A stretch of 64,000 nt of DNA, from the NCBI RefSeq assembly GCF_005869845.1, contig NZ_VAWF01000001.1, positions 62,001 through 126,000 of the forward strand, given 5' to 3'. Numbering within the stretch: position 1 is the stretch's first letter; every line of letters begins with the position of its first letter. A program made the position numbers and the translations under genes. The notes under the pieces were generated by a model. The model did not search any database. It saw only the letters and a program-made list of their open reading frames with translations, and had not been told where the DNA came from. Below are positions 1 through 64,000 of this stretch, one piece after another. This DNA is from Fodinibius saliphilus. GTDB taxonomy: Bacteria > Bacteroidota > Rhodothermia > Balneolales > Balneolaceae.

Positions 1-2
1 GA

Positions 3-1046
3 AACTTGTTGGAGGATGCCCGTAGTATTGCCCAGTGGCATGATATTGAAAAAGATACGCGCATGATGTGTGTACTCCCTATTCATCATGTGAATGGTAC
101 TGTAGTTACGCTTATTACCCCTTTTTATTCCGGTGGATCTACCGTATTGAATCAGCGGTTTAGAACATCCAAATTTTTCGAAACCATTGCTGAAGAAAAG
201 GTGCATATTGTGAGTATGGTGCCAACACTTTTGCAGTACCTTAACAGCTACTATGAGGAGAAAGAACGCCCGGAAACTCCAACGCTCCGGCATGTTATCT
301 GTGGGGCAGGGCCATTGACTATAAAGGTGGCTGAAAATTTTGAGGAACAGATCGGGATTCCTATTATTCACGGCTATGGCCTCTCCGAAACCACGTGCTA
401 TTCCTGTTTTGTTCCCACTGATATCGACAGTGATGAGCACAAAAAGTGGATGAGAGAGTATGGATATCCCAGTATTGGAGTACCTGTTTCTGCAAATGAA
501 ATGGCAATTCATGATGAGGATGGAAATGAGCTGAAGGAAAATGAAAGGGGAGAGATTGTGGTACGCGGGGTAAATGTAATGTTAAAATACTACAATAATA
601 AAGAGGCCAATGAAAAGACGTTTAAAAATGGTTGGTTTCGCAGTGGTGATGAAGGTTTTTATGTCAATGATGATGACGGTCGCCCATACTTTTTTATAAC
701 GGGTCGGCTTAAAGAGCTTATTATTCGGGGGGGAGTAAATTTGGCTCCATTGGAGATTGATGAGGTTATCAATAAGGCTCCAGGTGTTAAGGCGGGTATT
801 GCTGTAGGTTTTGAAAATGATTGGTATGGCGAAGAAGTGGGGGCCTATATACAATTGGAAGAGGGTACTGAAGGAGATGAAGAAGCCATTTTGGAATTTT
901 GTAGAAAGAAATTACCCTTTAATAAAGCTCCGAAAGTTGTGGTCTTCGGTGATGATATTCCGGTTACTTCTACAGGTAAATATCAACGGCGTAAAGTAAC
1001 CCATCATTTTGAAGAGTGGAAAGAAGTACAGTTCCGTAAGAAATAG
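3..1046 (+). CDS. acyl-CoA synthetase (AMP-forming), 5'-truncated by window edge
   Basis: C-terminal part of a class I adenylate-forming enzyme that would activate a carboxylic or fatty acid to its acyl-CoA through an acyl-AMP. The reading frame is open to the left edge, so the N-terminus with the ATP-binding TSGTTG-type loop lies outside. Visible adenylation motifs in order are GYGLSETT (YGxTE core), SGDEG (the conserved GD), FFITGRLKELIIRGG (hinge region with the conserved Arg), and STGKYQRR near the end with the C-terminal catalytic Lys. A TTG near the edge could look like a start, but the missing ATP loop shows it is internal. It precedes an unknown gene and a beta-oxidation cluster on the same strand, which suggests fatty-acid activation. 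The exact substrate cannot be told. Confidence 0.85.
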   Translation, partial: NLLEDARSIAQWHDIEKDTRMMCVLPIHHVNGTVVTLITPFYSGGSTVLNQRFRTSKFFETIAEEKVHIVSMVPTLLQYLNSYYEEKERPETPTLRHVICGAGPLTIKVAENFEEQIGIPIIHGYGLSETTCYSCFVPTDIDSDEHKKWMREYGYPSIGVPVSANEMAIHDEDGNELKENERGEIVVRGVNVMLKYYNNKEANEKTFKNGWFRSGDEGFYVNDDDGRPYFFITGRLKELIIRGGVNLAPLEIDEVINKAPGVKAGIAVGFENDWYGEEVGAYIQLEEGTEGDEEAILEFCRKKLPFNKAPKVVVFGDDIPVTSTGKYQRRKVTHHFEEWKEVQFRKK

Positions 1047-1178
1047 TGGATAATAGTAAGCTTTAGATTTCGTTTTTAGTACCGATAAGTATTATAGGGA
1101 TAAGTACATTCGTTATTTGGAAAATGTATTTCAAAGCGATTATCTACATTTCGGCTAACTAAATTTATGGAGGTTTCT

Positions 1179-1895
1179 ATGAGTAATTCATTGAATCTCG
1201 ACTTTTTTACACATGTCCAAACAGATTTTGAAACGGCCCAATATAAAGTTTTAGCTGGGCTAAAGGAGATATCTGAAGATTTCCAGAAAAATAAAATCTA
1301 TCCTCATTTAAGTCATTTGGTCGATCTTTATACCAAGCTAGATGATATTCTTAAGCGACTTCAGGATCTTCGTGATGAATTTCCCAAGCGGATTAAAAAG
1401 ATTGATTTTGTAAATCAAGAGATTGAACATGAAGTAGTTTTTGTACAGGGTTCAGACCTGGCCAAAGTAGAAGAGCTTATTGAATGGGCATTACCTTATA
1501 TTAAAGCTAAAATTGAAGAGGGGCGAACGATATATGAATTTGTTAACGATGAGATCGAGGTGGAAGAAGTGGGTATTGTACCTAATTATACGGATGAAGG
1601 ATACTTCTTTGTCCCCGATAATGAAGAATCGAAATTATTGCTTTTTGAGTATGAAGTAACGGTTTTTGAAAGTGCCCAAGATAAATACAGATCTCTGAAA
1701 ACAGCTTTTATGAAAGCAGTTCAACAGGGGAAGGCCCAATTATCCCCAAATGCTATTAAGCTAGAATTAATCAGTAATAATAAAAAGCTACCCAACCCGG
1801 CAACCTATGCTTTTAATACTGATTTGAATCTTCCTTTTAATGAGACCATTTTCCCGGTGACCAAGCGTAAACTGTTGCGTCGGTTATTTGAATGA
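1179..1895 (+). CDS. conserved-looking hypothetical protein, 238 aa
   Basis: I do not recognise this family. The protein is charged and soluble, with no signal peptide or membrane segment. Residues 1-110 look largely helical, with a Leu/Lys/Asp-rich stretch around 45-75 that may form a short coiled coil. The C-terminal third is more mixed and ends in a basic KRKLLRRLFE tail. The ORF can be opened at an upstream ATG at 1167, but a GGAGG at 1169-1173 overlaps that codon and lies five bases before the ATG at 1179, so I place the start there. It sits between two acyl-CoA ligase genes, which only hints at a link with lipid metabolism. Confidence 0.7.
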   Translation: MSNSLNLDFFTHVQTDFETAQYKVLAGLKEISEDFQKNKIYPHLSHLVDLYTKLDDILKRLQDLRDEFPKRIKKIDFVNQEIEHEVVFVQGSDLAKVEELIEWALPYIKAKIEEGRTIYEFVNDEIEVEEVGIVPNYTDEGYFFVPDNEESKLLLFEYEVTVFESAQDKYRSLKTAFMKAVQQGKAQLSPNAIKLELISNNKKLPNPATYAFNTDLNLPFNETIFPVTKRKLLRRLFE

Positions 1896-1959
1896 ATCTA
1901 AACGGTGAATGTTGAAGATGTGGAGGCACAGTAGGTCTTATCATCCTATATCTCTTACT

Positions 1960-2388
1960 TTATCTTCTAACGACCGCTAAAGTACATCGCGAAGTACATA
2001 CAAGCTTTTTATTAGTAGTAAATATATTCGTTTCCCAAACTTGGGTCTGGCGTCCCCGATGGACCGGCTGAGCAACTCCTTTTATGATTTTCCCTTTTTT
2101 AACTGCCCGCATGTGGTTAGCGTTTATTTCTATACCCACTGCTGATTTATCCTCATCCTCAATGTTGAGCCAAGCACCTACTGAAGCCAGAGTTTCTGCT
2201 AATACTACCGATGCCCCTCCGTGCAAGAACCCAAATGGCTGCACCGTATTTTTATCAACGGGCATAGTCGCTTTAACTTCATCAATCTTGAAAGAAGTAA
2301 AAGTAATATTCAGGGCGTCTCCCATATGCAGGTGGGGAAGGTCTAAAAAGTATTCAACGCGCTCTTTTAAATTAGGTTGGATATACAT
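1960..2388 (-). CDS. hotdog-fold acyl-CoA thioesterase, MenI/YdiI-like
   Basis: A 142-residue PaaI-type hotdog thioesterase that hydrolyses an acyl- or aroyl-CoA. The core motif FGFLHGGASVVLAE around residues 52-65 carries the HGG turn and the catalytic Glu, and the following GIEINANH stretch closely resembles E. coli YdiI (1,4-dihydroxy-2-naphthoyl-CoA hydrolase of menaquinone synthesis). Length is normal for the family. It is divergent from the long-chain acyl-CoA synthetase at 2537, with which it shares a 148-base intergenic region. Its true substrate could be the menaquinone intermediate or a fatty acyl-CoA; the neighbourhood favours the second, the sequence the first. Confidence 0.85.
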   Translation of the reverse strand: MYIQPNLKERVEYFLDLPHLHMGDALNITFTSFKIDEVKATMPVDKNTVQPFGFLHGGASVVLAETLASVGAWLNIEDEDKSAVGIEINANHMRAVKKGKIIKGVAQPVHRGRQTQVWETNIFTTNKKLVCTSRCTLAVVRR

Positions 2389-2460
2389 AAACTATTCTCT
2401 TACAATTCATTAGTAGATATTAAATATAATCATTACAGGTGAATAAGGAATAAAAAGGGA

Positions 2461-2501
2461 CTTTTAAATAACCTACAAACTTTTAAATTAGTAGTATACT
2501 A
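2461..2501. promoter_or_regulatory. direct repeat and palindrome in divergent intergenic region
   Basis: Between the divergent thioesterase and acyl-CoA synthetase genes, CTTTTAAAT occurs twice (2461-2469 and 2480-2488), 19 bases apart, followed by the perfect palindrome TAGTATACTA at 2492-2501, which includes a TATACT that could serve as a -10 element. AAAGGAG at 2522-2528 is a plausible ribosome binding site for the + strand gene. This could be a regulated promoter for fatty-acid genes, but no known operator is recognised. Confidence 0.3.
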
Positions 2502-2536
2502 TAAATGCCATTATCACAGTAAAAGGAGACTTATTT

Positions 2537-4336
2537 ATGGGCAACGAAAAGAGTACGATCATTTCTGAGATTGATACCGGCTTAAAGAAGCACGAAAGGG
2601 ACGTCCTTATAGCCACTAAACGAAATGGTAGTTGGGTTGAAACAGGTAGAGATGAGTTTCAAACCAAAGCAAGAAACCTGGCATTGGGACTTTACGAACT
2701 GGGTGTTCGTAAAGGTGATAAGGTAAGTGTACATTCCGAAAATAGTGCAGAGTGGCTTATTTGTGATCAGGCAATACTTTCAATTGGAGCAGCTAATGTT
2801 CCCATTTATACCACCCAACCCGGTGACCAGATAAAGTATATTCTTGAAAACTCTGGTTCTAAGGTGCATATCGTTTCAACAGATGAACTGTATAAAGATA
2901 CTCGGCCCTTGATGGATGATATCGCAAATGTTGAGGCTGTGATATCTATATTGGGTTCACAGTATGATGAAGTAAAGCCTTTTGATGCCATCATGGAGAT
3001 GGGAGCTGAAAAGCATAAGGAAAATCCGGAGCTTTTCGAAGAACTTAAATCAAAGGTAAAGCCCGATGAGCTCGCAACGTTAATTTATACTTCTGGCACA
3101 ACCGGCGATCCCAAAGGGGTTATGTTGACCCACAATAACATTGCTTCCAATATACGGGCATCATTGAAACGGGTACCCTTTGATGATCAGGTGAGAGATA
3201 ATGAGCGAATGCTTTCATACTTGCCGTTATCACATGTTTTTGAACGCATGATAACATATATGTACTTGTGCTTGGGCTATCCGATCTATTACATTGAAGA
3301 AGTAGAAGAGATACGAGATGATTTCGAATACGTTCAACCCTACTATTTTGCCACGGTGCCCCGACTATTAGAAAAAATTCATACCGGTGTTAAAGTTAAG
3401 GGGCAAGAACTGAGCGGGCTTAAAAAGCAGTTATATTACTGGGCCCTAAACAGAGCCGAAGAGTACGATCCTGAAAATCCCCCAACGGGCCTAGAAGCTG
3501 TAAAACATAAAATTGCCGATAAACTCGTTTATTCGAAAATAAGGGAGCTTTTTGGTCCTAATTTATTGGGGGTAGTAAGCGGAGGGGCGGCTCTTTCACC
3601 TAATCTCTTTCGGTTTATGAATGCTATTGGTTTTATCTGTCTGCAGGGATATGGGCTTACTGAAACATCCCCAGTACTTTCGGTTCAAGACAAAGATCAC
3701 TTGCGGGTAGGCAGTTCTGGTTTCCCTCTATCAAATGTAGATATAAAGATTGCAGAAGATGGAGAGATCCTTGCTAAAGGTCCAAACATTATGGAGGGGT
3801 ATTATAACAATCCCGAAAAGACCGATGAAGTTTTTACTGATGATGGTTGGTTTATGACGGGCGATGTTGGTAAGCTGGAAGACAATTATCTGTTTATTAC
3901 AGATCGTAAGAAATCAGTTTTTAAGCTTTCAACGGGGAAATATATTGCACCCCAGGTAATTGAAAATAAGCTTAGTGAAAGTGGTTTTATTGATCAGGCC
4001 GTAGTTATCGGTTATAAACGGAAATTTTGTTCAGCGTTAATTGTACCAAGTTATGATAATGTTGAGCAGCGGCTCAAAGACAAAGGGAAGTCGATGTCTG
4101 AAGATAAAAGTAATGATCCCGAAGTAAGGAAAATTATACAACGAGAAGTAGACAAGGTGAATAAGGAACTTTCGCCCTGGGAAACGGTTAAGAGATTTAT
4201 CCTGTTGGATACCCCTTTCTCTATAGAAACGGATGAGCTTACCCCCACTCAAAAGGTGAAACGCCCAGTGGTGAAAGAACATTATTCTGAAGAGATAGAA
4301 TCTATGTATGAAGAAGGGAAAGAATCTCAAAGCTGA
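2537..4336 (+). CDS. long-chain fatty acid-CoA ligase (AMP-forming)
   Basis: A 599-residue long-chain acyl-CoA synthetase that makes acyl-CoA from a free fatty acid, ATP and CoA, the entry step for beta-oxidation. Residues about 182-195 form the ATP-binding loop YTSGTTGDPKGV; GYGLTETSP follows at about 371, a TGD motif at about 437, and TDRKKSVFKLSTGKYIAPQ near 455-475, which is the long-chain ACS version of the hinge. Length and motif order match the FadD15/FAA-like group. It starts at an ATG with a good upstream AGGAG. It heads a same-strand run with the fadN-, fadA- and dienoyl-CoA reductase-like genes, spaced by about 50-60 bases, probably one transcription unit. Confidence 0.92.
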   Translation: MGNEKSTIISEIDTGLKKHERDVLIATKRNGSWVETGRDEFQTKARNLALGLYELGVRKGDKVSVHSENSAEWLICDQAILSIGAANVPIYTTQPGDQIKYILENSGSKVHIVSTDELYKDTRPLMDDIANVEAVISILGSQYDEVKPFDAIMEMGAEKHKENPELFEELKSKVKPDELATLIYTSGTTGDPKGVMLTHNNIASNIRASLKRVPFDDQVRDNERMLSYLPLSHVFERMITYMYLCLGYPIYYIEEVEEIRDDFEYVQPYYFATVPRLLEKIHTGVKVKGQELSGLKKQLYYWALNRAEEYDPENPPTGLEAVKHKIADKLVYSKIRELFGPNLLGVVSGGAALSPNLFRFMNAIGFICLQGYGLTETSPVLSVQDKDHLRVGSSGFPLSNVDIKIAEDGEILAKGPNIMEGYYNNPEKTDEVFTDDGWFMTGDVGKLEDNYLFITDRKKSVFKLSTGKYIAPQVIENKLSESGFIDQAVVIGYKRKFCSALIVPSYDNVEQRLKDKGKSMSEDKSNDPEVRKIIQREVDKVNKELSPWETVKRFILLDTPFSIETDELTPTQKVKRPVVKEHYSEEIESMYEEGKESQS

Positions 4337-4384
4337 CGCTATTACAATATATTTTTAGCATCAATAAAATTTAATACAGAAGAT

Positions 4385-6757
4385 ATGGCTACATCTAAAT
4401 ATGCTATTCAAAAAGTTGCGGTATTGGGTTCTGGCACGATGGGAAGTCAAATTGCCGCGCATTGCGTAAATGCAGGCCTACAGGTTTGGCTGCTCGATCT
4501 TAAGGATGAGGAGAGTGATAATCCGAATCAACAGGTGATCGATAATGTGAAGAAGCTGAAGGAGATGAATCCCTCACCCCTTGGAAAGCCTGAGTATGCG
4601 GATCAAATAAAGGTGGGCAATTTTAGCGATGACCTTGATGTTTTAGAGGAGGTTGACTGGATTTGTGAAGCCATTATTGAAAAGATGGATATCAAGAAGA
4701 ATCTTTTGAGTGATATTGAGGAGGTGCGAACCCCTGGTACTGTTGTGAGTTCTAACACCTCGGGGCTACCGATCGGCAAGATTAGTGAAGATGTGTCTGA
4801 AGAATTTCGGAGCCACTTTTTAGGTACTCACTTTTTCAACCCGCCCCGTTATATGAAGCTTTTGGAAGTAATTCCTACTGATGCTACATCAGATGAAGTG
4901 GTTGAATATATGAGTCGATTTTGTGAGAAAGAGCTGGGCAAAGGAGTAGTGCAGTGTAAAGATACTCCCAACTTTATTGCAAATCGCATCGGTATCTTTT
5001 CGATGGCCAGTATTATGCCTCACTTTTTTGGTGGAGCTTTTAGAGCTGAAGAAATAGATTATCTGCTCGGTACTCTTACCGGATATTCAAAAGCAGCAAC
5101 TTTCCGTACCGCCGATATGTCGGGATTGGATGTGATTCACCACGTAGCTACCAATTTATATCCGACTATTCCGGATGATGATCGGCGCGAGGTTTTTGAC
5201 TTGCCCGATGGATTTAAACAGATGGTGGAAGAAGGTAAATATGGTAATAAGGCAGGAGAGGGATTTTACAAAAAGGTCCGCACTGATTCCGGGAAGGAAT
5301 ATAAAGTTATAAACCCTGAAACCGGAGAGTATGAATCACAGATATCACCGGAGTTTGAGAGTGCTTCTGAAGCCAAGGAAAGGTATAGCAGCTCTGAAGA
5401 ACGCTTGAAATTTCTGGTCTCGCAAGATGATAAAGCAGGACAGTTTTTATGGAAGATTCATTGTGACCTGTTATTGTATGCTGCAAATCGTGTTCCTGAG
5501 ATAACCAATTCTATTGAAGCCATTGACCGTGCAATGAAATGGGGATTCAACTGGGAGTTGGGGCCATTTGAGCGTTGGGATGCTATTGGAGTAGAAGAAT
5601 CGGTAGAACGTATGCAGGATGAAGGTTTGGAAGTGCCGGAATCGGTATTGCAGATGCTAGATAGTGGCCGCGAACAGTTTTATGACCAAGATGAAGGCAC
5701 AGTGTATAACTTGACTACAGGAGAAGTGGAACTCCTTAGTCCGCCAGCAAAAGGAGCGATTACGATATCTTCACTTCAAGCTGATGGCAAAGAAGTAATG
5801 GGTAACAATAGTGCCGGCTTATATGATCTTGGGGATGGCATAGCTCTTTTTGAGTTTCGAACTCACAAATTCACCTTGGGCATGGAGTTGGTACAGTCAC
5901 TTGATAAAGCCTGCGATATCGTGGAAGAACAGTTTGATGCAATGATAATTAGCCATGACGGTGAAAACTTTACTTATGGCGCTAACCTTATGGAAGCGAT
6001 GGGTGCTTGGCAGAAAGGCGATAAGGATAAGGTAAGAAAGGCCGTAAAGAACTTCCAGGATGTAGCAGTAGGACTGCGTTATCGCCCGTTCCCGGTTGTT
6101 TCTGCCCCCTTTGGACGATGTCTCGGCGGAGGGGTCGAGTTTATATTGTATTCGGATAAGGTTGTTGCCCATCATGAACTGTACGCAGGATTGGTAGAAG
6201 TCGGTGTGGGACTGCTACCGGCAGGTGGGGGAACAACGGAAATGTTAGCCCGTGCCATGGAACAGGTTATTACAGATGAGCAAGTTGATCCTATGCCAAA
6301 TATCAAAGAGGTCTTTAAAACTATTGGGATGGCTGAAGTTTCTGATGGGGCTCCCAAGGCAAAATCATTAAAGTATCTGCGTGATACTGATACTATCGTC
6401 ATGAACCGGGATCTTTTAATTGCCAATGCTAAGGCAGAAGCCTGCAGAATGGCTGATTCGGGTTATCATCCGCCGGAAAAGCCAAAATTGAAAGTACTTG
6501 GTAAACGAGCATTAAGCTCATTACGATTAATGCTGTATATCATGCACGAGGCCAAATTTATCACTGATTATGATAAAGTAGTTGCAGATGATGTGGCCTA
6601 TATTATGAGTGGTGGGGATCTGAGTGAACCCCAAAAGGTGCCTGAAGAATATCTGTTGCGTCTTGAGAGGGAAGCTTTTTTAAAGTTACTCGAAGATGAG
6701 CGAACTCAAGCCCGTATTGAACATATGTTAAAAAAAGGGAAACCGCTGAGAAATTAG
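4385..6757 (+). CDS. fadN: 3-hydroxyacyl-CoA dehydrogenase/enoyl-CoA hydratase, FadN-type
   Basis: A 790-residue bifunctional beta-oxidation enzyme. Unlike E. coli FadB, the NAD-binding dehydrogenase half comes first: VLGSGTMGSQIA at about residues 13-24 is the Rossmann loop, and GTHFFNPP near 148 is the 3-hydroxyacyl-CoA dehydrogenase signature. The C-terminal half holds the hydratase fold: AGLVEVGVGLLPAGGG near 601-616 resembles the crotonase active-site glutamate region, and APFGRCLGGGVE precedes it. Order and length agree with Bacillus FadN. It should convert trans-2-enoyl-CoA to 3-ketoacyl-CoA with the thiolase encoded 59 bases downstream. Confidence 0.9.
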   Translation: MATSKYAIQKVAVLGSGTMGSQIAAHCVNAGLQVWLLDLKDEESDNPNQQVIDNVKKLKEMNPSPLGKPEYADQIKVGNFSDDLDVLEEVDWICEAIIEKMDIKKNLLSDIEEVRTPGTVVSSNTSGLPIGKISEDVSEEFRSHFLGTHFFNPPRYMKLLEVIPTDATSDEVVEYMSRFCEKELGKGVVQCKDTPNFIANRIGIFSMASIMPHFFGGAFRAEEIDYLLGTLTGYSKAATFRTADMSGLDVIHHVATNLYPTIPDDDRREVFDLPDGFKQMVEEGKYGNKAGEGFYKKVRTDSGKEYKVINPETGEYESQISPEFESASEAKERYSSSEERLKFLVSQDDKAGQFLWKIHCDLLLYAANRVPEITNSIEAIDRAMKWGFNWELGPFERWDAIGVEESVERMQDEGLEVPESVLQMLDSGREQFYDQDEGTVYNLTTGEVELLSPPAKGAITISSLQADGKEVMGNNSAGLYDLGDGIALFEFRTHKFTLGMELVQSLDKACDIVEEQFDAMIISHDGENFTYGANLMEAMGAWQKGDKDKVRKAVKNFQDVAVGLRYRPFPVVSAPFGRCLGGGVEFILYSDKVVAHHELYAGLVEVGVGLLPAGGGTTEMLARAMEQVITDEQVDPMPNIKEVFKTIGMAEVSDGAPKAKSLKYLRDTDTIVMNRDLLIANAKAEACRMADSGYHPPEKPKLKVLGKRALSSLRLMLYIMHEAKFITDYDKVVADDVAYIMSGGDLSEPQKVPEEYLLRLEREAFLKLLEDERTQARIEHMLKKGKPLRN

Positions 6758-6816
6758 TTTTCTGTTGTTTGTTAGTGCATACTACAAAAAACTATTAACC
6801 TGATATCAAATTTATT

Positions 6817-7998
6817 ATGAAAGAAGCTGTAATTGTAGCTGCGAGCCGAACCCCCACAGGAAAAGCAAATAAAGGGTCACTTCGATTTACGCCCCCTGAT
6901 ACCCTTGGTGGGGAAGTCATAAAATCATTATTGGAAAAGGCCCCCAACCTTCAACCCGATGGGGTAGATGATGTAATTATGGGGTGTGCTTTTCCGGAGG
7001 CAGCCCAAGGATTAAATATTGCCCGACAATGTGCTGCATTGGGAGGGCTACCGCCTTCGGTACCTGCCGCCACGATGAATCGGTTTTGTTCTTCTGGTTT
7101 GCAAACTATCGCTCAGGCAGCTGAGCGTATTATGACCGGCGCTGCCGATGTTATTATAGCGGGAGGAGTAGAGTCGATGTCTTTGGTACCCATGGGAGGG
7201 TTTGTTGTGGAACCAAACCCAGAGCTGGTAGACAACTACCCGGAGATCTACATAAATATGGGGTTAACGGCTGAGAATGTTGCTGATAAATATGGTGTTA
7301 GTCGCGAAGCCCAGGATGCTTTTGCGTATCGCAGTCACCAGCGGGCTATTGAGGCATGGAAACAAGGATATTTTGATGAACAAATTACGCCTATTGCAGT
7401 AAAAGAAAAGAAAGTCGCTGCTAACGGTGAAGTGGTGGAAAATGAATTTTTATTTGAGCAGGATGAAGGTCCCCGAAGTGATACTTCAGAAGAAGTTTTA
7501 GCCAAACTTAACCCCGCTTTTAAACAAGGTGGAACTGTTACAGCCGGGAATTCATCTCAAATGAACGATGCAGCCGCAGCGGTGATGGTGATGAGCCGAG
7601 AAAAAGCTGATGAGCTGGGACTAGCCCCTATTGCCAAATATCATGGATTCTCTGTTGCCGGAGTGCCTCCCGAAATTATGGGGATCGGTCCTGTTGAGGC
7701 AGTACCTAAAGTGCTTAAGCAAACGGGAATGAATGTAGACGATATTGATTTGATAGAACTTAATGAAGCCTTTGCAGCTCAATCTGTTGCTGTCATAAGA
7801 GAACTGGAACTCAATGAAGATATCGTCAATATTAACGGTGGAGCTATTGCGATGGGACATCCGCTGGGATGTACCGGAGCAAAGCTTACTACACAGATAC
7901 TGCACGATCTTATGCGCCTTGATAAACAGTTTGGTATGGTTACCATGTGTGTAGGTGGAGGAATGGGTGCAGCAGGCATTTTTGAAAATATAAGTTAA
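6817..7998 (+). CDS. fadA: acetyl-CoA C-acyltransferase (3-ketoacyl-CoA thiolase)
   Basis: A 393-residue thiolase that cleaves 3-ketoacyl-CoA with CoA to acetyl-CoA and a shortened acyl-CoA. The acyl-accepting cysteine is Cys91 in [10 protein letters not shown]. The C-terminal signatures are [18 protein letters not shown] (catalytic His) and [10 protein letters not shown] (second catalytic Cys). Length is exactly typical. It follows the FadN-type gene directly, as in the Bacillus fadNAE order, which supports a degradative rather than biosynthetic role. A second thiolase at 30315 looks more like the acetoacetyl-CoA type. Confidence 0.93.
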
Positions 7999-8049
7999 TT
8001 GGAAAGGGACGCAACACAATGCGGCCTTACCTACTAAAAACACTTTTTT

Positions 8050-8913
8050 ATGTTTACTGATGATACGCTAGAGGGACAAACAATTTTGATAACCGGCGGT
8101 GGTAGTGGATTAGGATTGGCCATGGCTAAAAAATTTGCTTCCCTGGGAAGTAATATTGCGATATGTGGTCGTACAGAAGATAAATTGCAAAATGCCGTAG
8201 AGGAGATATCCCGATCGGCGGATGCATCTGAAAAAGCGGAATATTATGTTGCGGACGTGCGTGATTATGATCGTATTAAGGAGATGATTAGTGAAATTGT
8301 TTCTGATTTCGGTACGATGACCGGGCTCGTAAATAATGCCGCCGGCAATTTTCTATCGGCTTCTGAGGATCTTACGCCCGGCGGATTTAAGGCCGTGGTT
8401 GATATTGTTCTGCACGGATCGTTTAACTGTACGCATGTTTTTGGCAACTATTTGATCAAACAGGAGCAAAAGGGAAATATTCTGAATATGGTAACAACAT
8501 ATTCGGAGTCTACGGGTTCTGCTTTTGTATTACCTTCTGCTTGTGGGAAGGCGGGGGTACTGGCAATGACTCGTTCTTTAGGTTACGAATGGGCAACTTA
8601 TGGTATTCGCCTTAACGCTATTGCCCCTGGTCCGTTTCCTACTAAAGGAGCTTGGTCACGTTTGGTTCCGGATGAGGATTTTGAGGAGAAGTTTTTATCA
8701 AAGATTCCGGCTAATCGGTATGGCGATAAAGAGGAGCTTGCTAACTTAGCGGCCTTTCTTATGAGTGATATGGCCTCTTATATGACGGGTGAGTGTGTTG
8801 TCATTGATGGAGGAGAACGTTTGGCCGCAGGACAGTTTAACTTCCTCGATAAAATGGCACCACGGGAGAAGTTAAAAGGCTTTTTTAAGATGATGAAAGA
8901 GAAAAAAGGTTAA
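8050..8913 (+). CDS. fadH: 2,4-dienoyl-CoA reductase-like short-chain dehydrogenase
   Basis: A 287-residue SDR enzyme, probably the NADPH 2,4-dienoyl-CoA reductase needed to degrade polyunsaturated fatty acids. The N-terminal TGGGSGLG is the cofactor loop and NNAAGNF follows near residues 95-101. The usual YxxxK active site is replaced by a Ser and a Lys four residues apart in LPSACGKAG, as in the dienoyl-CoA reductase subgroup (DECR1 uses Ser/Lys at these positions). It closes the beta-oxidation run. Its stop overlaps by four bases the end of the convergent gene at 8910, so there is no room for a classical terminator. Confidence 0.85.
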   Translation: MFTDDTLEGQTILITGGGSGLGLAMAKKFASLGSNIAICGRTEDKLQNAVEEISRSADASEKAEYYVADVRDYDRIKEMISEIVSDFGTMTGLVNNAAGNFLSASEDLTPGGFKAVVDIVLHGSFNCTHVFGNYLIKQEQKGNILNMVTTYSESTGSAFVLPSACGKAGVLAMTRSLGYEWATYGIRLNAIAPGPFPTKGAWSRLVPDEDFEEKFLSKIPANRYGDKEELANLAAFLMSDMASYMTGECVVIDGGERLAAGQFNFLDKMAPREKLKGFFKMMKEKKG

Positions 8914-9764
8914 GCTCGTGATAACCTCTTTTTAACTTTTTCAATCGTTTTTGTGAGTTCTACCAAATGGTATCCATTGTAAATGGTAGGTCGGTTAAGC
9001 TGTATGGATTTTAAGAATTCTAAACTGGCTAATTCAGCCGACTTTGAAGCATCAAATGTTTGTTTGTTAATATACAGGCGCTTCTGATAATTCTTCTGTT
9101 CTGCAAGCCGTACTGATTGTTCCCTGACGTTACAATCAAGCATATAGTTATTATCTGCAGCCACTCTATGATGGTTAGATTCTGCTGATGCTGCATTGAT
9201 ATAGATATTTGCTGTTGCACCGCTGTCGAAACGCAGAAAAAGATGCAGCATATACAGATGTTCGCCCTTAAATGAAACAGTTTTTAGATCAATATGATGT
9301 ACTGCACCGTTTATCCAGCGCAGGCAAAAGGCAAGCTCGTCAATCCAATAATAGTCGAAATTGTGATCTGAATCATAGTATTCAGTATGGTTGATCTCTC
9401 GTATAACCTGTACTAAAGAAGGTTTTACCACTTTTTTACTCATCCATTTAGAGGCAGGAGCTAATGTTGGCCAGTGTGAAAACTGTAAAAGTACGTTAGA
9501 TTCTTCGGCAGCATGGTATACCTTTTCAACTTGATCACGATTGGTTGGCAGTTCGGAAACTAAAAAACAGTGATAACCTTGTTTAACTGCTTTTAACAAA
9601 CGGGCCAAACGCTCTTCACTATCATCGAGAAGCAGACAGGCATCAACATCTCCGATATCTTTGAGCCTGGATGTGATGATAACTTCAGAGACAGACCTAT
9701 GAGGCCGAAGATGACTTTCCCATGCCATTGCCCTATCTGCAGGGCCTATAATCCCAATTTTCAT
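8910..9764 (-). CDS. Gfo/Idh/MocA-like protein, degenerate active site
   Basis: A 284-residue protein with the Gfo/Idh/MocA layout: a Rossmann-type N-terminus (MKIGIIGPADRA) and an alpha/beta C-terminal domain. The family's sugar-dehydrogenase signature EKP reads ELP here at residues 71-73, so the catalytic lysine is missing, and the dinucleotide loop has only two of its glycines. It is also shorter than most members (about 330-380 aa). It may be a non-catalytic or sensing relative. The ORF opens further upstream only to a TTG at 9797; the ATG at 9764 gives the family's normal N-terminus. It is likely the last gene after pcs and the PspC gene. Confidence 0.65.
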   Translation of the reverse strand: MKIGIIGPADRAMAWESHLRPHRSVSEVIITSRLKDIGDVDACLLLDDSEERLARLLKAVKQGYHCFLVSELPTNRDQVEKVYHAAEESNVLLQFSHWPTLAPASKWMSKKVVKPSLVQVIREINHTEYYDSDHNFDYYWIDELAFCLRWINGAVHHIDLKTVSFKGEHLYMLHLFLRFDSGATANIYINAASAESNHHRVAADNNYMLDCNVREQSVRLAEQKNYQKRLYINKQTFDASKSAELASLEFLKSIQLNRPTIYNGYHLVELTKTIEKVKKRLSRA

Positions 9765-9848
9765 AATCTGATAATTCGGTGCATTTTCGCTATGCAAATA
9801 TTTATGAAATAGGGAACAACTTTCAAAATGGAATATAGGTATGTGGAT

Positions 9849-10031
9849 TTAGTCCGGCATTACCAAAGCCAAAATAAAATATAGTAATATTGGACTACCC
9901 CAGCCTAGAAAAGTACAGATTACAAAAATAATTCTAATGATGGTGGGATCCCATCCGAGGTATTCAGCAATCCCTCCGCAAACCCCTGTAATCATTCGAT
10001 CGGTCCGTGATTTTTTTAATCGAGCTCCCAT
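9849..10031 (-). CDS. mini PspC-domain membrane protein, 60 aa
   Basis: A stand-alone PspC domain. The N-terminus has the signature RMITGVCGGIAEYLGWDPTIIRI, and the rest is one hydrophobic membrane segment ending in ALVMPD, as in other minimal PspC proteins. In larger relatives this domain takes part in phage-shock envelope-stress responses at the inner membrane; a 60-residue form probably has only the anchoring or sensing part. It lies 52 bases downstream of the phosphatidylcholine synthase gene on the same strand, which is consistent with a membrane-lipid or envelope setting. Confidence 0.85.
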   Translation of the reverse strand: MGARLKKSRTDRMITGVCGGIAEYLGWDPTIIRIIFVICTFLGWGSPILLYFILALVMPD

Positions 10032-10083
10032 ATAGGATAATTCTTAGATTGATCTTGTTTTGCTTTGTTTCGTTACGCAAGAA

Positions 10084-10770
10084 TTAGTCAGATGTTACAG
10101 GTCTTTTTAGATTTAAATAAAAAGAGAGTCCAAAGTAGTAAAATGGAAAAATAAATGAGCTATGAATTAAGAAAACCGATGATTCATCAAAATAATACAT
10201 TAGGGCAATAAGCTGAAGCAGGAAAAAAATACCCAGTACTATCGTTAACGGACGCAGGAACTTTGTGCGTGTTGGATATAAAAACTTTACGGGTAAAAAG
10301 GTGACGAGGGCAAAAATGAGCAGAGTAGCGGAAGCAAACTCTACAGGCAGTTCAAGTAGGTATGTATAAAATACTACGATATTCCAGTAAGAGGGAAAGC
10401 CCAGGAAAAAATGATCATCAGTTTTAGCTTTGGTATTTGAAAATCCAAATATGCTGGCCGTAGCACAGATCACCAGTACCCAAACCGGCAGATCCATGGT
10501 GGCATAAATCCAAAGTAGGGGGGCAATAGTCCAGGTTAGAAAGTCAATGATGTTGTCCATCAAAGCACCATCAATTCTGGGTGCATTTTCTTTCGTTTGT
10601 GTAAGACGTGCAAGAGCTCCATCAATTGAATCTACTATCGCAGATATTGCTAGTACCCAGATGGCTTCTTGATAAAAGCCATCATAAGTAAGAATTATAG
10701 CCCATAAACCGAGAGCTGCACCTAAAGCAGTTAGAACATGGACCCCGTATGCTGCTGCTGTTTTTTTCAC
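10084..10770 (-). CDS. pcs: CDP-alcohol phosphatidyltransferase, phosphatidylcholine synthase-like
   Basis: An integral membrane enzyme of about 228 residues with some seven hydrophobic segments. The CDP-alcohol phosphotransferase motif is clear: DSIDGALARL, then IDGALMDNIIDF. The long gap between DGxxAR and GxxxD, and the sequence PRIDGALMDN, resemble rhizobial phosphatidylcholine synthase, which condenses CDP-diacylglycerol with choline. The longest ORF starts at a TTG (10857) whose first codons lie inside a minus-strand terminator hairpin (10824-10851), so I prefer the GTG at 10770 (reads MKKTAAAYG); a TTG at 10785 is also possible. Phosphatidylserine synthase is the main alternative activity. 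Confidence 0.8.
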   Translation of the reverse strand: MKKTAAAYGVHVLTALGAALGLWAIILTYDGFYQEAIWVLAISAIVDSIDGALARLTQTKENAPRIDGALMDNIIDFLTWTIAPLLWIYATMDLPVWVLVICATASIFGFSNTKAKTDDHFFLGFPSYWNIVVFYTYLLELPVEFASATLLIFALVTFLPVKFLYPTRTKFLRPLTIVLGIFFLLQLIALMYYFDESSVFLIHSSFIFPFYYFGLSFYLNLKRPVTSD

Positions 10771-10823
10771 GCCTATTATGTCCAAGTGTAAATTTCTGCC
10801 GCTAATTTCTTTCGTAATAAAAT

Positions 10824-10851
10824 AAAAAAAGCGGAACCTATGAAGTCCCGC
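10824..10851 (-). terminator. Rho-independent terminator after the M56 gene
   Basis: On the minus strand GCGGGA, a nine-base loop and TTCCGC form a six-pair stem (one G-T pair) followed at once by seven T. It lies about 90 bases after the stop of the M56 peptidase gene and before pcs, so it should end the BlaI-M56 transcript. Confidence 0.75.
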
Positions 10852-10938
10852 TCTCAATTAGTTTTGAAAATATGCCAATCTTTACAACTTATTGCGTAAT
10901 AGATTGATTATTCAATACATTATTAATGTTGAAATTAA

Positions 10939-12585
10939 TTATCGAGCTTTGTTTGTAGCCAATTTGAATGTAATAGGCATTGAGTATTGCACCCTGACAT
11001 TTTTTCCTTGCTGAATTCCAGGCTTAAATTTTGCTTGTTTGACAACCCGTAAAGCTTCTTCATCGGCTCCACCGCCAATGCCTCGAATAATTTCTGGGTC
11101 TTCAACTTGTCCTTGTTTATTCACAATAAATTGAATAATAACACGACCTTCTATCCCGGCCTTACGGGCCAATTCTGGATAGGTTATTTTCTTCTGCAAA
11201 CTGGCTAGTCCGCCTATAAGCTTGGGCATTTTTTCAACAGCTATAAAGTAATCTTCTTGGTTGTTTTGTTTCTTAAGACCCGTGCGTATCTCTTCATCGG
11301 TTTTTAAATCCTCAAATGCTTGATCCGGATTATTAACCTGGATTTCAATAGCCCCAAATTTTCCTGCCTCGCCATATTTATCAGTACCTTTTTCTCTTTT
11401 TAAAATATCTATCGATTTGATGTACTTTGTCTTTAGCCTGGCCAATTTGTTTTTAACTACTTTGGAATCAGACCATTGTTCTCCATTTATTACATAAAGA
11501 GGAGAAGTGTTCTCAGCAGGTCTCTGCATCTCACCCTGTTTTTGTTCGACTTTAGACTTCGTAATGCTTCCATCAGTCAAATCTGTACAAGAGATGGTGA
11601 GTACGATTAAAAGGACTGAGGTTAATGATATTAAAGAGCTAGTTTTTAACTTTGAAGTAAAGGTCGTTTCACCGGACATAATTTGGATACGTTTTTTCAG
11701 TGAAGATGGGTTTACTGCCATACTCAAAGCGATATTAGTGCGATGTTCTCTTTTAGCCAGTTCAAAAAGCAAAGATGCATACTTCTTTTTTGAGAAAGTA
11801 TTATAGGCTAATACTTCGTTATCACACGTTATTTCTCGGTAATCTTTACTGGAGTTGTATAAGTAATGCAGTAATGGATGAAACCAGAACAATGATTTAA
11901 TAAGAATATTAATCCCATTTATCAGAAAATCGTTATGCTTAATATGCGTGAGTTCGTGTTGTACGGCCATGGATAGGGACTCCGGATCAGATTTGAGATC
12001 TTCCGGTATTATAATTTTTGTTTTATACCACCCGTATGTGAAAGGAATAGTTTCTTTTTTAGAGTATGCAATAAGAGAATTGGCGGCTTTGCTATCAATT
12101 CGTGGAAGATTGCTTACTAACTCAGAACATTGGCAAAGAGGCTGAAAGTGATGGTTTTGTTCCAGCTTTTTAAGCTGTAAACAGTATACCAGTAATTTGG
12201 TAACATAAAATAGTGCACCACCTACTAGGATTATGCTTATTATCCCCATCCATATCATGGGATCAAAAAGATCAAAAGTAGTTACAGTAGATGGAGAGGC
12301 TGAAATAGCAGGCAATGGGTTGGTAATAACCAAGAAAGCAGAAGATGATGTCGCTGCTGTTCCGCTGTTAAATAAAGGGGCGAGAGCTGCTCCCACGATA
12401 CCTAGGGGTAAAGTAAGTTGTAACCCTATACGAAAATGGTACTGGTAGACTGGGGAGATCTTGTCAGTCCACTTTAAAAGCACAGTTATAGGAAGAGCAA
12501 TTACGGTCCATGTAAAAAGGGGAAACCAAATATATTCTAACATCTGGTCTCCAAAGGAATATAGAAAGCTATGGATATCGGTCAT
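10939..12585 (-). CDS. M56 (BlaR1-like) membrane metallopeptidase with plug-like and TonB C-terminal domains
   Basis: A 548-residue sensor-protease. The first 320 residues have about four membrane segments and a cytoplasmic zinc site H210-E-L-T-H214, followed by RE(I)TCDNEVL-like context typical of M56. Instead of the penicillin-binding sensor of BlaR1, the outer part has a TonB-receptor-plug-like module (PLYVINGEQ through YGEAGKFGAIEIQV) and then a TonB C-terminal domain (YPELARKAGIEGRV through ITFKL). By analogy with BlaR1, a signal would trigger cleavage of the BlaI-type repressor encoded just upstream. Its start codon overlaps the blaI stop (ATGA). The signal sensed is unknown; beta-lactam is unlikely, given the absence of the sensor domain. 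Confidence 0.88.
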   Translation of the reverse strand: MTDIHSFLYSFGDQMLEYIWFPLFTWTVIALPITVLLKWTDKISPVYQYHFRIGLQLTLPLGIVGAALAPLFNSGTAATSSSAFLVITNPLPAISASPSTVTTFDLFDPMIWMGIISIILVGGALFYVTKLLVYCLQLKKLEQNHHFQPLCQCSELVSNLPRIDSKAANSLIAYSKKETIPFTYGWYKTKIIIPEDLKSDPESLSMAVQHELTHIKHNDFLINGINILIKSLFWFHPLLHYLYNSSKDYREITCDNEVLAYNTFSKKKYASLLFELAKREHRTNIALSMAVNPSSLKKRIQIMSGETTFTSKLKTSSLISLTSVLLIVLTISCTDLTDGSITKSKVEQKQGEMQRPAENTSPLYVINGEQWSDSKVVKNKLARLKTKYIKSIDILKREKGTDKYGEAGKFGAIEIQVNNPDQAFEDLKTDEEIRTGLKKQNNQEDYFIAVEKMPKLIGGLASLQKKITYPELARKAGIEGRVIIQFIVNKQGQVEDPEIIRGIGGGADEEALRVVKQAKFKPGIQQGKNVRVQYSMPITFKLATNKAR

Positions 12586-12965
12586 TGTTCATCCTCCATA
12601 TCGTCAATCATTTGTTTTATTTCATTGAGGTCATCCGTTGTCATATCGTCACTTTTGACCAATGTTTGAATAAGTTGCTTGGGTGACCCTTTAAATACTT
12701 TTTTCATCAGATCTTTAATAAGACTTGATTGCACAGATTCTGGTTTTTGGGCAGGGCTATAGACATAGGTAACCCCATCCTTACGGTATTTGAGATATCC
12801 TTTTTCTGCCAAATTCTTCATGACAGTCATAATCGTAGTATATGCTACTTCACGATTTTCTAGGATTCTTTTCCGAACCTGTTTAACCGTTGCCTCACCG
12901 AGGTCCCAAACGTGATGAAGTACTTCCATTTCTGTTTCTCCTAAAGGAGTAAGTGATTTTTTCAT
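12582..12965 (-). CDS. blaI: BlaI/MecI/CopY family transcriptional repressor
   Basis: A 127-residue winged-helix repressor. Residues 1-75 form the DNA-binding domain (LGETEMEVLHHVWDLG, then AYTTIMTVMKNLAEKGYL, the recognition region), and the C-terminal third is the helical dimerisation part where BlaR-type proteases cut. It is translationally coupled to the M56 gene and starts five bases after the small gene at 12971. Two TACTA-N6-TAGTA dyads upstream of the operon (13473-13512) are the likely operators, implying autoregulation relieved by the M56 protease. Confidence 0.92.
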   Translation of the reverse strand: MKKSLTPLGETEMEVLHHVWDLGEATVKQVRKRILENREVAYTTIMTVMKNLAEKGYLKYRKDGVTYVYSPAQKPESVQSSLIKDLMKKVFKGSPKQLIQTLVKSDDMTTDDLNEIKQMIDDMEDEQ

Positions 12966-12970
12966 TGTAT

Positions 12971-13258
12971 TTACTTATTGGTTTGCTGTTGACTGTCTTG
13001 CGAATCAGTAAATGTAATGGGGGCACATTGTGCAAAATTCGAATTTGCCTGCATAGGAAACTGGTACTGCTCACTAAATACATGCAATAGCTCTATAAAG
13101 CGTTCCTTTTTCTTTTCAGAAAAATGAGTCTGATCCAGATTGACCAAATAAAAGTTTATGGTCCCTTGCTTGGCAAAATAGATACGTTGAAAAAAAGAGG
13201 TTCGTTTTTTCCACTCAAAACCATTCTCCATAAGAAACTGTCCCAGCTCTTGCATCAT
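12971..13258 (-). CDS. hypothetical protein, probable C-terminal part of a frameshifted gene
   Basis: A 95-residue ORF with no signal peptide and no recognised domain; aromatic and charged residues alternate (FFQRIYFAKQGTINFYLVNL) and the tail is Ser/Gln-rich. Its ATG overlaps the stop of the 13255-13464 gene (ATGA). Upstream of the ATG its own frame continues sensibly (VFEKYRA before MMQELGQFL), which suggests that this and the preceding signal-peptide ORF are one coding unit broken by a -1 shift near 13270-13281. If joined, the product would be a secreted protein of about 164 residues. Coupled translation of two real proteins is the alternative. Confidence 0.55.
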   Translation of the reverse strand: MMQELGQFLMENGFEWKKRTSFFQRIYFAKQGTINFYLVNLDQTHFSEKKKERFIELLHVFSEQYQFPMQANSNFAQCAPITFTDSQDSQQQTNK

Positions 13259-13464
13259 AGCCCGATACTTTTCAAAAACTTTGTTTGATGCTCTTTAAAT
13301 ACGTTCTTTTGGGGGTTTGCATGGGTTGCACCATGATATAAACTATCCAGTTTTACAAAAGAAATACCTTGTTCTTTAGATTGTTCAAAGGTTGTAGTTA
13401 CCGGTTGGGCTAAAGCAGAGTAGTTAAAAACGAGTACTAATATACAGAAGATAAAAGTTCTCAT
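13255..13464 (-). CDS. small exported protein, probable N-terminal part of a frameshifted gene
   Basis: A 69-residue ORF with a Sec signal peptide (MRTFIFCILVLVFNYSALAQ, cut expected after Ala-Leu-Ala) and a short mature part with no known domain. It is the first gene after the putative BlaI operators, so it is probably repressed by BlaI. The final five codons (KSIGL) look unlike the rest, and a single -1 slip in the T5/A4 run at about 13270-13281 would lead into the next ORF. The mature protein might be the periplasmic partner or effector of the M56 sensor, which is only inference. Confidence 0.55.
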   Translation of the reverse strand: MRTFIFCILVLVFNYSALAQPVTTTFEQSKEQGISFVKLDSLYHGATHANPQKNVFKEHQTKFLKSIGL

Positions 13465-13472
13465 AACCTTAT

Positions 13473-13512
13473 TACTATTAGGTTAGTATCTTATAATACT
13501 AATATAATAGTA
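13473..13512. promoter_or_regulatory. two TACTA-N6-TAGTA dyads, putative BlaI operators
   Basis: Two interrupted palindromes of identical design occur at 13473-13488 (TACTATTAGGTTAGTA) and 13497-13512 (TACTAATATAATAGTA), with centres 24 bases apart. The first ends nine bases before the ATG of the first operon gene. BlaI/MecI repressors bind tandem short dyads at their own promoters, so these are the natural candidates for autoregulation of the operon. The outer arms also pair with each other (CTTATTACTATTA with TAATAGTAATAAG). Confidence 0.6.
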
Positions 13513-13536
13513 ATAAGATTTTTGTCAAACACTCGG

Positions 13537-14022
13537 TTATAAAATGGATTCGATTAAAGAGATGGCCTGAACTGGCGAGCTGGAATATTCGGGTTTAGGG
13601 TAGGGTAAGGTATCGATATATTCAAGGAGGGTTTGTTCGGTGTTTAACAGTACCAAAGGTTTTTGTGCTTTTAAAGCAAGCATTATTTCTGAGGTGGTTC
13701 CGGCTCCCATGCCTAAGGCAATAATCCCATCGGAAGAAAGTACGTTGATATTATTTCTGGCACTGCTCATTCCGGTAGATATTGGAATATCGATATATGG
13801 AGAGCAGCCCTCCCGGTCTTCGGTTGGCAGAATACCGATTACAAGGCCACTAGCCTGCTGGGCCCCTTTCGAGGCAGCATCCATGACCCCAATATTGCGT
13901 CCTCCTGTAAGTAGGGTCCATTCCTTTTCGGCAATTAATTTTCCTAACTGTATTGCATTTCTAATGTCTTGTTGAGTGGCACCTTCTCCCGGACCCATTA
14001 CTCCAATAATAGTATTTGCCAT
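13537..14022 (-). CDS. LOG/TIGR00725-like Rossmann protein
   Basis: A 161-residue single-domain protein of the SLOG superfamily. Visible motifs are the N-terminal IGVMGPGEGA, the TGGRNIGVMDAASKGA nucleotide-binding stretch near residues 39-54, and a late GMGAGTTSEIMLAL loop, which matches the TIGR00725 group formerly called lysine decarboxylase-like. It lacks the full PGGxGTxxE signature of active cytokinin-releasing LOG enzymes (GAGTTSE here), so phosphoribohydrolase activity is doubtful. It is divergent from the tandem photolyase genes across about 80 bases; a link with nucleotide damage is possible but unproven. Confidence 0.8.
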   Translation of the reverse strand: MANTIIGVMGPGEGATQQDIRNAIQLGKLIAEKEWTLLTGGRNIGVMDAASKGAQQASGLVIGILPTEDREGCSPYIDIPISTGMSSARNNINVLSSDGIIALGMGAGTTSEIMLALKAQKPLVLLNTEQTLLEYIDTLPYPKPEYSSSPVQAISLIESIL

Positions 14023-14100
14023 AATCGTTGATTTTTGGAACTAAGAAAAAATGAAACGTATTACACTGGTAAATAATCAACACACTTTGAAACAGCAATA

Positions 14101-15669
14101 ATGACGAAGACGCATTTTTCAAAAAAACTACAGCAAACGAGCACTCAATCTGATATCGCGGAAAGTAAAAAGACTGTCTTTATTCTGCATGATCAGTTAA
14201 ACCTCTCTGTGTGGCCGGACTGGATTCAAGATGAAAAACCTTTACTAATATTTCTTGAATCAGAGGCCAAAAGTCGGGTATTACCATTTCATAAAAAGAA
14301 ATTGGTTTATAAATGGAGCAGTATGCGTCATTTTGCTATTCATTGTTCGGAGCAGGGATTTCCGGTTTACTATGATACTATTCAAGGATGGTATGATGAG
14401 GGCTTAAAAAGTATTTTGAATCAAAGTAATGAGATGCAGCTGTACTATATGAAGCCTTCGGAGTGGGAAAGTCGTAAGCGGCTAGACAAATTAAGGGAAG
14501 AGTATGCTGATCAGGTGGAACAGCTATCAAATTCATTCTTTTTTGCGGATCTTCAAAATTGGGTTCACAAGATTGAGCCGGGTTATCGAATGGAGTACTT
14601 TTATAGGGAGATGCGCAGAGAGACGGGCTACCTAATGAACAAAGGAGAGCCAATGGGAGGAGTATGGAACTATGATGAAAAAAACCGCGAAACGGTTCCG
14701 GAGGATTATGTTATTCCCAATATCACTACGTTTTCACCTGATAAAATTACCGAAGAAGTAATTGGAATAGTGAAAAAACAATATGATGACCATTTTGGGA
14801 GTATTTCTGGATTTGAATATGCGGTTAATCGAAAACAGGCAACTCAATTATTAGAAGAATTTATTGACGAACGATTGGCAGATTTTGGTCCCTATGAAGA
14901 TGCGATGGTCTCTGGAGAGGCTACTTTATTTCATTCTTCATTCTCACTCTATCTTAATAATGGATTACTGACACCTTGGGAAATCTGCGAGAGTGCAATC
15001 AAAGCTTATAAGGCTGATAAAGCACCTATAAATTCTGTAGAGGGGTTAATACGACAAATATTGGGCTGGCGTGAATTTGTACGTATCTATTATGAAGCTA
15101 TGATGCCAAAAATACGAGAGACAAACTTTTTCGACTTTTCGAATGCACTACCTGAACTTTTTTGGGGAGACGAAACAAAGATGCACTGCTTGCAGGAAAG
15201 TATAGCCCCAGTTATTGAGAGCGGTTATTCTCATCATATACAGCGATTAATGGTCTTGAGTAATTTCAGTAACCTTACAGAAACAGATCCCAGAGAGCTC
15301 AACAAATGGTTTTGGCTAGCATATATTGATGCCTATGAATGGGTAGTTCTTCCGAATGTGTTGGGGATGTCTACCTTTGCAGATGGTGGTGTGTTGGCTT
15401 CAAAGCCGTATGTAAGTAGTGGAAATTATATTAACAAAATGAGCAATTATTGTAAGCATTGTGATTATAGTATCAGTAAAAAGACCGGTAAGGGGGCATG
15501 CCCATTTAATTATCTCTATTGGAATTTTGTAAATAAACAGCGCGAGGGTTTTGAGAAAAGTGGACGTAATAGTTTTATGGTCAGTATGTATGACAAGAAA
15601 TCTGCTGATGATAAAAAGGCAATTAAACATTCGACAGAACAGTTCTTAGCAGAACTGGAAAGGTCGTAA
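14101..15669 (+). CDS. FeS-type bacterial photolyase/cryptochrome (PhrB/CryB-like)
   Basis: A 522-residue member of the iron-sulfur bacterial cryptochrome/photolyase family, whose members repair (6-4) photoproducts with FAD and an antenna lumazine. The four cluster ligands are Cys363, Cys451, Cys454 and Cys467, each 13 positions after the published Agrobacterium PhrB ligands (350, 438, 441, 454), so the [4Fe-4S] site is complete. The N-terminal Rossmann-like antenna domain begins with VFILHDQLN near residue 26, preceded by a short extra basic segment. The next gene, 39 bases on, is a class II CPD photolyase, so both UV lesion types would be covered by one unit. Confidence 0.9.
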   Translation: MTKTHFSKKLQQTSTQSDIAESKKTVFILHDQLNLSVWPDWIQDEKPLLIFLESEAKSRVLPFHKKKLVYKWSSMRHFAIHCSEQGFPVYYDTIQGWYDEGLKSILNQSNEMQLYYMKPSEWESRKRLDKLREEYADQVEQLSNSFFFADLQNWVHKIEPGYRMEYFYREMRRETGYLMNKGEPMGGVWNYDEKNRETVPEDYVIPNITTFSPDKITEEVIGIVKKQYDDHFGSISGFEYAVNRKQATQLLEEFIDERLADFGPYEDAMVSGEATLFHSSFSLYLNNGLLTPWEICESAIKAYKADKAPINSVEGLIRQILGWREFVRIYYEAMMPKIRETNFFDFSNALPELFWGDETKMHCLQESIAPVIESGYSHHIQRLMVLSNFSNLTETDPRELNKWFWLAYIDAYEWVVLPNVLGMSTFADGGVLASKPYVSSGNYINKMSNYCKHCDYSISKKTGKGACPFNYLYWNFVNKQREGFEKSGRNSFMVSMYDKKSADDKKAIKHSTEQFLAELERS

Positions 15670-15708
15670 TTTATTTAAAAATTAATATTTTAGTACTGAT
15701 AAATATTT

Positions 15709-17199
15709 ATGGAAGGAATTAATAATAAGCGCGTTTTTAAACGAAATGATGAAAAGCCAAACGGGGAAGGTGATTATGTTCTTTACTGGATGCAGATAAA
15801 CAGGCGTTTTCAGTATAATTTTGCGTTGGAATATGCCGTTAAGTTGGCAAACCATCTAAATAAGCCTCTGCTAATTTACGAGGGGCTTAGCTGTGATTAT
15901 CCTTGGGCAGCAGATCGTTTTCATTATTTCCTAATGGAAGGAATGGCAGAAAACCGGGCTTATGCTCAAAGAAATGATCTTAATTATTACTCCTATCTTG
16001 AGGATGAACCGGGAGCAGGTGATGGTTTGCTATATGCATTGGCAAATGACGCTTGTGCTGTTGTTTCAGATGAATATCCCGTTTTCATAATCCGTGAACA
16101 TAATGAGAAGGTCGGTCCTAAACTTGATATCCCATATACAACGGTAGATTCCAATGGCCTTATTCCATTAGGGATTACGGAAAAGGCTCCATATAATGCT
16201 TATTTCTTTCGTAAAATAATGCAGCGAAACTTTTTAAGCTGCTATAAAAATGGGCCAAAGAAAAATCCGTTAAAAGAATTAGAAAACAGAAGTACGGTTA
16301 CTTTACCTTCAAAGTTTTTAAATAAGTATCCTCGTGCTAATTCACATCTTGATGAGCCTGATTCTTTTATCAGTTCGTTAGATATCAACCATGAGGTCGA
16401 TAAAATTGAGTTGGATGGTAGCCGAGAGGCTGCATTAACTCGATTAGATCAATTTATTCAAAACGGACTAAAGGAATATGATGACAAACGTAATGATCCG
16501 GATGAGGAAAAAACAAGTCGGTTAAGTCCTTGGCTGCATTTTGGTAAAATATCGGAGTACGAGATTGTAGATGCTGTTTTAAAGCACCAGCCGAAAGGGT
16601 GGGACCTTGAGGATATTACTTTTAACAAGGGATCAACTGGCGGTTTCTTTAACGGTGATCCCAATGTGGATGGATTCTTGGATGAAGTGATTACTTGGCG
16701 GGAAGTTGGCTTCCATTTTGCCCATCATGAGCCGGACTATGATACGTATGATTCTCTGCCCGACTGGGCGTTGAAGACTCTTGAAAAACATAAAAATGAT
16801 CCGCGCGAGTATATTTATGAGTTGGAAGAGTTTGCCCAGTCACAAACCCACGATGAGATCTGGAATGCAGCACAGACACAGTTGCGAGAGGAGGGGATTA
16901 TCCATAATTATCTGCGAATGCTGTGGGGCAAAAAGGTGCTTGAGTGGACGCCCAATCCTGAGACCGCTTTGGCATATTTGATTGAACTCAATAATCGGTA
17001 TGCAATTGATGGACGTGATCCCAATAGCTATTCGGGTATTTTCTGGATATTTGGGAGGTTCGACCGTGCATGGCAAGAACGCCCGATCTATGGGAAAACT
17101 CGCTATATGACCAGTGATAGCACAAGAAAGAAAGTTAAGCTTGATGAATATCTGCAGAAATATGGAAGCCGGGGCAGTCAGCAGGCATTGGAGCTATGA
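15709..17199 (+). CDS. phr: class II CPD deoxyribodipyrimidine photolyase
   Basis: A 496-residue class II photolyase that uses light and FADH- to split cyclobutane pyrimidine dimers. YVLYWMQINRRFQYNFALEYA near residues 24-44 is the class II N-terminal signature, LSPWLHFGKIS near 268 and the closing DRAWQERPIYGKTRYM near 450-465 are class II hallmarks of the FAD domain. Length is typical. It follows the FeS-type enzyme closely on the same strand and ends 19 bases before the convergent purine nucleoside phosphorylase gene. Confidence 0.93.
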   Translation: MEGINNKRVFKRNDEKPNGEGDYVLYWMQINRRFQYNFALEYAVKLANHLNKPLLIYEGLSCDYPWAADRFHYFLMEGMAENRAYAQRNDLNYYSYLEDEPGAGDGLLYALANDACAVVSDEYPVFIIREHNEKVGPKLDIPYTTVDSNGLIPLGITEKAPYNAYFFRKIMQRNFLSCYKNGPKKNPLKELENRSTVTLPSKFLNKYPRANSHLDEPDSFISSLDINHEVDKIELDGSREAALTRLDQFIQNGLKEYDDKRNDPDEEKTSRLSPWLHFGKISEYEIVDAVLKHQPKGWDLEDITFNKGSTGGFFNGDPNVDGFLDEVITWREVGFHFAHHEPDYDTYDSLPDWALKTLEKHKNDPREYIYELEEFAQSQTHDEIWNAAQTQLREEGIIHNYLRMLWGKKVLEWTPNPETALAYLIELNNRYAIDGRDPNSYSGIFWIFGRFDRAWQERPIYGKTRYMTSDSTRKKVKLDEYLQKYGSRGSQQALEL

Positions 17200-17218
17200 A
17201 GTAAAGAAGGTGTAAAGG

Positions 17219-18007
17219 TTAGAACTCTTCAATTAACTTGCTAACTAGTTTAGCAAAATCTTCTTTACGAGAGTCAGCTGCTGCATTAACCTCGTTATGG
17301 TCTAATTTACCCTTGGTAACTCCGGAGGCCATGTTACTGATGAGCGAAATGGCAACTGATTTCAATTCCAGTCGTGCTGCTTCAAAAAGTTCGGGGGCCG
17401 TTGACATACCCACAGCATCAGCACCCATTTTACGAAATGAGCGTATTTCGGCCTTGGTTTCATAGTTGGGCCCCGTTACATACATGTAAGTGCCCTGCTG
17501 GGTAACTAGCTTTAAGTCAGCTGCCAAGCTGCGTACTTTATCCACCCATTGGTGGTGCAGGTAACGGTGTTTAGAATAGCCGCGTGGAGAGATAGACAGA
17601 TTATTACGAATAACGCCTTCAATTACCATCAAGTCACCTACTGAAAATGAGGTATTAATAGCACCTGCTGCATTTGAAATGATAAGCTTTTTAGCCCCAA
17701 GTGCATCGGCGATATAAACAGGGGTGGCAGTTTCTTCAAACGAAAAACCTTCGTAGTGATGGAAACGTCCCGAAAAGGCTATCATCTGCTTTCCATTTAT
17801 TTCTCCAAAAATCAGTTCACCGGCATGTCCCTCTACCGAAGAATGAGGCATCCCAGGAATATCACTGTACGGTATTTTGTTGGGTCTCTGGATAGCATCA
17901 GCAAAGCTGCCTAGCCCGGATCCTAAAATGACAGCTGCTTCAAGCTTTTTGCCCCCTTTTTCTTCCAAGTAGTTAATAATAGACGTAGTAAAGTCGGGTA
18001 ATGACAT
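17219..18007 (-). CDS. punA: purine nucleoside phosphorylase (inosine/guanosine type)
   Basis: A 262-residue trimeric-type PNP that phosphorolyses inosine and guanosine. Key stretches are ILGSGLGSF (phosphate loop, about 27-35), MPHSSVEGHAGELIFG, SGRFHHYEG, NAAGAINTSF, the NYETKAEIRSFRKMGADAVGMSTAPE signature near 180-205 and the late SNMASG. It is separated by only two bases from the upstream metallo-hydrolase gene on the same strand, suggesting co-transcription. Confidence 0.93.
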   Translation of the reverse strand: MSLPDFTTSIINYLEEKGGKKLEAAVILGSGLGSFADAIQRPNKIPYSDIPGMPHSSVEGHAGELIFGEINGKQMIAFSGRFHHYEGFSFEETATPVYIADALGAKKLIISNAAGAINTSFSVGDLMVIEGVIRNNLSISPRGYSKHRYLHHQWVDKVRSLAADLKLVTQQGTYMYVTGPNYETKAEIRSFRKMGADAVGMSTAPELFEAARLELKSVAISLISNMASGVTKGKLDHNEVNAAADSRKEDFAKLVSKLIEEF

Positions 18008-18009
18008 AA

Positions 18010-18801
18010 TTATATGGCTTCAATTTTATATCCCTGTTGTTCGTCATAATCGGTGAGCATAAAGAGCGGGTGGTGCGAGTCGTGATACCCCATCAACATA
18101 AATTGTTCTTCGTAAGCCCTTTTTAGCAGCTGTTTACGAGCAAGCATACTCTGGTTGGCATCAAAATCATATTTGGCAGCAAATTTCCGGTTGACCTCAC
18201 CGCGTGTTGCCAGTACATCTCCAGCCATCATATACTTTTGAGAACCGTCATCTAAGAGGAGTACCTGTGAAAATTCAGTATGCCCGCCAATTTTTTGTAC
18301 AGTAATTTCCGGATAGGGTTGGTCCTCATCATCCATTAAGTGCAGATCTGCTTTAGCATCCAGAAAATGGATAAACTGCGTTTTTTCTTCGTCGTAATAT
18401 TCTTCTTTTTCTATGGTTTTTTTCCAGCCTTTTTTAGAGACCCATAGTTTGGCATCCGGAAAAGTAAGTTCCCAGAAACCGGAAGACCGACCGGCTAACC
18501 CACCAATATGATCATAGTGCAGGTGGCTGGCAAAGATGTCGGTGATCTCATATTCTGTAAGTCCGTATTCCGCAAGATTTTCCTTAATTGTTTCGGTGCT
18601 TGTACCTTCTCCAAAATCACCGATACCTACATCAAACAGAATGTTTTTGTTGCCTGATTGAATTAGAAAAGGATTAAGGGAAATTTTCAATGCTCCTTTG
18701 GCGGGGGAATCATTGCGGTCAATACGATTAAACTTTTTATCAAGTCCAACACTAAAGGTGCCTTCATACAGGGCATGTGCGGATATCGTTTTTGTGTTCA
18801 T
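18010..18801 (-). CDS. MBL-fold metallo-hydrolase
   Basis: A 263-residue metallo-beta-lactamase-fold hydrolase. The zinc motif HxHxDH is present as SHLHYDHIGG near residues 91-100, with further ligands in GHTEFS and AGDVLATR and a late GYHDSHHP. The overall form resembles the AHL-lactonase/YtnP subgroup, but substrate cannot be read from the motifs. It is co-directional with PNP two bases downstream. Confidence 0.85.
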   Translation of the reverse strand: MNTKTISAHALYEGTFSVGLDKKFNRIDRNDSPAKGALKISLNPFLIQSGNKNILFDVGIGDFGEGTSTETIKENLAEYGLTEYEITDIFASHLHYDHIGGLAGRSSGFWELTFPDAKLWVSKKGWKKTIEKEEYYDEEKTQFIHFLDAKADLHLMDDEDQPYPEITVQKIGGHTEFSQVLLLDDGSQKYMMAGDVLATRGEVNRKFAAKYDFDANQSMLARKQLLKRAYEEQFMLMGYHDSHHPLFMLTDYDEQQGYKIEAI

Positions 18802-18865
18802 ATTGCTCTACAAAGAAGTGAAAAGTTAATGCCGGGAGAGGAGTTGCCGGTGAACTTATTATAAA

Positions 18866-19843
18866 TTATTGATTCTTATTTTCGTGCTTGTCATAGGCTT
18901 CGATAATTTCACGTACTAGCTTGTGGCGAACAACATCTTCTTCATTAAGGTAAACAAAAGATATTCCTTCAATATCTTTCAGGATTCTCTGAATAGATAT
19001 GAGGCCAGACTGTTTTTTCCGTGGGAGGTCGGTTTGGGTAATATCTCCGGTAATAATAGCCCGGCTGTTAAAGCCGATACGTGTTAAAAACATCTTCATC
19101 TGCATGTTAGTTGCATTTTGTGCCTCATCTAAAATTACAAATGCATTATTAAGTGTGCGTCCTCGCATATAGGCGAGTGGAGCAATCTCAATGATATTTT
19201 TTGCCAGATATAGTTCCAGGCGATCATATTCGATCATATCCTCAAGTGCATCATAAAGGGGGCGCAGGTAGGGATCGATCTTTTCTCGTAAATCTCCGGG
19301 TAAGAAGCCAAGGGTTTCACCGGCTTCTACTGCCGGTCGTGCCAGTATAATTTTTTTTACTTTCTGTTGTTTGAGGGCCCGAACGGCAAGAGCTACTGAG
19401 GTATAGGTCTTTCCTGTGCCTGCAGGTCCAATAGTAAACACGATATCATTGGTTGCCGAAGCCTCAACAATCTTCTTTTGTCCGGGTGTTTTTGCTGTTA
19501 TAGCTTCACCATCATGAGTGTTAGTGATAAAATCTCCCGAAATTCGGGTGTCACGAAGGGGATTCGGCTTTTTTGATTTGCGATTGCTGTTCTTAAGAGC
19601 CAAAACAGTATCAAGATCATCTTCGGTGAGATCGTCATTGCCTTTAGCCATATTAATGAGCTCATCAAAAATAGAAATAAGCTCTTCACGATCTTCTTCC
19701 GGACCGCTTATCTTGATACTCCCCCCCCTTGCAGTGAGCTTAGTATCGGGATAAGCCTCATCCAGTTTTTTAAGATGTTCATCATGAAAACCCAGGATAA
19801 TAACTGGTTCTACATCTTCAATAGTGTATGTTTCGCTACTAAT
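18866..19843 (-). CDS. phoH: PhoH family ATPase, probable non-canonical ATT start
   Basis: PhoH-like NTPase, tied to RNA metabolism and ribosome maturation in other bacteria. The ATPase core has Walker A GPAGTGKT (about residue 138), a Walker B-like AFVILDEAQNA and the ITGDITQTDL stretch. The first ATG (19651) would drop the family's N-terminal domain. Upstream of it the same frame stays open for 80 codons and encodes sensible PhoH sequence (TYTIEDVEPVIILGF, LTARGGSIKISG), including a G8 run that keeps frame. No ATG, GTG or TTG occurs in that stretch; ATT at 19841-19843 (reading I/M-SSETYTIED) gives 325 residues, the family's usual size. A lost start or a base error in ATG are alternatives. 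Confidence 0.82.
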   Translation of the reverse strand: MSSETYTIEDVEPVIILGFHDEHLKKLDEAYPDTKLTARGGSIKISGPEEDREELISIFDELINMAKGNDDLTEDDLDTVLALKNSNRKSKKPNPLRDTRISGDFITNTHDGEAITAKTPGQKKIVEASATNDIVFTIGPAGTGKTYTSVALAVRALKQQKVKKIILARPAVEAGETLGFLPGDLREKIDPYLRPLYDALEDMIEYDRLELYLAKNIIEIAPLAYMRGRTLNNAFVILDEAQNATNMQMKMFLTRIGFNSRAIITGDITQTDLPRKKQSGLISIQRILKDIEGISFVYLNEEDVVRHKLVREIIEAYDKHENKNQ

Positions 19844-20006
19844 TGTTGATTGGTCTGCGATAGGAAACTGTTGGTTTAGTTAAAACTGAACTCTTAAAAT
19901 AAGGAAATTGTATGAAAATTTTGTAGAGGCAATTTTCTTAATCTCAAAAAAGCTTAGAGTACAAATAATACCATTAGTTGAATCTGGATATCTTGTAGTT
20001 GCTAAA

Positions 20007-20693
20007 TTATACTATAGTCTCTTTACCTATTTGAGCTCTTTTTTTAAGGGTGGAAATACTTTCTTGCATATCATCGGCTTTAAATACCGCACTGCCGGCT
20101 ACAAGAACTTCTGCACCAGCCTGGGCTATTTTTTGGATGTTATGCGGTTTTACTCCACCGTCAACTTCAATGACAAAATCGGTACCGGTTTGTTCTCGCA
20201 TCTGTACCAGTTGTTGTAATCGTTGATAGGTAGAGGGAATAAAAGATTGACCGCCAAAGCCGGGATTGACACTCATAAGCAGGACCATTTCGATTTCTCC
20301 TAAAATAGGCTTTATCGCCTCAAGTGAAGTGCCCGGATTGACAGCTACACCGGCAGTGATGTTTTGTGAGTGGATATTTTGAACTGTTCGGTGCAGGTGG
20401 GGGCAAGTTTCTTGGTGAACGGTAATATGGTTAGCACCTGCCGTAACGAAAGCTTGTATATATTTATCTGGGTTTTCTATCATAAGGTGTACATCCAGAA
20501 AAGCATCTGTAGATCGGTTGGCAGCTTCTACAATTCCGGGACCGTAGCTGATATTTGGAACAAAATGACCATCCATAACATCACAGTGCAGCCACCGGAT
20601 GTCAGCTTTATTACATTGTTCAATCTCTTTACCGAGTCTACTGAAATCAGCTGCTAAAATTGAAGGTGCTAAAATAGGAAGTTCAAAATCCAT
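20007..20693 (-). CDS. rpe: ribulose-phosphate 3-epimerase
   Basis: A 228-residue TIM-barrel enzyme interconverting ribulose-5-phosphate and xylulose-5-phosphate in the pentose phosphate pathway. APSILAADFSRLG opens the barrel, HCDVMDGHFVPN and DVHLMIENP supply metal ligands and catalytic aspartates, and MSVNPGFGGQSFIP and EVDGGV follow with the phosphate-binding end. It starts seven bases after the PASTA protein gene and is the last gene of the envelope operon. Confidence 0.96.
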   Translation of the reverse strand: MDFELPILAPSILAADFSRLGKEIEQCNKADIRWLHCDVMDGHFVPNISYGPGIVEAANRSTDAFLDVHLMIENPDKYIQAFVTAGANHITVHQETCPHLHRTVQNIHSQNITAGVAVNPGTSLEAIKPILGEIEMVLLMSVNPGFGGQSFIPSTYQRLQQLVQMREQTGTDFVIEVDGGVKPHNIQKIAQAGAEVLVAGSAVFKADDMQESISTLKKRAQIGKETIV

Positions 20694-20700
20694 GGTAAGG

Positions 20701-21525
20701 TTAATTCTTTGTTGTATCGGGAACTGCTATGTTTTGTGTGGTATCGATAATAGCCCCGGATTCACTTTCTTCTTTTAAATTATGACGTTCCGAGACAACC
20801 AACTTGAGCGTTTTTCCAATAACTACTTGCTTTTTTTTAGGTTGGTAATCCAGTATTACATTCGGATCTACTTCTTTGCTTGATTTAAATCGAATTTCGC
20901 CTACGCGGAGGCCAACTTTCTGTAATTTCTGTTGTGCTTCTGAAAGTCTTAATCCCCTAATATTAGGAATAGTCACCATTTTTTCGCCTAGCCCATCACT
21001 AACAGCAAGGTCTATAAGAGTTCCTTTTGGTACTACTGTTTCGGGATCTATTGATTGACGGAGCACTCTGTTTTTAAACCGGGATGACTCATAACTTACG
21101 GTTCCGATGTCGAGCCCATAGTTCTGTAGTTGTAACCGAGCATTTCGGTAAGAGAGATTCACAACATCCGGAACCTTTACAGTTGGGTTAGATTCGGTAT
21201 TAACAGTAAGGTAGATCTTACGATTCGGTTTGACAATTTCAGCGGGAGAGGGCGTTTGGTCTATAACATAATCAGCGGGATATGCGGTATTCGATCGGCG
21301 TTCGGCTACTTCGGAACGCAGTCCGTATGTTTCTAATTGTTCTTGTGCTTCGTCAAGAGATATTTGAGATACATCAGGTACCGTTAAACCTTCATCATAA
21401 TTTGTATAGGCCGGCATAATGATGGTATCAGCTAATATAAGAAGCAAGGCCCCCAGTGCTATGGTAGAGGCGCCGATGATATAAAAAGTTTTGCTGGTAA
21501 AGATCTTTTTAAGTTTCGACATCAT
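20701..21525 (-). CDS. PASTA-domain membrane-anchored protein
   Basis: A 274-residue protein with one N-terminal membrane segment (about residues 13-35) and three consecutive PASTA repeats (starting near VPDVSQISLDEAQ, VPDVVNLSYRNAR and IPNIRGLRLSEAQ), each about 65-70 residues. PASTA domains bind peptidoglycan fragments in Ser/Thr kinases and PBPs; here no kinase or transpeptidase domain is attached. It ends in a charged, Thr-rich tail. Stand-alone PASTA proteins of this size are common in Bacteroidota-like genomes. Its place between a DUF5683 gene and rpe suggests a cell-wall attached envelope role. Confidence 0.85.
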   Translation of the reverse strand: MMSKLKKIFTSKTFYIIGASTIALGALLLILADTIIMPAYTNYDEGLTVPDVSQISLDEAQEQLETYGLRSEVAERRSNTAYPADYVIDQTPSPAEIVKPNRKIYLTVNTESNPTVKVPDVVNLSYRNARLQLQNYGLDIGTVSYESSRFKNRVLRQSIDPETVVPKGTLIDLAVSDGLGEKMVTIPNIRGLRLSEAQQKLQKVGLRVGEIRFKSSKEVDPNVILDYQPKKKQVVIGKTLKLVVSERHNLKEESESGAIIDTTQNIAVPDTTKN

Positions 21526-21555
21526 GGGCGAAAAATACGGTTCTTTGAGGATTAC

Positions 21556-22461
21556 TTAAAAATGATATTTAAGTGAAAAGCTTTTATATGGATTTAAAAA
21601 ATTGGTATGCGTTTCTAATCGGTTATTTTTAATCTTGACCGTCAGGAATGAATCAAACGCAGATACAATATGATTTAGTATAAGGAGTGATACCATGTTC
21701 CCGGCTAAGCGATAGCTGTCATTGAACTGTTCGGCAAGATCTGCACCTCGGAAAAAGTACCTAGACATATCTGAACCATCCCACGATAGTTGATATTTTG
21801 AAGTGAAGTCACTCCAGCCTGGTCCAAATTGATAATATTTGCTGATCAGTTCATAGTATTGCTGTGAGCCATAGTCTGGCATCACATGAGAAAACTTATT
21901 TCCAATTCCATCATCCGAAAAGACAAATGGAGTATTACGTTCAACATTTCTAAGCAACTCAAGGTCAACTTTGTTCCAATCCTTGTCAGGATCATAGTTA
22001 GCTGTTACCCCAGAAATTTCGTTTGCCAGTTCATTGATATAAGGGTTATTAATTTGTTGGTTTTGATCATGGTATTCTACCAACCATTTGGCATAATTAA
22101 CCACGCTCCAGTTATTGTTGGCGAATCTTTTGTATTGCCGTTCTTCGGCCCTGGCATCACGAAGGTTTTTAATATGCATCCCTACGAAAATGATCTCTGC
22201 AAGAAAATATGCTCCTGCCCGTATCCACTTGCCATTGGCTGCTTGTCCGCTTCCGGGAACGATTGCAGAGCTTAAAAGGGCTAAGCCTGCTTTTTTACGG
22301 ATTGGCTGAAAGAAAGGGGTTGAAGCAGTATAGTTTATCTTGGGTTGTAGTTCTTGAATAGTGATATTGCTTGCATTCGAGGATGAGTTGTTAGGTTGTG
22401 CTCGAACTGCTGTGAGTAGGCCCAAGAGTAAAAATAATATACTGATTCCTTTTTTAGTCAT
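21556..22461 (-). CDS. DUF5683-like exported protein
   Basis: About 301 residues with a signal peptide (MTKKGISILFLLLGLL...VRAQ) and then a conserved region AGLALLSSAIVPGSGQAANGKWIRAGAYFLAEI, the PGxGQ...GK pattern of DUF5683 proteins. Function of the family is unknown. The ATG at 22461 overlaps the stop of the upstream gene by eight bases, better than the TTG at 22482 that opens the longest ORF. A second protein of the same kind is encoded at 62761. The coupling with the large barrel protein upstream suggests a joint role at the envelope. Confidence 0.75.
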   Translation of the reverse strand: MTKKGISILFLLLGLLTAVRAQPNNSSSNASNITIQELQPKINYTASTPFFQPIRKKAGLALLSSAIVPGSGQAANGKWIRAGAYFLAEIIFVGMHIKNLRDARAEERQYKRFANNNWSVVNYAKWLVEYHDQNQQINNPYINELANEISGVTANYDPDKDWNKVDLELLRNVERNTPFVFSDDGIGNKFSHVMPDYGSQQYYELISKYYQFGPGWSDFTSKYQLSWDGSDMSRYFFRGADLAEQFNDSYRLAGNMVSLLILNHIVSAFDSFLTVKIKNNRLETHTNFLNPYKSFSLKYHF

Positions 22462-25400
22462 TGTTGAGAACATCAAAATCAAAAGTTAATCCAAAGTGGA
22501 ATATTAGGTCATTTCCATAATTTACAGTGCCACTTGATGTTTTCGTAATAAATTCATCGGGTAAGTTAATATCAAAATTGTTGAAACCATATGCACCACT
22601 TACAAAAAGTTTCAAAGGAAATAGATAATAACTATTGAAGGCAAATCGTAGTTCTGCTCCGACTCCACTTTTAATAGTTTCATTAATATCAAGTGGTCCA
22701 CCCCACCCATTACCGGCTTCGCCAAATAATCTCAGGTATAATTTATCTAAACTATGACGACCTAATTGTTGGTTAATATTACGAATAATTGGGAAGTTAT
22801 ATGAAATCTGTGCTATCGCCGTACTATTGCCACCGATAGCAAAATAGGGATAGCTGCGCATGCCGGTAAAACCGCCTATATAATCAAGATAAAAAGCATC
22901 ATTGGGCTGATTGAAGTAGCTGAATCCACGGCCGTAAATTGATATTGCAGAACTATTTGAGAGTGGGTAACCAAACCGAATGGTTGCTTCCAGTGAATGA
23001 TTATTGACAGATTTATAAACGGGAGATAGAGTATTGTCTTCAATCTCGTAGTCATCCAGTAATTTGCTGGGCTCATAAGAATAACGAATCAAGCTTCGGA
23101 GCCCAATAGGAGCAACGTCATTATGGGGATATCGTAGCAGGTTTTCATATACATAGGCTGCTGTGAAGGTGGTCCCTTTATAGTATTCAGAGGAGGATGA
23201 AGGAATGAACTGCTGGATCTCTCGGGAATAGAAACCGTCTGTTTGAACCTTATAAGGACTGTATCGGGCCCCAACTTCAACTACGTTGTGGGCATCAATT
23301 TTACTTCGCAGATAAAGATTAGCCTCCCAGATATTATATGCAATATCAGCAGAGGTGGTATCGGGCAGGCAAGAAGTACAGGAGAACTCTTCAATTGATA
23401 AGCCGTTGGCCACATTGCGTCGCATATTGTATAGCTCAACAGAGACAGTAGGAGACCACTTCTTTTCAATAAATGGTAATCCCTCGTATTCTATGATGGT
23501 AAAAAGGTCTCGATCTAGATCGGTTAACCGGGAAGGAGAAACGAAGTTACCAATGCTATTACTGGGTTCAGAAGCTATTCCAAAAAGAGCGCCGCCAAAA
23601 ATATTTAGTTTATCAGTGACTTCGCGTGAGCTGAAATAGGTGCCTATTTTAAGGTCTCGGAGTAGGTTTTTACCCAAATCCCCAAATCGTCCGGCGGTAA
23701 GTAATCGACCATTATTCCCATATTTTTTTGAATAATTATCGAATCGCAGGACTGGGTAAAAACTGAAACTTGTATAGTTATTTTCGTAAGTCGTTAGAAC
23801 AGGAGAATTAAGGTGCCCACGACCATTCATATTAAGCTGTAGCGTATCTTTTTGAGTCAATTGCTGCAACTTGGCATGAGGCAATGCTTCAATATGGGTA
23901 AGGTCAGGTCGTATTGGAATTTTATCCAGCGTTTTAAGGGAAAGGTTCGATTGTTGGTAACTGCCTTTGTTTAGTTGATTAGTTTTGGTAGATAGATCTA
24001 TCCCTGAAATAACGTAACCTTCGGCTTTAAATTCGGCAAAATAGAGCTTGTTTCCAGATTGGTGTGGCATAAAAGAGCCTCCCAACACATTTGTCAGCTT
24101 TTGTGCTTTAGGGTCTTTATTATTCAATGGAATGCGATAGATATTATAAATACCATCCGGATCAGCTGAATAATAGAGATAGTTTCCGGAGCTACCTACG
24201 AAGGGATCACGATAATTAGTAAGCGTATCGTTGAGTACCGGCCTGGTTTCACCGCTTTCGATATCGAGGTAATATATATTCCTGGAATAGGAATCGGCTG
24301 TTGAAAAGTAGATACTATTGCCCTTGGGATGCCAGGTCGGCGTATAAACTTGTTGACCTTTCGTAAAAGTTGTCAGGGGGGTAATGGTTCCGGTTTTTAA
24401 ATCTATCTCGGATAGGTTACTGCTTCCCCCAGTTTGTTGAACAGCAACCGCCTTCTGTTTCTCTGGATGCCAGGCCGGAGATGTAAGTCGTTTGCTGTGG
24501 GTGAGCCTCTGTTTAGAAGCTGAATCTATGTTGTAAATAAAGAGATCATTATAGCGTTCTCCGAAACGGTTTAGCTTCTGTTTACTAAAGATTAATGATT
24601 GGCCATCGGGGGAGTACGAAAAAGAAGATTGAATATGCTTGAGTACTGGTTCGCCGGAATGCTTTTTCGTCTGTTTGGGATAAGAGTTAGGGGGAATCCC
24701 TATATTTATCGCATGACTATTTTTTTTACCATCTGTCAAAGGTTCTATAAAAAGTTGTGTGTCGGAAGATTGAAAATTTCTATTCGAAAGGTATGCAATA
24801 TTTTTTCTATCCGGTGACAGGTTGGGGTAGAAGTTGAAAAAACCGCTATCCTGTACGGTTTCGGTACTAGTAAATACTTGTTCTGAAGTGGCATCAGTAT
24901 AGTTTTCAGTAGAATGGTCAATGAAATCCTGGAATAATATATGTGCTTCTATTCCGGTTGCTGCTTTTAGTGCTTCATCGATGGTAAAAGTTCCGTCATA
25001 AGCTAAAGCCTCAGATATCTTAGGAATGATGGACTCCCCAAAGCGATTGGCCAAATAGGTAGTAAAGGCAAAGCCCTGGTTATAAATACGTTCTCGTTGC
25101 AGGGCATTTTTAGAGGTAAAAAATGTCATTCCATCAAAAGAGATAGGACTCTCATTAAGTAGGGCAGTACGGAAGAGCATGTCGCGGTGTGAATCCCAAA
25201 AGTCGTGGTAAAAATTACTCCGTTGATATTGGGCTACGCCTTCGGCAAACCATGCTGGTACATTAATACTGGCAAAAGGATAGGTGAGGATACCTTTGGG
25301 ATATCCATAGAGTACATCGGGCCTGCGTACATCGGAGTATGAAAGCCATTGAAGGTATATAGCCGGTAGGCGACGTCCCTTTTTCATAGCAACTTGCAGC

Positions 25401-25822
25401 TGTACAATATGCGTGAACTCGTGGCTGATAACATCCCAAAGCCAATCTTGCGAACCACGTAATGGACTATTTAAGGAAGGTACCCATATTTCGATCTGGT
25501 TATCAAAAAAGTAGGCAGCACCGTTGGAGTAATCTTCACGATCATTGAGGACGATATCTATCTTGGTGTCTGGTTCATACTGGTATAAGGAGGTAATGGA
25601 CGGATAAACTTCTTCGGCTATTCGAGAAGCTACCTGAGCAGATCGACTGTTTCCTTGTTGGAAATGAACCTGGAAGTGTTCGCTATTAACAGTGAACCAA
25701 GGAAGATGGTTTTGGGGATAGTTATATTGCCTGGGGGAAAGCTGTGCCATTGCAGAATGTGAAAGGCTTGCAAACCCAATCCCGAAAACGAGAAGAACGA
25801 TATATAGATATTTACTTCTCAT
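22454..25822 (-). CDS. gluzincin-type peptidase fused to beta-propeller and outer-membrane barrel-like region
   Basis: A 1122-residue exported protein. After a signal peptide (cut near SAMAQ) residues 35-300 form a peptidase MA-like domain with H134-E-F-T-H138 and the probable third zinc ligand Glu194 in WFAEGVAQY. Residues about 320-620 contain repeated PDxxxIAY/SPDGQSLIFS/WHPKGNSIYFS blades of a TolB/PD40-type propeller. The last 400 residues are beta-rich with barrel-like strands and GGFTGMRSYPYF, reminiscent of the Omp85 barrel loop, ending in alternating aromatic strands. It starts directly after the stop of the T9SS-sorted protein gene. Such proteins exist in Bacteroidota-like genomes as PD40 proteins of unknown substrate; the peptidase site here looks intact. 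Confidence 0.75.
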   Translation of the reverse strand: MRSKYLYIVLLVFGIGFASLSHSAMAQLSPRQYNYPQNHLPWFTVNSEHFQVHFQQGNSRSAQVASRIAEEVYPSITSLYQYEPDTKIDIVLNDREDYSNGAAYFFDNQIEIWVPSLNSPLRGSQDWLWDVISHEFTHIVQLQVAMKKGRRLPAIYLQWLSYSDVRRPDVLYGYPKGILTYPFASINVPAWFAEGVAQYQRSNFYHDFWDSHRDMLFRTALLNESPISFDGMTFFTSKNALQRERIYNQGFAFTTYLANRFGESIIPKISEALAYDGTFTIDEALKAATGIEAHILFQDFIDHSTENYTDATSEQVFTSTETVQDSGFFNFYPNLSPDRKNIAYLSNRNFQSSDTQLFIEPLTDGKKNSHAINIGIPPNSYPKQTKKHSGEPVLKHIQSSFSYSPDGQSLIFSKQKLNRFGERYNDLFIYNIDSASKQRLTHSKRLTSPAWHPEKQKAVAVQQTGGSSNLSEIDLKTGTITPLTTFTKGQQVYTPTWHPKGNSIYFSTADSYSRNIYYLDIESGETRPVLNDTLTNYRDPFVGSSGNYLYYSADPDGIYNIYRIPLNNKDPKAQKLTNVLGGSFMPHQSGNKLYFAEFKAEGYVISGIDLSTKTNQLNKGSYQQSNLSLKTLDKIPIRPDLTHIEALPHAKLQQLTQKDTLQLNMNGRGHLNSPVLTTYENNYTSFSFYPVLRFDNYSKKYGNNGRLLTAGRFGDLGKNLLRDLKIGTYFSSREVTDKLNIFGGALFGIASEPSNSIGNFVSPSRLTDLDRDLFTIIEYEGLPFIEKKWSPTVSVELYNMRRNVANGLSIEEFSCTSCLPDTTSADIAYNIWEANLYLRSKIDAHNVVEVGARYSPYKVQTDGFYSREIQQFIPSSSSEYYKGTTFTAAYVYENLLRYPHNDVAPIGLRSLIRYSYEPSKLLDDYEIEDNTLSPVYKSVNNHSLEATIRFGYPLSNSSAISIYGRGFSYFNQPNDAFYLDYIGGFTGMRSYPYFAIGGNSTAIAQISYNFPIIRNINQQLGRHSLDKLYLRLFGEAGNGWGGPLDINETIKSGVGAELRFAFNSYYLFPLKLFVSGAYGFNNFDINLPDEFITKTSSGTVNYGNDLIFHFGLTFDFDVLNND

Positions 25823-28800
25823 TTAATGTACTACCACTATTTTTATCATTTTTTGGGCTTTTTCCCCGTCTACCGTTGCAGTAACCATAGCAAAGTATAA
25901 TCCGCTACTCCAGTTCTGAGTATCAATGCGATGTTCCTCTGGGGCTTCACCAGTAGCTACAATTCGTTTATCAAGGATAACTGAACCTCCAGCCGTAATT
26001 ATCTTTAAATCCACTTCTCCTGCAGACGAAGTTTGGAATCGTATATTTGTATAATCTTTTGCCGGATTTGGCCAATTATAGGTTTCCTTTTTAACCAATA
26101 CTTGTGATTCTCCCTCGGTAGAAGGGAGAGATGGATTGTTGAGAGAACCGGTTATTTTGTTGTAGGGTTCATTTCCATAGCGGCTTTTCCATAACACCTC
26201 TTTAATAGAAGTAAGTTGCCATGCTTTTAACTCACCATGGTGGCTAATTGCATATAATGTATTATTATTAATAAAAGGATGTATAGGGAGGTTCTTACGT
26301 TTTGATATTCCGCCTACATAAAGTGGGAAGCCATCAACATCTTCACTGCGACTGTTATACGCTTGGATATTCATACCTAGGCTATCTTGTGTTGGAATAT
26401 AGAGGTGATGCTGATCTGTTTGTTTAATATCAGCGATAAGTGGGGTGCCCACAAAAGTATTTCCCGGGGGTGGTTCTACAGGAAAATAAGAGAGCATTGC
26501 CCCGTTGATATTTCGGGCTTCAAGCGCTCCCGTTTTTTTATTGATAAATAAGAAATCCAGGTTGTTATCACCGTTGATATCTGCCATTGCCGGCCAGCCA
26601 ATAGCAGTGTCTTTAACAATATGGAGGGGAGACGAACTTCGAGAATCAAAAAGTAAAAGACTGTTATCGGTCAGGAGAAAAAAGCCTGAATCGTCTTTTG
26701 AAAGTTGAACTGCCCCGGTATAAAGTCGGGCAGAGGAAGTAGGGATATCGTATGATCTATTATCAGCAGTAATTTGGAGCTCATTATTAACAATTTGAGC
26801 ATATTTGCCATTGATTGCACCAGATCGTTGGCTATTAGCGGGTAATGGGTTTAAGAAAGAACCGTCGGAGATATCAATACGTTGTGCAGTGAAATCAAGC
26901 AGTAATGTTTGATCATTTAGTGAACTCAGGAATCCACTGTTAGCGTTGGCTTGGGTATTCCATTTATTAACCCATTGGGTACCATCCCACCGCCATGACA
27001 TTAAATTGATAGTATTAGAGGTGGGTTCTTCCGCTAAAATAAGCGAGTTTCCTCGATATGGTTGTTGTGGTGTGCCTGATTGAAAATCGAAAGGGGGAGT
27101 GCTGGTATCAGATAATTGAACGGCATAGGTTGATTGTTGGCTGGGGATAATTAAAAAAGAATCGGCGGTGCTTTGATATACCGAAAGCTCCATTGGATAA
27201 GATCGACTGTAGGCCTCCGTTTGCTTAACATAGGTTTTTTGGTCCTGGATCGTCTTATGGGGAAGAGATGCAGGATGAATGTTTTTAGTTGTTAAAGGGC
27301 GTACTTTGAATGTAGCTACTTTCTGGTTATCCGAAAAATCATAAAACTCGAAAAAACTACGGGCCCCTGAGTTGCTATGATTTGAAGGATGAGTGTCTGG
27401 ACCAAAACGGTTATCATATAATGTGAGCGTATCGCCGGAAAGGGTAACCACAGAGGCATCATTATTATTCCACCAAAAATCAAAGGCGGTGCCCCGGGCT
27501 TGCGTACTTAAATTACTGTTAGCAGGCCGGCCAATATCTTGGGCTCCATCGGCTTCTTCTAGGTCGACCCCGCGTCGTTGGGGGTCGATATTAATCCCTT
27601 GGGAATATAGGGATTCATTTATGAGTGCTTCATCAATATGCCAGAGAAGGATACCTCCATTGAGAAGACGATCATCGCCTGTATTTTCCTCTCCGTCATC
27701 TCCCACTGTCATACCGCCGGGCAGACTCCAGTCAAAGGTACTAACATCGGTTACAACTCCTTTTTCCAAAAGAGCGGTGAATCCATTTGTTTGATTGACA
27801 AATGTCAGATTATCATTTTCAAAAGTCTGATTTTTCACATCTCCATCAGCTGTTTCAATAGTAAGTGTTACACCCTCTGTATTTGGATCGCGATGTCGGT
27901 TTTCAATTAGGAAGTATTCACTTTCGGATAAGTTGTACTTTGCAATACTGTTGTTTTGATGTAACCCAGAGGCCGGGAGGGAGATTTCTCCATTGGTATA
28001 TTTATCAATTGAAAAGGGCTTTTCCCAACCCAGGAAAACTTTTTCCCATGCCGAGGGTTCGGGTGGAAATAGGCCTTGATAAGAAAAGAAGCTTTCTCCA
28101 TCCATCAATCCAAATCGCCCAATTCCGGATGCTCCGGTCTCTGTATTAAAAAGGTCGGGTAAGCCCAGGTGGCTACCTATTGAGGCGGTCAACAGTCCGT
28201 TCAGGGAGAGTTGTAAAACAAATGGTTGGCCGGTTATGTCTTCGCCGGGGCGTGAAAGGGTGCGGGGAAGCACCAATGAGTTGGTAACTCGAAAAGAACT
28301 GTTATTAACTGAAAATCCATCAAAAGAAGGAAGGTTGAGCAGTGAACCAAGAGATTCTTTATTGAGATATAGAGACGGAATATCTTGTGGAGTCTTATCT
28401 AAACTTGTGCCTACTAATTCGATATCTCGGCCCACTCCAGCATGAAAAATCACAAAAGCTGTTTTTTGAGAGTCTAATGTATCAGTTGCCAGCCCCCCTT
28501 TCTGGCGAACAGCTTTCCAGGTGTCTGATACAAGTTGAGCAAGTTTTTCATTTGTAAATGTTTCGCCTGTTGGTGAATAGGTTGCCATCTTTTGGGGAAG
28601 TTGGTATATCTTATCTAAAACTTGATAAGAAATATGAATCTTTTGCCCCGATACAGTTTCAAAGTAGTTTTTTGCAAATTTCAGATGGTGTTCAAAATAT
28701 GTACGGTTATGGGGGAGAGGATCGATGGTTATATCAGGGGTATCAAGATAGGAAAGGTTATCGTTTCCAAAAATCCCTTTACCGGTCGTTAGACGATTTT

Positions 28801-28999
28801 CGTCGGGTTGAAATTGAACACGGACTGCAATGATAGTTAAAGAGTCAGGGACATTCGTATGAAGTGATGAATGGGTAGATATTGAGTGACTCCTAACCAG
28901 CTGGTGTTGTTGTGCAGAGATAGAATAGGTAGAAAAAAGTAAAAGCATACTCACAGAGAGTATGCTTTTGAAAATCTTTAATTCCAGATCGTTCTTCAT
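25823..28999 (-). CDS. T9SS-sorted M6-like protein with degenerate zinc site
   Basis: A 1058-residue exported protein with signal peptide (cut near SISAQ). Residues about 50-480 follow the M6 (immune inhibitor A-like) layout, with VRVQF, FFETVSGQKI-like text and GLPDLFNT. The HExxHxxGxxD zinc motif is lost: positions expected to be His, Glu and His are Ala272, Ser273 and Ser276, and only the terminal Asp282 remains. The middle part resembles FG-GAP/propeller-like repeats (ADINGDNNLDFLFI). The C-terminal 80 residues (NWPNPAKDYTNIRF ... KMIKIVVVH) are a type A T9SS sorting domain. It lies between a PorV-like gene and the gluzincin-barrel gene, with a zero-base junction to the latter. Confidence 0.8.
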   Translation of the reverse strand: MKNDLELKIFKSILSVSMLLLFSTYSISAQQHQLVRSHSISTHSSLHTNVPDSLTIIAVRVQFQPDENRLTTGKGIFGNDNLSYLDTPDITIDPLPHNRTYFEHHLKFAKNYFETVSGQKIHISYQVLDKIYQLPQKMATYSPTGETFTNEKLAQLVSDTWKAVRQKGGLATDTLDSQKTAFVIFHAGVGRDIELVGTSLDKTPQDIPSLYLNKESLGSLLNLPSFDGFSVNNSSFRVTNSLVLPRTLSRPGEDITGQPFVLQLSLNGLLTASIGSHLGLPDLFNTETGASGIGRFGLMDGESFFSYQGLFPPEPSAWEKVFLGWEKPFSIDKYTNGEISLPASGLHQNNSIAKYNLSESEYFLIENRHRDPNTEGVTLTIETADGDVKNQTFENDNLTFVNQTNGFTALLEKGVVTDVSTFDWSLPGGMTVGDDGEENTGDDRLLNGGILLWHIDEALINESLYSQGINIDPQRRGVDLEEADGAQDIGRPANSNLSTQARGTAFDFWWNNNDASVVTLSGDTLTLYDNRFGPDTHPSNHSNSGARSFFEFYDFSDNQKVATFKVRPLTTKNIHPASLPHKTIQDQKTYVKQTEAYSRSYPMELSVYQSTADSFLIIPSQQSTYAVQLSDTSTPPFDFQSGTPQQPYRGNSLILAEEPTSNTINLMSWRWDGTQWVNKWNTQANANSGFLSSLNDQTLLLDFTAQRIDISDGSFLNPLPANSQRSGAINGKYAQIVNNELQITADNRSYDIPTSSARLYTGAVQLSKDDSGFFLLTDNSLLLFDSRSSSPLHIVKDTAIGWPAMADINGDNNLDFLFINKKTGALEARNINGAMLSYFPVEPPPGNTFVGTPLIADIKQTDQHHLYIPTQDSLGMNIQAYNSRSEDVDGFPLYVGGISKRKNLPIHPFINNNTLYAISHHGELKAWQLTSIKEVLWKSRYGNEPYNKITGSLNNPSLPSTEGESQVLVKKETYNWPNPAKDYTNIRFQTSSAGEVDLKIITAGGSVILDKRIVATGEAPEEHRIDTQNWSSGLYFAMVTATVDGEKAQKMIKIVVVH

Positions 29000-29026
29000 T
29001 AATCAGATCTAATCCTGAGTTATTAA

Positions 29027-30133
29027 TTAAAAATTCAGGACTAAGCCAAATCGTGTTGTATTTGCTAAGGGATGGTTTTCATCTCCCAAAGTAGAGATAT
29101 AGCTAAAGTCGATACCCACAAATTTATAGCGCAAGCCTGCTCCCAGCGTCATAAACTGACGATCACCATTATTGGGATCTTCATAATAATAGCCCGTTCT
29201 GACTGCAAATAAATCGTTATACCAGTATTCAAGGCCGGTTGCAACCATCAGCTGTTCTGCTAAAGATAATGTTGCGGTATTACCACCACCTGTTTTTCTT
29301 TCAAAACTATCCCATGATTTAAATAACGAGCCAATAGGGCCTAAAGGTTTGCCATCGGAATCTAAACGGGCCATTATTTTTGATATATCATTGGCAATAG
29401 TAATAGTATTTATGCCTTCTTTGTCAAGGTTTGTAGTAAAAGCCCAACCTACTCGTAATACTGTTGGCAAGGGATCTTTTTGACCATTATCGGTATAAGT
29501 CATATTGGGGCCTATATTCGAAATGTTTAAACCGGCATCAAATGAGGCATCCTGCTGCAGAAAAGTAAATGTATTTGATTGGTACATAGTTGCAATATCA
29601 ACACCAATGCTGGAACCGGGATTGATTTTTTGGCCTTGTACATCGCCGTCAGCTAAACTACTGTAGATAAATCGAAACCCTGAGCCCAATGACCAATTTT
29701 CATTAAGTTTTAGTCCATATGATAAACCTGCAGCTAGTTCATAACTGTTAAATCGATTGATTTCATTACCTTCGGCACTTGTTCGTAACTGTTCCCCCAG
29801 ATTAAGATAAGTGACGTGAGCTCCAAAAGTACCAATATCTTCCATATGATACTTGCCTACGAGGTAATCATAAAAAAGATCGGCATTAAATTGAGGTAGC
29901 CATTCACTGTGGGTAATACTTACTTGGTTACCCTTTTGAAAGGCAAGACCAGCAGGATTCCAGAATACAGCTGAAGCATTATCAGCAATGGCGACCCCCG
30001 TATTCCCCATACCGGCTGCTCGTGAGTCGGGTTCAATTTGTAGAAATGGTACTGAAGTTATACCTACTTGAGCATAAGAAATGCTGACTGAGAGTAAAAG
30101 GAATGATAAAACTGAAAGTACTTTCTTAATCAT
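29027..30133 (-). CDS. porV: PorV/PorQ-like outer-membrane barrel protein
   Basis: About 368 residues with a signal peptide (MIKKVLSVLSFLLL...SYAQ) and a barrel-type sequence. The start of the mature part, LQIEPDSRAAGMGNTGVAIADNASAVFWNPAGLA, is the hallmark of the PorV/PorQ family (UPF0164), and the chain ends in a Phe-terminated beta strand as outer-membrane proteins do. PorV acts as shuttle for T9SS cargo; the next gene encodes a T9SS-sorted protein, so a dedicated carrier is plausible. The longest ORF starts at a TTG (30145); ATG 30133 gives a cleaner signal peptide. Confidence 0.85.
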   Translation of the reverse strand: MIKKVLSVLSFLLLSVSISYAQVGITSVPFLQIEPDSRAAGMGNTGVAIADNASAVFWNPAGLAFQKGNQVSITHSEWLPQFNADLFYDYLVGKYHMEDIGTFGAHVTYLNLGEQLRTSAEGNEINRFNSYELAAGLSYGLKLNENWSLGSGFRFIYSSLADGDVQGQKINPGSSIGVDIATMYQSNTFTFLQQDASFDAGLNISNIGPNMTYTDNGQKDPLPTVLRVGWAFTTNLDKEGINTITIANDISKIMARLDSDGKPLGPIGSLFKSWDSFERKTGGGNTATLSLAEQLMVATGLEYWYNDLFAVRTGYYYEDPNNGDRQFMTLGAGLRYKFVGIDFSYISTLGDENHPLANTTRFGLVLNF

Positions 30134-30260
30134 AAGGTCAGGCAATTATAAATCATTTATGAGTATAAACAACAATCACGAAACACTAGAACTTCGTAAA
30201 TTTCACTCTTGATTACCAATTATCGCACAATTATAAATGTATCATAATATTTTGAAATAA

Positions 30261-30289
30261 AAAAGACGGGACAACTGAAGTTGTCCCGC
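30261..30289 (-). terminator. Rho-independent terminator after the thiolase operon
   Basis: A nine-base perfect stem (CGGGACAAC 30267-30275 with GTTGTCCCG 30280-30288) with a TGAA loop. Read on the minus strand it is followed by TCTTTTTTATTT, so it ends transcripts from the 30315-35260 genes and separates them from the porV operon. Confidence 0.9.
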
Positions 30290-30314
30290 CATAAAAATAG
30301 GCCTACTGGAAGTA

Positions 30315-31496
30315 TTAAGTAAGCATTTCAATCACCATTGCCGAAGCGCCTCCTCCTCCATTACAGATACCGGCACAACCGTATGTGCCTCCAGTACGTT
30401 TAAGGGCATGCATCAAAGTCACCATAATACGTGTTCCTGAACATCCTATTGGATGTCCAATGCTAACAGCTCCTCCGTGGATATTAACTTTCTCCGGGTC
30501 TAATTCCAGGATTTGGTTGTTAGCCAATGTGACTACTGAAAAAGCTTCATTCACTTCAAAAAGATCGATATCATCTTTTGCTAAACCAGCCCGTTCGATG
30601 GCGATAGGCATGGCATCAGCGGGGGCGGTAGTAAACCATTCAGGTTGTTTAGCCGCACTGGATTGACTCATGATGCGGGCAATGGGATTTAATCCTAATT
30701 CTTCAGCCTTTTCTTCAGTCATTAATAGTACTGCTGCTGCTCCATCATTAATGCTGCTGGCATTGGCTGCAGTTACGGTTCCTTCTTTATCGAAAACAGG
30801 GCGAAGGTTTGGAATTTTATCAAAATTAACCCGCTCAAGTTCATCATCCATTTTTACTTTGCTGACATTACCTTTGCGGTCCTTAATTTTCATTTCGATG
30901 ATTTCATCATCAAAAAAGCCTTCTTCGTGTGCCTTAATAGCACGTTTGTACGAATCGATGGCAAACTTATCTTGTTGTTCTCGACTAATACTACATTCAT
31001 CAGCACATATTTCAGCAGCATTACCCATATGGAAATCGTTATACACATCCCACAGTCCATCTTCGATGATGCCATCTTTAGCTTCTGCATGTCCCAGTTT
31101 TGAGCCAAAACGATGTTTGTCAAGATAATAGGGCACGTTACTCATGCTCTCCATACCACCGGCAACGATAACATCTGCTTCGTTAAGTTTGATTTGGTTT
31201 GCGGCAATCATTATGGCCTTCATTCCAGAAGCACATACCTTATTAACAGTGGTTGAAGGGGTTCTTTCTGATAAACCTGCTTTTAAAGCAGCTTGCCGGG
31301 CGGGGGCTTGACCAATACCGGCAGTTAAAACATTACCAAAAACGACTTCCTGTATTTCTTCTGGATCAATACCGGTATTCCGGATGATTTCTGTGATAGT
31401 AGTGGCACCGAGTTCAGGTGCGGAGTAGGAAGACAGGCTACCCCCGAAAGATCCGACCGGGGTTCGTTTGGCTTCAACAATAACTACATTTCTCAT
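30315..31496 (-). CDS. atoB: acetyl-CoA C-acetyltransferase (thiolase)
   Basis: A 393-residue thiolase. The acyl-enzyme cysteine lies in VNKVCASGMKA near residue 88, the His in GHPIGCSGTR, and the second Cys in CAGICNGGGGASA; VNEAFSVV is also present. CNGGGGASA and TPVGSFGG at the N-terminus are typical of acetoacetyl-CoA thiolases, so it may make or split acetoacetyl-CoA rather than long-chain ketoacyl-CoA. It lies downstream of a transsulfuration enzyme gene with 44 bases between and ends before a strong terminator. Confidence 0.9.
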   Translation of the reverse strand: MRNVVIVEAKRTPVGSFGGSLSSYSAPELGATTITEIIRNTGIDPEEIQEVVFGNVLTAGIGQAPARQAALKAGLSERTPSTTVNKVCASGMKAIMIAANQIKLNEADVIVAGGMESMSNVPYYLDKHRFGSKLGHAEAKDGIIEDGLWDVYNDFHMGNAAEICADECSISREQQDKFAIDSYKRAIKAHEEGFFDDEIIEMKIKDRKGNVSKVKMDDELERVNFDKIPNLRPVFDKEGTVTAANASSINDGAAAVLLMTEEKAEELGLNPIARIMSQSSAAKQPEWFTTAPADAMPIAIERAGLAKDDIDLFEVNEAFSVVTLANNQILELDPEKVNIHGGAVSIGHPIGCSGTRIMVTLMHALKRTGGTYGCAGICNGGGGASAMVIEMLT

Positions 31497-31540
31497 AGTA
31501 TTAAAAGATTATATTCTGAATTTTTGTTCAAAAAATGGCT

Positions 31541-32680
31541 TTATTCAAAGGCTTGGTCAAGATCATCTTTAAGATCTTCGGCGTCTTCAATTCCTACTGA
31601 GAGACGGATGAGAGAATCTTTTAGTCCAGCTTTTTCACGTACTTCTTTGGGTATCGATCCATGAGTCATAGAAGCAGGATGACTAATTAAAGATTCAACA
31701 CCACCAAGACTTTCAGCAAGTGTAAAAATGGACGTTCTGCTCATAAACTCTTGTGCTTTATCAATAGAGTCATCTTTGAGAGAAAAAGAGACCATCGCTC
31801 CAAAGTCACTCATCTGTTTTTTAGCAATCTCATGCTGATTGTGACTTTCAAGTCCCGGATATATAACTTTATCAACAGCTTTATGGTTATCAAGAAAAGA
31901 TGCTACTTCTTTTGCATTGTCTACTGACTGTTGAACACGAACAGACAATGTTTTAATGCCGCGCAGTGTTAGATAACAATCCATGGGTCCCGGAACAGCT
32001 CCTGTTGTTTTGACCTGGAACCGTAGTTGTTCCATTATGTCTGTATTTGAAGTCGCAACAGCGCCACCAATAATATCGGAATGTCCCCCGAGATATTTAG
32101 TTGTAGAATGTAGTACTGCATCGGCCCCCAGTTCCAATGGTTGTTGTAAATAAGGGGAAGCAAAAGTGTTATCAACCAGAGAAAGAATCTTGTTTTCAGC
32201 GGCAAAAGAAGTCAATTCTTCAATATCGACAACTCGTAGTAATGGGTTTGTGGGAGTTTCTATCCACAGAAGTTTTGTGCTATCGGTTGCGGCCTCTTTG
32301 ACTTCTTCAATATCGGTCATGTCAACAAATGAAAACTCGATACCATAGGGAGCAAAAACTTCAGTGAAAAGACGATATGACCCACCGTATAAGTCATTAG
32401 ATGCAATAACTTGATCGCCAGGACGGAGCATTTTAAGTACTGCATCCATAGCAGCACAACCACTTGCAAAGCAGGCACATTCATCAGCTCCTTCAAGGCC
32501 AGCGATGAGTTTTTCCAAAGCAGTACGCGTTGGATTACCTACACGGGCATAGTCATACCCTTTGTTAACGTTTGGTGCTTCCTGTTTATAGGTGGATGTC
32601 TGGAAAATCGGAGGCATTACAGCACCCGATGTTTCTTCCGGTTTTTGGCCGGCATGTATCGTTTTAGTGTTAAATTTCAT
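31541..32680 (-). CDS. metB: cystathionine gamma-synthase/lyase family PLP enzyme
   Basis: A 379-residue Cys/Met-metabolism PLP enzyme. YDYARVGNPTR near residue 44 and FASGCAAMDAVL near 71 bind the cofactor phosphate; the Schiff-base lysine is Lys195 in STTKYLGGHSD; SLGGVESLISHPASMTH closes the active site. The family contains cystathionine gamma-synthase, gamma-lyase and related sulfhydrylases, which cannot be separated by eye; I name it metB by size and common annotation. It starts 12 bases after a TPR lipoprotein gene and probably shares its transcript. Confidence 0.85.
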   Translation of the reverse strand: MKFNTKTIHAGQKPEETSGAVMPPIFQTSTYKQEAPNVNKGYDYARVGNPTRTALEKLIAGLEGADECACFASGCAAMDAVLKMLRPGDQVIASNDLYGGSYRLFTEVFAPYGIEFSFVDMTDIEEVKEAATDSTKLLWIETPTNPLLRVVDIEELTSFAAENKILSLVDNTFASPYLQQPLELGADAVLHSTTKYLGGHSDIIGGAVATSNTDIMEQLRFQVKTTGAVPGPMDCYLTLRGIKTLSVRVQQSVDNAKEVASFLDNHKAVDKVIYPGLESHNQHEIAKKQMSDFGAMVSFSLKDDSIDKAQEFMSRTSIFTLAESLGGVESLISHPASMTHGSIPKEVREKAGLKDSLIRLSVGIEDAEDLKDDLDQAFE

Positions 32681-32692
32681 TGCAAGAAATTT

Positions 32693-33904
32693 TTAAAAAT
32701 TGGATTTTGCTTTGCGAGCTTTTTCGTGCATCCCAAGGTAAGAGTATGCTTGGTATAGATTTTGCCAAAGCATTTTTTTCTTAGGTTTTTCTTCAACAAG
32801 CTGTTCTAAAAGTGGTAGTGAAGAAGTTAAGTAAACTTTGATTTGTTCTTCAACTTCTGCATTTGATTCTTTATCTGCAATTAGAGGTAAAATCTGTTGA
32901 TATTTTGAAGCACTGTTATGGTAAAAATGAGCCAACCGTTCTTTTAATTCTAAATTGGATGGATTCTGGGTTGTCAAACTTTTTAACTGAGTCTCAGCTC
33001 GGTTAAGCAGAGAATCAGCGGGAGAGAATGAGATAGTACCTGTAGTATCAGAACGCAAACTCTTTTTTAATGAGTTGAGGTGTACCGCAGCAAGGTAGTA
33101 TAATTCAGTAGCAAGACTTTGCTTATAGATGATATTATTAGGTTTCTTATCAGCTAAATCATTAAGTAAACTAACAGCTTTCCGATGTTCTCCTGCACTG
33201 ATATAGGCGTTGGATAAACCATGAAGAAGATTTAAGCTTAAAGTTGAAGGTGAGCCACCTTCTTCATATAACCGAATGGCCTTCTGAGGTTGGTCTTGGT
33301 TTAGATATAGAAAGGTCAATTGATCGAGCAACATAACGGGTAGCTCGGAGATATTGCTTCTTGCGTCTTCCAGTATTTCAATAGCCTTGACTGGTTTTTG
33401 GGCCTTATAGTAAGCTCGAGCACCCATATTATAGGATACAGTACTATCCGGGATAAGTATTGTGGCATTTGTAAAGTGTGCTGCTGCCTTTTGGTAAGAG
33501 GCACTATCAAGGGTACTGTCAGATTGTATGAGCTGAATCCCTTGATTGTGCTCATTACTCCAGCTAATAGTCAGCAAACTATCTGCTTGTTCTTTTAGAA
33601 CGCTAGCATTTTGAGTCGTGGCCAGTTCTATATTTCTTTGAGCATCGTTGTAATATGAAGCACGCTTTAAGGGGTCTTTTTGATGTTCGGCCAGTTTTAT
33701 TTGGTACTGACCCTTCTGGAATAATAGACTGGAAGAACTATCTGCTGACAGCTTATCATCAATTGAAGCAATATTTTGTTTTAACTCGGTTGTAGTTAAA
33801 TCACTATTATTGCCTGAGTTTGAGCTGGAATGTAGTGTAGTACAACTAATAAATAACCCGAATGCAAGCACAAGGCTTGCAATTCGGGTAAATGAATGAA
33901 TCAT
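32693..33904 (-). CDS. TPR-repeat lipoprotein (403 aa)
   Basis: A lipoprotein with signal and lipobox LFISC (Cys about 21), then helical tetratricopeptide-type repeats over most of the length (for example ASYYNDAQRNIELA, PQKAIRLYEEGG, GEHRKAVSLLNDLA). No catalytic domain is seen. It looks like a diverged copy of the protein encoded just upstream (33935-35260): both share an EHNxG...DS segment followed by FxNATxxxPDSxxS(W/Y)N, and both end with a YxxLGMxxKAxxA motif. Probably an envelope scaffold. Confidence 0.75.
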   Translation of the reverse strand: MIHSFTRIASLVLAFGLFISCTTLHSSSNSGNNSDLTTTELKQNIASIDDKLSADSSSSLLFQKGQYQIKLAEHQKDPLKRASYYNDAQRNIELATTQNASVLKEQADSLLTISWSNEHNQGIQLIQSDSTLDSASYQKAAAHFTNATILIPDSTVSYNMGARAYYKAQKPVKAIEILEDARSNISELPVMLLDQLTFLYLNQDQPQKAIRLYEEGGSPSTLSLNLLHGLSNAYISAGEHRKAVSLLNDLADKKPNNIIYKQSLATELYYLAAVHLNSLKKSLRSDTTGTISFSPADSLLNRAETQLKSLTTQNPSNLELKERLAHFYHNSASKYQQILPLIADKESNAEVEEQIKVYLTSSLPLLEQLVEEKPKKKMLWQNLYQAYSYLGMHEKARKAKSNF

Positions 33905-33934
33905 GAATAAGAAGGTTTTTACTACTATAGAAGT

Positions 33935-35260
33935 TTACTGCATACCTGCTTTTTGCATCGCATCCTTGGCTTTTTTATCCATACCAAGAGCAGTATAAAT
34001 GCTGAATAAGCTTCTCCAGTATTCTTTTTTTTCAGGATTTAACTCAGCTGCTTTTTCGTAGTATCCCATTGCTTTTCTCAACAATTTTTTACCTTGAGCA
34101 TCGATTTTATTGGCCTTTTCATTGTCTCTAGTACGATTGCGTTTTTCAAATAACGCTTTGGCTCTATTTTGGTATACAATACCTAATGTATTGTAAGCTG
34201 AGTCGTTATCAGGGTCATACTCAATTGCTTTATTGAGTTCATCTTCTGCCTGTTTTGTTAAGTTCTCAATTTCTGAGAGTAACTTTTCATTTTTCTCTTC
34301 CAGTGTAGAAATCTGCTTCTCTACTTCTTTAGCTTCTTCTCCGCTACTATTGTTTAATTCTTGTTGGTATTTCAATATTTCATCTGAAATAACAGAAGTA
34401 GAATCTGTGAGTCTGAGGGCTTTTTGGTAAATCTGAGTACCCAAAACTAAGTGAAAGCGCGGATTTTCCGGATTTCTTTGGACAAGTTTTCGAACAGTAG
34501 CTATAGCTTTATCTGACTTCCCAACACGATCGTAAGTATCTGCCAGACTTGTTACAATTTTCTGGTTCTGGGGAAATTGTTCTTGGCCCTTCTCAAGGGT
34601 TTCAAGTACTTTTTGTTGATTGTCAAGGTTGTAATAGAAGCTGGCTAACTGTCTGTAGTCGCTAGGTTTGACCGTAGTGTCTGGAACTATCTCAATATAT
34701 TTTGTTTTAGCATTTACAGCTTCTTCAAAATCCTTATTCATACTTGCCACAGATGCCAGAGTGTTCCAAGATAGTGCACTGTCTGGTTGAATAAGTGTAG
34801 CATTTTTAAAATGTCCAAGAGAATACTTTAAGGGTTCGTTGACAGTATTCATGAGACTGTCGTTACGAGCCATCTTAACCCCTCTATTATGCTCTGTCTG
34901 CCATATTACATTCTTAATAGATGAGATACGGTCAATTTCACTGGGGGGGTCTTCAGTCTTGGCTGCAACCTCTTTAGCTTGTTCAAATGCCTCATTCATA
35001 CGAACATAAAAATCACGCCGTACTTCTGGATCTTCCTTTTTTCCAGCAAGGTCACCTAAAGCAACTCCTTTGTAATAATATCCCAAAGATTCTTGAGGGT
35101 ATTGTTCAATAGCTTTTTCAGCAGATTCTAGTGCTGCCTGTGGGTTTTGATCTTCGATATAAGACTTTGCTTCATCGACAAGTGGGTTGGTACTTCCGCA
35201 GCCGATCAAAATGCCAACGAGTAGCGTAACAACGATATAATGTAATTTTTTCATCAACAT
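33935..35260 (-). CDS. TPR-repeat lipoprotein (about 441 aa)
   Basis: A lipoprotein with signal peptide and lipobox ILIGC (Cys near 21), followed by many TPR-type helices (AAL ESAEKAIEQYPQESLGYYYKG, AYNTLGIVYQNRAKALFEK) and a Lys/Glu-rich coiled-coil insert around residues 290-340. The longest ORF opens at a TTG (35284); the ATG at 35260 is preceded by AGGA at a workable distance. It is the first gene of a probable four-gene unit (two TPR lipoproteins, metB, thiolase) and is divergent from the alpha/beta hydrolase at 35414. Role unknown; TPR lipoproteins often act as envelope adaptors. Confidence 0.78.
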   Translation of the reverse strand: MLMKKLHYIVVTLLVGILIGCGSTNPLVDEAKSYIEDQNPQAALESAEKAIEQYPQESLGYYYKGVALGDLAGKKEDPEVRRDFYVRMNEAFEQAKEVAAKTEDPPSEIDRISSIKNVIWQTEHNRGVKMARNDSLMNTVNEPLKYSLGHFKNATLIQPDSALSWNTLASVASMNKDFEEAVNAKTKYIEIVPDTTVKPSDYRQLASFYYNLDNQQKVLETLEKGQEQFPQNQKIVTSLADTYDRVGKSDKAIATVRKLVQRNPENPRFHLVLGTQIYQKALRLTDSTSVISDEILKYQQELNNSSGEEAKEVEKQISTLEEKNEKLLSEIENLTKQAEDELNKAIEYDPDNDSAYNTLGIVYQNRAKALFEKRNRTRDNEKANKIDAQGKKLLRKAMGYYEKAAELNPEKKEYWRSLFSIYTALGMDKKAKDAMQKAGMQ

Positions 35261-35413
35261 GGTGTAGATTCCTGTAGGATTCAATGTTAGAATATCCGTT
35301 TAGTGAAGGGGAAAGTAACTATATATAGCCCTTTCTGCAATATCATCGCTTAAAAATTATTATATTAGTCTAATAAAAGGAATCATAATAGGGTAACGTA
35401 TTAAAGGACGAGA

Positions 35414-36226
35414 ATGTTTGGAGCTAGTAGGTACAAAATCCATAAAAAAAACAGTTTTGAGTATTTATATATATCGGCACATGATGAGCGTGCACATAAT
35501 CTGATAATGTTACATGGGATGTTCGGTGGCTTAAGTAATTACGATCCTATAATTGACTACACCAGGAATTGTAATATAATAGTGCCTTCTATACCCTTGT
35601 ATGATTTCAGTGCACGCAAACTTTCTATTCAAAAGTTAAGTAGTTGGTTGCACGGGTTCATAAAAGAATTAAATATAGAAAATCCAATATTGCTCGGTAA
35701 TTCCATGGGAGGGCATCTGGCTTTGGATTATGCTGTGCAATATCCTGATATAGTTTCGGCCTTGGTATTAACCGGAAGTTCCGGTATCCAAGAAAAGGAT
35801 TTCGGTTCTAGCTTTCCACGGCGTAAAGATCGCGAGTATATACGCAAGCAAGCAGCTCTCACTTTTTATGAGGATCTGATTGATGATGTGATTATGGATG
35901 AGATAATGGATGTTGTTACATCTCCCTCAAAACTATTAAACATGTTAGCAATAGCTCGTGACACACATGAGTATAATATGGAGCGGTTTTTACCTGATAT
36001 TATACATCCGACCTTACTGGTATGGGGCAGACATGATGAGATAACACCACCTGAAGTGGGGCAAACTTTTTTTGAGAAATTACCTAATGCCCAATTACGC
36101 TGGATCGATAAGTGTGGGCATGCACCGATGATGGAACATCCAAAGAGATTTGCATTGTTATTGAATGAATTCTTAATTGAACTCCCTGAAATAATCCAAA
36201 CTAAAAATAATTCTTATAGTTTATGA
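35414..36226 (+). CDS. alpha/beta-fold hydrolase
   Basis: A 270-residue alpha/beta hydrolase with a complete triad: nucleophile Ser97 in GNSMGG, acid in WGRHDEITP (about residue 214) and His236 in CGHAPMMEHP. The oxyanion region HGMFGG lies near residues 34-39. No signal peptide. Substrate is unknown; the form resembles MhpC/lipase-type esterases. Its stop codon overlaps the start of ridA (ATGA), so the two are translationally coupled. Confidence 0.88.
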   Translation: MFGASRYKIHKKNSFEYLYISAHDERAHNLIMLHGMFGGLSNYDPIIDYTRNCNIIVPSIPLYDFSARKLSIQKLSSWLHGFIKELNIENPILLGNSMGGHLALDYAVQYPDIVSALVLTGSSGIQEKDFGSSFPRRKDREYIRKQAALTFYEDLIDDVIMDEIMDVVTSPSKLLNMLAIARDTHEYNMERFLPDIIHPTLLVWGRHDEITPPEVGQTFFEKLPNAQLRWIDKCGHAPMMEHPKRFALLLNEFLIELPEIIQTKNNSYSL

Positions 36227-36600
36227 AAAAAATAATTCATACTTCTGAAGCTCCAGAAGCTATCGGTCCTTACAGTCAAGCTGTTGTCCATAACGATATT
36301 GTCTATTGTTCTGGCCAAATTGGATTAGATCCCGAAACGATGGAGTTTGTCGGTGATGATGTAGCTTCACAAGCTGAACAAGTAATGAAAAATCTGGAAG
36401 CTGTACTGTTGGAAGCAGGCTCAGGTTTTGGCAAAGTTATTAAGTGTGGTATTTACTTGGATGATATGAGTAACTTTGAAACCGTCAATGAAATATATGG
36501 AAGTTATTTTAAAAGCGATCCGCCGGCGAGAGAAACAGTAGCTGTTAAAACCTTGCCGAAAAACTGTAAAGTGGAAATCGGCTGTACGGCATACATTTAG
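36223..36600 (+). CDS. ridA: RidA family enamine/imine deaminase
   Basis: A 125-residue RidA (YjgF/YER057c/UK114) protein, which hydrolyses reactive 2-aminoacrylate-type imines made by PLP enzymes such as threonine dehydratase or transsulfuration enzymes. APEAIGPYSQAV near the N-terminus and YCSGQIGLDPE form the family signature; the key Arg lies in PARETVAVKTLPKNCKVEI. Length is standard. The transsulfuration gene at 31541, a possible source of such imines, lies on the opposite strand about 3.5 kb away. A terminator follows. Confidence 0.95.
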   Translation: MKKIIHTSEAPEAIGPYSQAVVHNDIVYCSGQIGLDPETMEFVGDDVASQAEQVMKNLEAVLLEAGSGFGKVIKCGIYLDDMSNFETVNEIYGSYFKSDPPARETVAVKTLPKNCKVEIGCTAYI

Positions 36601-36625
36601 TACGTTTCTGCAAAAACTATTATTT

Positions 36626-36656
36626 AGCCCGATGGGTAGATCGTCGGGCTTTTTTT
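36626..36656 (+). terminator. Rho-independent terminator after ridA
   Basis: AGCCCGA (36626-36632) pairs with TCGGGCT (36644-36650) and is followed by seven T on the + strand. It lies between the convergent ridA and M23 peptidase genes and touches the stop of the latter. Confidence 0.85.
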
Positions 36657-38589
36657 ATTGTTGAAGTTCGAGGCTAAATGATTTTTTGTTTCCCATCTTG
36701 TCGAAGACGGTGCCTTGAATGTTCATGATCTCGGAGGGTTCAAAATCTGGATGATAGTACACAAAGCGATCATCTTCGGGTTCATATTCAGCAATGCCGG
36801 GGACGCCATTAACTGAAATGTGGGTTTTGGTATAATCTATTCCTGATAAATTATCTTTGGCTTTAATTATAATCACCCATTTTTTATCGGGCCGTTGGCG
36901 TAGGTGAGGGGTGCTTAGTCGTGGTGCAGTAGTATCTCTTTGTAAATTAAATGTGCCGGTAGAAGATGCTTGGCCAATGATAAACTCTTTAGTGAACTTT
37001 GTAGGGATGAGTTCCCAATCTTGTTTGCCGAACCTATCATATTTATATAACGATAAATTAGTGGTATCTGTAAGCATCGAATCTCTATCTATATAGACTT
37101 TGTATGATTCTCTAAGCGGGTAGGTTTCGGGGACAATATCAACGGTCAAGGAGTCAGAACGATATTTTTTTACCCTCATCCCTATAGAAACGGTATCATA
37201 AAATGTATCTTTTGGGAAAAGAGCAAATCCTTGCTGATTTGTAGCCGGTAACACTTTTTCTTCATTAGATATTACCCGGTAAAAAGTGAGCGGGCCAAGA
37301 TTGGGTGTGTTTATAAAAAGAGAACCGGAATCTTCGAGTGGAATTGTAATGGTACTACTGTGAGTAATAAAATGGTTTGAATCAGCAGCCACTGTTAGGT
37401 GTGAAAAAGTATCTCTATGTATGCTCAGCCAATCATTAAACCAATCCCACTGATATATCGAAGAGATATTATGGGATGTTATTTTTCCCTCTTTAAGGGA
37501 CAATTCTTTTCTGTTGCGTTTAGATTTTTGAACATCAAGAGTTATGGTAGCATAACTGGAGTTCCCAAAAAAATCAGTGGCTTTAATTGTGACTTCATGT
37601 TTGCCGGGGGGGAGATCGATTTTTCCTTTAGATTTATTCGTCTTATAAAAGGGTAAGGTATTTCCATCGGCAATAAATAATCGCTGATATCCGCCTTTAT
37701 CTTGTTGTAAAAAGGGATAGACTCGGTCCAAAAACATCTGATCCGTTTCCCGGTAAGAAAAGCTGTCAACACGAGATCTAAAATATTGCTCACCATTTAC
37801 AGTAAGAGAGAGCTCATAGGCAGCGTAGGCGTTATTTACGTGGTTCGATTGATCAAAGACATCCACAGCCAATCCTACAGGACCGGTGACTTTGATGGTT
37901 CCGGCTTCATAGGTATTATTTCCAGACCACGTTTGTTTTGTATAGATACGATTTTCATCTTCAACAGAAGAAAGAGGAGTTAATGGTTCTACCGCAATAG
38001 CCTGAATTTGGGGGGCAATAGTGTCATTAACTTTTAAGTTTGTTAGAAGGGGATTGAAAGGCTTGTGTGAGGGAGTGCGTAATTCAAAATGGAGATGAGG
38101 AGGACCTATCCCTGATGCTCCGCTGTACCCAATTACATCACCCTGTTGCACCTTAATACCACGCCAGCCCCAAGATCGATCAATCTCAAATTTGTAGCCT
38201 TCGGCAATTCGTACCGAGTCTGCCAGTTGCTGTAGCTGATCATTAAAAGAAAGCAGATGTGCATATAAAGAATAAGAGCCATCATTGTGTCTTAGATAAA
38301 TTACTTTACCATATCCCCGTGGACCAATTGCGACACGTTCAATAACACCATCACGGGTAGCATAGACTTCATAACCACGACGTCCCCAGGTTTTGATGTC
38401 AAGGGCAGCATGAAAATGTTGTGACCGGGTTTCGGCAAAGGTAGATGTAAGGTATGGACTAGCTTCGGTAGGCCAAAGGTAATCGGCAGAAAAGATTTCA
38501 TTTTGATAGGATTGTGGCTGTGCCAGAGTAGGGTGGGCCAGCACAAGAGACCAAATTATAAATAGGAAGAGATATTGTGCTTTCATCAA
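36655..38589 (-). CDS. M23 family (LytM-type) metallopeptidase, exported
   Basis: A 644-residue exported protein with signal peptide (cut near TLAQ). Residues about 50-190 form an M23/LytM peptidase domain: HFHAALDI (HxxxD zinc ligands), YGKVIYLRH, YSLYAHL and the catalytic HLHFEL are all present, so it should cut peptidoglycan cross-links or act as a divisome-type activator. The remaining 450 residues are beta-rich, Ig-like in character, with a late DNLSGIDYTKTHISVNG segment. Its start is adjacent to the stop of the FAH hydrolase gene (zero spacing). Confidence 0.88.
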   Translation of the reverse strand: MMKAQYLFLFIIWSLVLAHPTLAQPQSYQNEIFSADYLWPTEASPYLTSTFAETRSQHFHAALDIKTWGRRGYEVYATRDGVIERVAIGPRGYGKVIYLRHNDGSYSLYAHLLSFNDQLQQLADSVRIAEGYKFEIDRSWGWRGIKVQQGDVIGYSGASGIGPPHLHFELRTPSHKPFNPLLTNLKVNDTIAPQIQAIAVEPLTPLSSVEDENRIYTKQTWSGNNTYEAGTIKVTGPVGLAVDVFDQSNHVNNAYAAYELSLTVNGEQYFRSRVDSFSYRETDQMFLDRVYPFLQQDKGGYQRLFIADGNTLPFYKTNKSKGKIDLPPGKHEVTIKATDFFGNSSYATITLDVQKSKRNRKELSLKEGKITSHNISSIYQWDWFNDWLSIHRDTFSHLTVAADSNHFITHSSTITIPLEDSGSLFINTPNLGPLTFYRVISNEEKVLPATNQQGFALFPKDTFYDTVSIGMRVKKYRSDSLTVDIVPETYPLRESYKVYIDRDSMLTDTTNLSLYKYDRFGKQDWELIPTKFTKEFIIGQASSTGTFNLQRDTTAPRLSTPHLRQRPDKKWVIIIKAKDNLSGIDYTKTHISVNGVPGIAEYEPEDDRFVYYHPDFEPSEIMNIQGTVFDKMGNKKSFSLELQQ

Positions 38590-39249
38590 TTATTGGACTG
38601 TAATATTGAGCTGAGAAAGACCGTCTCCCAATGTAGCTTTGATATTGTCCCCACTCTGTAACGGAGATACGCCTTTGGGGGTTCCTGTGAAGATCAGATC
38701 TCCCGGTTGTAGGGTAAATATTGTAGACAAATAGTGAACCAACTCTGCAACAGGAAAGATCATTAGCTTTGTATTATCAGATTGACGGACCTTGTTATTT
38801 ACTGCTAGTTGCAGCTCAATATTTTGCGGGTCATCTAATTTAACAGCCGGAATAACATCCCCCAAGGGAGCAAAGGTATCAAAGCCTTTGGCTACCGACC
38901 AGGGATGTGAATTCTCTTTAGCTTTCTGTTGAATATCACGAGCGGTTACATCAATACCAATAGCATATCCGGCTATATATTTCAACGCATTTTTCTGCGG
39001 GATATTTTTACCGCTTTTCCCAATCACTGCAACCATCTCCACCTCATGGTGCACATTATTACTTTGAGGGGGCAGGATAATTGCTTGCCCATCTTTTATT
39101 ATACTACTGCTAGGTTTTAAGAACACCAATGGCTGACCAGGCACTTCATTTTTCAACTCATGAACGTGTTCTACGTAATTACGCCCGATGCAATAGATGT
39201 TTCCTATATGTAAATCGTCCGGTAATCCGGGGAGTGATAACTTTGACAT
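38590..39249 (-). CDS. fumarylacetoacetate hydrolase family protein
   Basis: A 219-residue FAH-fold hydrolase, like FAHD1/YcgM acylpyruvate hydrolases. IGRNYVEHVHELKN, then VHHEVEMVAVIG (HHExE metal ligands), GYAIGIDVTARD and a late GDLIFTGTPKGVSPL are the family's landmarks. Probable reaction is C-C bond cleavage of an acylpyruvate or oxaloacetate decarboxylation with Mg. It is the shorter stand-alone type. Adjacent to the M23 gene downstream. Confidence 0.92.
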   Translation of the reverse strand: MSKLSLPGLPDDLHIGNIYCIGRNYVEHVHELKNEVPGQPLVFLKPSSSIIKDGQAIILPPQSNNVHHEVEMVAVIGKSGKNIPQKNALKYIAGYAIGIDVTARDIQQKAKENSHPWSVAKGFDTFAPLGDVIPAVKLDDPQNIELQLAVNNKVRQSDNTKLMIFPVAELVHYLSTIFTLQPGDLIFTGTPKGVSPLQSGDNIKATLGDGLSQLNITVQ

Positions 39250-39267
39250 AAGTATATAATATAAGAA

Positions 39268-39297
39268 AAGCCTTGATCTCGTGAGAAATCAAGGCTT
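39268..39297 (-). terminator. Rho-independent terminator of the rplU-rpmA operon
   Basis: AAGCCTTGAT (39268-39277) and ATCAAGGCTT (39288-39297) form a ten-base perfect stem. On the minus strand it is followed by TTCTTATATT, 23 bases after the rpmA stop. Confidence 0.85.
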
Positions 39298-39319
39298 AAA
39301 AAAGAATAGTAAAAAAGCG

Positions 39320-39577
39320 TTATGCGACAGGCTCGACACTTACAAACTTACGTCCGCCTGAGCGCTTACGGAATTTAACTTTTCCTGCAGCCTTAGCAAA
39401 GAGCGTATCATCTTTACCGCGACCAACATTTTCGCCGGGGTGGAACTTAGTACCACGTTGGCGAACAATAATATGTCCGGCTTTAACTGTTTCTCCACCG
39501 TATTCTTTAACACCTAGTCGCTTCGATATCGAATCGCGACCGTTCTTTGTAGAACCTTGACCTTTCTTATGTGCCAT
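39320..39577 (-). CDS. rpmA: 50S ribosomal protein L27
   Basis: An 85-residue L27, a large-subunit protein near the peptidyl-transferase centre. [16 protein letters not shown] at the N-terminus, then [29 protein letters not shown], are family-wide. There is no cleavable N-terminal extension of the Firmicutes type. It lies 20 bases after rplU, the universal order. Confidence 0.98.
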
Positions 39578-39597
39578 AACAATATAAAATTTCTAAG

Positions 39598-40110
39598 TTA
39601 TCCTTCTTGCTTACTTTCCCATGCATCTAAGACCGTTACCCGGCTCTCATCTTCGGGAACAAATCCTTCGAGGTTATCGAGATCAGTATTCCTGATATGC
39701 TTGATCGCTTCTTTTGCTGTCATATCAGTAGAAAGTTGATCAGCTTCTTCAGATTCCGAAGATTTTGTTTCTTTCTTCGCCTTGGTACTGCTAGAGCCAG
39801 ATGTGGAAATCTTGTTAATCTCTATTTGAGACATCGGTTGACGATGACCACGCTTAACCTGGTATCCTTTACGTCGTTTCTTCTTGAATACAATGACTTT
39901 ATCCGACTTGACATTGTCGAGTAAAGTAGCTTCAACTGTAACGCCTTCAACAACGGGCTTACCTACAGTTACATCACCTTCATCATTCGTCAAGAATACT
40001 CGATCGAAGGTTAGCTTTTGATCAGTCTCATCACTTTGTTTATCAACAAACAGGACATCGCCTTCTGAAACGCGATACTGATGTCCACCTATTTCTACTA
40101 CTGCGTACAT
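39598..40110 (-). CDS. rplU: 50S ribosomal protein L21 with C-terminal extension
   Basis: A 170-residue protein: residues 1-103 are normal L21 (MYAVVEIGGHQYRVSEGD, KRRKGYQVKRGHRQ), and residues 104-170 form an extension. The extension starts with a Ser/Lys/Glu-rich linker (SSSTKAKKETKSSESEEAD) and continues into a compact, helical-looking module TAKEAIKHIRNTDLDNLEGF then VPEDESRVTVLDAWESK. L21 is usually 100-105 residues, so this is a fusion; the module could be a HeH-like nucleic-acid or protein-binding piece, but I cannot name it. Upstream of rpmA as usual. Confidence 0.95.
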   Translation of the reverse strand: MYAVVEIGGHQYRVSEGDVLFVDKQSDETDQKLTFDRVFLTNDEGDVTVGKPVVEGVTVEATLLDNVKSDKVIVFKKKRRKGYQVKRGHRQPMSQIEINKISTSGSSSTKAKKETKSSESEEADQLSTDMTAKEAIKHIRNTDLDNLEGFVPEDESRVTVLDAWESKQEG

Positions 40111-40265
40111 CTAATTAAGATATTTAATGTTATAAAAAATCGTTTCGCTACAGAATGCCAAATATAACCTTTTAACTGCTGAAAGCAAAGCTAAAAATCT
40201 GATGAATTATAGTTCTCAAAATTGTATTATAACAGTGAACAAAATTCCAACAAGAAATCATTACT

Positions 40266-40472
40266 ATGGATGATAAATTACCGGATCTGCACGAGCAGGC
40301 ATTAATGTTTAAAAATACAAAACGTTTCCAACGTGATGGGGGGAGAGCTTGGATCAAAGACTCACAGCTCTATGAAGCCCGTAAAGATGGTAATGGCAAG
40401 CTGAATACTGTGCATAAGAAAAAAAATAGTGATCGCATTGAAGAAGCTGAAGACCATAATCCTTCTTTATAA
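40266..40472 (+). CDS. small hypothetical protein, 68 aa
   Basis: A small hydrophilic, highly charged protein without signal or membrane segment. It starts MDDKLPDLHEQALMF and contains RFQRDGGRAWIKDSQLYEARK, which looks ordered and not random. I do not recognise the family. It is divergent from rplU and 23 bases before the HEAT-cyclophilin gene on the same strand, so it may share its promoter region at 40111-40265. Confidence 0.6.
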   Translation: MDDKLPDLHEQALMFKNTKRFQRDGGRAWIKDSQLYEARKDGNGKLNTVHKKKNSDRIEEAEDHNPSL

Positions 40473-40495
40473 AAGGCATCCTCAATAATCTATTC

Positions 40496-42571
40496 ATGCG
40501 ATATACAAAACTTCGAACTTGGGCGATTCTGGTGCTCGTTCTATTGGGTGTCATATTAATACTCAACTACTCTGGGAATGGATCTGGTATCTATAAAAGC
40601 CAAAAGCCTATTACCGATTCTTTAATAACTAAGGCATATCCGAATCTCTATAAGGCAATAGCAAAACGTGATATTAACGACTTAGAACCGTTCCTTTCAC
40701 ACAAGAGTCCTGCAGTTAGGGCACAAGCATGGCGCGCTGTCGCAAATACACCGGTTGATTCACTATCTCCCCTTATTGCTTTAGCCGATTCCCAAAGTTC
40801 GGGTGTGGCATGGTTTGCTATCAGTAACCATAAAATTGAAGAGTCGCAGATACGTTCTTTAGAAATACGATGGGAAAAGAATTCGGAAAGTCGCCCGGGA
40901 ATTAGTCGCGTATTGGGTAGACAAGGAGATGAGAAAAGCCTACAGTTCTTGCTTAATAGATTAAATAAGCCCCAGATAGTTAATGAATACCATACCGCAT
41001 TGGCTGTCGGACGTTTGATTAACCGGAATAATATATCAGCAAAACAGCAGCTGAAAGTTATTGAAACGGCATTTTCTGCAAATGATCCACTTACCCAAAG
41101 GGCATATTTTTACGGCTGGTATAGGGGAGATAGTTCCCGATTAACAACAGCTGCAAGAGATACCCTTTATTCATATTGGCAAGCATTGGGTAGCGGTAAT
41201 GCTGATATCGATCAGTATATAAATAAAATTCTTCCTGAACGTACAACAGCCCAACTCACCATCACATACAATGGTAAGCGAGAGCTCAATAGCGAGAACC
41301 AGCTAGCTGTTGAATTGGCTAAGTCTGTGGATACTCTAAAAATGACGGATAAAAATTCCCTTGCCGCAAAGATATTACTGACTAATAAAAGCCCACATGT
41401 ACAGGTACAAACGATAAAAAGTTTGAAAAGGAAGTTGTCTCCAGATGGAGAACTCTTTCGATATATCAGTGAGTCGATGTTGCCAGATCAACAATTGGCG
41501 GATATTGCTTGGCTGCAAGCACTTAAAGTTTCAACGGAAATCAGACCGGAAATTGCGCAAGATCATCAAAGTCGTTTGCAAAAGGTAGTTCAAGAGAATC
41601 CTTATTTATGGCCACAAGTGTTAGCTGTTTATCAGAGAGCAGAAGCGCCCAATGCATATTTGGATCGGACTAAACAAATAGTGAATGGCAAAGATACGTT
41701 GGCTGTGATGCATGCTGTGCAGGCTCTCAACCATTTTTGGGATAATTTATCTGTCGAGAAGCAGACAGAAGAGCATATACAGAAAATTCGTAGTATTGTT
41801 TTTCAGGCTTTAGCACTTCAAGACGAAGGTATAGCTGTAATGACACAGCCTTTGATTCGAAATGAGAAACTATTTAATGAAGATGACTTTTCTCGTATCA
41901 ATCAGGCTCTGCTTGCGTTTTCAATATCGGATAATATGGAGCTTTACCAAGCCTTTGGCTCGTTATATAAGGACCGTTTTGAGAATCAGGCAGGTGAGAC
42001 TATCGATTCTTTGGCTACATTGAATATTGAACCGCTAAGTCGTTCTTTGGCCAGTGCCGGATGGGACATTGAGCTTCCGGAGAAGGCAAGTACTGAATTT
42101 CGATTTCCCAATTGGGATCGATTGTGGGAGTTGGGTGCCAAGCCAGTATGGACCTTGAAAACAGAAAAGGGTCCAATATCTATAAGATTGAATACGTTAA
42201 GTGCTCCTGCCACTGTTTCAATGATTGATAGCTTAAGCCGGGTAGGAGCCTATGACGGCGTACCATTTCACCGTGTTGTTCCGAATTTTGTAATACAAGG
42301 TGGAGATATTGAGCATGGCGGCGGATTTGGAGGAACTGAATTTGTGATTCCCACGGAAGCTTCGGAGCATGGTTTTGTACGGGGTGCTGCAGGTATTGCC
42401 AGTGCAGGAACAGATACTGAAGGAAGTCAATATTTTATTATGCACCAGTGGAAACCACATTTGAATGGTGGCTATACCAAATTTGGTAAAGTTATTGATG
42501 GTTTTAGATATATAGATAGAATTGTAGTGGGAGATAAAGTAAATACTACCAGTTGGGAGATGGTTAACTAA
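40496..42571 (+). CDS. HEAT-repeat protein with C-terminal cyclophilin-type peptidyl-prolyl isomerase
   Basis: A 691-residue exported or membrane-anchored protein (one hydrophobic segment at residues 8-25). About 500 residues of helical, HEAT-like repeats follow (for example AVRAQAWRAVANTP, VQVQTIKSLKRKL). Residues about 545-690 are a cyclophilin domain: GVPFHRVVPNFVIQGGDIEHG, GTEFVIPTEA, AGIASAGTDTEGSQYFIMH and LNGGYTKFGKVIDG contain the catalytic Arg and substrate pocket residues. It should be an envelope folding factor with a large scaffold. The end overlaps the convergent PP-loop gene by eight bases. Confidence 0.88.
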   Translation: MRYTKLRTWAILVLVLLGVILILNYSGNGSGIYKSQKPITDSLITKAYPNLYKAIAKRDINDLEPFLSHKSPAVRAQAWRAVANTPVDSLSPLIALADSQSSGVAWFAISNHKIEESQIRSLEIRWEKNSESRPGISRVLGRQGDEKSLQFLLNRLNKPQIVNEYHTALAVGRLINRNNISAKQQLKVIETAFSANDPLTQRAYFYGWYRGDSSRLTTAARDTLYSYWQALGSGNADIDQYINKILPERTTAQLTITYNGKRELNSENQLAVELAKSVDTLKMTDKNSLAAKILLTNKSPHVQVQTIKSLKRKLSPDGELFRYISESMLPDQQLADIAWLQALKVSTEIRPEIAQDHQSRLQKVVQENPYLWPQVLAVYQRAEAPNAYLDRTKQIVNGKDTLAVMHAVQALNHFWDNLSVEKQTEEHIQKIRSIVFQALALQDEGIAVMTQPLIRNEKLFNEDDFSRINQALLAFSISDNMELYQAFGSLYKDRFENQAGETIDSLATLNIEPLSRSLASAGWDIELPEKASTEFRFPNWDRLWELGAKPVWTLKTEKGPISIRLNTLSAPATVSMIDSLSRVGAYDGVPFHRVVPNFVIQGGDIEHGGGFGGTEFVIPTEASEHGFVRGAAGIASAGTDTEGSQYFIMHQWKPHLNGGYTKFGKVIDGFRYIDRIVVGDKVNTTSWEMVN

Positions 42572-43184
42572 GGTGTTTTGGGATGTGCTCTTTGGGAGTT
42601 TTTAGTTCTTGAATTGTAACTTTTGTATGAAATTCGCCTTGCTCACCAAATGGATCGATCTCATCGGAGAGTCGATCTATTTGGTTGACAAATACTTGGT
42701 TAAAAGGTTCACCCACTTTAATCAGAGATTGGTACTCTTCTTTTACTGCGCTGATTTCAACCTTAACCGGCTTTAATAGAAGAACATTAAGAAGTTCGTG
42801 GATATCTTTCTTCCAAATTGGAAAACAACATTGATACCCCATTTCTTTAAAAACTTCTTCTCTCCAGTGGCGAATATCTACCAGGTACCAATCACCGAAG
42901 ATAAGAGTTTCGGCTGGTTCTTCAAGATTGTCAAAGGTTTCTTGAAGTGTTTGTAGATATTGTTCATTAGAACAGTCGGGAGGTAGCGGTACTGTTGTGA
43001 GATCTAAACCAAGTTGCCTAGCCTGGGTCTCTATAAAGTGAATATCTATGTTTTGATGTGGTACTTTGTTATTCAATTGGTTAAATGTTGTGAGAAGCAT
43101 AACTTTTTTATCAGGATGCTCTTTTTGATAGAAATGCAGAGCCAGGTAGGCATCTTTGCCCCCACTCCAAAAAAGAATATTCAT
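42564..43184 (-). CDS. PP-loop ATPase, diphthine-ammonia ligase-like
   Basis: About 206 residues. MNILFWSGGKDAYLAL is the SGGKD PP-loop of the N-type ATP pyrophosphatases, and GDWYLVDIRHWREE and the spacing resemble the diphthamide synthase/MJ0570-like branch, which adenylates a substrate before amidation or thiolation. Bacteria lack diphthamide, so the true substrate is unknown. The ATG at 43184 gives the natural start; a TTG at 43229 would add 15 residues. A long inverted repeat (43205-43264) lies just upstream in its leader. Confidence 0.78.
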   Translation of the reverse strand: MNILFWSGGKDAYLALHFYQKEHPDKKVMLLTTFNQLNNKVPHQNIDIHFIETQARQLGLDLTTVPLPPDCSNEQYLQTLQETFDNLEEPAETLIFGDWYLVDIRHWREEVFKEMGYQCCFPIWKKDIHELLNVLLLKPVKVEISAVKEEYQSLIKVGEPFNQVFVNQIDRLSDEIDPFGEQGEFHTKVTIQELKTPKEHIPKHLS

Positions 43185-43204
43185 AGCAGCAGATAGTAGT
43201 TCAT

Positions 43205-43264
43205 AGAATACAGAATAAGGCAATAACAATGATTCGAATTTATGCCAGATCCATTCTGTATTCT
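43205..43264. repeat. 12-bp inverted repeat enclosing a second imperfect stem
   Basis: AGAATACAGAAT (43205-43216) is the exact reverse complement of ATTCTGTATTCT (43253-43264). Between them GGCA-A-TAA and TTATGCC form an inner stem with one bulge. The whole 60-base element would fold as one long hairpin in the leader of the PP-loop gene (about 20-80 bases before its ATG), or act as a cruciform or protein site. It lies in the 299-base gap between that gene and the dCTP deaminase gene; I see no coding gene there. Confidence 0.7.
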
Positions 43265-43483
43265 GAAGTTTGAATTCCTATATTGTGAGGCGATTGAGTA
43301 TACACAATAATTAAAGATATAAATACCTAGAGGCAATAGGAACTTCTGGTTTAATTGCTTTAGCGCACGTTTAGTGGATAAGAAGCAGGTAGTAAGGTTT
43401 ACCATCAATCGTGAGTTATCGCACTAAGCTTAAGGTGTTTGCTCTCAACAAAGTTATTCAACAAAATTTAGTTATTCGATCTA

Positions 43484-44695
43484 ATGAGCAGTGATATCAA
43501 AAAGGTACATCTTCGAACGAAAGGAATATTACCGGTACAAAAGCTACGTTTGTTGGCAGATGCCGGGATCATATCACATGCTGAGGGCTATCCGTTGCAG
43601 GATGATCAGTTTCAACCTAATTCTATCGATTTGCGGCTGGGAGAGAAAGCGATACGCGTTAGAAGTAGTTTTCTACCTGAGGATGAGTCGGTAGATCAAA
43701 AGCTTGATAAGCTTCGTCAGTACGATTTTTCTATTACTGAAGGGGCAATACTGGAGCCCAACTGTGTGTATATTATTCCGCTACTTGAAGAGTTACATTT
43801 ACCGTCTCATATTTCACCACAGAAAACATTGTTTAACGGTACAAGTGATGGTGTTGATTACCAGATTGTATCCGGCGAACACCTGTCTGCTAAAGCTAAT
43901 CCAAAGAGTACTACCGGTCGGTTAGATGTATTTACCCGCGTTATTACCGACTATTCTCACCGGTTTGAAGAGATCCAATCGGGATATAAAGGCCGGTTAT
44001 ACCTAGAGGTAGTACCCAAGTCTTTTCCTATTAAAGTACAAACCGGGCATCGTCTTAACCAATTGCGAATTCGCCATGGATATACTGTTCTTTCTGATCA
44101 GGATATCCTTCGCACACACAGCTCCGACCCCATGTTATTTACCGAAGGTGGAGAGCCCGTTCCGGTGGATGATTTAAAAGTTAATAGCGGACTTTTTTTG
44201 AGTGTTAACTTACATGGGGAAGAAGGGCAAATTGTGGGTTACAAAGCCAAAAAGCATCGTGATTATATCGATCTCGACAATATCAACTACTATGATGTGC
44301 CGGAATTTTGGGAGCCTATTTATTCGCAGCATGATGATCACTTGATTTTAGAGCCTGAAGCATTCTATATTTTCGCTTCGAAAGAACGCTGTCGAATTCC
44401 CGAGTATTTGGCTGCAGAAATGATTGCTTATGATACCGGTTCTGGAGAACTTCGTACCCATTATGCTGGTTTCTTTGACAGTGGTTTCGGGGGGCGAGTA
44501 GAAGATAAAGGAGCTCGGGCCGTACTTGAAGTTCGTTCTCATGATGTACCTTTTTTGATTGAAGATGGGCAAACTTTTTGTAGTATGAAGTTTGAACCCA
44601 ATACTGAGGTGCCAAAGTTCGTATATGGGGATGACATTAAAAGTAATTATCAAGGCCAGGAACTTCGATTAGGTAAACATTTTAAACAGAGCTAA
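43484..44695 (+). CDS. dcd: double-length 2'-deoxycytidine 5'-triphosphate deaminase
   Basis: A 403-residue protein, twice the usual dCTP deaminase size, matching the alphaproteobacterial DCD_N-type enzymes made of two dUTPase-fold halves. The first half has DDQFQPNSIDLRLGEKA and the second ends with AGFFDSGFGGRVEDKGARAVLEVRSHD, the substrate pocket, then FKYGDD-like FVYGDDIKSNYQGQE. It deaminates dCTP to dUTP, feeding dUTPase (encoded at 55801) and then thymidylate synthesis. Its neighbours downstream are a small Fe-S-like gene and rsmE. Confidence 0.88.
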   Translation: MSSDIKKVHLRTKGILPVQKLRLLADAGIISHAEGYPLQDDQFQPNSIDLRLGEKAIRVRSSFLPEDESVDQKLDKLRQYDFSITEGAILEPNCVYIIPLLEELHLPSHISPQKTLFNGTSDGVDYQIVSGEHLSAKANPKSTTGRLDVFTRVITDYSHRFEEIQSGYKGRLYLEVVPKSFPIKVQTGHRLNQLRIRHGYTVLSDQDILRTHSSDPMLFTEGGEPVPVDDLKVNSGLFLSVNLHGEEGQIVGYKAKKHRDYIDLDNINYYDVPEFWEPIYSQHDDHLILEPEAFYIFASKERCRIPEYLAAEMIAYDTGSGELRTHYAGFFDSGFGGRVEDKGARAVLEVRSHDVPFLIEDGQTFCSMKFEPNTEVPKFVYGDDIKSNYQGQELRLGKHFKQS

Positions 44696-44703
44696 AATAT
44701 ACT

Positions 44704-44916
44704 ATGGCTCAAAATTTAGTCACGGAATGCATTTGTCATGATTGTTCTTTTGAAGAGGTGAAAGACTATGCTGAAAAGCATGAACTTTGTACCGTACAAG
44801 AGTTACGAGAACATGACATTTGTAGCACTAGTTGTGGACTTTGTGCACCCTATATTGAAATGATGTTGGAAACTGATCAAACCCAATTTACTCCCGGCGA
44901 ACCTTACCGTAGATAA
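44704..44916 (+). CDS. small (2Fe-2S) BFD-like cysteine-rich protein
   Basis: A 70-residue protein with seven cysteines (residues 9, 11, 14, 29, 40, 44, 47). The CxCxxC start, the helix-forming middle (SFEEVKDYAEKHELCTVQELREH) and CxxxCxxCAPYI resemble the bacterioferritin-associated ferredoxin (BFD-like) [2Fe-2S] domain. It could transfer electrons or store iron-sulfur clusters. The spacing is not exact for BFD, so another metal may be bound. Lies eight bases after dcd and 11 before rsmE. Confidence 0.72.
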   Translation: MAQNLVTECICHDCSFEEVKDYAEKHELCTVQELREHDICSTSCGLCAPYIEMMLETDQTQFTPGEPYRR

Positions 44917-44927
44917 TTAGTTTAGAA

Positions 44928-45620
44928 ATGAATATATATTATGCCTCGCCATCTCAAATCAATAATGGTTTTGTCGAACTTTTAGATCAAGAGGCTAAAC
45001 ATGTATCAAAAGTGATGCGTGCACGTGAAGGTGATCCCCTTACCATTGTGGATGGGCAGGGAGGTCGTTTTCAGGGGCGTATTCGTGTGATAACGAATGA
45101 CTCTGTACAGGTAAAAATTGATAAGGCTGAAGAAGTGCCTCGGCCTCGGCCTCAACTGGTCTTGGGGATGGGAATTATTAAAAAACGTGATCGCCTGGAG
45201 TTTGCTGTTGAAAAGGCAATTGAGCTGGGAGCAAGTGAAGTCTGCTTGTTTCGTAGCGAGCGAACAATCAAAAAAAATGTGCGCATTGATCGCTTGGAAT
45301 CTATTGCTGTTTCTGCTATGAAACAAAGTCTGCAGGCCTGGCTTCCAGTAATACGTATGTGTAACTCTCTTGATGAATGTTTAACGTCTTATAAAGATGC
45401 TGAATGCCTGGTAGCTCATGAAAAGGTTGAGAAACAAGACCGAAGCTTTACCGATACTAATAGTGATAAGTTATTACTTATGGTGGGACCGGAAGGGGGA
45501 TTTTCGCAATCAGAGATTGATAAGATGGTCAAGCAGGGGGCAACTACCGTATCATTAGGAGAAAATCGGTTGCGAACAGAAACAGCTGTAACTGTTTTTC
45601 TAAGCCAATTTCTTATTTAA
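44928..45620 (+). CDS. rsmE: 16S rRNA (uracil-1498-N3)-methyltransferase
   Basis: A 230-residue SPOUT methyltransferase that methylates U1498 in the 16S rRNA decoding centre. The N-terminal PUA-like region contains HVSKVMRAREGD, and the C-terminal trefoil knot has AVEKAIELGASEV, the MVGPEGGFSQSE loop and LGENRLRTETAV, all RsmE hallmarks. Length is typical. A bidirectional terminator follows. Confidence 0.96.
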   Translation: MNIYYASPSQINNGFVELLDQEAKHVSKVMRAREGDPLTIVDGQGGRFQGRIRVITNDSVQVKIDKAEEVPRPRPQLVLGMGIIKKRDRLEFAVEKAIELGASEVCLFRSERTIKKNVRIDRLESIAVSAMKQSLQAWLPVIRMCNSLDECLTSYKDAECLVAHEKVEKQDRSFTDTNSDKLLLMVGPEGGFSQSEIDKMVKQGATTVSLGENRLRTETAVTVFLSQFLI

Positions 45621-45626
45621 TAAAAA

Positions 45627-45655
45627 AAGCCCAACTATTTAAAGTTGGGCTTTTG
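45627..45655. terminator. bidirectional terminator between rsmE and ctpA
   Basis: AAGCCCAACT (45627-45636) pairs with AGTTGGGCTT (45643-45652) over ten bases. It is flanked by TTTT on the + side and seven A (T on minus) on the other, so it suits both convergent genes, the minus strand better. Confidence 0.88.
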
Positions 45656-45674
45656 GGATACTATAAGTTGCAAT

Positions 45675-47567
45675 TTATTTACCATCAGTGGCTTTTGTGT
45701 GGGTTGCAGCGTAATCTTTGAGTTTTGCTACTTCATCCCACATCGTCATGGCCTGTTCAATAGTGTTATCAAAAACGTCATTAATAATGGGATAGTACTT
45801 TTTCATCCCCCATTCTTGGCGCCCGAGTTCTGCTTTTGTAGCACCACGAACCATCCATTCTACTTTTTCGAAGTGACCTTTTGGGATATATAATGTATTA
45901 GATTTATAGTCGGGTTCCGAGAGGGTATCACTTTGGCTAACGACCATGTTATTGTCTTTAAGCATAGAGAATATTTTTTCTACATGCTCTGGTTGCCATT
46001 CAAATTCATTACGAAACTTTTGATAGTTATCGCTCCATTGACTTCTGAATTCTTTTCCATTTTCATCCAGATAGCTACGTACAAATTCAAAACCGATTCT
46101 TTTACGACGCATATAATTTAATACAGCAGGAGACTGCGAGGTATCTTCTTGAACAATTTTATCGGGAACAATGCCACCTCCGCCATATACGGTACGCCCG
46201 GCATCAGTTTTATATTTCAACGAATCGGGTACATGAGAAATAAAATCTACAGCATCACTTTTAGCATCTTGCTCGCGTTGATAAATTTCATAGGCATACC
46301 CTTCACTTCCAGATTTAGAATAAGGTTTTTGAATCAACCGACCAGAGGGAGTATAATATTTTGATATGGTTACGCGAATCTTGCTACTATCAACAAGCTC
46401 GTACTGCTGTTGTACCAGTCCTTTACCAAAGGTGCGTTGTCCCACAACCCATCCTCGGTCATGGTCTTGAATAGCACCACTGACAATTTCACTTGCTGAT
46501 GCTGATCCTTCATTGACCAATACTATAACTGGTGTATCTTTGAATTCGCCATTGCGCCGGGAATGATAAGAACTTGTAAAACGAGTATGTCTACTTTTAG
46601 TAGATACAATTTGGGTACCCCGTGGGAAAAATTCTTCTGAAATTGCTATCGCTTGGTGCAAGTATCCACCTGGATTTCCTCTTAGGTCAAGAACAATACG
46701 CTCCATTCCCTTATTTTTTAATTTCTCCATCGCAGACATGAACTCTTCATGGGTTGTCTGTACAAACTTATCAAGCTTAATATAGCCGGTTTTTTTGTCC
46801 AACATATAGGAAGCCCCAAGAGAGTATAGGGGGATATCGTCACGAGTGATCGTAAAATCCAGTGGTTCGCTTTCGTTGGGTCGCTTTATTGTAACATCTA
46901 CCTCGGAACCTTTAGGCCCACGCAGTGCATTGCGAACGTCATCATTGCTAAAGCCGATTGCACTGCTGTCACTGATTGCTATAATACGGTCACCGGATCG
47001 GATACCCAGCTGGTCACTTGGCCCACCAGAAATAGCCGTAATGACTGTAATCGTATCTTGAATAACTTGAAACTGAATACCCACTCCTTGAAATTTGCCT
47101 GCAAACTCTTCGTCTTGGTATTTCCCGATCTTGGGTGGAATATAGATCGAATGAGGATCTAGCCCACTGAACATACCTTCGAGGGCATCTTCGGTTCTTT
47201 CGTCCATATCTTCTTCCGGGAAAGTACTGGACATATATAGGTAGGCTTCTTCAAACTTTTTTACCGATTCTCCAAAATCATTAACAGGAGTCCCTTCAAA
47301 AGTAGTATCGATGGGTGTGTTTTTAATCGTTGCAGCAGAATCGGAAAGGTTGGAAACCAAGCCCTGAATACTATTTATGTAAAGTTTTGAGACCTTAACT
47401 TCGTCTACATAATTGTCGAGAATACGACGTTGTGTCTGGATGTATTTCTTTAGGTTTTTCTGGTGGTCATCGTCGCCTTTAACAACATTTTCGACTCCTG
47501 CCAACCAAAAGAAAGACAAGACAATTAAAATTGCCAAGTTTGGAGCTAGAAATTTTTTTAGGCTCAT
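45675..47567 (-). CDS. ctpA: S41 family C-terminal processing peptidase
   Basis: A 630-residue periplasmic protease. After an N-terminal membrane segment (10-26), a PDZ domain (KFQGVGIQFQVI ... GIRSGDRIIAISD) precedes the catalytic core. The Ser/Lys dyad sits in EGSASASEIVSGAIQDHDRG and QRTFGKGLVQ (Ser357, Asp368, Lys382 by alignment with E. coli Prc spacing). LDLRGNPGGYL binds the substrate. It degrades or trims periplasmic proteins at their C-termini. The C-terminal 200 residues are a helical extension seen in larger Bacteroidota-like members. Confidence 0.93.
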   Translation of the reverse strand: MSLKKFLAPNLAILIVLSFFWLAGVENVVKGDDDHQKNLKKYIQTQRRILDNYVDEVKVSKLYINSIQGLVSNLSDSAATIKNTPIDTTFEGTPVNDFGESVKKFEEAYLYMSSTFPEEDMDERTEDALEGMFSGLDPHSIYIPPKIGKYQDEEFAGKFQGVGIQFQVIQDTITVITAISGGPSDQLGIRSGDRIIAISDSSAIGFSNDDVRNALRGPKGSEVDVTIKRPNESEPLDFTITRDDIPLYSLGASYMLDKKTGYIKLDKFVQTTHEEFMSAMEKLKNKGMERIVLDLRGNPGGYLHQAIAISEEFFPRGTQIVSTKSRHTRFTSSYHSRRNGEFKDTPVIVLVNEGSASASEIVSGAIQDHDRGWVVGQRTFGKGLVQQQYELVDSSKIRVTISKYYTPSGRLIQKPYSKSGSEGYAYEIYQREQDAKSDAVDFISHVPDSLKYKTDAGRTVYGGGGIVPDKIVQEDTSQSPAVLNYMRRKRIGFEFVRSYLDENGKEFRSQWSDNYQKFRNEFEWQPEHVEKIFSMLKDNNMVVSQSDTLSEPDYKSNTLYIPKGHFEKVEWMVRGATKAELGRQEWGMKKYYPIINDVFDNTIEQAMTMWDEVAKLKDYAATHTKATDGK

Positions 47568-47701
47568 AATAATCAGTGCTTGGGGTTTTCTATATTTATT
47601 ACAAAACGACTATGATGTAGATAAATTATTTAATCATACATTTAATCTGAACTTGTTACAATCAGGTTTATTTGTAATAGGAGCATTTAGTTTTCCTTAG
47701 A

Positions 47702-49135
47702 TTACAATATATAATGGCTTAAGTCTTTATCTTTAACAAGGTCGTCGAGTTGTTTGTTCACATATTCTTTATCGATGGTAATATCACCGGAGCTAATGTC
47801 ATCTGGTATTGCAAACAGTAGTTCATCAAGCAATGAGGACAAGATGGTATGCAGCCGTCGTGCACCAATATTTTCTACCCGTTCATTTACTTGTGCGGCA
47901 ATAGCAGCGACTTCTTTAAGAGCCCCTTCGGTAAATTCAACATCAACATTTTCAGATTTCAGCATCGCCTGGTATTGCTTGGTTAATGCATTTTTAGGTT
48001 GTGTTAAGATGTCAAAGAAATCTTCTTCAGTAAGTGAATTAAGTTCTACGCGAATAGGGAACCGTCCCTGGAGCTCAGGAATAAGGTCAGAAGGCTTGGA
48101 AACATGGAATGCCCCCGAACCGATAAAGAGGATGTGATCTGTTTTCACCATACCATGTTTGGTTGAGATATTACTTCCCTCAACAATAGGCAGCATGTCT
48201 CGTTGTACACCCTGACGACTCACATCAGGTCCGCCTCCTCCTTTATTACCGTCTCCGGAAGATTCGGCTACTTTGTCAATCTCATCAATAAAGACAATGC
48301 CTTGTTTCTGCACGCGTTCCATGGCTTCTTGTACGGCAGATTCATGATCAATAAGTTTTTCAGACTCTTCCTCTAATAAAAGTTCTCGGGCTTCTTCAAT
48401 AGTAACCTTTCGTTTGGTTTTCTGTTTCCCGCCCATCTGTCCGAGCATATCCTGCAGGTTAATTCCCATTTCTTCCATACCGCCTTGGGGACCAAAGACC
48501 TGCATCATCGGTGATTTACTGGACTTTTGAACTTCCACTTCTATTTCACGGTCGTCCAGTTCTCCGTTTTGAAGCTTTTCTCTGAACTTTTCGCGAGTTC
48601 GTTCATTAAGTTCTTGGTCAGAAGCGTTATCAGGACTAAAACTGTCATCATCGGAATGGAAACCGGTAGCATTGTCTTCCCCTTTTTTAACAGGAGGGAT
48701 CAGGATATCAAGGATACGATCTTCGACAATTTTTTTAGCTTCTTCTTCAACTCGTTCCTGCATTTCTGTCTTCACCATATTGATGGCGATATCAGTTAAG
48801 TCGCGTATCATCGATTCTACATCACGCCCTACATAACCTACCTCAGTAAACTTACTGGCTTCCACTTTAATGAAGGGGGCATCTGCAAGCTTAGCTAAAC
48901 GTCGAGCTATTTCAGTTTTACCTACACCGGTAGGACCGATAAGTAAGATATTGTTTGGTAAAATTTCATCACGAATTTCTTTATCCGCGTTCATTCTTCG
49001 CCAGCGGTTTCTTAGTGCAATTGCAACAGAACGCTTAGCTTCATCTTGTCCAACGATGTACTTATTCAGTTCCGCAACAACTTGTCGCGGAGTTAAATTC
49101 TTTTGTGTAACAGTTTTTTGTAACGTGCTCATCAA
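47702..49135 (-). CDS. hslU: ATP-dependent protease ATPase subunit HslU
   Basis: A 477-residue AAA+ unfoldase. [16 protein letters not shown] (Walker A, about 67-82), FIDEIDKVA (Walker B) and the C-terminal [18 protein letters not shown] sensor-2 region plus the closing LSHYIL hook that docks into HslV are all present. The intermediate I-domain is somewhat longer than E. coli's (443 aa). Start overlaps the hslV stop by four bases. Confidence 0.96.
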
Positions 49136-49680
49136 TCTTCGAGTTCTAAAATACTTAAATTATGATTCGTATAGATACAGATATCAGCAGCAATATCGAG
49201 TGATTGTTGTACAATTTCTCGTGCTGATAGATCCGGGGCACTTTCTTTTAATGCCCGAGCTGCTGCAAGGGCAAAAGATCCGCCACTTCCGATAGCTAAA
49301 ATTTGATCATCGGGCTCTATAACATCACCCTGACCGGAGATTAACAGTGCTTGATCTTTGCTCATTACAACCAGCAGTGCTTCGAGCTTGCGAAGAAACT
49401 TATCACTTCGCCATTCTTTAGCCATTTCTACAGCTGCTCGTTTTAGGTTGCCGTTATACTGCTTCAGTTTTTCTTCATACTTTTCAAAAAGAGTAAAGGC
49501 ATCGGCGGTAGAACCGGCAAAACCAGCCGCAATTTTACCTTCATAAAGTCTTCGAACCTTATTTACTGTTGCTTTCATAACGGTATTTTCCATTGTGGCC
49601 TGACCATCGCCGCCAAGAGCAGCTTCGCCATTGTGGATAATACCAAGTACTGTTGTTGCTTTTAAATCAGGTAAACTCAT
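49132..49680 (-). CDS. hslV: ATP-dependent protease subunit HslV
   Basis: A 182-residue proteasome-like peptidase. The mature N-terminus must be the Thr in [13 protein letters not shown] at residues 9-10, so the protein carries an eight-residue propeptide (MSLPDLKA), unlike E. coli where only Met is removed. [27 protein letters not shown] and ICIYTNHN are family landmarks. It is coupled to hslU in the usual order. Confidence 0.96.
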
Positions 49681-49738
49681 ATTTTATAACGATGTTTCAG
49701 ATTCTATGGTATAAGTCAACGAAAAAGAAGATGTTGAA

Positions 49739-51472
49739 TTATTTGTAATATTTTGACTTTGATCCATCTTTAGAACGAGATGGGCGAGGCTTTCGCTTGT
49801 CACTACCACGCTTGGGGCGTTCATCTTTTTCATATATATCGAGATCGTCTTCTGAAACCTCATCTTTGCTTTCACTTTCGATCAGGCTTTCAACATCTTT
49901 TTCTTGCATTACCACATCTGTAATATCGATATCTGAGCCTGCAATAGTCGCTTTGTATTCATTAAGCGAAACAGTTTCATCACCTACAAAAGTGATTTTT
50001 AACCAATATCGCCACATCCATTTCCGTCGGATACTTAAGAAGCCCTTTTCAAGGTATGCCTTTAGATACGGGTTAATATAAATATCTACTGCCCGATAGT
50101 CGGTAGTAGTACGAAATTTACTTAGCCATGCGTCGAGGTCGGCAATAACTGTATTTTTCGTAACAACATTGCCTGATCCACCACAAGTAGGGCATACTTT
50201 GGAAACAGAGTTAACAACACTTGGCCGGATACGCTGGCGCGTAATTTGAACCAGCCCGAAGTCACTCATACCAATCACATTTGTTTTGGCAGGGTCCTTT
50301 TTGAATTCTTTTTTAAGTTCGTCGTATATTTTCTTTCGATTTTTACTCTTACGCAGATCTATGAAATCAACGACAATGATACCACCTATATCACGGAGGC
50401 GAAGCTGTTTAGCTACTTCACGAGCAGCTTCAAGGTTTGTCTTCAGGGAGTTGTCTTCCTGTTTCTCCTTAGCTGCATAGGGCCCGGAGTTGACATCCAC
50501 CACATACATGGCTTCGGTTTGTTCAAATATCAAGTAACCACCGGAAGGCATGCGTACCCGAGGGCTAAAGATAGAATCTACATCTTTGGCTACCTTCATG
50601 AAGTCAAAAATATGTTCGCGCCCTTTGTAGAGTTCGACATTAGGAATCATCTGGGGGGCTACCTGGCTGACATACGATTTGATTTTGTCATGCATCTCAG
50701 GATCATCAACCAGTACGCGATCATATTGTTTGGCAAACAGGTCACGAACAAGACTCTCGGTCATGTCCAGGTCTTTATAGAGCAGGGCAGGGGGATCCGC
50801 TGTTTCAAGACGTTCAAGAATGCGCTCCCACTTTTTGAGAACATCGCGCATATCATCTTCGATAGCTTCTTCGCCTTTACCTTTGGCAACAGTTCGTATG
50901 ATAACGCCAAAGCCATCGGGAACCATTGACCCCACAATATTCTTGAGGCGTCGACGCTCCTTATAGTTATTTATTTTACGGGATACAGCGATATATTCGC
51001 CCATAGGAATAAGAACGAGAAAACGTCCCGCCACGGTGATATCCGTAGATATACGCGGACCTTTAGAACCGATCGGTTCTTTGACAATTTGGACCATTAA
51101 CTTTTGGCCGGGTTGTAATATTTTGCCCGCCCAATTTTGCTTTTCGTAATTCGATATTTGGTCGAAATTCGTCTTCTTAAGCTTCTTGCGCACTTTAGGG
51201 CGGATAGCATCACGTCCATTGAGCATTTGAACATAATCTTTCAGGTGGTCACCTGCATCAGAAAAGTGCAAAAAAGCATCTTTGGGAGTGCCCATATCAA
51301 TAAAGGCTGCCCGGATACCGCTCATTACCTTGTGAACTCGTGCTACATATATATTGCCTACAGTACGTTGGTTTTCATCAGATTCTATAAAAAGCTGGGC
51401 AAGTTCGCCATTCTCTAGCAACGCTATTCGTGTCTGCTTGCCCGAAGCGTGAATTATAATTTGGTTTTTCAT
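49739..51472 (-). CDS. rng: ribonuclease G/E family endoribonuclease
   Basis: A 577-residue RNase E/G catalytic protein. An S1-like domain with VGNIYVARVHKVMSGIRAAFIDMG carries an insertion (about 90-115), followed by the 5'-sensor and DNase I-like regions (VDVNSGPYA, GGIIVVDFIDLR with catalytic Asp) and the zinc-link CPTCGGSG. The C-terminus is an acidic stretch then a basic RGSDKRKPRPSRSKDGSK tail in place of RNase E's long scaffold, probably RNA-binding. A good AAGGA lies before the ATG. The leader upstream is long and structured (see 51473-51884). Confidence 0.93.
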   Translation of the reverse strand: MKNQIIIHASGKQTRIALLENGELAQLFIESDENQRTVGNIYVARVHKVMSGIRAAFIDMGTPKDAFLHFSDAGDHLKDYVQMLNGRDAIRPKVRKKLKKTNFDQISNYEKQNWAGKILQPGQKLMVQIVKEPIGSKGPRISTDITVAGRFLVLIPMGEYIAVSRKINNYKERRRLKNIVGSMVPDGFGVIIRTVAKGKGEEAIEDDMRDVLKKWERILERLETADPPALLYKDLDMTESLVRDLFAKQYDRVLVDDPEMHDKIKSYVSQVAPQMIPNVELYKGREHIFDFMKVAKDVDSIFSPRVRMPSGGYLIFEQTEAMYVVDVNSGPYAAKEKQEDNSLKTNLEAAREVAKQLRLRDIGGIIVVDFIDLRKSKNRKKIYDELKKEFKKDPAKTNVIGMSDFGLVQITRQRIRPSVVNSVSKVCPTCGGSGNVVTKNTVIADLDAWLSKFRTTTDYRAVDIYINPYLKAYLEKGFLSIRRKWMWRYWLKITFVGDETVSLNEYKATIAGSDIDITDVVMQEKDVESLIESESKDEVSEDDLDIYEKDERPKRGSDKRKPRPSRSKDGSKSKYYK

Positions 51473-51884
51473 TGAAATGTTCCTTCACGCGGATGCTGTC
51501 CTCCGGACTTTTAATCCTTATCAAAAAAGATTCAAAAGAAATCATTGTAGATAATGCAATCCTAAAAACTATTCGTCTTAGCGGAGGTGCAGCAACCGCT
51601 GTATTAAAATTCCTGTTAGGAGAAAAAATTTGTTGTAAAAATCGATAGTATTCAGATTGTGGCTCTTGCAGGGTGTGATCACAAGAGTTCAGCGAGGTCA
51701 TAACGTTCGCTGAGCTATTCAAAGAGATGTACAAATGCTTTAAAAAAGCGAAAAAAGTCAATAATAATACTTGTGCTTTCGTCAATTTCTGCAAAAAAAT
51801 GAACCTAAATAACTTTTAAAATGTGTCTGAATACTATTTACAGATATGACAATAATATACAAGTAGTTTTACTATTATGTAAGC
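51473..51884 (-). other. long structured leader/intergenic region upstream of rng
   Basis: No convincing gene. Read on the minus strand it precedes rng. It contains two adjacent hairpins: CTCTTG (51663-51668) with CAAGAG (51682-51687), and TCAGCGA (51689-51695) with TCGCTGA (51707-51713), neither followed by a T run. Such structures could be a feedback site for RNase cleavage, as in the E. coli rne leader, but here this is inference. A 138-codon ORF covers part of it and was rejected. Confidence 0.45.
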
Positions 51885-51933
51885 ACAAAAATAGCTAACC
51901 TAATTATGATGATTAATAGTTCTGGTTAGCTAT
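51885..51933 (-). terminator. probable terminator of the murA operon
   Basis: ATAGCTAACC (51891-51900) is the exact complement of GGTTAGCTAT (51924-51933), with a 23-base AT-rich loop. On the minus strand TTTTTGTG follows the stem. It lies about 75 bases after the murA stop. Confidence 0.65.
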
Positions 51934-52007
51934 CACAGTAGTTTTTATTTTTGAAGAAGAGGGCATGCAGGTACCGTTGGTTTTCTATATGAATACCTTC
52001 TCGGGTC

Positions 52008-53279
52008 TTATTGATTTTGTGCAACACGTTCAATATTCGCTCCAACATTTGTGAGCTTTTCTTCCAGATCTTCATACCCTCGGTCAAGGTGATATATACG
52101 CAGAACATCCGTTTCGCCTTCGGCCACCATAGCGGCCAAAACCAAGCTTACGCTAGCCCGCAGGTCGGTACTCATTACTGATGCTCCCTTGAGTGGTGAT
52201 TTGCCCTCGATATGTACGGTATTTTCTTTTACATCCATTTCACCGCCAAGGCGTACAACTTCTGGTACATAACTAAAACGATCATAATAAATAGTATCGG
52301 TAACTGAGGAGGTTCCATCCGCTTGAGTCATCATAGTAGACCACTGGGCTTGCAGGTCAGTAGGAAAACCTGGGTATACTTCTGTTTCTGCCGAAACAGG
52401 GGTAATAGTTTCCGGAGCTTTAATGTGAATGGTGTTCTCATTAATGGACATATCCGCTCCCGTTTTGGCAAATGTCTCAGGAAAATTACCTAAATCGTCG
52501 ACATCAACATTGGTAAGGGTGATATCTGATTGGGGATGCATGGCCGCAGCGATCATAAAGGTGCCTGTTTCAATTCGGTCGGATGCATTGCGAATAGAGA
52601 TTCCTTCGAGGGCGTCGACCCCACGAATAGTAAGGGTTTTAGTACCTATCCCTTCAATATTAGCACCCATTTCTGTTAGTTTCTTACAAAGCAGAACCAC
52701 ATCCGGTTCACGAGCTGCATTCTTGATTGTAAATTTCTTGGCACGTAATACTGAAGCCAGTACCAAGTTAACCGTAGCCCCCACACTACTGGGTTCTAAT
52801 GTAAAGGTGCCGCCCTCCAACTGTTCAGGAGCTTCAGCAATAACATATCCTTGGTCAAGTGTAATATCAGCGCCCATTTCACGCATGCCGTCCAGGTGAA
52901 GGTCAACGGGACGCGGGCCCCAGGCGCAACCGCCGGGTAGTGAGACTTTGGCTTTGCCAAACTTTCCGAGCAGGGCTCCTAACATATAAAAGGAGGCCCG
53001 CATTTTACGTACGAGCTCATAGGGGGCTTCCAAGTGAGAGAGGTGCTTGGGATCGATCACCAATGTGCCGGCCTGCTCATCGAAATCTACTTTGCACCCT
53101 GTAACTCGTATGACATTATTAAATGTATAGATGTCGCGAAGTTTAGGAATGTTAGTAATAGTAGTAGGAGAGTCGCCAAGAATTGCTGCCGCCATTAAGG
53201 GCAGGGCTGCATTTTTAGATCCGCTGATTGGGATAGTTCCCTGGAGAGGGGTAGGTCCTTCAATAACAAATTTATCCAC
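52008..53279 (-). CDS. murA: UDP-N-acetylglucosamine 1-carboxyvinyltransferase
   Basis: A 423-residue MurA, the first committed enzyme of peptidoglycan synthesis, joining enolpyruvate to UDP-GlcNAc. ISGSKNAALPLMAAAIL has the conserved Lys/Asn pair; Cys118 in PGGCAWGPRPVDLHLDGM is the fosfomycin-sensitive cysteine (E. coli Cys115); RASVSLVLAAMVAEGETDV closes the site. The start overlaps the stop of the biotin carrier gene by eight bases. Confidence 0.97.
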   Translation of the reverse strand: MDKFVIEGPTPLQGTIPISGSKNAALPLMAAAILGDSPTTITNIPKLRDIYTFNNVIRVTGCKVDFDEQAGTLVIDPKHLSHLEAPYELVRKMRASFYMLGALLGKFGKAKVSLPGGCAWGPRPVDLHLDGMREMGADITLDQGYVIAEAPEQLEGGTFTLEPSSVGATVNLVLASVLRAKKFTIKNAAREPDVVLLCKKLTEMGANIEGIGTKTLTIRGVDALEGISIRNASDRIETGTFMIAAAMHPQSDITLTNVDVDDLGNFPETFAKTGADMSINENTIHIKAPETITPVSAETEVYPGFPTDLQAQWSTMMTQADGTSSVTDTIYYDRFSYVPEVVRLGGEMDVKENTVHIEGKSPLKGASVMSTDLRASVSLVLAAMVAEGETDVLRIYHLDRGYEDLEEKLTNVGANIERVAQNQ

Positions 53280-53781
53280 TTGCTTCTATTTCTAAGATTA
53301 AAGCGTCTTTTTCTAGAGAGTCTCCTTTAGCAACAGCAATAGATGATATTACGCCGTCAATAGGAGCTTTGAGTTCGTTTTCCATTTTCATAGCCTCAAG
53401 AATAGCAACGGGTGAGCCTAGTTCTACTTCATCGCCTTCGTTAACCAGTACTTCAAGAATTTTGCCTGGCATAGGGGCATTGAGTTCACCTTCTCCAATT
53501 TCACCGGCCCTTTTAAAGCCAAGCCGATCTAGTAGAAGGTCTTGTTCATTGCGAACATCCACAGTGTGCCAGTTGCCATTTAGGGTAAAAGAAACGGTGT
53601 GTTTATCGTACTCGACATTATCAATTTGATAAAGTTTTGTTCCCATTCGTAAAAGGTATCGCCCGTTTTCTTGTTGAGAAAAGTTGTAAGAGCGTATTTC
53701 ATCTTCAAATGCCACTTCACCGGACTCTTCCAGCAATTCCAGTTCCCTTGTTTGGTCGTCAATGATGGCTTCAAACTTCAT
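53272..53781 (-). CDS. biotin carboxyl carrier protein
   Basis: A 169-residue biotinyl-carrier protein. The C-terminal domain (APMPGKILEVLVNEGDEV, ILEAMKMENELKAPIDG) contains the biotin-accepting Lys132 in EAMKMEN. The first 90 residues are a beta-rich region common in Bacteroidota carriers of acetyl- or propionyl/methylmalonyl-CoA carboxylases. No carboxylase subunits lie in the window, so the partner enzyme is elsewhere. It overlaps murA by eight bases and starts three bases after the upstream 89-residue gene. Confidence 0.85.
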   Translation of the reverse strand: MKFEAIIDDQTRELELLEESGEVAFEDEIRSYNFSQQENGRYLLRMGTKLYQIDNVEYDKHTVSFTLNGNWHTVDVRNEQDLLLDRLGFKRAGEIGEGELNAPMPGKILEVLVNEGDEVELGSPVAILEAMKMENELKAPIDGVISSIAVAKGDSLEKDALILEIEASG

Positions 53782-53783
53782 AG

Positions 53784-54053
53784 TTATCGTGATTTAATTT
53801 CTTCGAGTCCTTTGCTTGTGGCTTGAAAGGTGAAATCTTGCAGATTATCGGTATCATAAAAACTGGTAAGAGCCATTTTATTACCGGTACGCTCATAGGC
53901 TTCTATAAACCCGAAACTTAACAGGTTAATAAGATCATCCCGTAATTCACCATGCAGTAGCTGTGTTTCTTCTTGAATAACCTGGAACTTTTCCGGGAAA
54001 ATGAGCTTTTCCAGTACGCACTTTTCTGTTTTTGTAACTTTTCTGTTGCCCAT
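53784..54053 (-). CDS. hypothetical protein, 89 aa
   Basis: A small soluble, charged protein without signal peptide. The order of helices (KTEKCVLEKLIFPEKFQVIQEE, LRDDLINLLSFGFIEAYE) followed by a short strand and TSKGLEEIKSR suggests a winged-helix-like fold, but no named family is recognised. It sits between a lipoprotein gene and the biotin carrier gene on the same strand with very short gaps, so it is expressed with murA. Could be a regulator of the operon; this is a guess. Confidence 0.65.
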   Translation of the reverse strand: MGNRKVTKTEKCVLEKLIFPEKFQVIQEETQLLHGELRDDLINLLSFGFIEAYERTGNKMALTSFYDTDNLQDFTFQATSKGLEEIKSR

Positions 54054-54109
54054 AAATATCTAACATTTTTGAAAGACTGAAAATAGGAGCCCTGTACCTA
54101 TTTCACAAC

Positions 54110-54634
54110 CTAATCTATTTGAATATCTCCATAGCTAATAAGGTTTTCGTTGTTATCATAAATCATTAAGCGATAGGTTGTTCTAGCATCTGAGCTTGAG
54201 TTCTCGGCAATAAGTGCGCCATCAATAGAAACTGTAGTCACGGCGCTGCTCAAATCGTTATTGCTGAGTTCTTTAATCAAAGGATAGTTTGAGTTACCGG
54301 GAAAGCGGAATTTATAGATTTTGATACCATCTATGACATCAGAAGCATTAGACTTGATTTGTAATGTTAAATTTTGATTATATCCCAGGGGATTAGGATG
54401 AGGATAGTCTGTAATATTAGATTTTATTTGTAATAGTCCACCGTACATGGGGCTAATATTCCAATCACGGTCATCAACACTGCCTACAACTTTGCCGCTC
54501 GTATTGGTATGGGTAATACCGTCAGGGGTAGCCAAAGCCTTGTCTTCGAACTTTCTTTGGTCATCACTTTTTGAGCAGTTAATAAGAATGAGTAAAGCAC
54601 AAAGGATTGTAGAGATAGAGATTGTTGAGTGCAC
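54110..54634 (-). CDS. lipoprotein, 174 aa
   Basis: A small lipoprotein: hydrophobic N-terminus, then lipobox LILINC near Cys20, followed by a Ser/Asp/Lys linker. The mature part is beta-rich (DWNISPMYGGLLQIKSN, VTTVSIDGALIAENS) without known domain. First gene of the murA-side cluster; its upstream region is shared with the divergent DUF3108 gene. Function unknown. Confidence 0.65.
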   Translation of the reverse strand: MHSTISISTILCALLILINCSKSDDQRKFEDKALATPDGITHTNTSGKVVGSVDDRDWNISPMYGGLLQIKSNITDYPHPNPLGYNQNLTLQIKSNASDVIDGIKIYKFRFPGNSNYPLIKELSNNDLSSAVTTVSIDGALIAENSSSDARTTYRLMIYDNNENLISYGDIQID

Positions 54635-54985
54635 GTTTATTGGTCTTGGTATGATATTCTATTTTATATTGATCTCAGTGAATTAAAACGGTAGAAATAA
54701 GTGATAATTGCTTATTACTTAGCTGTTATTTGATGATAATGAAGTAAAACCAAAAGCTGAAATTTATATATCGATGTTATCAATAAAATGATTTCTATCT
54801 AAATAAAATAAGGAATGGGGCGGGTTATTTATTAACTTTGACGCTTTAAAATACAATACAAAAATGAGGTCGGGCCTTTATTCATGAGATCTATAACCCG
54901 TTTTGGCATTGGGAAACAGAATATGCCGGCCATAGGTTTAGCAGATTTTTGAAGAGCTCGCTAATAAAAAACTATTCCAGGCTTG
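54635..54985. other. intergenic region between divergent genes
   Basis: About 350 bases without a credible gene. It holds a near-perfect hairpin AAGTGATAA-TTGC-TTATTACTT (54699-54720, one G-T pair) and, on the + strand, TAACTTTG at 54833-54840, which matches the Bacteroidota -7 consensus TAnnTTTG, though no TTG is found at the expected -33 position. The promoter of the DUF3108-dut-MFS genes is probably here but is not identified. Confidence 0.4.
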
Positions 54986-55804
54986 ATGTCTCCTAAGAGA
55001 TATATAACAATTGGACTGTTACTTTTCGTATTTGGACTGGCTGTGACAGCGCATGCTCAAGATTCACTAATGAGTTTTGAGCATGCAGATGATCCTCCCA
55101 AAATGAGTGAATTGCTTGAGTGGAAAGAAGTATTTACATATGAAGTTCGTTACAGTTTTTTCAAACTGGGAGAAGTACAAACGACGATTGTAACAGATAC
55201 TACATATAATGGGAAAAAAGTGTGGTGGTTACGAACTATTATTACATCAAATCCTGGTATTCCTTTCGTCGGCAAAGAGGAAAACCACTACAATACATTT
55301 ATGGTAGAGACCGATAGTTTGCCATATACACAGCTGTATTGGCGCGACAATGTAGATGAGGAGCAATTTAGAGCTGAACAATATCTATATGATTATAATG
55401 AAGAAAAGGTTTATTTCTCAAAAGATGGAGAACCAGTTGATACGTTGGCTTTGAGCGAACCCTCCAGTTCCGGACAGCTTATTTTTTATTACTCCAGGTT
55501 GTTAGCAGGTACCAACAGGAGTTACCGGTTACCGGTTTATTTGAAAGGTGAAAAAGGATATATCAACGGGGTGAACTCTACAGAAATTGAAATGCGGGAA
55601 TACAAAGCGTTTGATAAAGCAGTAAAAACGTACTATAGCCAAGGGGATGCTGATATCGATGGCCCCTTTGGGTTTACCGGCAAATATGAAGCTTGGTATA
55701 TTGCTGATAAACTTCGTGTACCTGCAGAAGCCCGGGCCAAGGTCTGGTTAGGCAATGTGAAAGTAAAGTTAATTGACTATAAAAAAGAACGAAGAGATTC
55801 ATGA
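54986..55804 (+). CDS. DUF3108 exported protein
   Basis: A 272-residue protein with a signal peptide (cut near AHAQ) and a beta-rich mature part. [20 protein letters not shown] and the repeated tryptophan/tyrosine strands match DUF3108, a periplasmic family of unknown function. The longest ORF starts at a TTG (54983) immediately before the ATG at 54986; the ATG is preferred. The stop overlaps the dut start (ATGA), so expression is linked. Confidence 0.8.
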
Positions 55805-56244
55805 AAATTCAGTTTAAAAAACTAGCTCACGCTAAAGATTTACCTTTGCCATCTTACGAATCAGCGAGTGCGGCGGGGATGGATATCCGGGCTGCATTGG
55901 AAGCCCCTATCGTATTAGCACCGGGAAAGCGAACACTTATCTCTACCGGTTTGAAGATGGCAATACCCCAAGGGTATGAAGCTCAAATTCGCCCGCGCAG
56001 TGGTTTGGCCTACCGTAATGGAATAACTATGCTTAATACTCCGGGAACAATTGATGCCGATTATCGCGGTGAGATAAAAGTATTAGCTGTAAACCTTGGG
56101 GAAGAACCCTTTGAGATTACTCATGGCGATCGGGTAGCCCAAATGATTATTGCTCCTGTGTTGCAGGCAGATATTGATGAGGTGGAAATATTGGCTGATA
56201 CTGATCGCGGGGAAGGCGGTTTTGGTAGTACTGGTATTAAGTAA
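55801..56244 (+). CDS. dut: deoxyuridine 5'-triphosphate nucleotidohydrolase
   Basis: A 147-residue trimeric dUTPase that hydrolyses dUTP to dUMP and keeps uracil out of DNA. All five motifs are visible: [38 protein letters not shown] and the C-terminal arm [10 protein letters not shown]. Normal length. It follows the DUF3108 gene with a four-base overlap and works downstream of the dCTP deaminase encoded at 43484. Confidence 0.97.
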
Positions 56245-56293
56245 TAGGCAGTAATATAAATATCAAAAATATTCAAAAGCATAGCTAACAACT

Positions 56294-57574
56294 TTGTTCG
56301 ATAGAATCCGCCCTTACATAAACCTGGTTTCTAATAATCAGGCCTATCGCCGACTATGGCTGAGCCAGGTAGTGTCAAATTTTGGAGATTGGTTTGGGAT
56401 CCTTGCGGTATATGCACTTATCACACGCTACTCGGATTCTGAATTTCTATTGGGACTAATCATTGTGGTTAAAATGATGAGTCTGGCCAGCTTTTCTCCC
56501 TTCGCAGGTTATCTGACAGACCGTTTTAACAGGCGTCGTATTATGATAATGTGTGATATGCTGAGGGCCATTATTGTCGCCGGTTTATTACTGGTCGTCT
56601 CATATGACACATTATGGCTTGCCTATGTACTTACTGCTTTGCAGATGATGCTATCGGCGGTATTTGAACCGGCCAAAACATCTTCAATTCCCAACGTGAC
56701 AACCGAAGAAGAGCTGGTAGATGCAAATGTACTTTCAGCTGCAAGCTGGAGCATCATCTTCACACTGGGAATGGGATTTGGAGGACTGGCAACGGCATGG
56801 TTGGGAACCGACTTGGTATTCATTATTGATGCTTGTACTTATCTGCTGTCGGCTTGGTTCATATATAAGGCCACAATACCACAAAAAAGGATGTCTGAAG
56901 CAGAGCTAAAACGTACCCGAAATCCCATTACCGGTATTGTAGAAGGATTTCAGTATCTGTGGAAGAATAAGCAGATCATGCGGCCTACATTGGCAAAAGC
57001 TAGTTATACCATGTTTCTGGGGGCACTAACCTATATGCTCATACTTATTTCCGAAGATGTACTGTTAATGGGAAGTATCGGAATTGGGCTCTTATACTCA
57101 GCTCGTGGGGTGGGCACGGGGATTGGGCCCATCATAGGTCGCAGGATTTTTAGTCAAGAGAAAGATTGGGTGCGTGCAATGGGTTTTTGCATGATCTTTG
57201 GGGGGGTAATGTATTCGATAGTAGGGCTTACCACCAGTTTAACGGTGATGCTAATTTTTGTTTTTATTGCCCACGCTGCCTCAGGGGCAAATTGGGTGAT
57301 GAGTACGGTGTTATTACAACGGCGCACACCCGATACGTTCAGGGGACGTGTTTTTAGTACCGAATGGTTGCTTTTTACCCTTGCCCAGTCTGCTTCTGTT
57401 TTAATTGCTTCATGGGTGCTTGAAAACAGGTGGTTCACCATACAGCAAGCAATGGTAGCCTTTGCTCTCGCTTTAAGCGTGATAGGGATAGTATGGCACT
57501 ATACTATTGCTAAAAAGGAGCAGGTCTATCAAAGTGAACAATCTTCTGAACTCAGTACGGCCCAAAATAGATAA
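56294..57574 (+). CDS. MFS transporter, 12 membrane segments
   Basis: A 426-residue major facilitator with about 12 hydrophobic segments. RRLWLSQVVSNFGDWFGILAVYALI at the start, and the loop FAGYLTDRFNRRRIMIMCDMLRA (motif A between TM2 and TM3), resemble the EntS/MFS_3 branch of drug and siderophore exporters. Start is TTG (no ATG is available before the first membrane helix). Substrate unknown. It is 49 bases after dut and ends at a hairpin shared with the convergent DUF2059 gene. Confidence 0.85.
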   Translation: MFDRIRPYINLVSNNQAYRRLWLSQVVSNFGDWFGILAVYALITRYSDSEFLLGLIIVVKMMSLASFSPFAGYLTDRFNRRRIMIMCDMLRAIIVAGLLLVVSYDTLWLAYVLTALQMMLSAVFEPAKTSSIPNVTTEEELVDANVLSAASWSIIFTLGMGFGGLATAWLGTDLVFIIDACTYLLSAWFIYKATIPQKRMSEAELKRTRNPITGIVEGFQYLWKNKQIMRPTLAKASYTMFLGALTYMLILISEDVLLMGSIGIGLLYSARGVGTGIGPIIGRRIFSQEKDWVRAMGFCMIFGGVMYSIVGLTTSLTVMLIFVFIAHAASGANWVMSTVLLQRRTPDTFRGRVFSTEWLLFTLAQSASVLIASWVLENRWFTIQQAMVAFALALSVIGIVWHYTIAKKEQVYQSEQSSELSTAQNR

Positions 57575-57606
57575 GTTCCCAGTCTTAGAGAAAACCGGGA
57601 ACTTAT
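57571..57606. terminator. hairpin between convergent MFS and DUF2059 genes
   Basis: ATAAGTTCCC (57571-57580) and GGGAACTTAT (57597-57606) are perfectly complementary over ten bases, overlapping the MFS stop codon. T runs are short on both strands, so termination strength is uncertain. Confidence 0.55.
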
Positions 57607-57641
57607 TAATTACAAGGATTCTTAAATATTTGGATGGCAGA

Positions 57642-58088
57642 CTAATTCCCTTGCATATTCCGCATGATTTTTTGCTGCAGCTCCATCTGGTGATCCTTGA
57701 TCACCCCTTGTGTTATTTTTGCCGTTTCTTCAGTAATCGTTGGCGTAAGGCGAGCATACTTCTGACCGATATCACTGTTGTAAAAAGCCGTTAGTTCCCG
57801 AATTTCATCTTCCGTAAAGGTCTCTTTGTATACCTTTTTTATATCATCTCCAATGTTTTTCCAATTAATATATTTATGGAAGAAATCTGACATGATATCT
57901 TGATGTTGCGCCATCTGAGGTGAGGCTTGAACTTGCAGCTTTAACATACGGTCGGCAGATTCTGTAATCTGCTCTTTCATATGCATCACTTCCATAAGCT
58001 CATTGACCGCTTGCATATGCGAATCGATTTGAGCAAAAGCAGTAGCTGAAAATATAAATAGGAAAACTGTTAATAGAATTTTCTTCAT
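57642..58088 (-). CDS. DUF2059 exported protein
   Basis: About 148 residues: signal peptide (MKKILLTVFLFIFSATAFA) and an all-helical mature part. FTEDEIRELTAFYNSDIGQKYARLTPTITEE is the DUF2059 signature, a periplasmic family of unknown function. The ATG at 58088 gives the signal peptide; the longest ORF begins 13 codons earlier at a TTG. Confidence 0.82.
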   Translation of the reverse strand: MKKILLTVFLFIFSATAFAQIDSHMQAVNELMEVMHMKEQITESADRMLKLQVQASPQMAQHQDIMSDFFHKYINWKNIGDDIKKVYKETFTEDEIRELTAFYNSDIGQKYARLTPTITEETAKITQGVIKDHQMELQQKIMRNMQGN

Positions 58089-58241
58089 TGGTATAGATTT
58101 AGTTATAGGCTGTGGCAGTTTTCTCAAGCAGAGTAGGACTTGGAAAACCGGGATTATATGATGAATAGGGCCTTCTTCTATGTGCCCCTTTTAGAATATT
58201 GATCTATCAATTAGATGGTAGAGGATTATCAAAGTCTTCTA

Positions 58242-58769
58242 TTACTCAAAATGTTTTCGCTCTTTTTCATAATCTTCGTCAGAAACAAGTCCCTGTTGCC
58301 ATAGTCCCGTGAGGTAGTCCATACGTTCTTTGGTACCGGGTTTATGATCTGGCTTTTTCGGTTTGTTATCTTCTTTCTGTTTTAACCGTTCTTTTTGATC
58401 ATAGATTGCTTTTTCTAGCAGGTCTTTCAACTTATAGGGGGTTTCCAATCCCCGGAGGGTCATTGAAAAAGCTGAAGTATATAGTGTGATATTACCTACA
58501 CCCATTTTCTCTTGGATCCAATCTTGTTCTACTTCGACCTTTTCAATATTTACCAGGTCAATATTACGTTGGTATTTATCATCTCGTGAAGTTATCTGAG
58601 TGTCAGTAAATTGGTACCTATACTTTTTGTGTTTTTGCTTAATCCAATAAAGGAGTGCCAGTCCGACACCAAAAACAGGAATGAGCAAAACTGAAAAAAT
58701 GTAACCCAAAATATGGTTTTTCCAGCTCGTTGAAAGGGATATCGTTTTTAATTTTGGTTGGTCAACCAT
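58242..58769 (-). CDS. membrane protein with bacterial PH-like and SHOCT-like regions
   Basis: A 175-residue protein. A hydrophobic segment (about 21-42) is followed by KYRYQFTDTQITSRDDKYQRNIDLVNIEKVEVEQ, the strand pattern of the bPH_2 membrane PH-like domain, then a charged linker and a C-terminal LTGLWQQGLVSDEDYEKERKHF, a SHOCT-like oligomerisation helix pair. Function unknown. It is divergent from the ccm cluster across 164 bases. Confidence 0.72.
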   Translation of the reverse strand: MVDQPKLKTISLSTSWKNHILGYIFSVLLIPVFGVGLALLYWIKQKHKKYRYQFTDTQITSRDDKYQRNIDLVNIEKVEVEQDWIQEKMGVGNITLYTSAFSMTLRGLETPYKLKDLLEKAIYDQKERLKQKEDNKPKKPDHKPGTKERMDYLTGLWQQGLVSDEDYEKERKHFE

Positions 58770-58933
58770 AAGAAAAAGATCTCAATTTGAAGAGCATAAA
58801 TGTAACACTATAAATTTAGGTAAAATTCGGTAAATACAAAGGGTAAATGACTAAGTTTTCCCAAACAGATTTCGTATATTGTGGGGCTCTCGTGTAAAAT
58901 TGATTTAGCCATAAGAAGAGTACGAATTAATAT

Positions 58934-59599
58934 ATGACGTTAAAACCTTGGAAATATCTTGTAGCGCTGTGGATGACCGCAGTGATTGTTTGTGGCTTTT
59001 TAATCCCGATCCCCGAAATCCCGGTACTGGAAGAATCAGCTAGGAATTTATTTCTGCACGTGCCCATGTGGTTTACAATGGCGGTTTGTTTTGCCTTGGG
59101 CCTGTTTTACAGCATAAAATATCTGAATGATCCTGATCTGGCCGTTGATAGAAAGGCCGAGACAGCTACACAGATTGGGTTGCTTTTTGGGATCTGTGGT
59201 TTGTTAACAGGAGCATTATGGGCGCGATTCACATGGGGAACCTGGTGGACATTCTCAGAGCCAAGGATGAATTTATCGGCTTTGGGGATGATGATTTATG
59301 TCGCATATTTTGTATTGCGTACCGCTTTTGATAATCCCGAAAAACGAGCAAAAATTGCTGCCGTGTTTAATGTTTTTGCAGCAACGACGATACCTTTTTT
59401 ACTTTATATTATTCCGCGGCAGTTACCAAGCCTGCACCCTGGTGCAGACGGGAATCCTGCTTTTAGTGAAATTACAGCACCGGAATTGAGATATATATTT
59501 TATCCGGCGGTCGTTGGATTTATCGCCTTAGCCATTTGGCTAATTGATATCTTAAATCGATATAAAAAAATTAAGCACCAAATAGAACAACCTCTATGA
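58934..59599 (+). CDS. ccmC: heme exporter/cytochrome c biogenesis protein CcmC
   Basis: A 221-residue membrane protein with six hydrophobic segments that loads heme onto CcmE in system I cytochrome c maturation. The flanking heme ligands are His in NLFLHVPMW (about 43) and LPSLHPGADG (about 175). The tryptophan-rich WWD region reads WGTWWTFSEPRMN instead of the classical WGTWWxWDPRLT, a variant form. Overlaps the ccmD-like gene by four bases. Confidence 0.9.
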   Translation: MTLKPWKYLVALWMTAVIVCGFLIPIPEIPVLEESARNLFLHVPMWFTMAVCFALGLFYSIKYLNDPDLAVDRKAETATQIGLLFGICGLLTGALWARFTWGTWWTFSEPRMNLSALGMMIYVAYFVLRTAFDNPEKRAKIAAVFNVFAATTIPFLLYIIPRQLPSLHPGADGNPAFSEITAPELRYIFYPAVVGFIALAIWLIDILNRYKKIKHQIEQPL

Positions 59600-59859
59600 G
59601 TTTTCCATTAATACAAGTACAAGAAGATACGGCTGCGGTCGTTGATACACTGTCGAAGTCATATTCCTCAAAATGGGAGGCCTCGGCAGGGCTTGAAGAA
59701 GCGGGACCTGTGATGCAGGCTATGGCTTCGAATGATCTTATTTTTATCGTGTTGGGTGTTAGCCTGATTATATGGCTGGTGTTATTGTTCTTCATTATTC
59801 GTACGGATAAAAAAGTAGGGCAGCTCGAAAAGAAACTTAATAATTCAAATACAGATTAA
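59596..59859 (+). CDS. ccmD: CcmD-like small membrane protein
   Basis: An 87-residue protein with one membrane helix (about 49-70) flanked by an acidic N-terminal part and a charged tail (RTDKKVGQLEKKLNN). By size, single helix and place between ccmC and ccmE it fits CcmD, which helps release holo-CcmE from CcmABC. The N-terminal part is longer than in proteobacterial CcmD (about 70 aa), so the name rests mainly on context. Confidence 0.65.
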   Translation: MSFPLIQVQEDTAAVVDTLSKSYSSKWEASAGLEEAGPVMQAMASNDLIFIVLGVSLIIWLVLLFFIIRTDKKVGQLEKKLNNSNTD

Positions 59860-59861
59860 AT

Positions 59862-60260
59862 ATGAAACCAAAACTTATTATTGGCATCGTTGCCATCGTT
59901 GGTTTTACTTCATTGCTGATGTACAATTTTGGAAACAGCATTAGCACTTATGTGAACTTTGAACAAGCTTCAGGCATGGAGGGGGCGCATGTTGTTGGAA
60001 CCCTTGATAAATCCAAAGATTATGGGTTTTCAATGAAAAATAAGCAGTTATCGTTTTACATGAAGGATGAAGATGGTAATGTACGGCGCGTAATCTATCC
60101 GAAAACCAAACCTAACAACTTTGAAGAGGCTGATAAGCTTGTTGTTATCGGCAAGATGGAAAATGGGGTGTTTTATGCCAATGAAATGTTGATGAAATGC
60201 CCTTCCAAGTATAACAATAACGACGGTTCACAATTCCAAAAAGCGTCAAAGAGCTCGTAA
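59862..60260 (+). CDS. ccmE: heme chaperone CcmE, CxxxY type
   Basis: A 132-residue OB-fold heme chaperone with one N-terminal membrane anchor. Family marks are VVGTLDKSKDYGF, FYMKDEDG, YPKTKPNNFEEADKLVVIGKMENGVFYANEMLMKCPSKY. The heme-binding motif is Cys113-P-S-K-Tyr117, not the HxxxY of E. coli CcmE. This CxxxY variant is known from archaea and Desulfovibrio. It receives heme from CcmC and passes it to CcmF, which follows four bases on. Confidence 0.93.
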   Translation: MKPKLIIGIVAIVGFTSLLMYNFGNSISTYVNFEQASGMEGAHVVGTLDKSKDYGFSMKNKQLSFYMKDEDGNVRRVIYPKTKPNNFEEADKLVVIGKMENGVFYANEMLMKCPSKYNNNDGSQFQKASKSS

Positions 60261-60263
60261 AGA

Positions 60264-62759
60264 ATGATTGGTTTTTTAGGTAAGCTATCTATTAATGCAG
60301 CATTTTTGTGTTCTATCTTGGCTGCTGTCGGTTATTTTCTGTATTCAAGAAAGGATAACAATCAATATTTCAAAGTTTCAAACTGGTTGTTTGGCTTCCA
60401 GGGGCTTTTCCTGGCCGTTGCTTCTGGATTCCTAATGTATATAATCTTGACGCACCAGTTTAACTTCTACTATGTATATAACTATACCAGCAGTGATCTG
60501 CAGCTCAAGTATTTGATATCTGCTTTCTGGGGAGGCCAAGAAGGTAGCTTTATGCTTTGGATCCTGGTATCAACGCTACTCGGGTTTGGCTTGATGAAAT
60601 GGACCCGCAAACCGTTTCGCGGTCCTGTTCTCTTCTTTTTGACCCTAACACAGGTGTTTCTGTTATCTATGGTCGTTGGGTTGCCCATAGGAGATTTCAC
60701 TATTGGTGCTTCTCCATTTCGTACGCTGGCAGAGGCGATGCCTAATGCGCCCTTTCTTCAATCAAATCCTGATTTTGTGCCTCAAGACGGTAAGGGGTTA
60801 AACGACCTGCTCAAAAGTCCTTGGATGATGATTCATCCCCCGATTTTATTTGTAGGTTTTGCCATGATGACGATCCCGTATTGTTTTGCTATGGCAGCTC
60901 TCTGGAAACGAAAATACAACGAATGGGTAGGGCCGGCACTTCCGTGGACACTTGGTGCTAATGTTGCTTTACTTACAGCCATTTTCTTGGGCGGGTATTG
61001 GGCGTATGTGACTCTCTCATTTGGTGGGTACTGGGCGTGGGATCCCGTAGAAAATGCTTCTTTTGTACCATGGCTTTTGGGCACAGCGGGCATTCATACG
61101 ATGATTATTCAGCGTAAAAGTTCGACCTCCCAGAAAGCCTCTTTACTCTTTGCCATTTTAGCGTATGTAGCCATAGTATATGAAACCTTCTTGACCCGGT
61201 CCGGGGTATTATCAGACTCCTCGGTACACAGTTTTGTTGATTTGGGGCTGTATAACCAGCTTGTCCTTTTTATGGCTGTAGTTACCCTCGTTGGACTGGG
61301 ACTCTTTTTTTACCGCTACAAGGAGCTTCCATCACAGCAAAAAGAGTCGAAGTTTTTGAGCCGTGAATTCATGACCTTTGCCGGGGCAATGATTCTTTTC
61401 CTAATAGGATTAGTGATTATCCTGGGAACCAGTTCCCCAATTATTGGGCGGCTTTTTGTAGATAACCCCACACCGCCGGAGGTAAGTTTTTACAATGAGT
61501 GGACGATGCCACTGGCAATGATTGCAGCAATATTTACCGTGTTGGGCCAATATCTGTTCTGGAAAAGGCAAGATGCCGAATCATTGACCAATGATCTGTT
61601 ATGGCCGGTAGCCATAGCTTGTGTACTAACCCTTGCTTCTATAATACTGGGTAACGTACGTAATATCTACTATATGTTTTATTTATTAACAGCATGGTTC
61701 ACGGTAGTCGGTAACAGCGTGATAATGTTACGCCTTATACGTAAGAATCCAATGCTTATTGGCGGGGTTTTGAGTCATATTGGTTTTGGTGTGCTTTTAT
61801 TGGGGATACTAGCCTCTTCGGCCTACAATAAAAATCTACTGGACCAGTCGATGAAAAATTATAACGCGGCTATTGAACGTGGTGAAGTGACGGATGAGCA
61901 GGGATTTCTGAAGACGCAAAAAGTGAACTTTTTGGAACTCAAACTGAATCAACCAAAAATTGTTGATGATAAATACAAAGTAACCTACAAAGGATATACA
62001 CTTCGTAACCAGGAGCGCCCTGGTCAGCAGCAGTATATTATTCAATTTGAGCCGGCTGATGGGAGTGGCCAACAGTTTACTTTGAAGCCTAAGGTATACC
62101 CAATGTTATCTTCCTCTTCAATGGGTAATATTCAGTGGTCGGTAAGTCCCGACGTAAGAACCGGGTGGCTTAGTGATATTTACCTGTATGTATCGGGCAG
62201 TGCCTATGTAGAACGTCGTAATGAGCAAGCTAAGGAGCAAGCGAAACAAAGAAACCAGCCGGTGTCTTCCACACAGAAAGATTCGCTTAGAAAACAGAAG
62301 ATAACGCTGGGCAAAGGCCAAACTGTTGCGGTAGGAAGTTATGATCTCACCTTTAATAGTTACGGAGAAATTCAAAATAAAAAGCTGCAAGACAGCACGA
62401 TGGTAGCAGTGCGTGCTAATCTTGAAATATCACCGCGAGGTAGTGATAGCTCTGCACCTTTATCACCGATATTCTCGGTATACAGTAAAGATGGTGAAAA
62501 CTGGACATACGCTCCTCCGGTGAAGATACCCGGCGAAAAGGAGGCTTCTATTCAGTTTAGTCGCGTAGATCCTACAGATGGAGATATCGAGCTTACTATT
62601 CGCGGTATAGATGAGAAAGTAGAAGAGGAGTGGGTATTACTCGTGGCCGAAGAGAAACCGTTTATATCGGTTGTATGGCTTGGTACCTTTTTGTTAATGG
62701 CTGGATTTAGCGTTTCCATTTTCCGACATTGGGGTAGGGAACGAAAAAAATCTGCTTGA
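60264..62759 (+). CDS. ccmF: cytochrome c heme lyase CcmF
   Basis: An 831-residue polytopic membrane protein that attaches heme to apocytochrome c. WMMIHPPILFVGF contains a conserved periplasmic His, WAWDPVENASFVPWL is the WWD heme-handling domain, and ETFLTRSGVLSDSSVHSF is the following signature. About 14 membrane segments are followed by a large soluble periplasmic part (540-790) and a final helix. ccmA, ccmB, ccmG and ccmH are not in this window. Confidence 0.95.
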   Translation: MIGFLGKLSINAAFLCSILAAVGYFLYSRKDNNQYFKVSNWLFGFQGLFLAVASGFLMYIILTHQFNFYYVYNYTSSDLQLKYLISAFWGGQEGSFMLWILVSTLLGFGLMKWTRKPFRGPVLFFLTLTQVFLLSMVVGLPIGDFTIGASPFRTLAEAMPNAPFLQSNPDFVPQDGKGLNDLLKSPWMMIHPPILFVGFAMMTIPYCFAMAALWKRKYNEWVGPALPWTLGANVALLTAIFLGGYWAYVTLSFGGYWAWDPVENASFVPWLLGTAGIHTMIIQRKSSTSQKASLLFAILAYVAIVYETFLTRSGVLSDSSVHSFVDLGLYNQLVLFMAVVTLVGLGLFFYRYKELPSQQKESKFLSREFMTFAGAMILFLIGLVIILGTSSPIIGRLFVDNPTPPEVSFYNEWTMPLAMIAAIFTVLGQYLFWKRQDAESLTNDLLWPVAIACVLTLASIILGNVRNIYYMFYLLTAWFTVVGNSVIMLRLIRKNPMLIGGVLSHIGFGVLLLGILASSAYNKNLLDQSMKNYNAAIERGEVTDEQGFLKTQKVNFLELKLNQPKIVDDKYKVTYKGYTLRNQERPGQQQYIIQFEPADGSGQQFTLKPKVYPMLSSSSMGNIQWSVSPDVRTGWLSDIYLYVSGSAYVERRNEQAKEQAKQRNQPVSSTQKDSLRKQKITLGKGQTVAVGSYDLTFNSYGEIQNKKLQDSTMVAVRANLEISPRGSDSSAPLSPIFSVYSKDGENWTYAPPVKIPGEKEASIQFSRVDPTDGDIELTIRGIDEKVEEEWVLLVAEEKPFISVVWLGTFLLMAGFSVSIFRHWGRERKKSA

Positions 62760-62760
62760 C

Positions 62761-63417
62761 ATGCCTCATAAATTTTTTTTACTGGTACTTCTATTTCTGT
62801 TTTTGGGAATGGCCCAGATGGGTCATTCGCAGGATAGGAATACTCCTAGCCCTAAAATAGCTTTCTTGAAATCGGTAGCTGTACCTGGTTGGGGACATCA
62901 CTATGTCGACAAATCCAGCTGGGAACGCGGTAAGTATCACTTGGGGGCCGAGATAGTATTGGTGTTGGGATATGTCGGTCTTTCGATACATTCTAATAAT
63001 ATTCAACAGCATTGGTATACCTATGGTCGTTCGCAGGCTGGTGTGACGATAAAGGGTCGAAGCAGAGAATTTCAGCTGGCGGTAGGTGACTTCAATAATC
63101 TTTCTGCTTACAATAATTACCAGGAGCGAAGTAGAAATTGGGATAAGTTGCTGGAGGATAAGCCCGAAAACCGGTGGCAATGGGATAGCAAGAAGAAGAG
63201 AGCCGAATACAGAGATTTGAGAACAGATTTCGAACAGATTGATCAACAGCTGCCGGCCCTGTTGGGAATGATGGTTCTCAACAGATTAATCAGTGGTATT
63301 AGCGCGTATAATCGTGCAAAAAAGCGTGAAGAAAACACTTCTTTGGCAACTGATATTTCAGTTGCTCCCTATCGAATGAACCAAGGCATCGTTGCCAATT
63401 TGAATATCCGTTTCTGA
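62761..63417 (+). CDS. DUF5683-like exported protein, second copy
   Basis: A 218-residue exported protein: signal peptide (cut near GHSQ), then FLKSVAVPGWGHHYVDKSSWERGKYHLGAEI, the DUF5683 pattern also seen in the protein at 21556-22461, and two short hydrophobic stretches. Function unknown. Starts one base after the ccmF stop and its own stop overlaps the truA ATG, so it is part of this operon. Confidence 0.72.
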   Translation: MPHKFFLLVLLFLFLGMAQMGHSQDRNTPSPKIAFLKSVAVPGWGHHYVDKSSWERGKYHLGAEIVLVLGYVGLSIHSNNIQQHWYTYGRSQAGVTIKGRSREFQLAVGDFNNLSAYNNYQERSRNWDKLLEDKPENRWQWDSKKKRAEYRDLRTDFEQIDQQLPALLGMMVLNRLISGISAYNRAKKREENTSLATDISVAPYRMNQGIVANLNIRF

Positions 63418-64000
63418 TGCCAAGATATAAGATTTTAATAGAGTTTAAAGGCAGTCGCTATAACGGCTGGCAAAAGCAGCCCAATGGGGATACGGTAGAG
63501 GGGTGTATTGAGTCGGCGTTGCAGCGGATTTTGCGCCAACCGGTGGATATTATTGGGCAGGGCCGTACCGACAGTGGTGTACATGCAGAGGGACAGGTGG
63601 CGCATTTTGACTTTCCTGAAACCCTTGATAACAATCGTTTGCTATATGCATTACTGGGGGTTCTGCCGCACGATATTGGGGTTTGGGATATGGAAGAGGT
63701 CGATCCTCAATTCCATGCCCGTTTTGATGCCTCTAGTCGGCAATATCGTTACCAAATTGCTCGCCGCCCGAAACCACTTCTTAAAGATATCTCTGAAATG
63801 GTCTTAGATGATCTGGATATTGCAGCAATGAAGGGATGTGCACAGAAAATATTGGGTATTCATAACTTTGACAGCTTTACAAAACCGGATAATGAAAACC
63901 CGGATTCTACCTGTGAAGTAATGCAGTCTGAATTTAATTCGGTAGAGGGTATATTGACTTATCGAATAGAAGCAAATCGTTTTGTGCGGCATTTGGTTAG
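63417..64000 (+). CDS. truA: tRNA pseudouridine synthase A, 3'-truncated by window edge
   Basis: The N-terminal 194 codons of TruA, which converts U38-40 to pseudouridine in tRNA anticodon arms. The ATG overlaps the upstream stop (TGATG). RYKILIEFKGSRYNGWQKQ opens the protein, the catalytic Asp52 lies in GQGRTDSGVHA, and FHARFDASSRQYRYQI follows. The frame is open to the right edge, so the gene continues beyond the window. Confidence 0.96.
   Translation, partial: MPRYKILIEFKGSRYNGWQKQPNGDTVEGCIESALQRILRQPVDIIGQGRTDSGVHAEGQVAHFDFPETLDNNRLLYALLGVLPHDIGVWDMEEVDPQFHARFDASSRQYRYQIARRPKPLLKDISEMVLDDLDIAAMKGCAQKILGIHNFDSFTKPDNENPDSTCEVMQSEFNSVEGILTYRIEANRFVRHLV

Follow-up and report, generated by a model that had tools for sequence, protein, structure and literature searches.

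A PorV-linked gene pair encoding a non-catalytic M6-like protein and a predicted barrel protease, a candidate sortase-independent extension of the type IX secretion system in Fodinibius saliphilus and its relatives

Introduction

Why would one compact gene unit hold a carrier of the type IX secretion system (T9SS), a protease-like cargo without its catalytic site and a barrel protein with an intact zinc site? This question is raised by a locus of Fodinibius saliphilus within the window, the whole 64,000-nucleotide stretch of DNA that was analysed. A preliminary description of the locus proposed that, within a surface complex, the pseudo-peptidase presents or guards substrate for the barrel protease, and knew of no described system of such make-up. 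We compared the locus with 60 related M6i genomes or loci, 80 named loci and 45 M6i-less genomes, M6i being the inactive M6-like protein.

Results

Organization of the locus

The six minus-strand open reading frames of the preliminary description were all found in place; every feature given below lies on this strand. In transcription order, they encode PorV, the T9SS type A carrier barrel (29027..30133, with an alternative TTG start at 30145); M6i, with a C-terminal T9SS tail (25823..28999, 1058 residues); MAprop, which joins a gluzincin domain, a TolB-like propeller and a BamA-like barrel according to PF13485, PD40 and AlphaFold2 fold matches (22454..25822); a DUF5683-like protein 3' of MAprop (21556..22482; PF18935, 24.1 bits, below the cut-off of 26.7); a PASTA protein with three repeats (20701..21525; PF03793); and rpe (20007..20693; TIGR01163, 287 bits). 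The junctions, described earlier as 0 to 30 bases or overlapping, measured, in transcription order, 27 nt and 0 nt, then a MAprop-DUF5683 overlap of 20 nt (ATG start) or 29 nt (TTG start), followed by 30 nt and 7 nt. An intrinsic terminator-like site (30265..30290; 11-bp stem and T-run, -19.4 kcal/mol) follows the thiolase gene that lies upstream, which makes porV the probable first gene of the unit. PorU-bearing relatives of the family carry porU between the thiolase gene and porV. Downstream, PASTA, rpe and phoH occur only in loci from the window's taxonomic order (f1 and f2) and from their named kin; the more widely shared unit reads [porU]-porV-M6i-MAprop-DUF5683.

The designation "PorV-like barrel" proved understated, as the protein is a true T9SS PorV by the equivalog NF033710 (289.8 bits against a cut-off of 250); it also matches the solved PorV chain 6h3i_F (E=3.8e-45). 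SprA was found in G000, the genome that carries the window, at nearly full model length (TIGR04189, 1516.8 bits, positions 12-2317 of 2319). Within the T9SS, the cluster forms the outer-membrane end: it is a PorU/PorV locus from which porU is missing.

M6i is a T9SS cargo that has lost its zinc motif

M6i passed the family model NF052323, "T9SS-dependent M6-like inactivated metalloprotease", over its whole length (1412 bits against 600, model positions 1-1043 of 1043), and its AlphaFold2 model reached a pLDDT of 89 and a pTM of 0.86. The pseudoprotease domain (residues about 51-571, 27287..28849) matched the M6 zymogen 4yu5_A (Z 21.2, 404 aligned, 4.3 A). It is followed by a BamB-like beta-propeller (residues about 572-930, 26210..27286; BamB 8orr, Z 21.1, 305 aligned, 3.8 A) and by a T9SS type A sorting tail (residues about 973-1056, 25832..26083; PF18962, 36.9 bits, cut-off 27). 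At the HExxH position stands ASIGS (residues 272-276, 28172..28186), and HExxH was absent here from every homologue that could be read (59 of the 60 loci and 77 of the 80). The protein is thus, as first described, an M6-like sorted cargo without a catalytic site. Columns conserved at 90% or more made up 21% of the pseudoprotease, 2% of the propeller and 17% of the tail. In the fold comparisons, VIA-align tested mainly M6i residues 571-930 and MAprop residues 216-617, with other parts resting on few rows.

MAprop combines an intact zinc site with a BamA-like barrel

In MAprop (AlphaFold2 pLDDT 85, pTM 0.85), the gluzincin domain (residues about 28-315, 24878..25741; PF13485, 33.2 bits against 32.4) carries HEFTH at residues 134-138 and E194. 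H134, E135, H138 and E194 were invariant in 63/63 aligned rows; HExxH together with WxxEG was present in 52/52 loci of the 60-locus set and in 74/75 named loci, the one exception being a split reading frame. The propeller (residues about 316-612, 23987..24877) matched E. coli TolB 1crz (Z 25.2, 238 aligned, 2.7 A), and the barrel (residues about 686-1120, 22463..23767) matched D. radiodurans BamA 8xnb_A (Z 23.3, 334 aligned, 4.2 A), with about 16 strands by our reading of the AlphaFold2 model. The zinc site, propeller and barrel-like end attributed to this protein were therefore borne out, and the barrel is BamA-like.

Within the barrel, GMRSY and FxExGxxW-like stretches were conserved in the 63-row alignment. 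Omp85/BamA proteins carry the motif R-G-F/Y in loop 6. At the corresponding place of MAprop stands GMRSY, with R in 48 of 63 rows, S (47) or G (11) next and then Y (62). The Pfam scan gave no POTRA match; the gluzincin domain and the propeller occupy the place ahead of the barrel. By analogy with BamA, a barrel of this type with soluble domains in front would place both the protease and the propeller in the periplasm.

This arrangement bears directly on the surface complex proposed earlier, which we take as M6i, being catalytically dead, capturing or screening substrate for the active protease. The M6i and MAprop genes are coupled in order and co-occurrence, their residual rate covariation is 0.64, and no part of M6i is more conserved than its dead M6 domain, which is what a binding module would show. 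However, the domains ahead of a BamA-like barrel are periplasmic in BamA and M6i should end outside, so that, judging from the folds, they could touch only across the membrane or during the passage of M6i. We therefore regard the surface complex as rather improbable.

M6i and MAprop are conserved together

PorV adjoined M6i in 59/60 M6i genomes, and MAprop stood beside PorV-M6i in 52/60 loci, so a chance neighbourhood was dropped. Among the eight loci without an adjacent MAprop, one stops at a contig edge; the seven other genomes were searched whole and all held MAprop elsewhere (1065-1328 bits). The 80 named loci likewise carry PorV-M6i-MAprop in this order as far as their sequence reaches, and DUF5683 lay within 0.8 kb 3' of MAprop in 49/60 loci. 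The three large genes are thus commonly, not rarely, neighbours among the relatives. No MAprop orthologue was found in the 45 M6i-less genomes (best 153.7 bits, a partial match). The commonest order, porU-porV-M6i-MAprop-DUF5683, spans Balneolota, part of Rhodothermota, Ignavibacteriota and kin, and PorU, the T9SS sortase, ancestrally heads the cluster. Individual loci varied: L078 keeps porU on the opposite strand, L082 has M6i without PorV nearby, and L120, L146 and L167 contain split reading frames.

After subtraction of three neighbour genes, rate covariation was 0.64 for M6i-MAprop and 0.16 for M6i-PorV, and removal of six long rows gave 0.62 and 0.18. Within the PorU-bearing subset PorV covaried as well (0.41 and 0.55); among the PorU-less rows the M6i-DUF5683 covariation fell to 0.19. 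Shared transfer of a whole block can produce rate covariation. Adjacency, co-occurrence and, for M6i-MAprop, rate covariation together agree with the earlier proposal that carrier, dead protease and intact-site protease are coupled.

M6i could be ordinary cargo. A reading in which it is mere T9SS cargo, MAprop is a housekeeping outer-membrane protease and the two are neighbours by history accords with the typical type A tail and with the paralogues bearing HExxH and propeller matches in M6i-less genomes of the same class. Against it stand the single full M6i per genome among the matches listed, the nearly constant PorV neighbour and the co-occurrence of MAprop with M6i even where unlinked (7/7), and we consider it unlikely.

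PorU, PorZ and PorQ were not found in a clade that retains PorV, M6i and MAprop

Type A T9SS cargo is described as being finished by PorU, PorZ and PorQ. Profile searches for PorU gave a full match in none of five family members with a porU-less locus and none of 14 named genomes, whereas 14 other family members and 6/6 named controls gave one. PorZ was not found in the same 19 PorU-less genomes, and PorQ exceeded its cut-off in 0/19 of them against 23/23 PorU-bearing genomes. These absences come from profile searches of mostly draft genomes; the five PorU-less family members are about 99-100% complete, and the 14 named genomes carry no completeness figure. The same 19 genomes held PorV (19/19), M6i (19/19) and MAprop (18/19, the remaining contig ending), and SprA was full length in all five of the 19 that were searched for it. 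A PorU-bearing draft, G162, was also without a PorZ match.

In G000, both the PorU model and an alignment of the relatives gave tail matches only, and a hidden PorU was accordingly dropped. PorZ gave no match, and the best PorQ score was 86.7 bits, at PorV's own place, against a cut-off of 220. A C25 search of G000, run without a positive control, gave no match and was left out of the evidence. On a quick M6i tree, the starred branches force at least three changes of PorU state, and the PorU-less clade includes two Rhodohalobacter strains.

One might ask whether M6i replaces PorU or PorZ as a cleaving or anchoring part of the T9SS, given that it adjoins porV on the side opposite to the porU of relatives and that its propeller and tail recall PorZ (5m11, Foldseek rank 3). 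PorZ was present in 27/27 PorU-bearing M6i genomes searched, however, and no readable M6i homologue retains the catalytic HExxH. Because M6i coexists with PorU and PorZ, the substitute reading, extremely improbable in our estimate, was dropped. Since PorU, PorZ and PorQ were not found while PorV, M6i and MAprop remain, the M6i-MAprop pair appears to be independent of the sortase.

A terminator-like hairpin lies in the signal-peptide codons of M6i

A hairpin of 12 bp with a loop of 5 and a following T-run (28941..28969, -16.1 kcal/mol, z -5.2) lies within the signal-peptide codons of M6i. Similar hairpins were found in 34/76 named M6i homologues, against 0.75 expected from synonymous shuffles, and were missing from the other 42. 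Starts of three neighbour genes had 1/194 (PorV 0, MAprop 0, PorU 1), and the count was 32/75 at M6i starts against 1/690 at other gene starts. The mean folding z was -2.26 for M6i and ranged from -0.18 to +0.39 in five control genes. T after the stem exceeded codon expectation in 30/36, the stems having been picked regardless of tail; with the tail condition dropped, MAprop starts had 4 stems against 1.35 expected. The hairpin was present in 27/52 loci where M6i and MAprop are linked and in 2/7 where they are detached. Stems vary in register between clades. Pair types were compared by loop register in rows preselected for a hairpin, so the pairing rate proves nothing; the 34/76 count, the mean folding z and the T excess are free of that selection. 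An Rfam search over the hairpin region gave one match, far below the gathering score.

The predicted and statistically supported structure suggests attenuation between porV and M6i-MAprop, which would be its putative function. Alternatively, the hairpin may be no terminator and may set mRNA stability or signal-peptide translation: it lies in a coding region, over the signal peptide, many stems are AT-rich, and A-rich and T-rich signal-peptide codons favour pairing. The near absence of such hairpins from PorV, MAprop and PorU starts, the excess of T after the stem and a folding energy near that of the thiolase terminator-like site speak against this alternative, which we hold to be possible but the less probable of the two. 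With a hairpin and T-run inside the M6i start, the earlier statement that the products are made together is not secure.

Discussion

These results lead us to slightly favour the reading that the cluster represents a lineage-specific, sortase-independent extension of the outer-membrane stage of the T9SS. M6i, a conserved M6 scaffold that bears a propeller and is not catalytic, would exit via SprA and have its tail taken by PorV. Without PorU, M6i should retain its tail and remain bound to PorV at the surface, as P. gingivalis porU mutants lead us to expect. MAprop would be an Omp85-type barrel with its zinc protease and propeller on the periplasmic side, where its most likely task is to mature, guard or assemble either M6i or the carrier barrel of M6i, a role that may be likened to that of BepA and BamB serving BAM. 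Together, M6i and MAprop might serve the PorV/SprA stage or have their own task; on single-chain models, their contact is a candidate one. Where M6i is not being translated, the hairpin probably stops many transcripts beyond porV, which would yield much PorV and little M6i-MAprop.

The cluster resembles several known systems in part. Four members of the P. gingivalis attachment complex, PorU-PorV-PorQ-PorZ, are described in PMC5562754. Our cluster shares with it a PorV that passes the equivalog, the porU-porV order of relatives and an adjoining propeller-plus-tail protein, but PorU, PorQ and PorZ were not found here, and M6i and MAprop are extra, outside those four members. M6i is a full-length member of NF052323, for which the scan gives the family name; our analysis adds the coupling with MAprop, the sortase's absence and the hairpin. 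Over roughly its first 570 residues, M6i has the fold of the immune inhibitor A (M6) peptidases, but HExxH is lost in every readable homologue. Omp85 (BamA), BamB and BepA likewise bring a BamA-like barrel, a propeller and a zinc protease near the outer membrane; in contrast, MAprop, whose function is predicted, has all three in one chain, lacks a Pfam POTRA match and belongs to Peptidase MA rather than M48.

The F. johnsoniae BAM with BamG and BamH (PMC12611786) joins an Omp85 barrel, a FadL-like barrel and a surface protein. The locus encodes a comparable trio, with PorV as the second barrel and a T9SS cargo as the surface protein, a candidate set judged from genes and single-chain models. 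A quite improbable, speculative extension would make PorV-M6i-MAprop a second, dedicated machine for outer-membrane assembly: an Omp85 insertase that contains its own periplasmic protease, PorV as the FadL-like barrel holding a secreted M6i canopy outside, the three-part plan of BamA-BamG-BamH built from secretion parts, and an attenuator in the canopy gene setting output. In the open-licence PMC literature we found no paper on the cluster or on a PorU-less T9SS clade; the novelty claimed earlier therefore holds there for the combination but not for M6i itself, already an NCBIfam family.

A clade without detectable PorU, PorZ and PorQ that keeps PorV and a tail-bearing cargo makes the role of PorV without a sortase testable. 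The M6i-MAprop pair, spread over Balneolota, Rhodothermota and Ignavibacteriota and retained in genomes that appear to have lost the sortase, is a candidate for a new T9SS component. If true, a conserved terminator-like hairpin in signal-peptide codons would be an unusual control of subunit ratio in an envelope operon.

Gene order of the unit and its conservation

An ORF check of the window found all six genes of the preliminary description. Family scans assigned them to a true PorV (the T9SS carrier), a member of the NCBIfam M6i family (the inactivated M6-like T9SS cargo, NF052323; 25823-28999, minus strand), a Peptidase MA + PD40 protein (MAprop; 22454-25822, minus strand), a DUF5683 protein scoring below threshold, a PASTA protein and rpe. 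Upstream of porV the family scan identified a thiolase gene, and because hairpin scanning and folding placed a strong terminator-like hairpin after it (30265-30290), porV is probably the first gene of the unit. Matches to the model of the sortase PorU in the window were confined to the M6i tail and, weakly (19.8 bits), a 644-aa ORF with an M23 peptidase domain (36655-38589, minus strand).

An NF052323 profile search of 148 genomes of the phylum exceeded the cut-off in 57, own genome counted; four further genomes (f10) scored 358-388 bits over the M6 domain. For the other 60 M6i genomes (phylum set), we then extracted the surroundings of M6i, up to 20 kb each. PorV preceded M6i in 59/60 loci (median gap 6 nt), and MAprop followed in 52/60, comprising 51 with a measurable gap (-106 to 1725 nt; at most 60 nt in 44) and L094, where its start was unclear. 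DUF5683 lay within 0.8 kb past MAprop in 49/60 loci. In 51/60, porU lay upstream of PorV; comparison with these loci identified a gene of about 1300 aa absent from the window as porU. The GHG and ATC stretches were invariant in the relatives' PorU, whose alignment gave near-full-length matches in other Bacteroidota genomes. A named set of 80 loci titled Balneolota, Rhodothermota, Ignavibacteriota or unassigned, sharing some genomes with the phylum set, showed the PorV-M6i-MAprop order wherever the contig was long enough, with split ORFs in three. The gene order first noted was right, and its conservation is greater than one window could reveal. M6i measured only 872-884 aa at L086, L088 and L089, versus the usual 990-1090.

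Predicted structures of M6i and MAprop

The MAprop model, built from 63 aligned proteins of the window and the named loci, reached pLDDT 85 and pTM 0.85. Fold comparison matched residues about 316-612 to TolB (Z 25-26) and the barrel to BamA (Z 23.3, 334 aligned, 4.2 Å), and the zinc residues were identical in 63/63 aligned rows. The M6i model (pLDDT 89, pTM 0.86) combined an M6 fold (Z 21.2) with a BamB-like propeller (Z 21.1), the sorting tail being assigned by family scan. HExxH was missing from the M6i site in 59/60 phylum-set and 77/80 named loci, the site being unreadable in the remaining one and three; L120 and L121 carried an HExxH elsewhere. Columns conserved at ≥90% made up 21% of the M6 domain, 17% of the tail and 2% of the propeller. 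The M6 domain is the best conserved part although it lacks a catalytic site, as expected of a working pseudoprotease.

M6i and MAprop are coupled

MAprop was not beside M6i in 8/60 loci, one of them at a contig edge. An orthologue was present elsewhere in the genome in 7/7 remaining cases (1065-1328 bits), with DUF5683 inside its 1.5-kb flank in three (G013, G087, G079). The search that gave these seven cases covered 56 genomes in all and found a MAprop orthologue in 11/11 M6i-bearing and 0/45 M6i-less genomes, the best listed matches in the latter being partial (≤153.7 bits). M6i-less genomes of the same class (L207, L209-L213) encoded proteins of 999-1085 aa that carried HExxH and matched MAprop in the propeller, and that look like a broader family.

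Rate covariation was assessed from pairwise distances at 34 loci, with rpe, PhoH and PASTA regressed out. The residual M6i-MAprop correlation was 0.64 (as high in 0/2000 permutations), while correlations of M6i and MAprop with DUF5683 were 0.48 and 0.47, and those with PorV 0.16 and 0.14. With six long rows removed, the values were 0.62 for M6i-MAprop, 0.57 and 0.47 for DUF5683, and 0.18 and 0.15 for PorV. Since PorV covaried as well in the PorU-bearing subset (0.41 and 0.55) and the M6i-DUF5683 correlation dropped to 0.19 in the PorU-less subset, M6i-MAprop is the sole steady link.

The unit persists where PorU, PorZ and PorQ were not found

The PorU-alignment search gave a full PorU match in 14/19 genomes of the window's family and none in the other five (own genome G000, G081, G108, G119, G061). 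The rows listed for four of these were tail-only; G081 had no row among those listed (best E 6.9e-8). Fourteen named genomes without porU at the locus gave best PorU E values of 2.9e-11 to 1.1e-6, with listed rows tail-only, and a full match was obtained in 6/6 PorU-bearing controls. PorZ, which with PorU and PorQ forms the attachment set, was not found in the five PorU-less family members (G108 had one partial 21-bit match, below cut-off) or the 14 PorU-less named genomes. It exceeded the cut-off in 8/8 PorU-bearing family members tested, 19/19 further M6i genomes and 5/6 PorU-bearing controls. The exception, Gracilimonas amylolytica (G162), had PorU and PorQ and no PorZ match, which may be either an artefact of the draft assembly or an intermediate stage of the loss. 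PorQ passed the cut-off in 23/42 genomes, namely all 23 PorU-bearing and 0/19 others. The translocon SprA was full length in 22/23 genomes tested, the five PorU-less family members among them. PorV and M6i were present in 19/19 PorU-less genomes and MAprop in 18/19, the missing one being at L148, whose contig stops inside M6i. For the five family members the listed completeness is about 99-100%; the 14 named genomes carry no such figure, so some absences of PorU, PorZ or PorQ could be gaps.

A second, longer PorU-like protein (about 1640-1930 aa) occurred beside the usual PorU in several genomes. Its carriers were G125, G079, G133, G019, G005, G137, G030, G072, G126, G033, G007 and G167, with G126 and G007 showing this kind alone; none was in the window's family among the matches listed.

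T9SS tail matches numbered 13, 7, 32, 26 and 8 in the five PorU-less family members versus 17-76 (median 57) in the 14 PorU-bearing ones (Mann-Whitney P = 0.003, relatedness ignored). T9SS cargo were few in PorU-less members, with 13 tail matches in the own genome; eight of its cargo were retrieved, and the C-terminal parts scanned for five of them contained the tail, and one a TIG domain. PorU state required four changes on a quickly built M6i tree (83 rows), three of them forced by starred branches. G061 fell in a starred group together with PorU-bearing Gracilimonas. The Rhodohalobacter group, otherwise PorU-less, included two PorU-bearing rows, L143 and L155, the latter on a flagged long branch and perhaps wrongly placed.

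A hairpin in the M6i start

Within the signal-peptide codons of M6i, the hairpin scan located a 12-bp hairpin followed by a T-run (28941-28969; -16.1 kcal/mol, z -5.2). Requiring a stem of ≥10 bp plus a T-run in the first 150 nt of the gene, we found it in 34/76 M6i homologues versus 0.75 expected from synonymous shuffles, and at 0/76 MAprop, 0/72 PorV and 1/46 PorU starts; all hairpin figures in this section are rough, as related sequences were counted. It was present in 30/60 phylum-set M6i genes, from genomes partly the same as those of the 76 homologues, and an alternative ORF choice gave 32/75 M6i versus 1/690 other gene starts and 5/1451 other M6i windows. Definition-free folding of the first 90 nt gave a mean z of -2.26 for M6i (43/76 below -2) and of -0.18 to +0.39 for five controls (below -2: MAprop 0/76, PorV 0/72, PorU 3/46, DUF5683 4/60, rpe 2/41). 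Without the T-run condition, stems occurred in 36/76 M6i (1.70 expected), 4/76 MAprop (1.35 expected), 0/72 PorV, 1/46 PorU and 2/60 DUF5683 starts, and T content 3' of the M6i stem exceeded codon expectation in 30/36. Stem sequences varied from clade to clade, and terminator-like hairpins with other stems occurred in other Balneolota clades and some Ignavibacteriota. In the 18 loci inspected, read by eye, stems lay over the N-terminal signal-peptide stretch. The hairpin accompanied 27/52 loci with MAprop alongside and 2/7 with MAprop elsewhere, too few to tie it to M6i-MAprop linkage. The M6i-start hairpin becomes a conserved RNA element.

Proposed working of the unit

PorU and PorZ are themselves cargo with retained tails (PMC10202324), and M6i would be a third tail-keeping resident cargo beside them. 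An attenuator downstream of porV would suit a need for surplus PorV, and such a need has been proposed for F. johnsoniae as well (PMC12618676). The plan of MAprop recalls BAM with BamB and BepA (PMC13067283), and MAprop, PorV and M6i together recall the BamA-BamG-BamH set (PMC12611786); both are analogies, not membership. The preliminary description was correct about the genes, and its idea of a surface complex is the weaker part. The unit is best read as a lineage-specific T9SS module, one retained where the sortase is gone.
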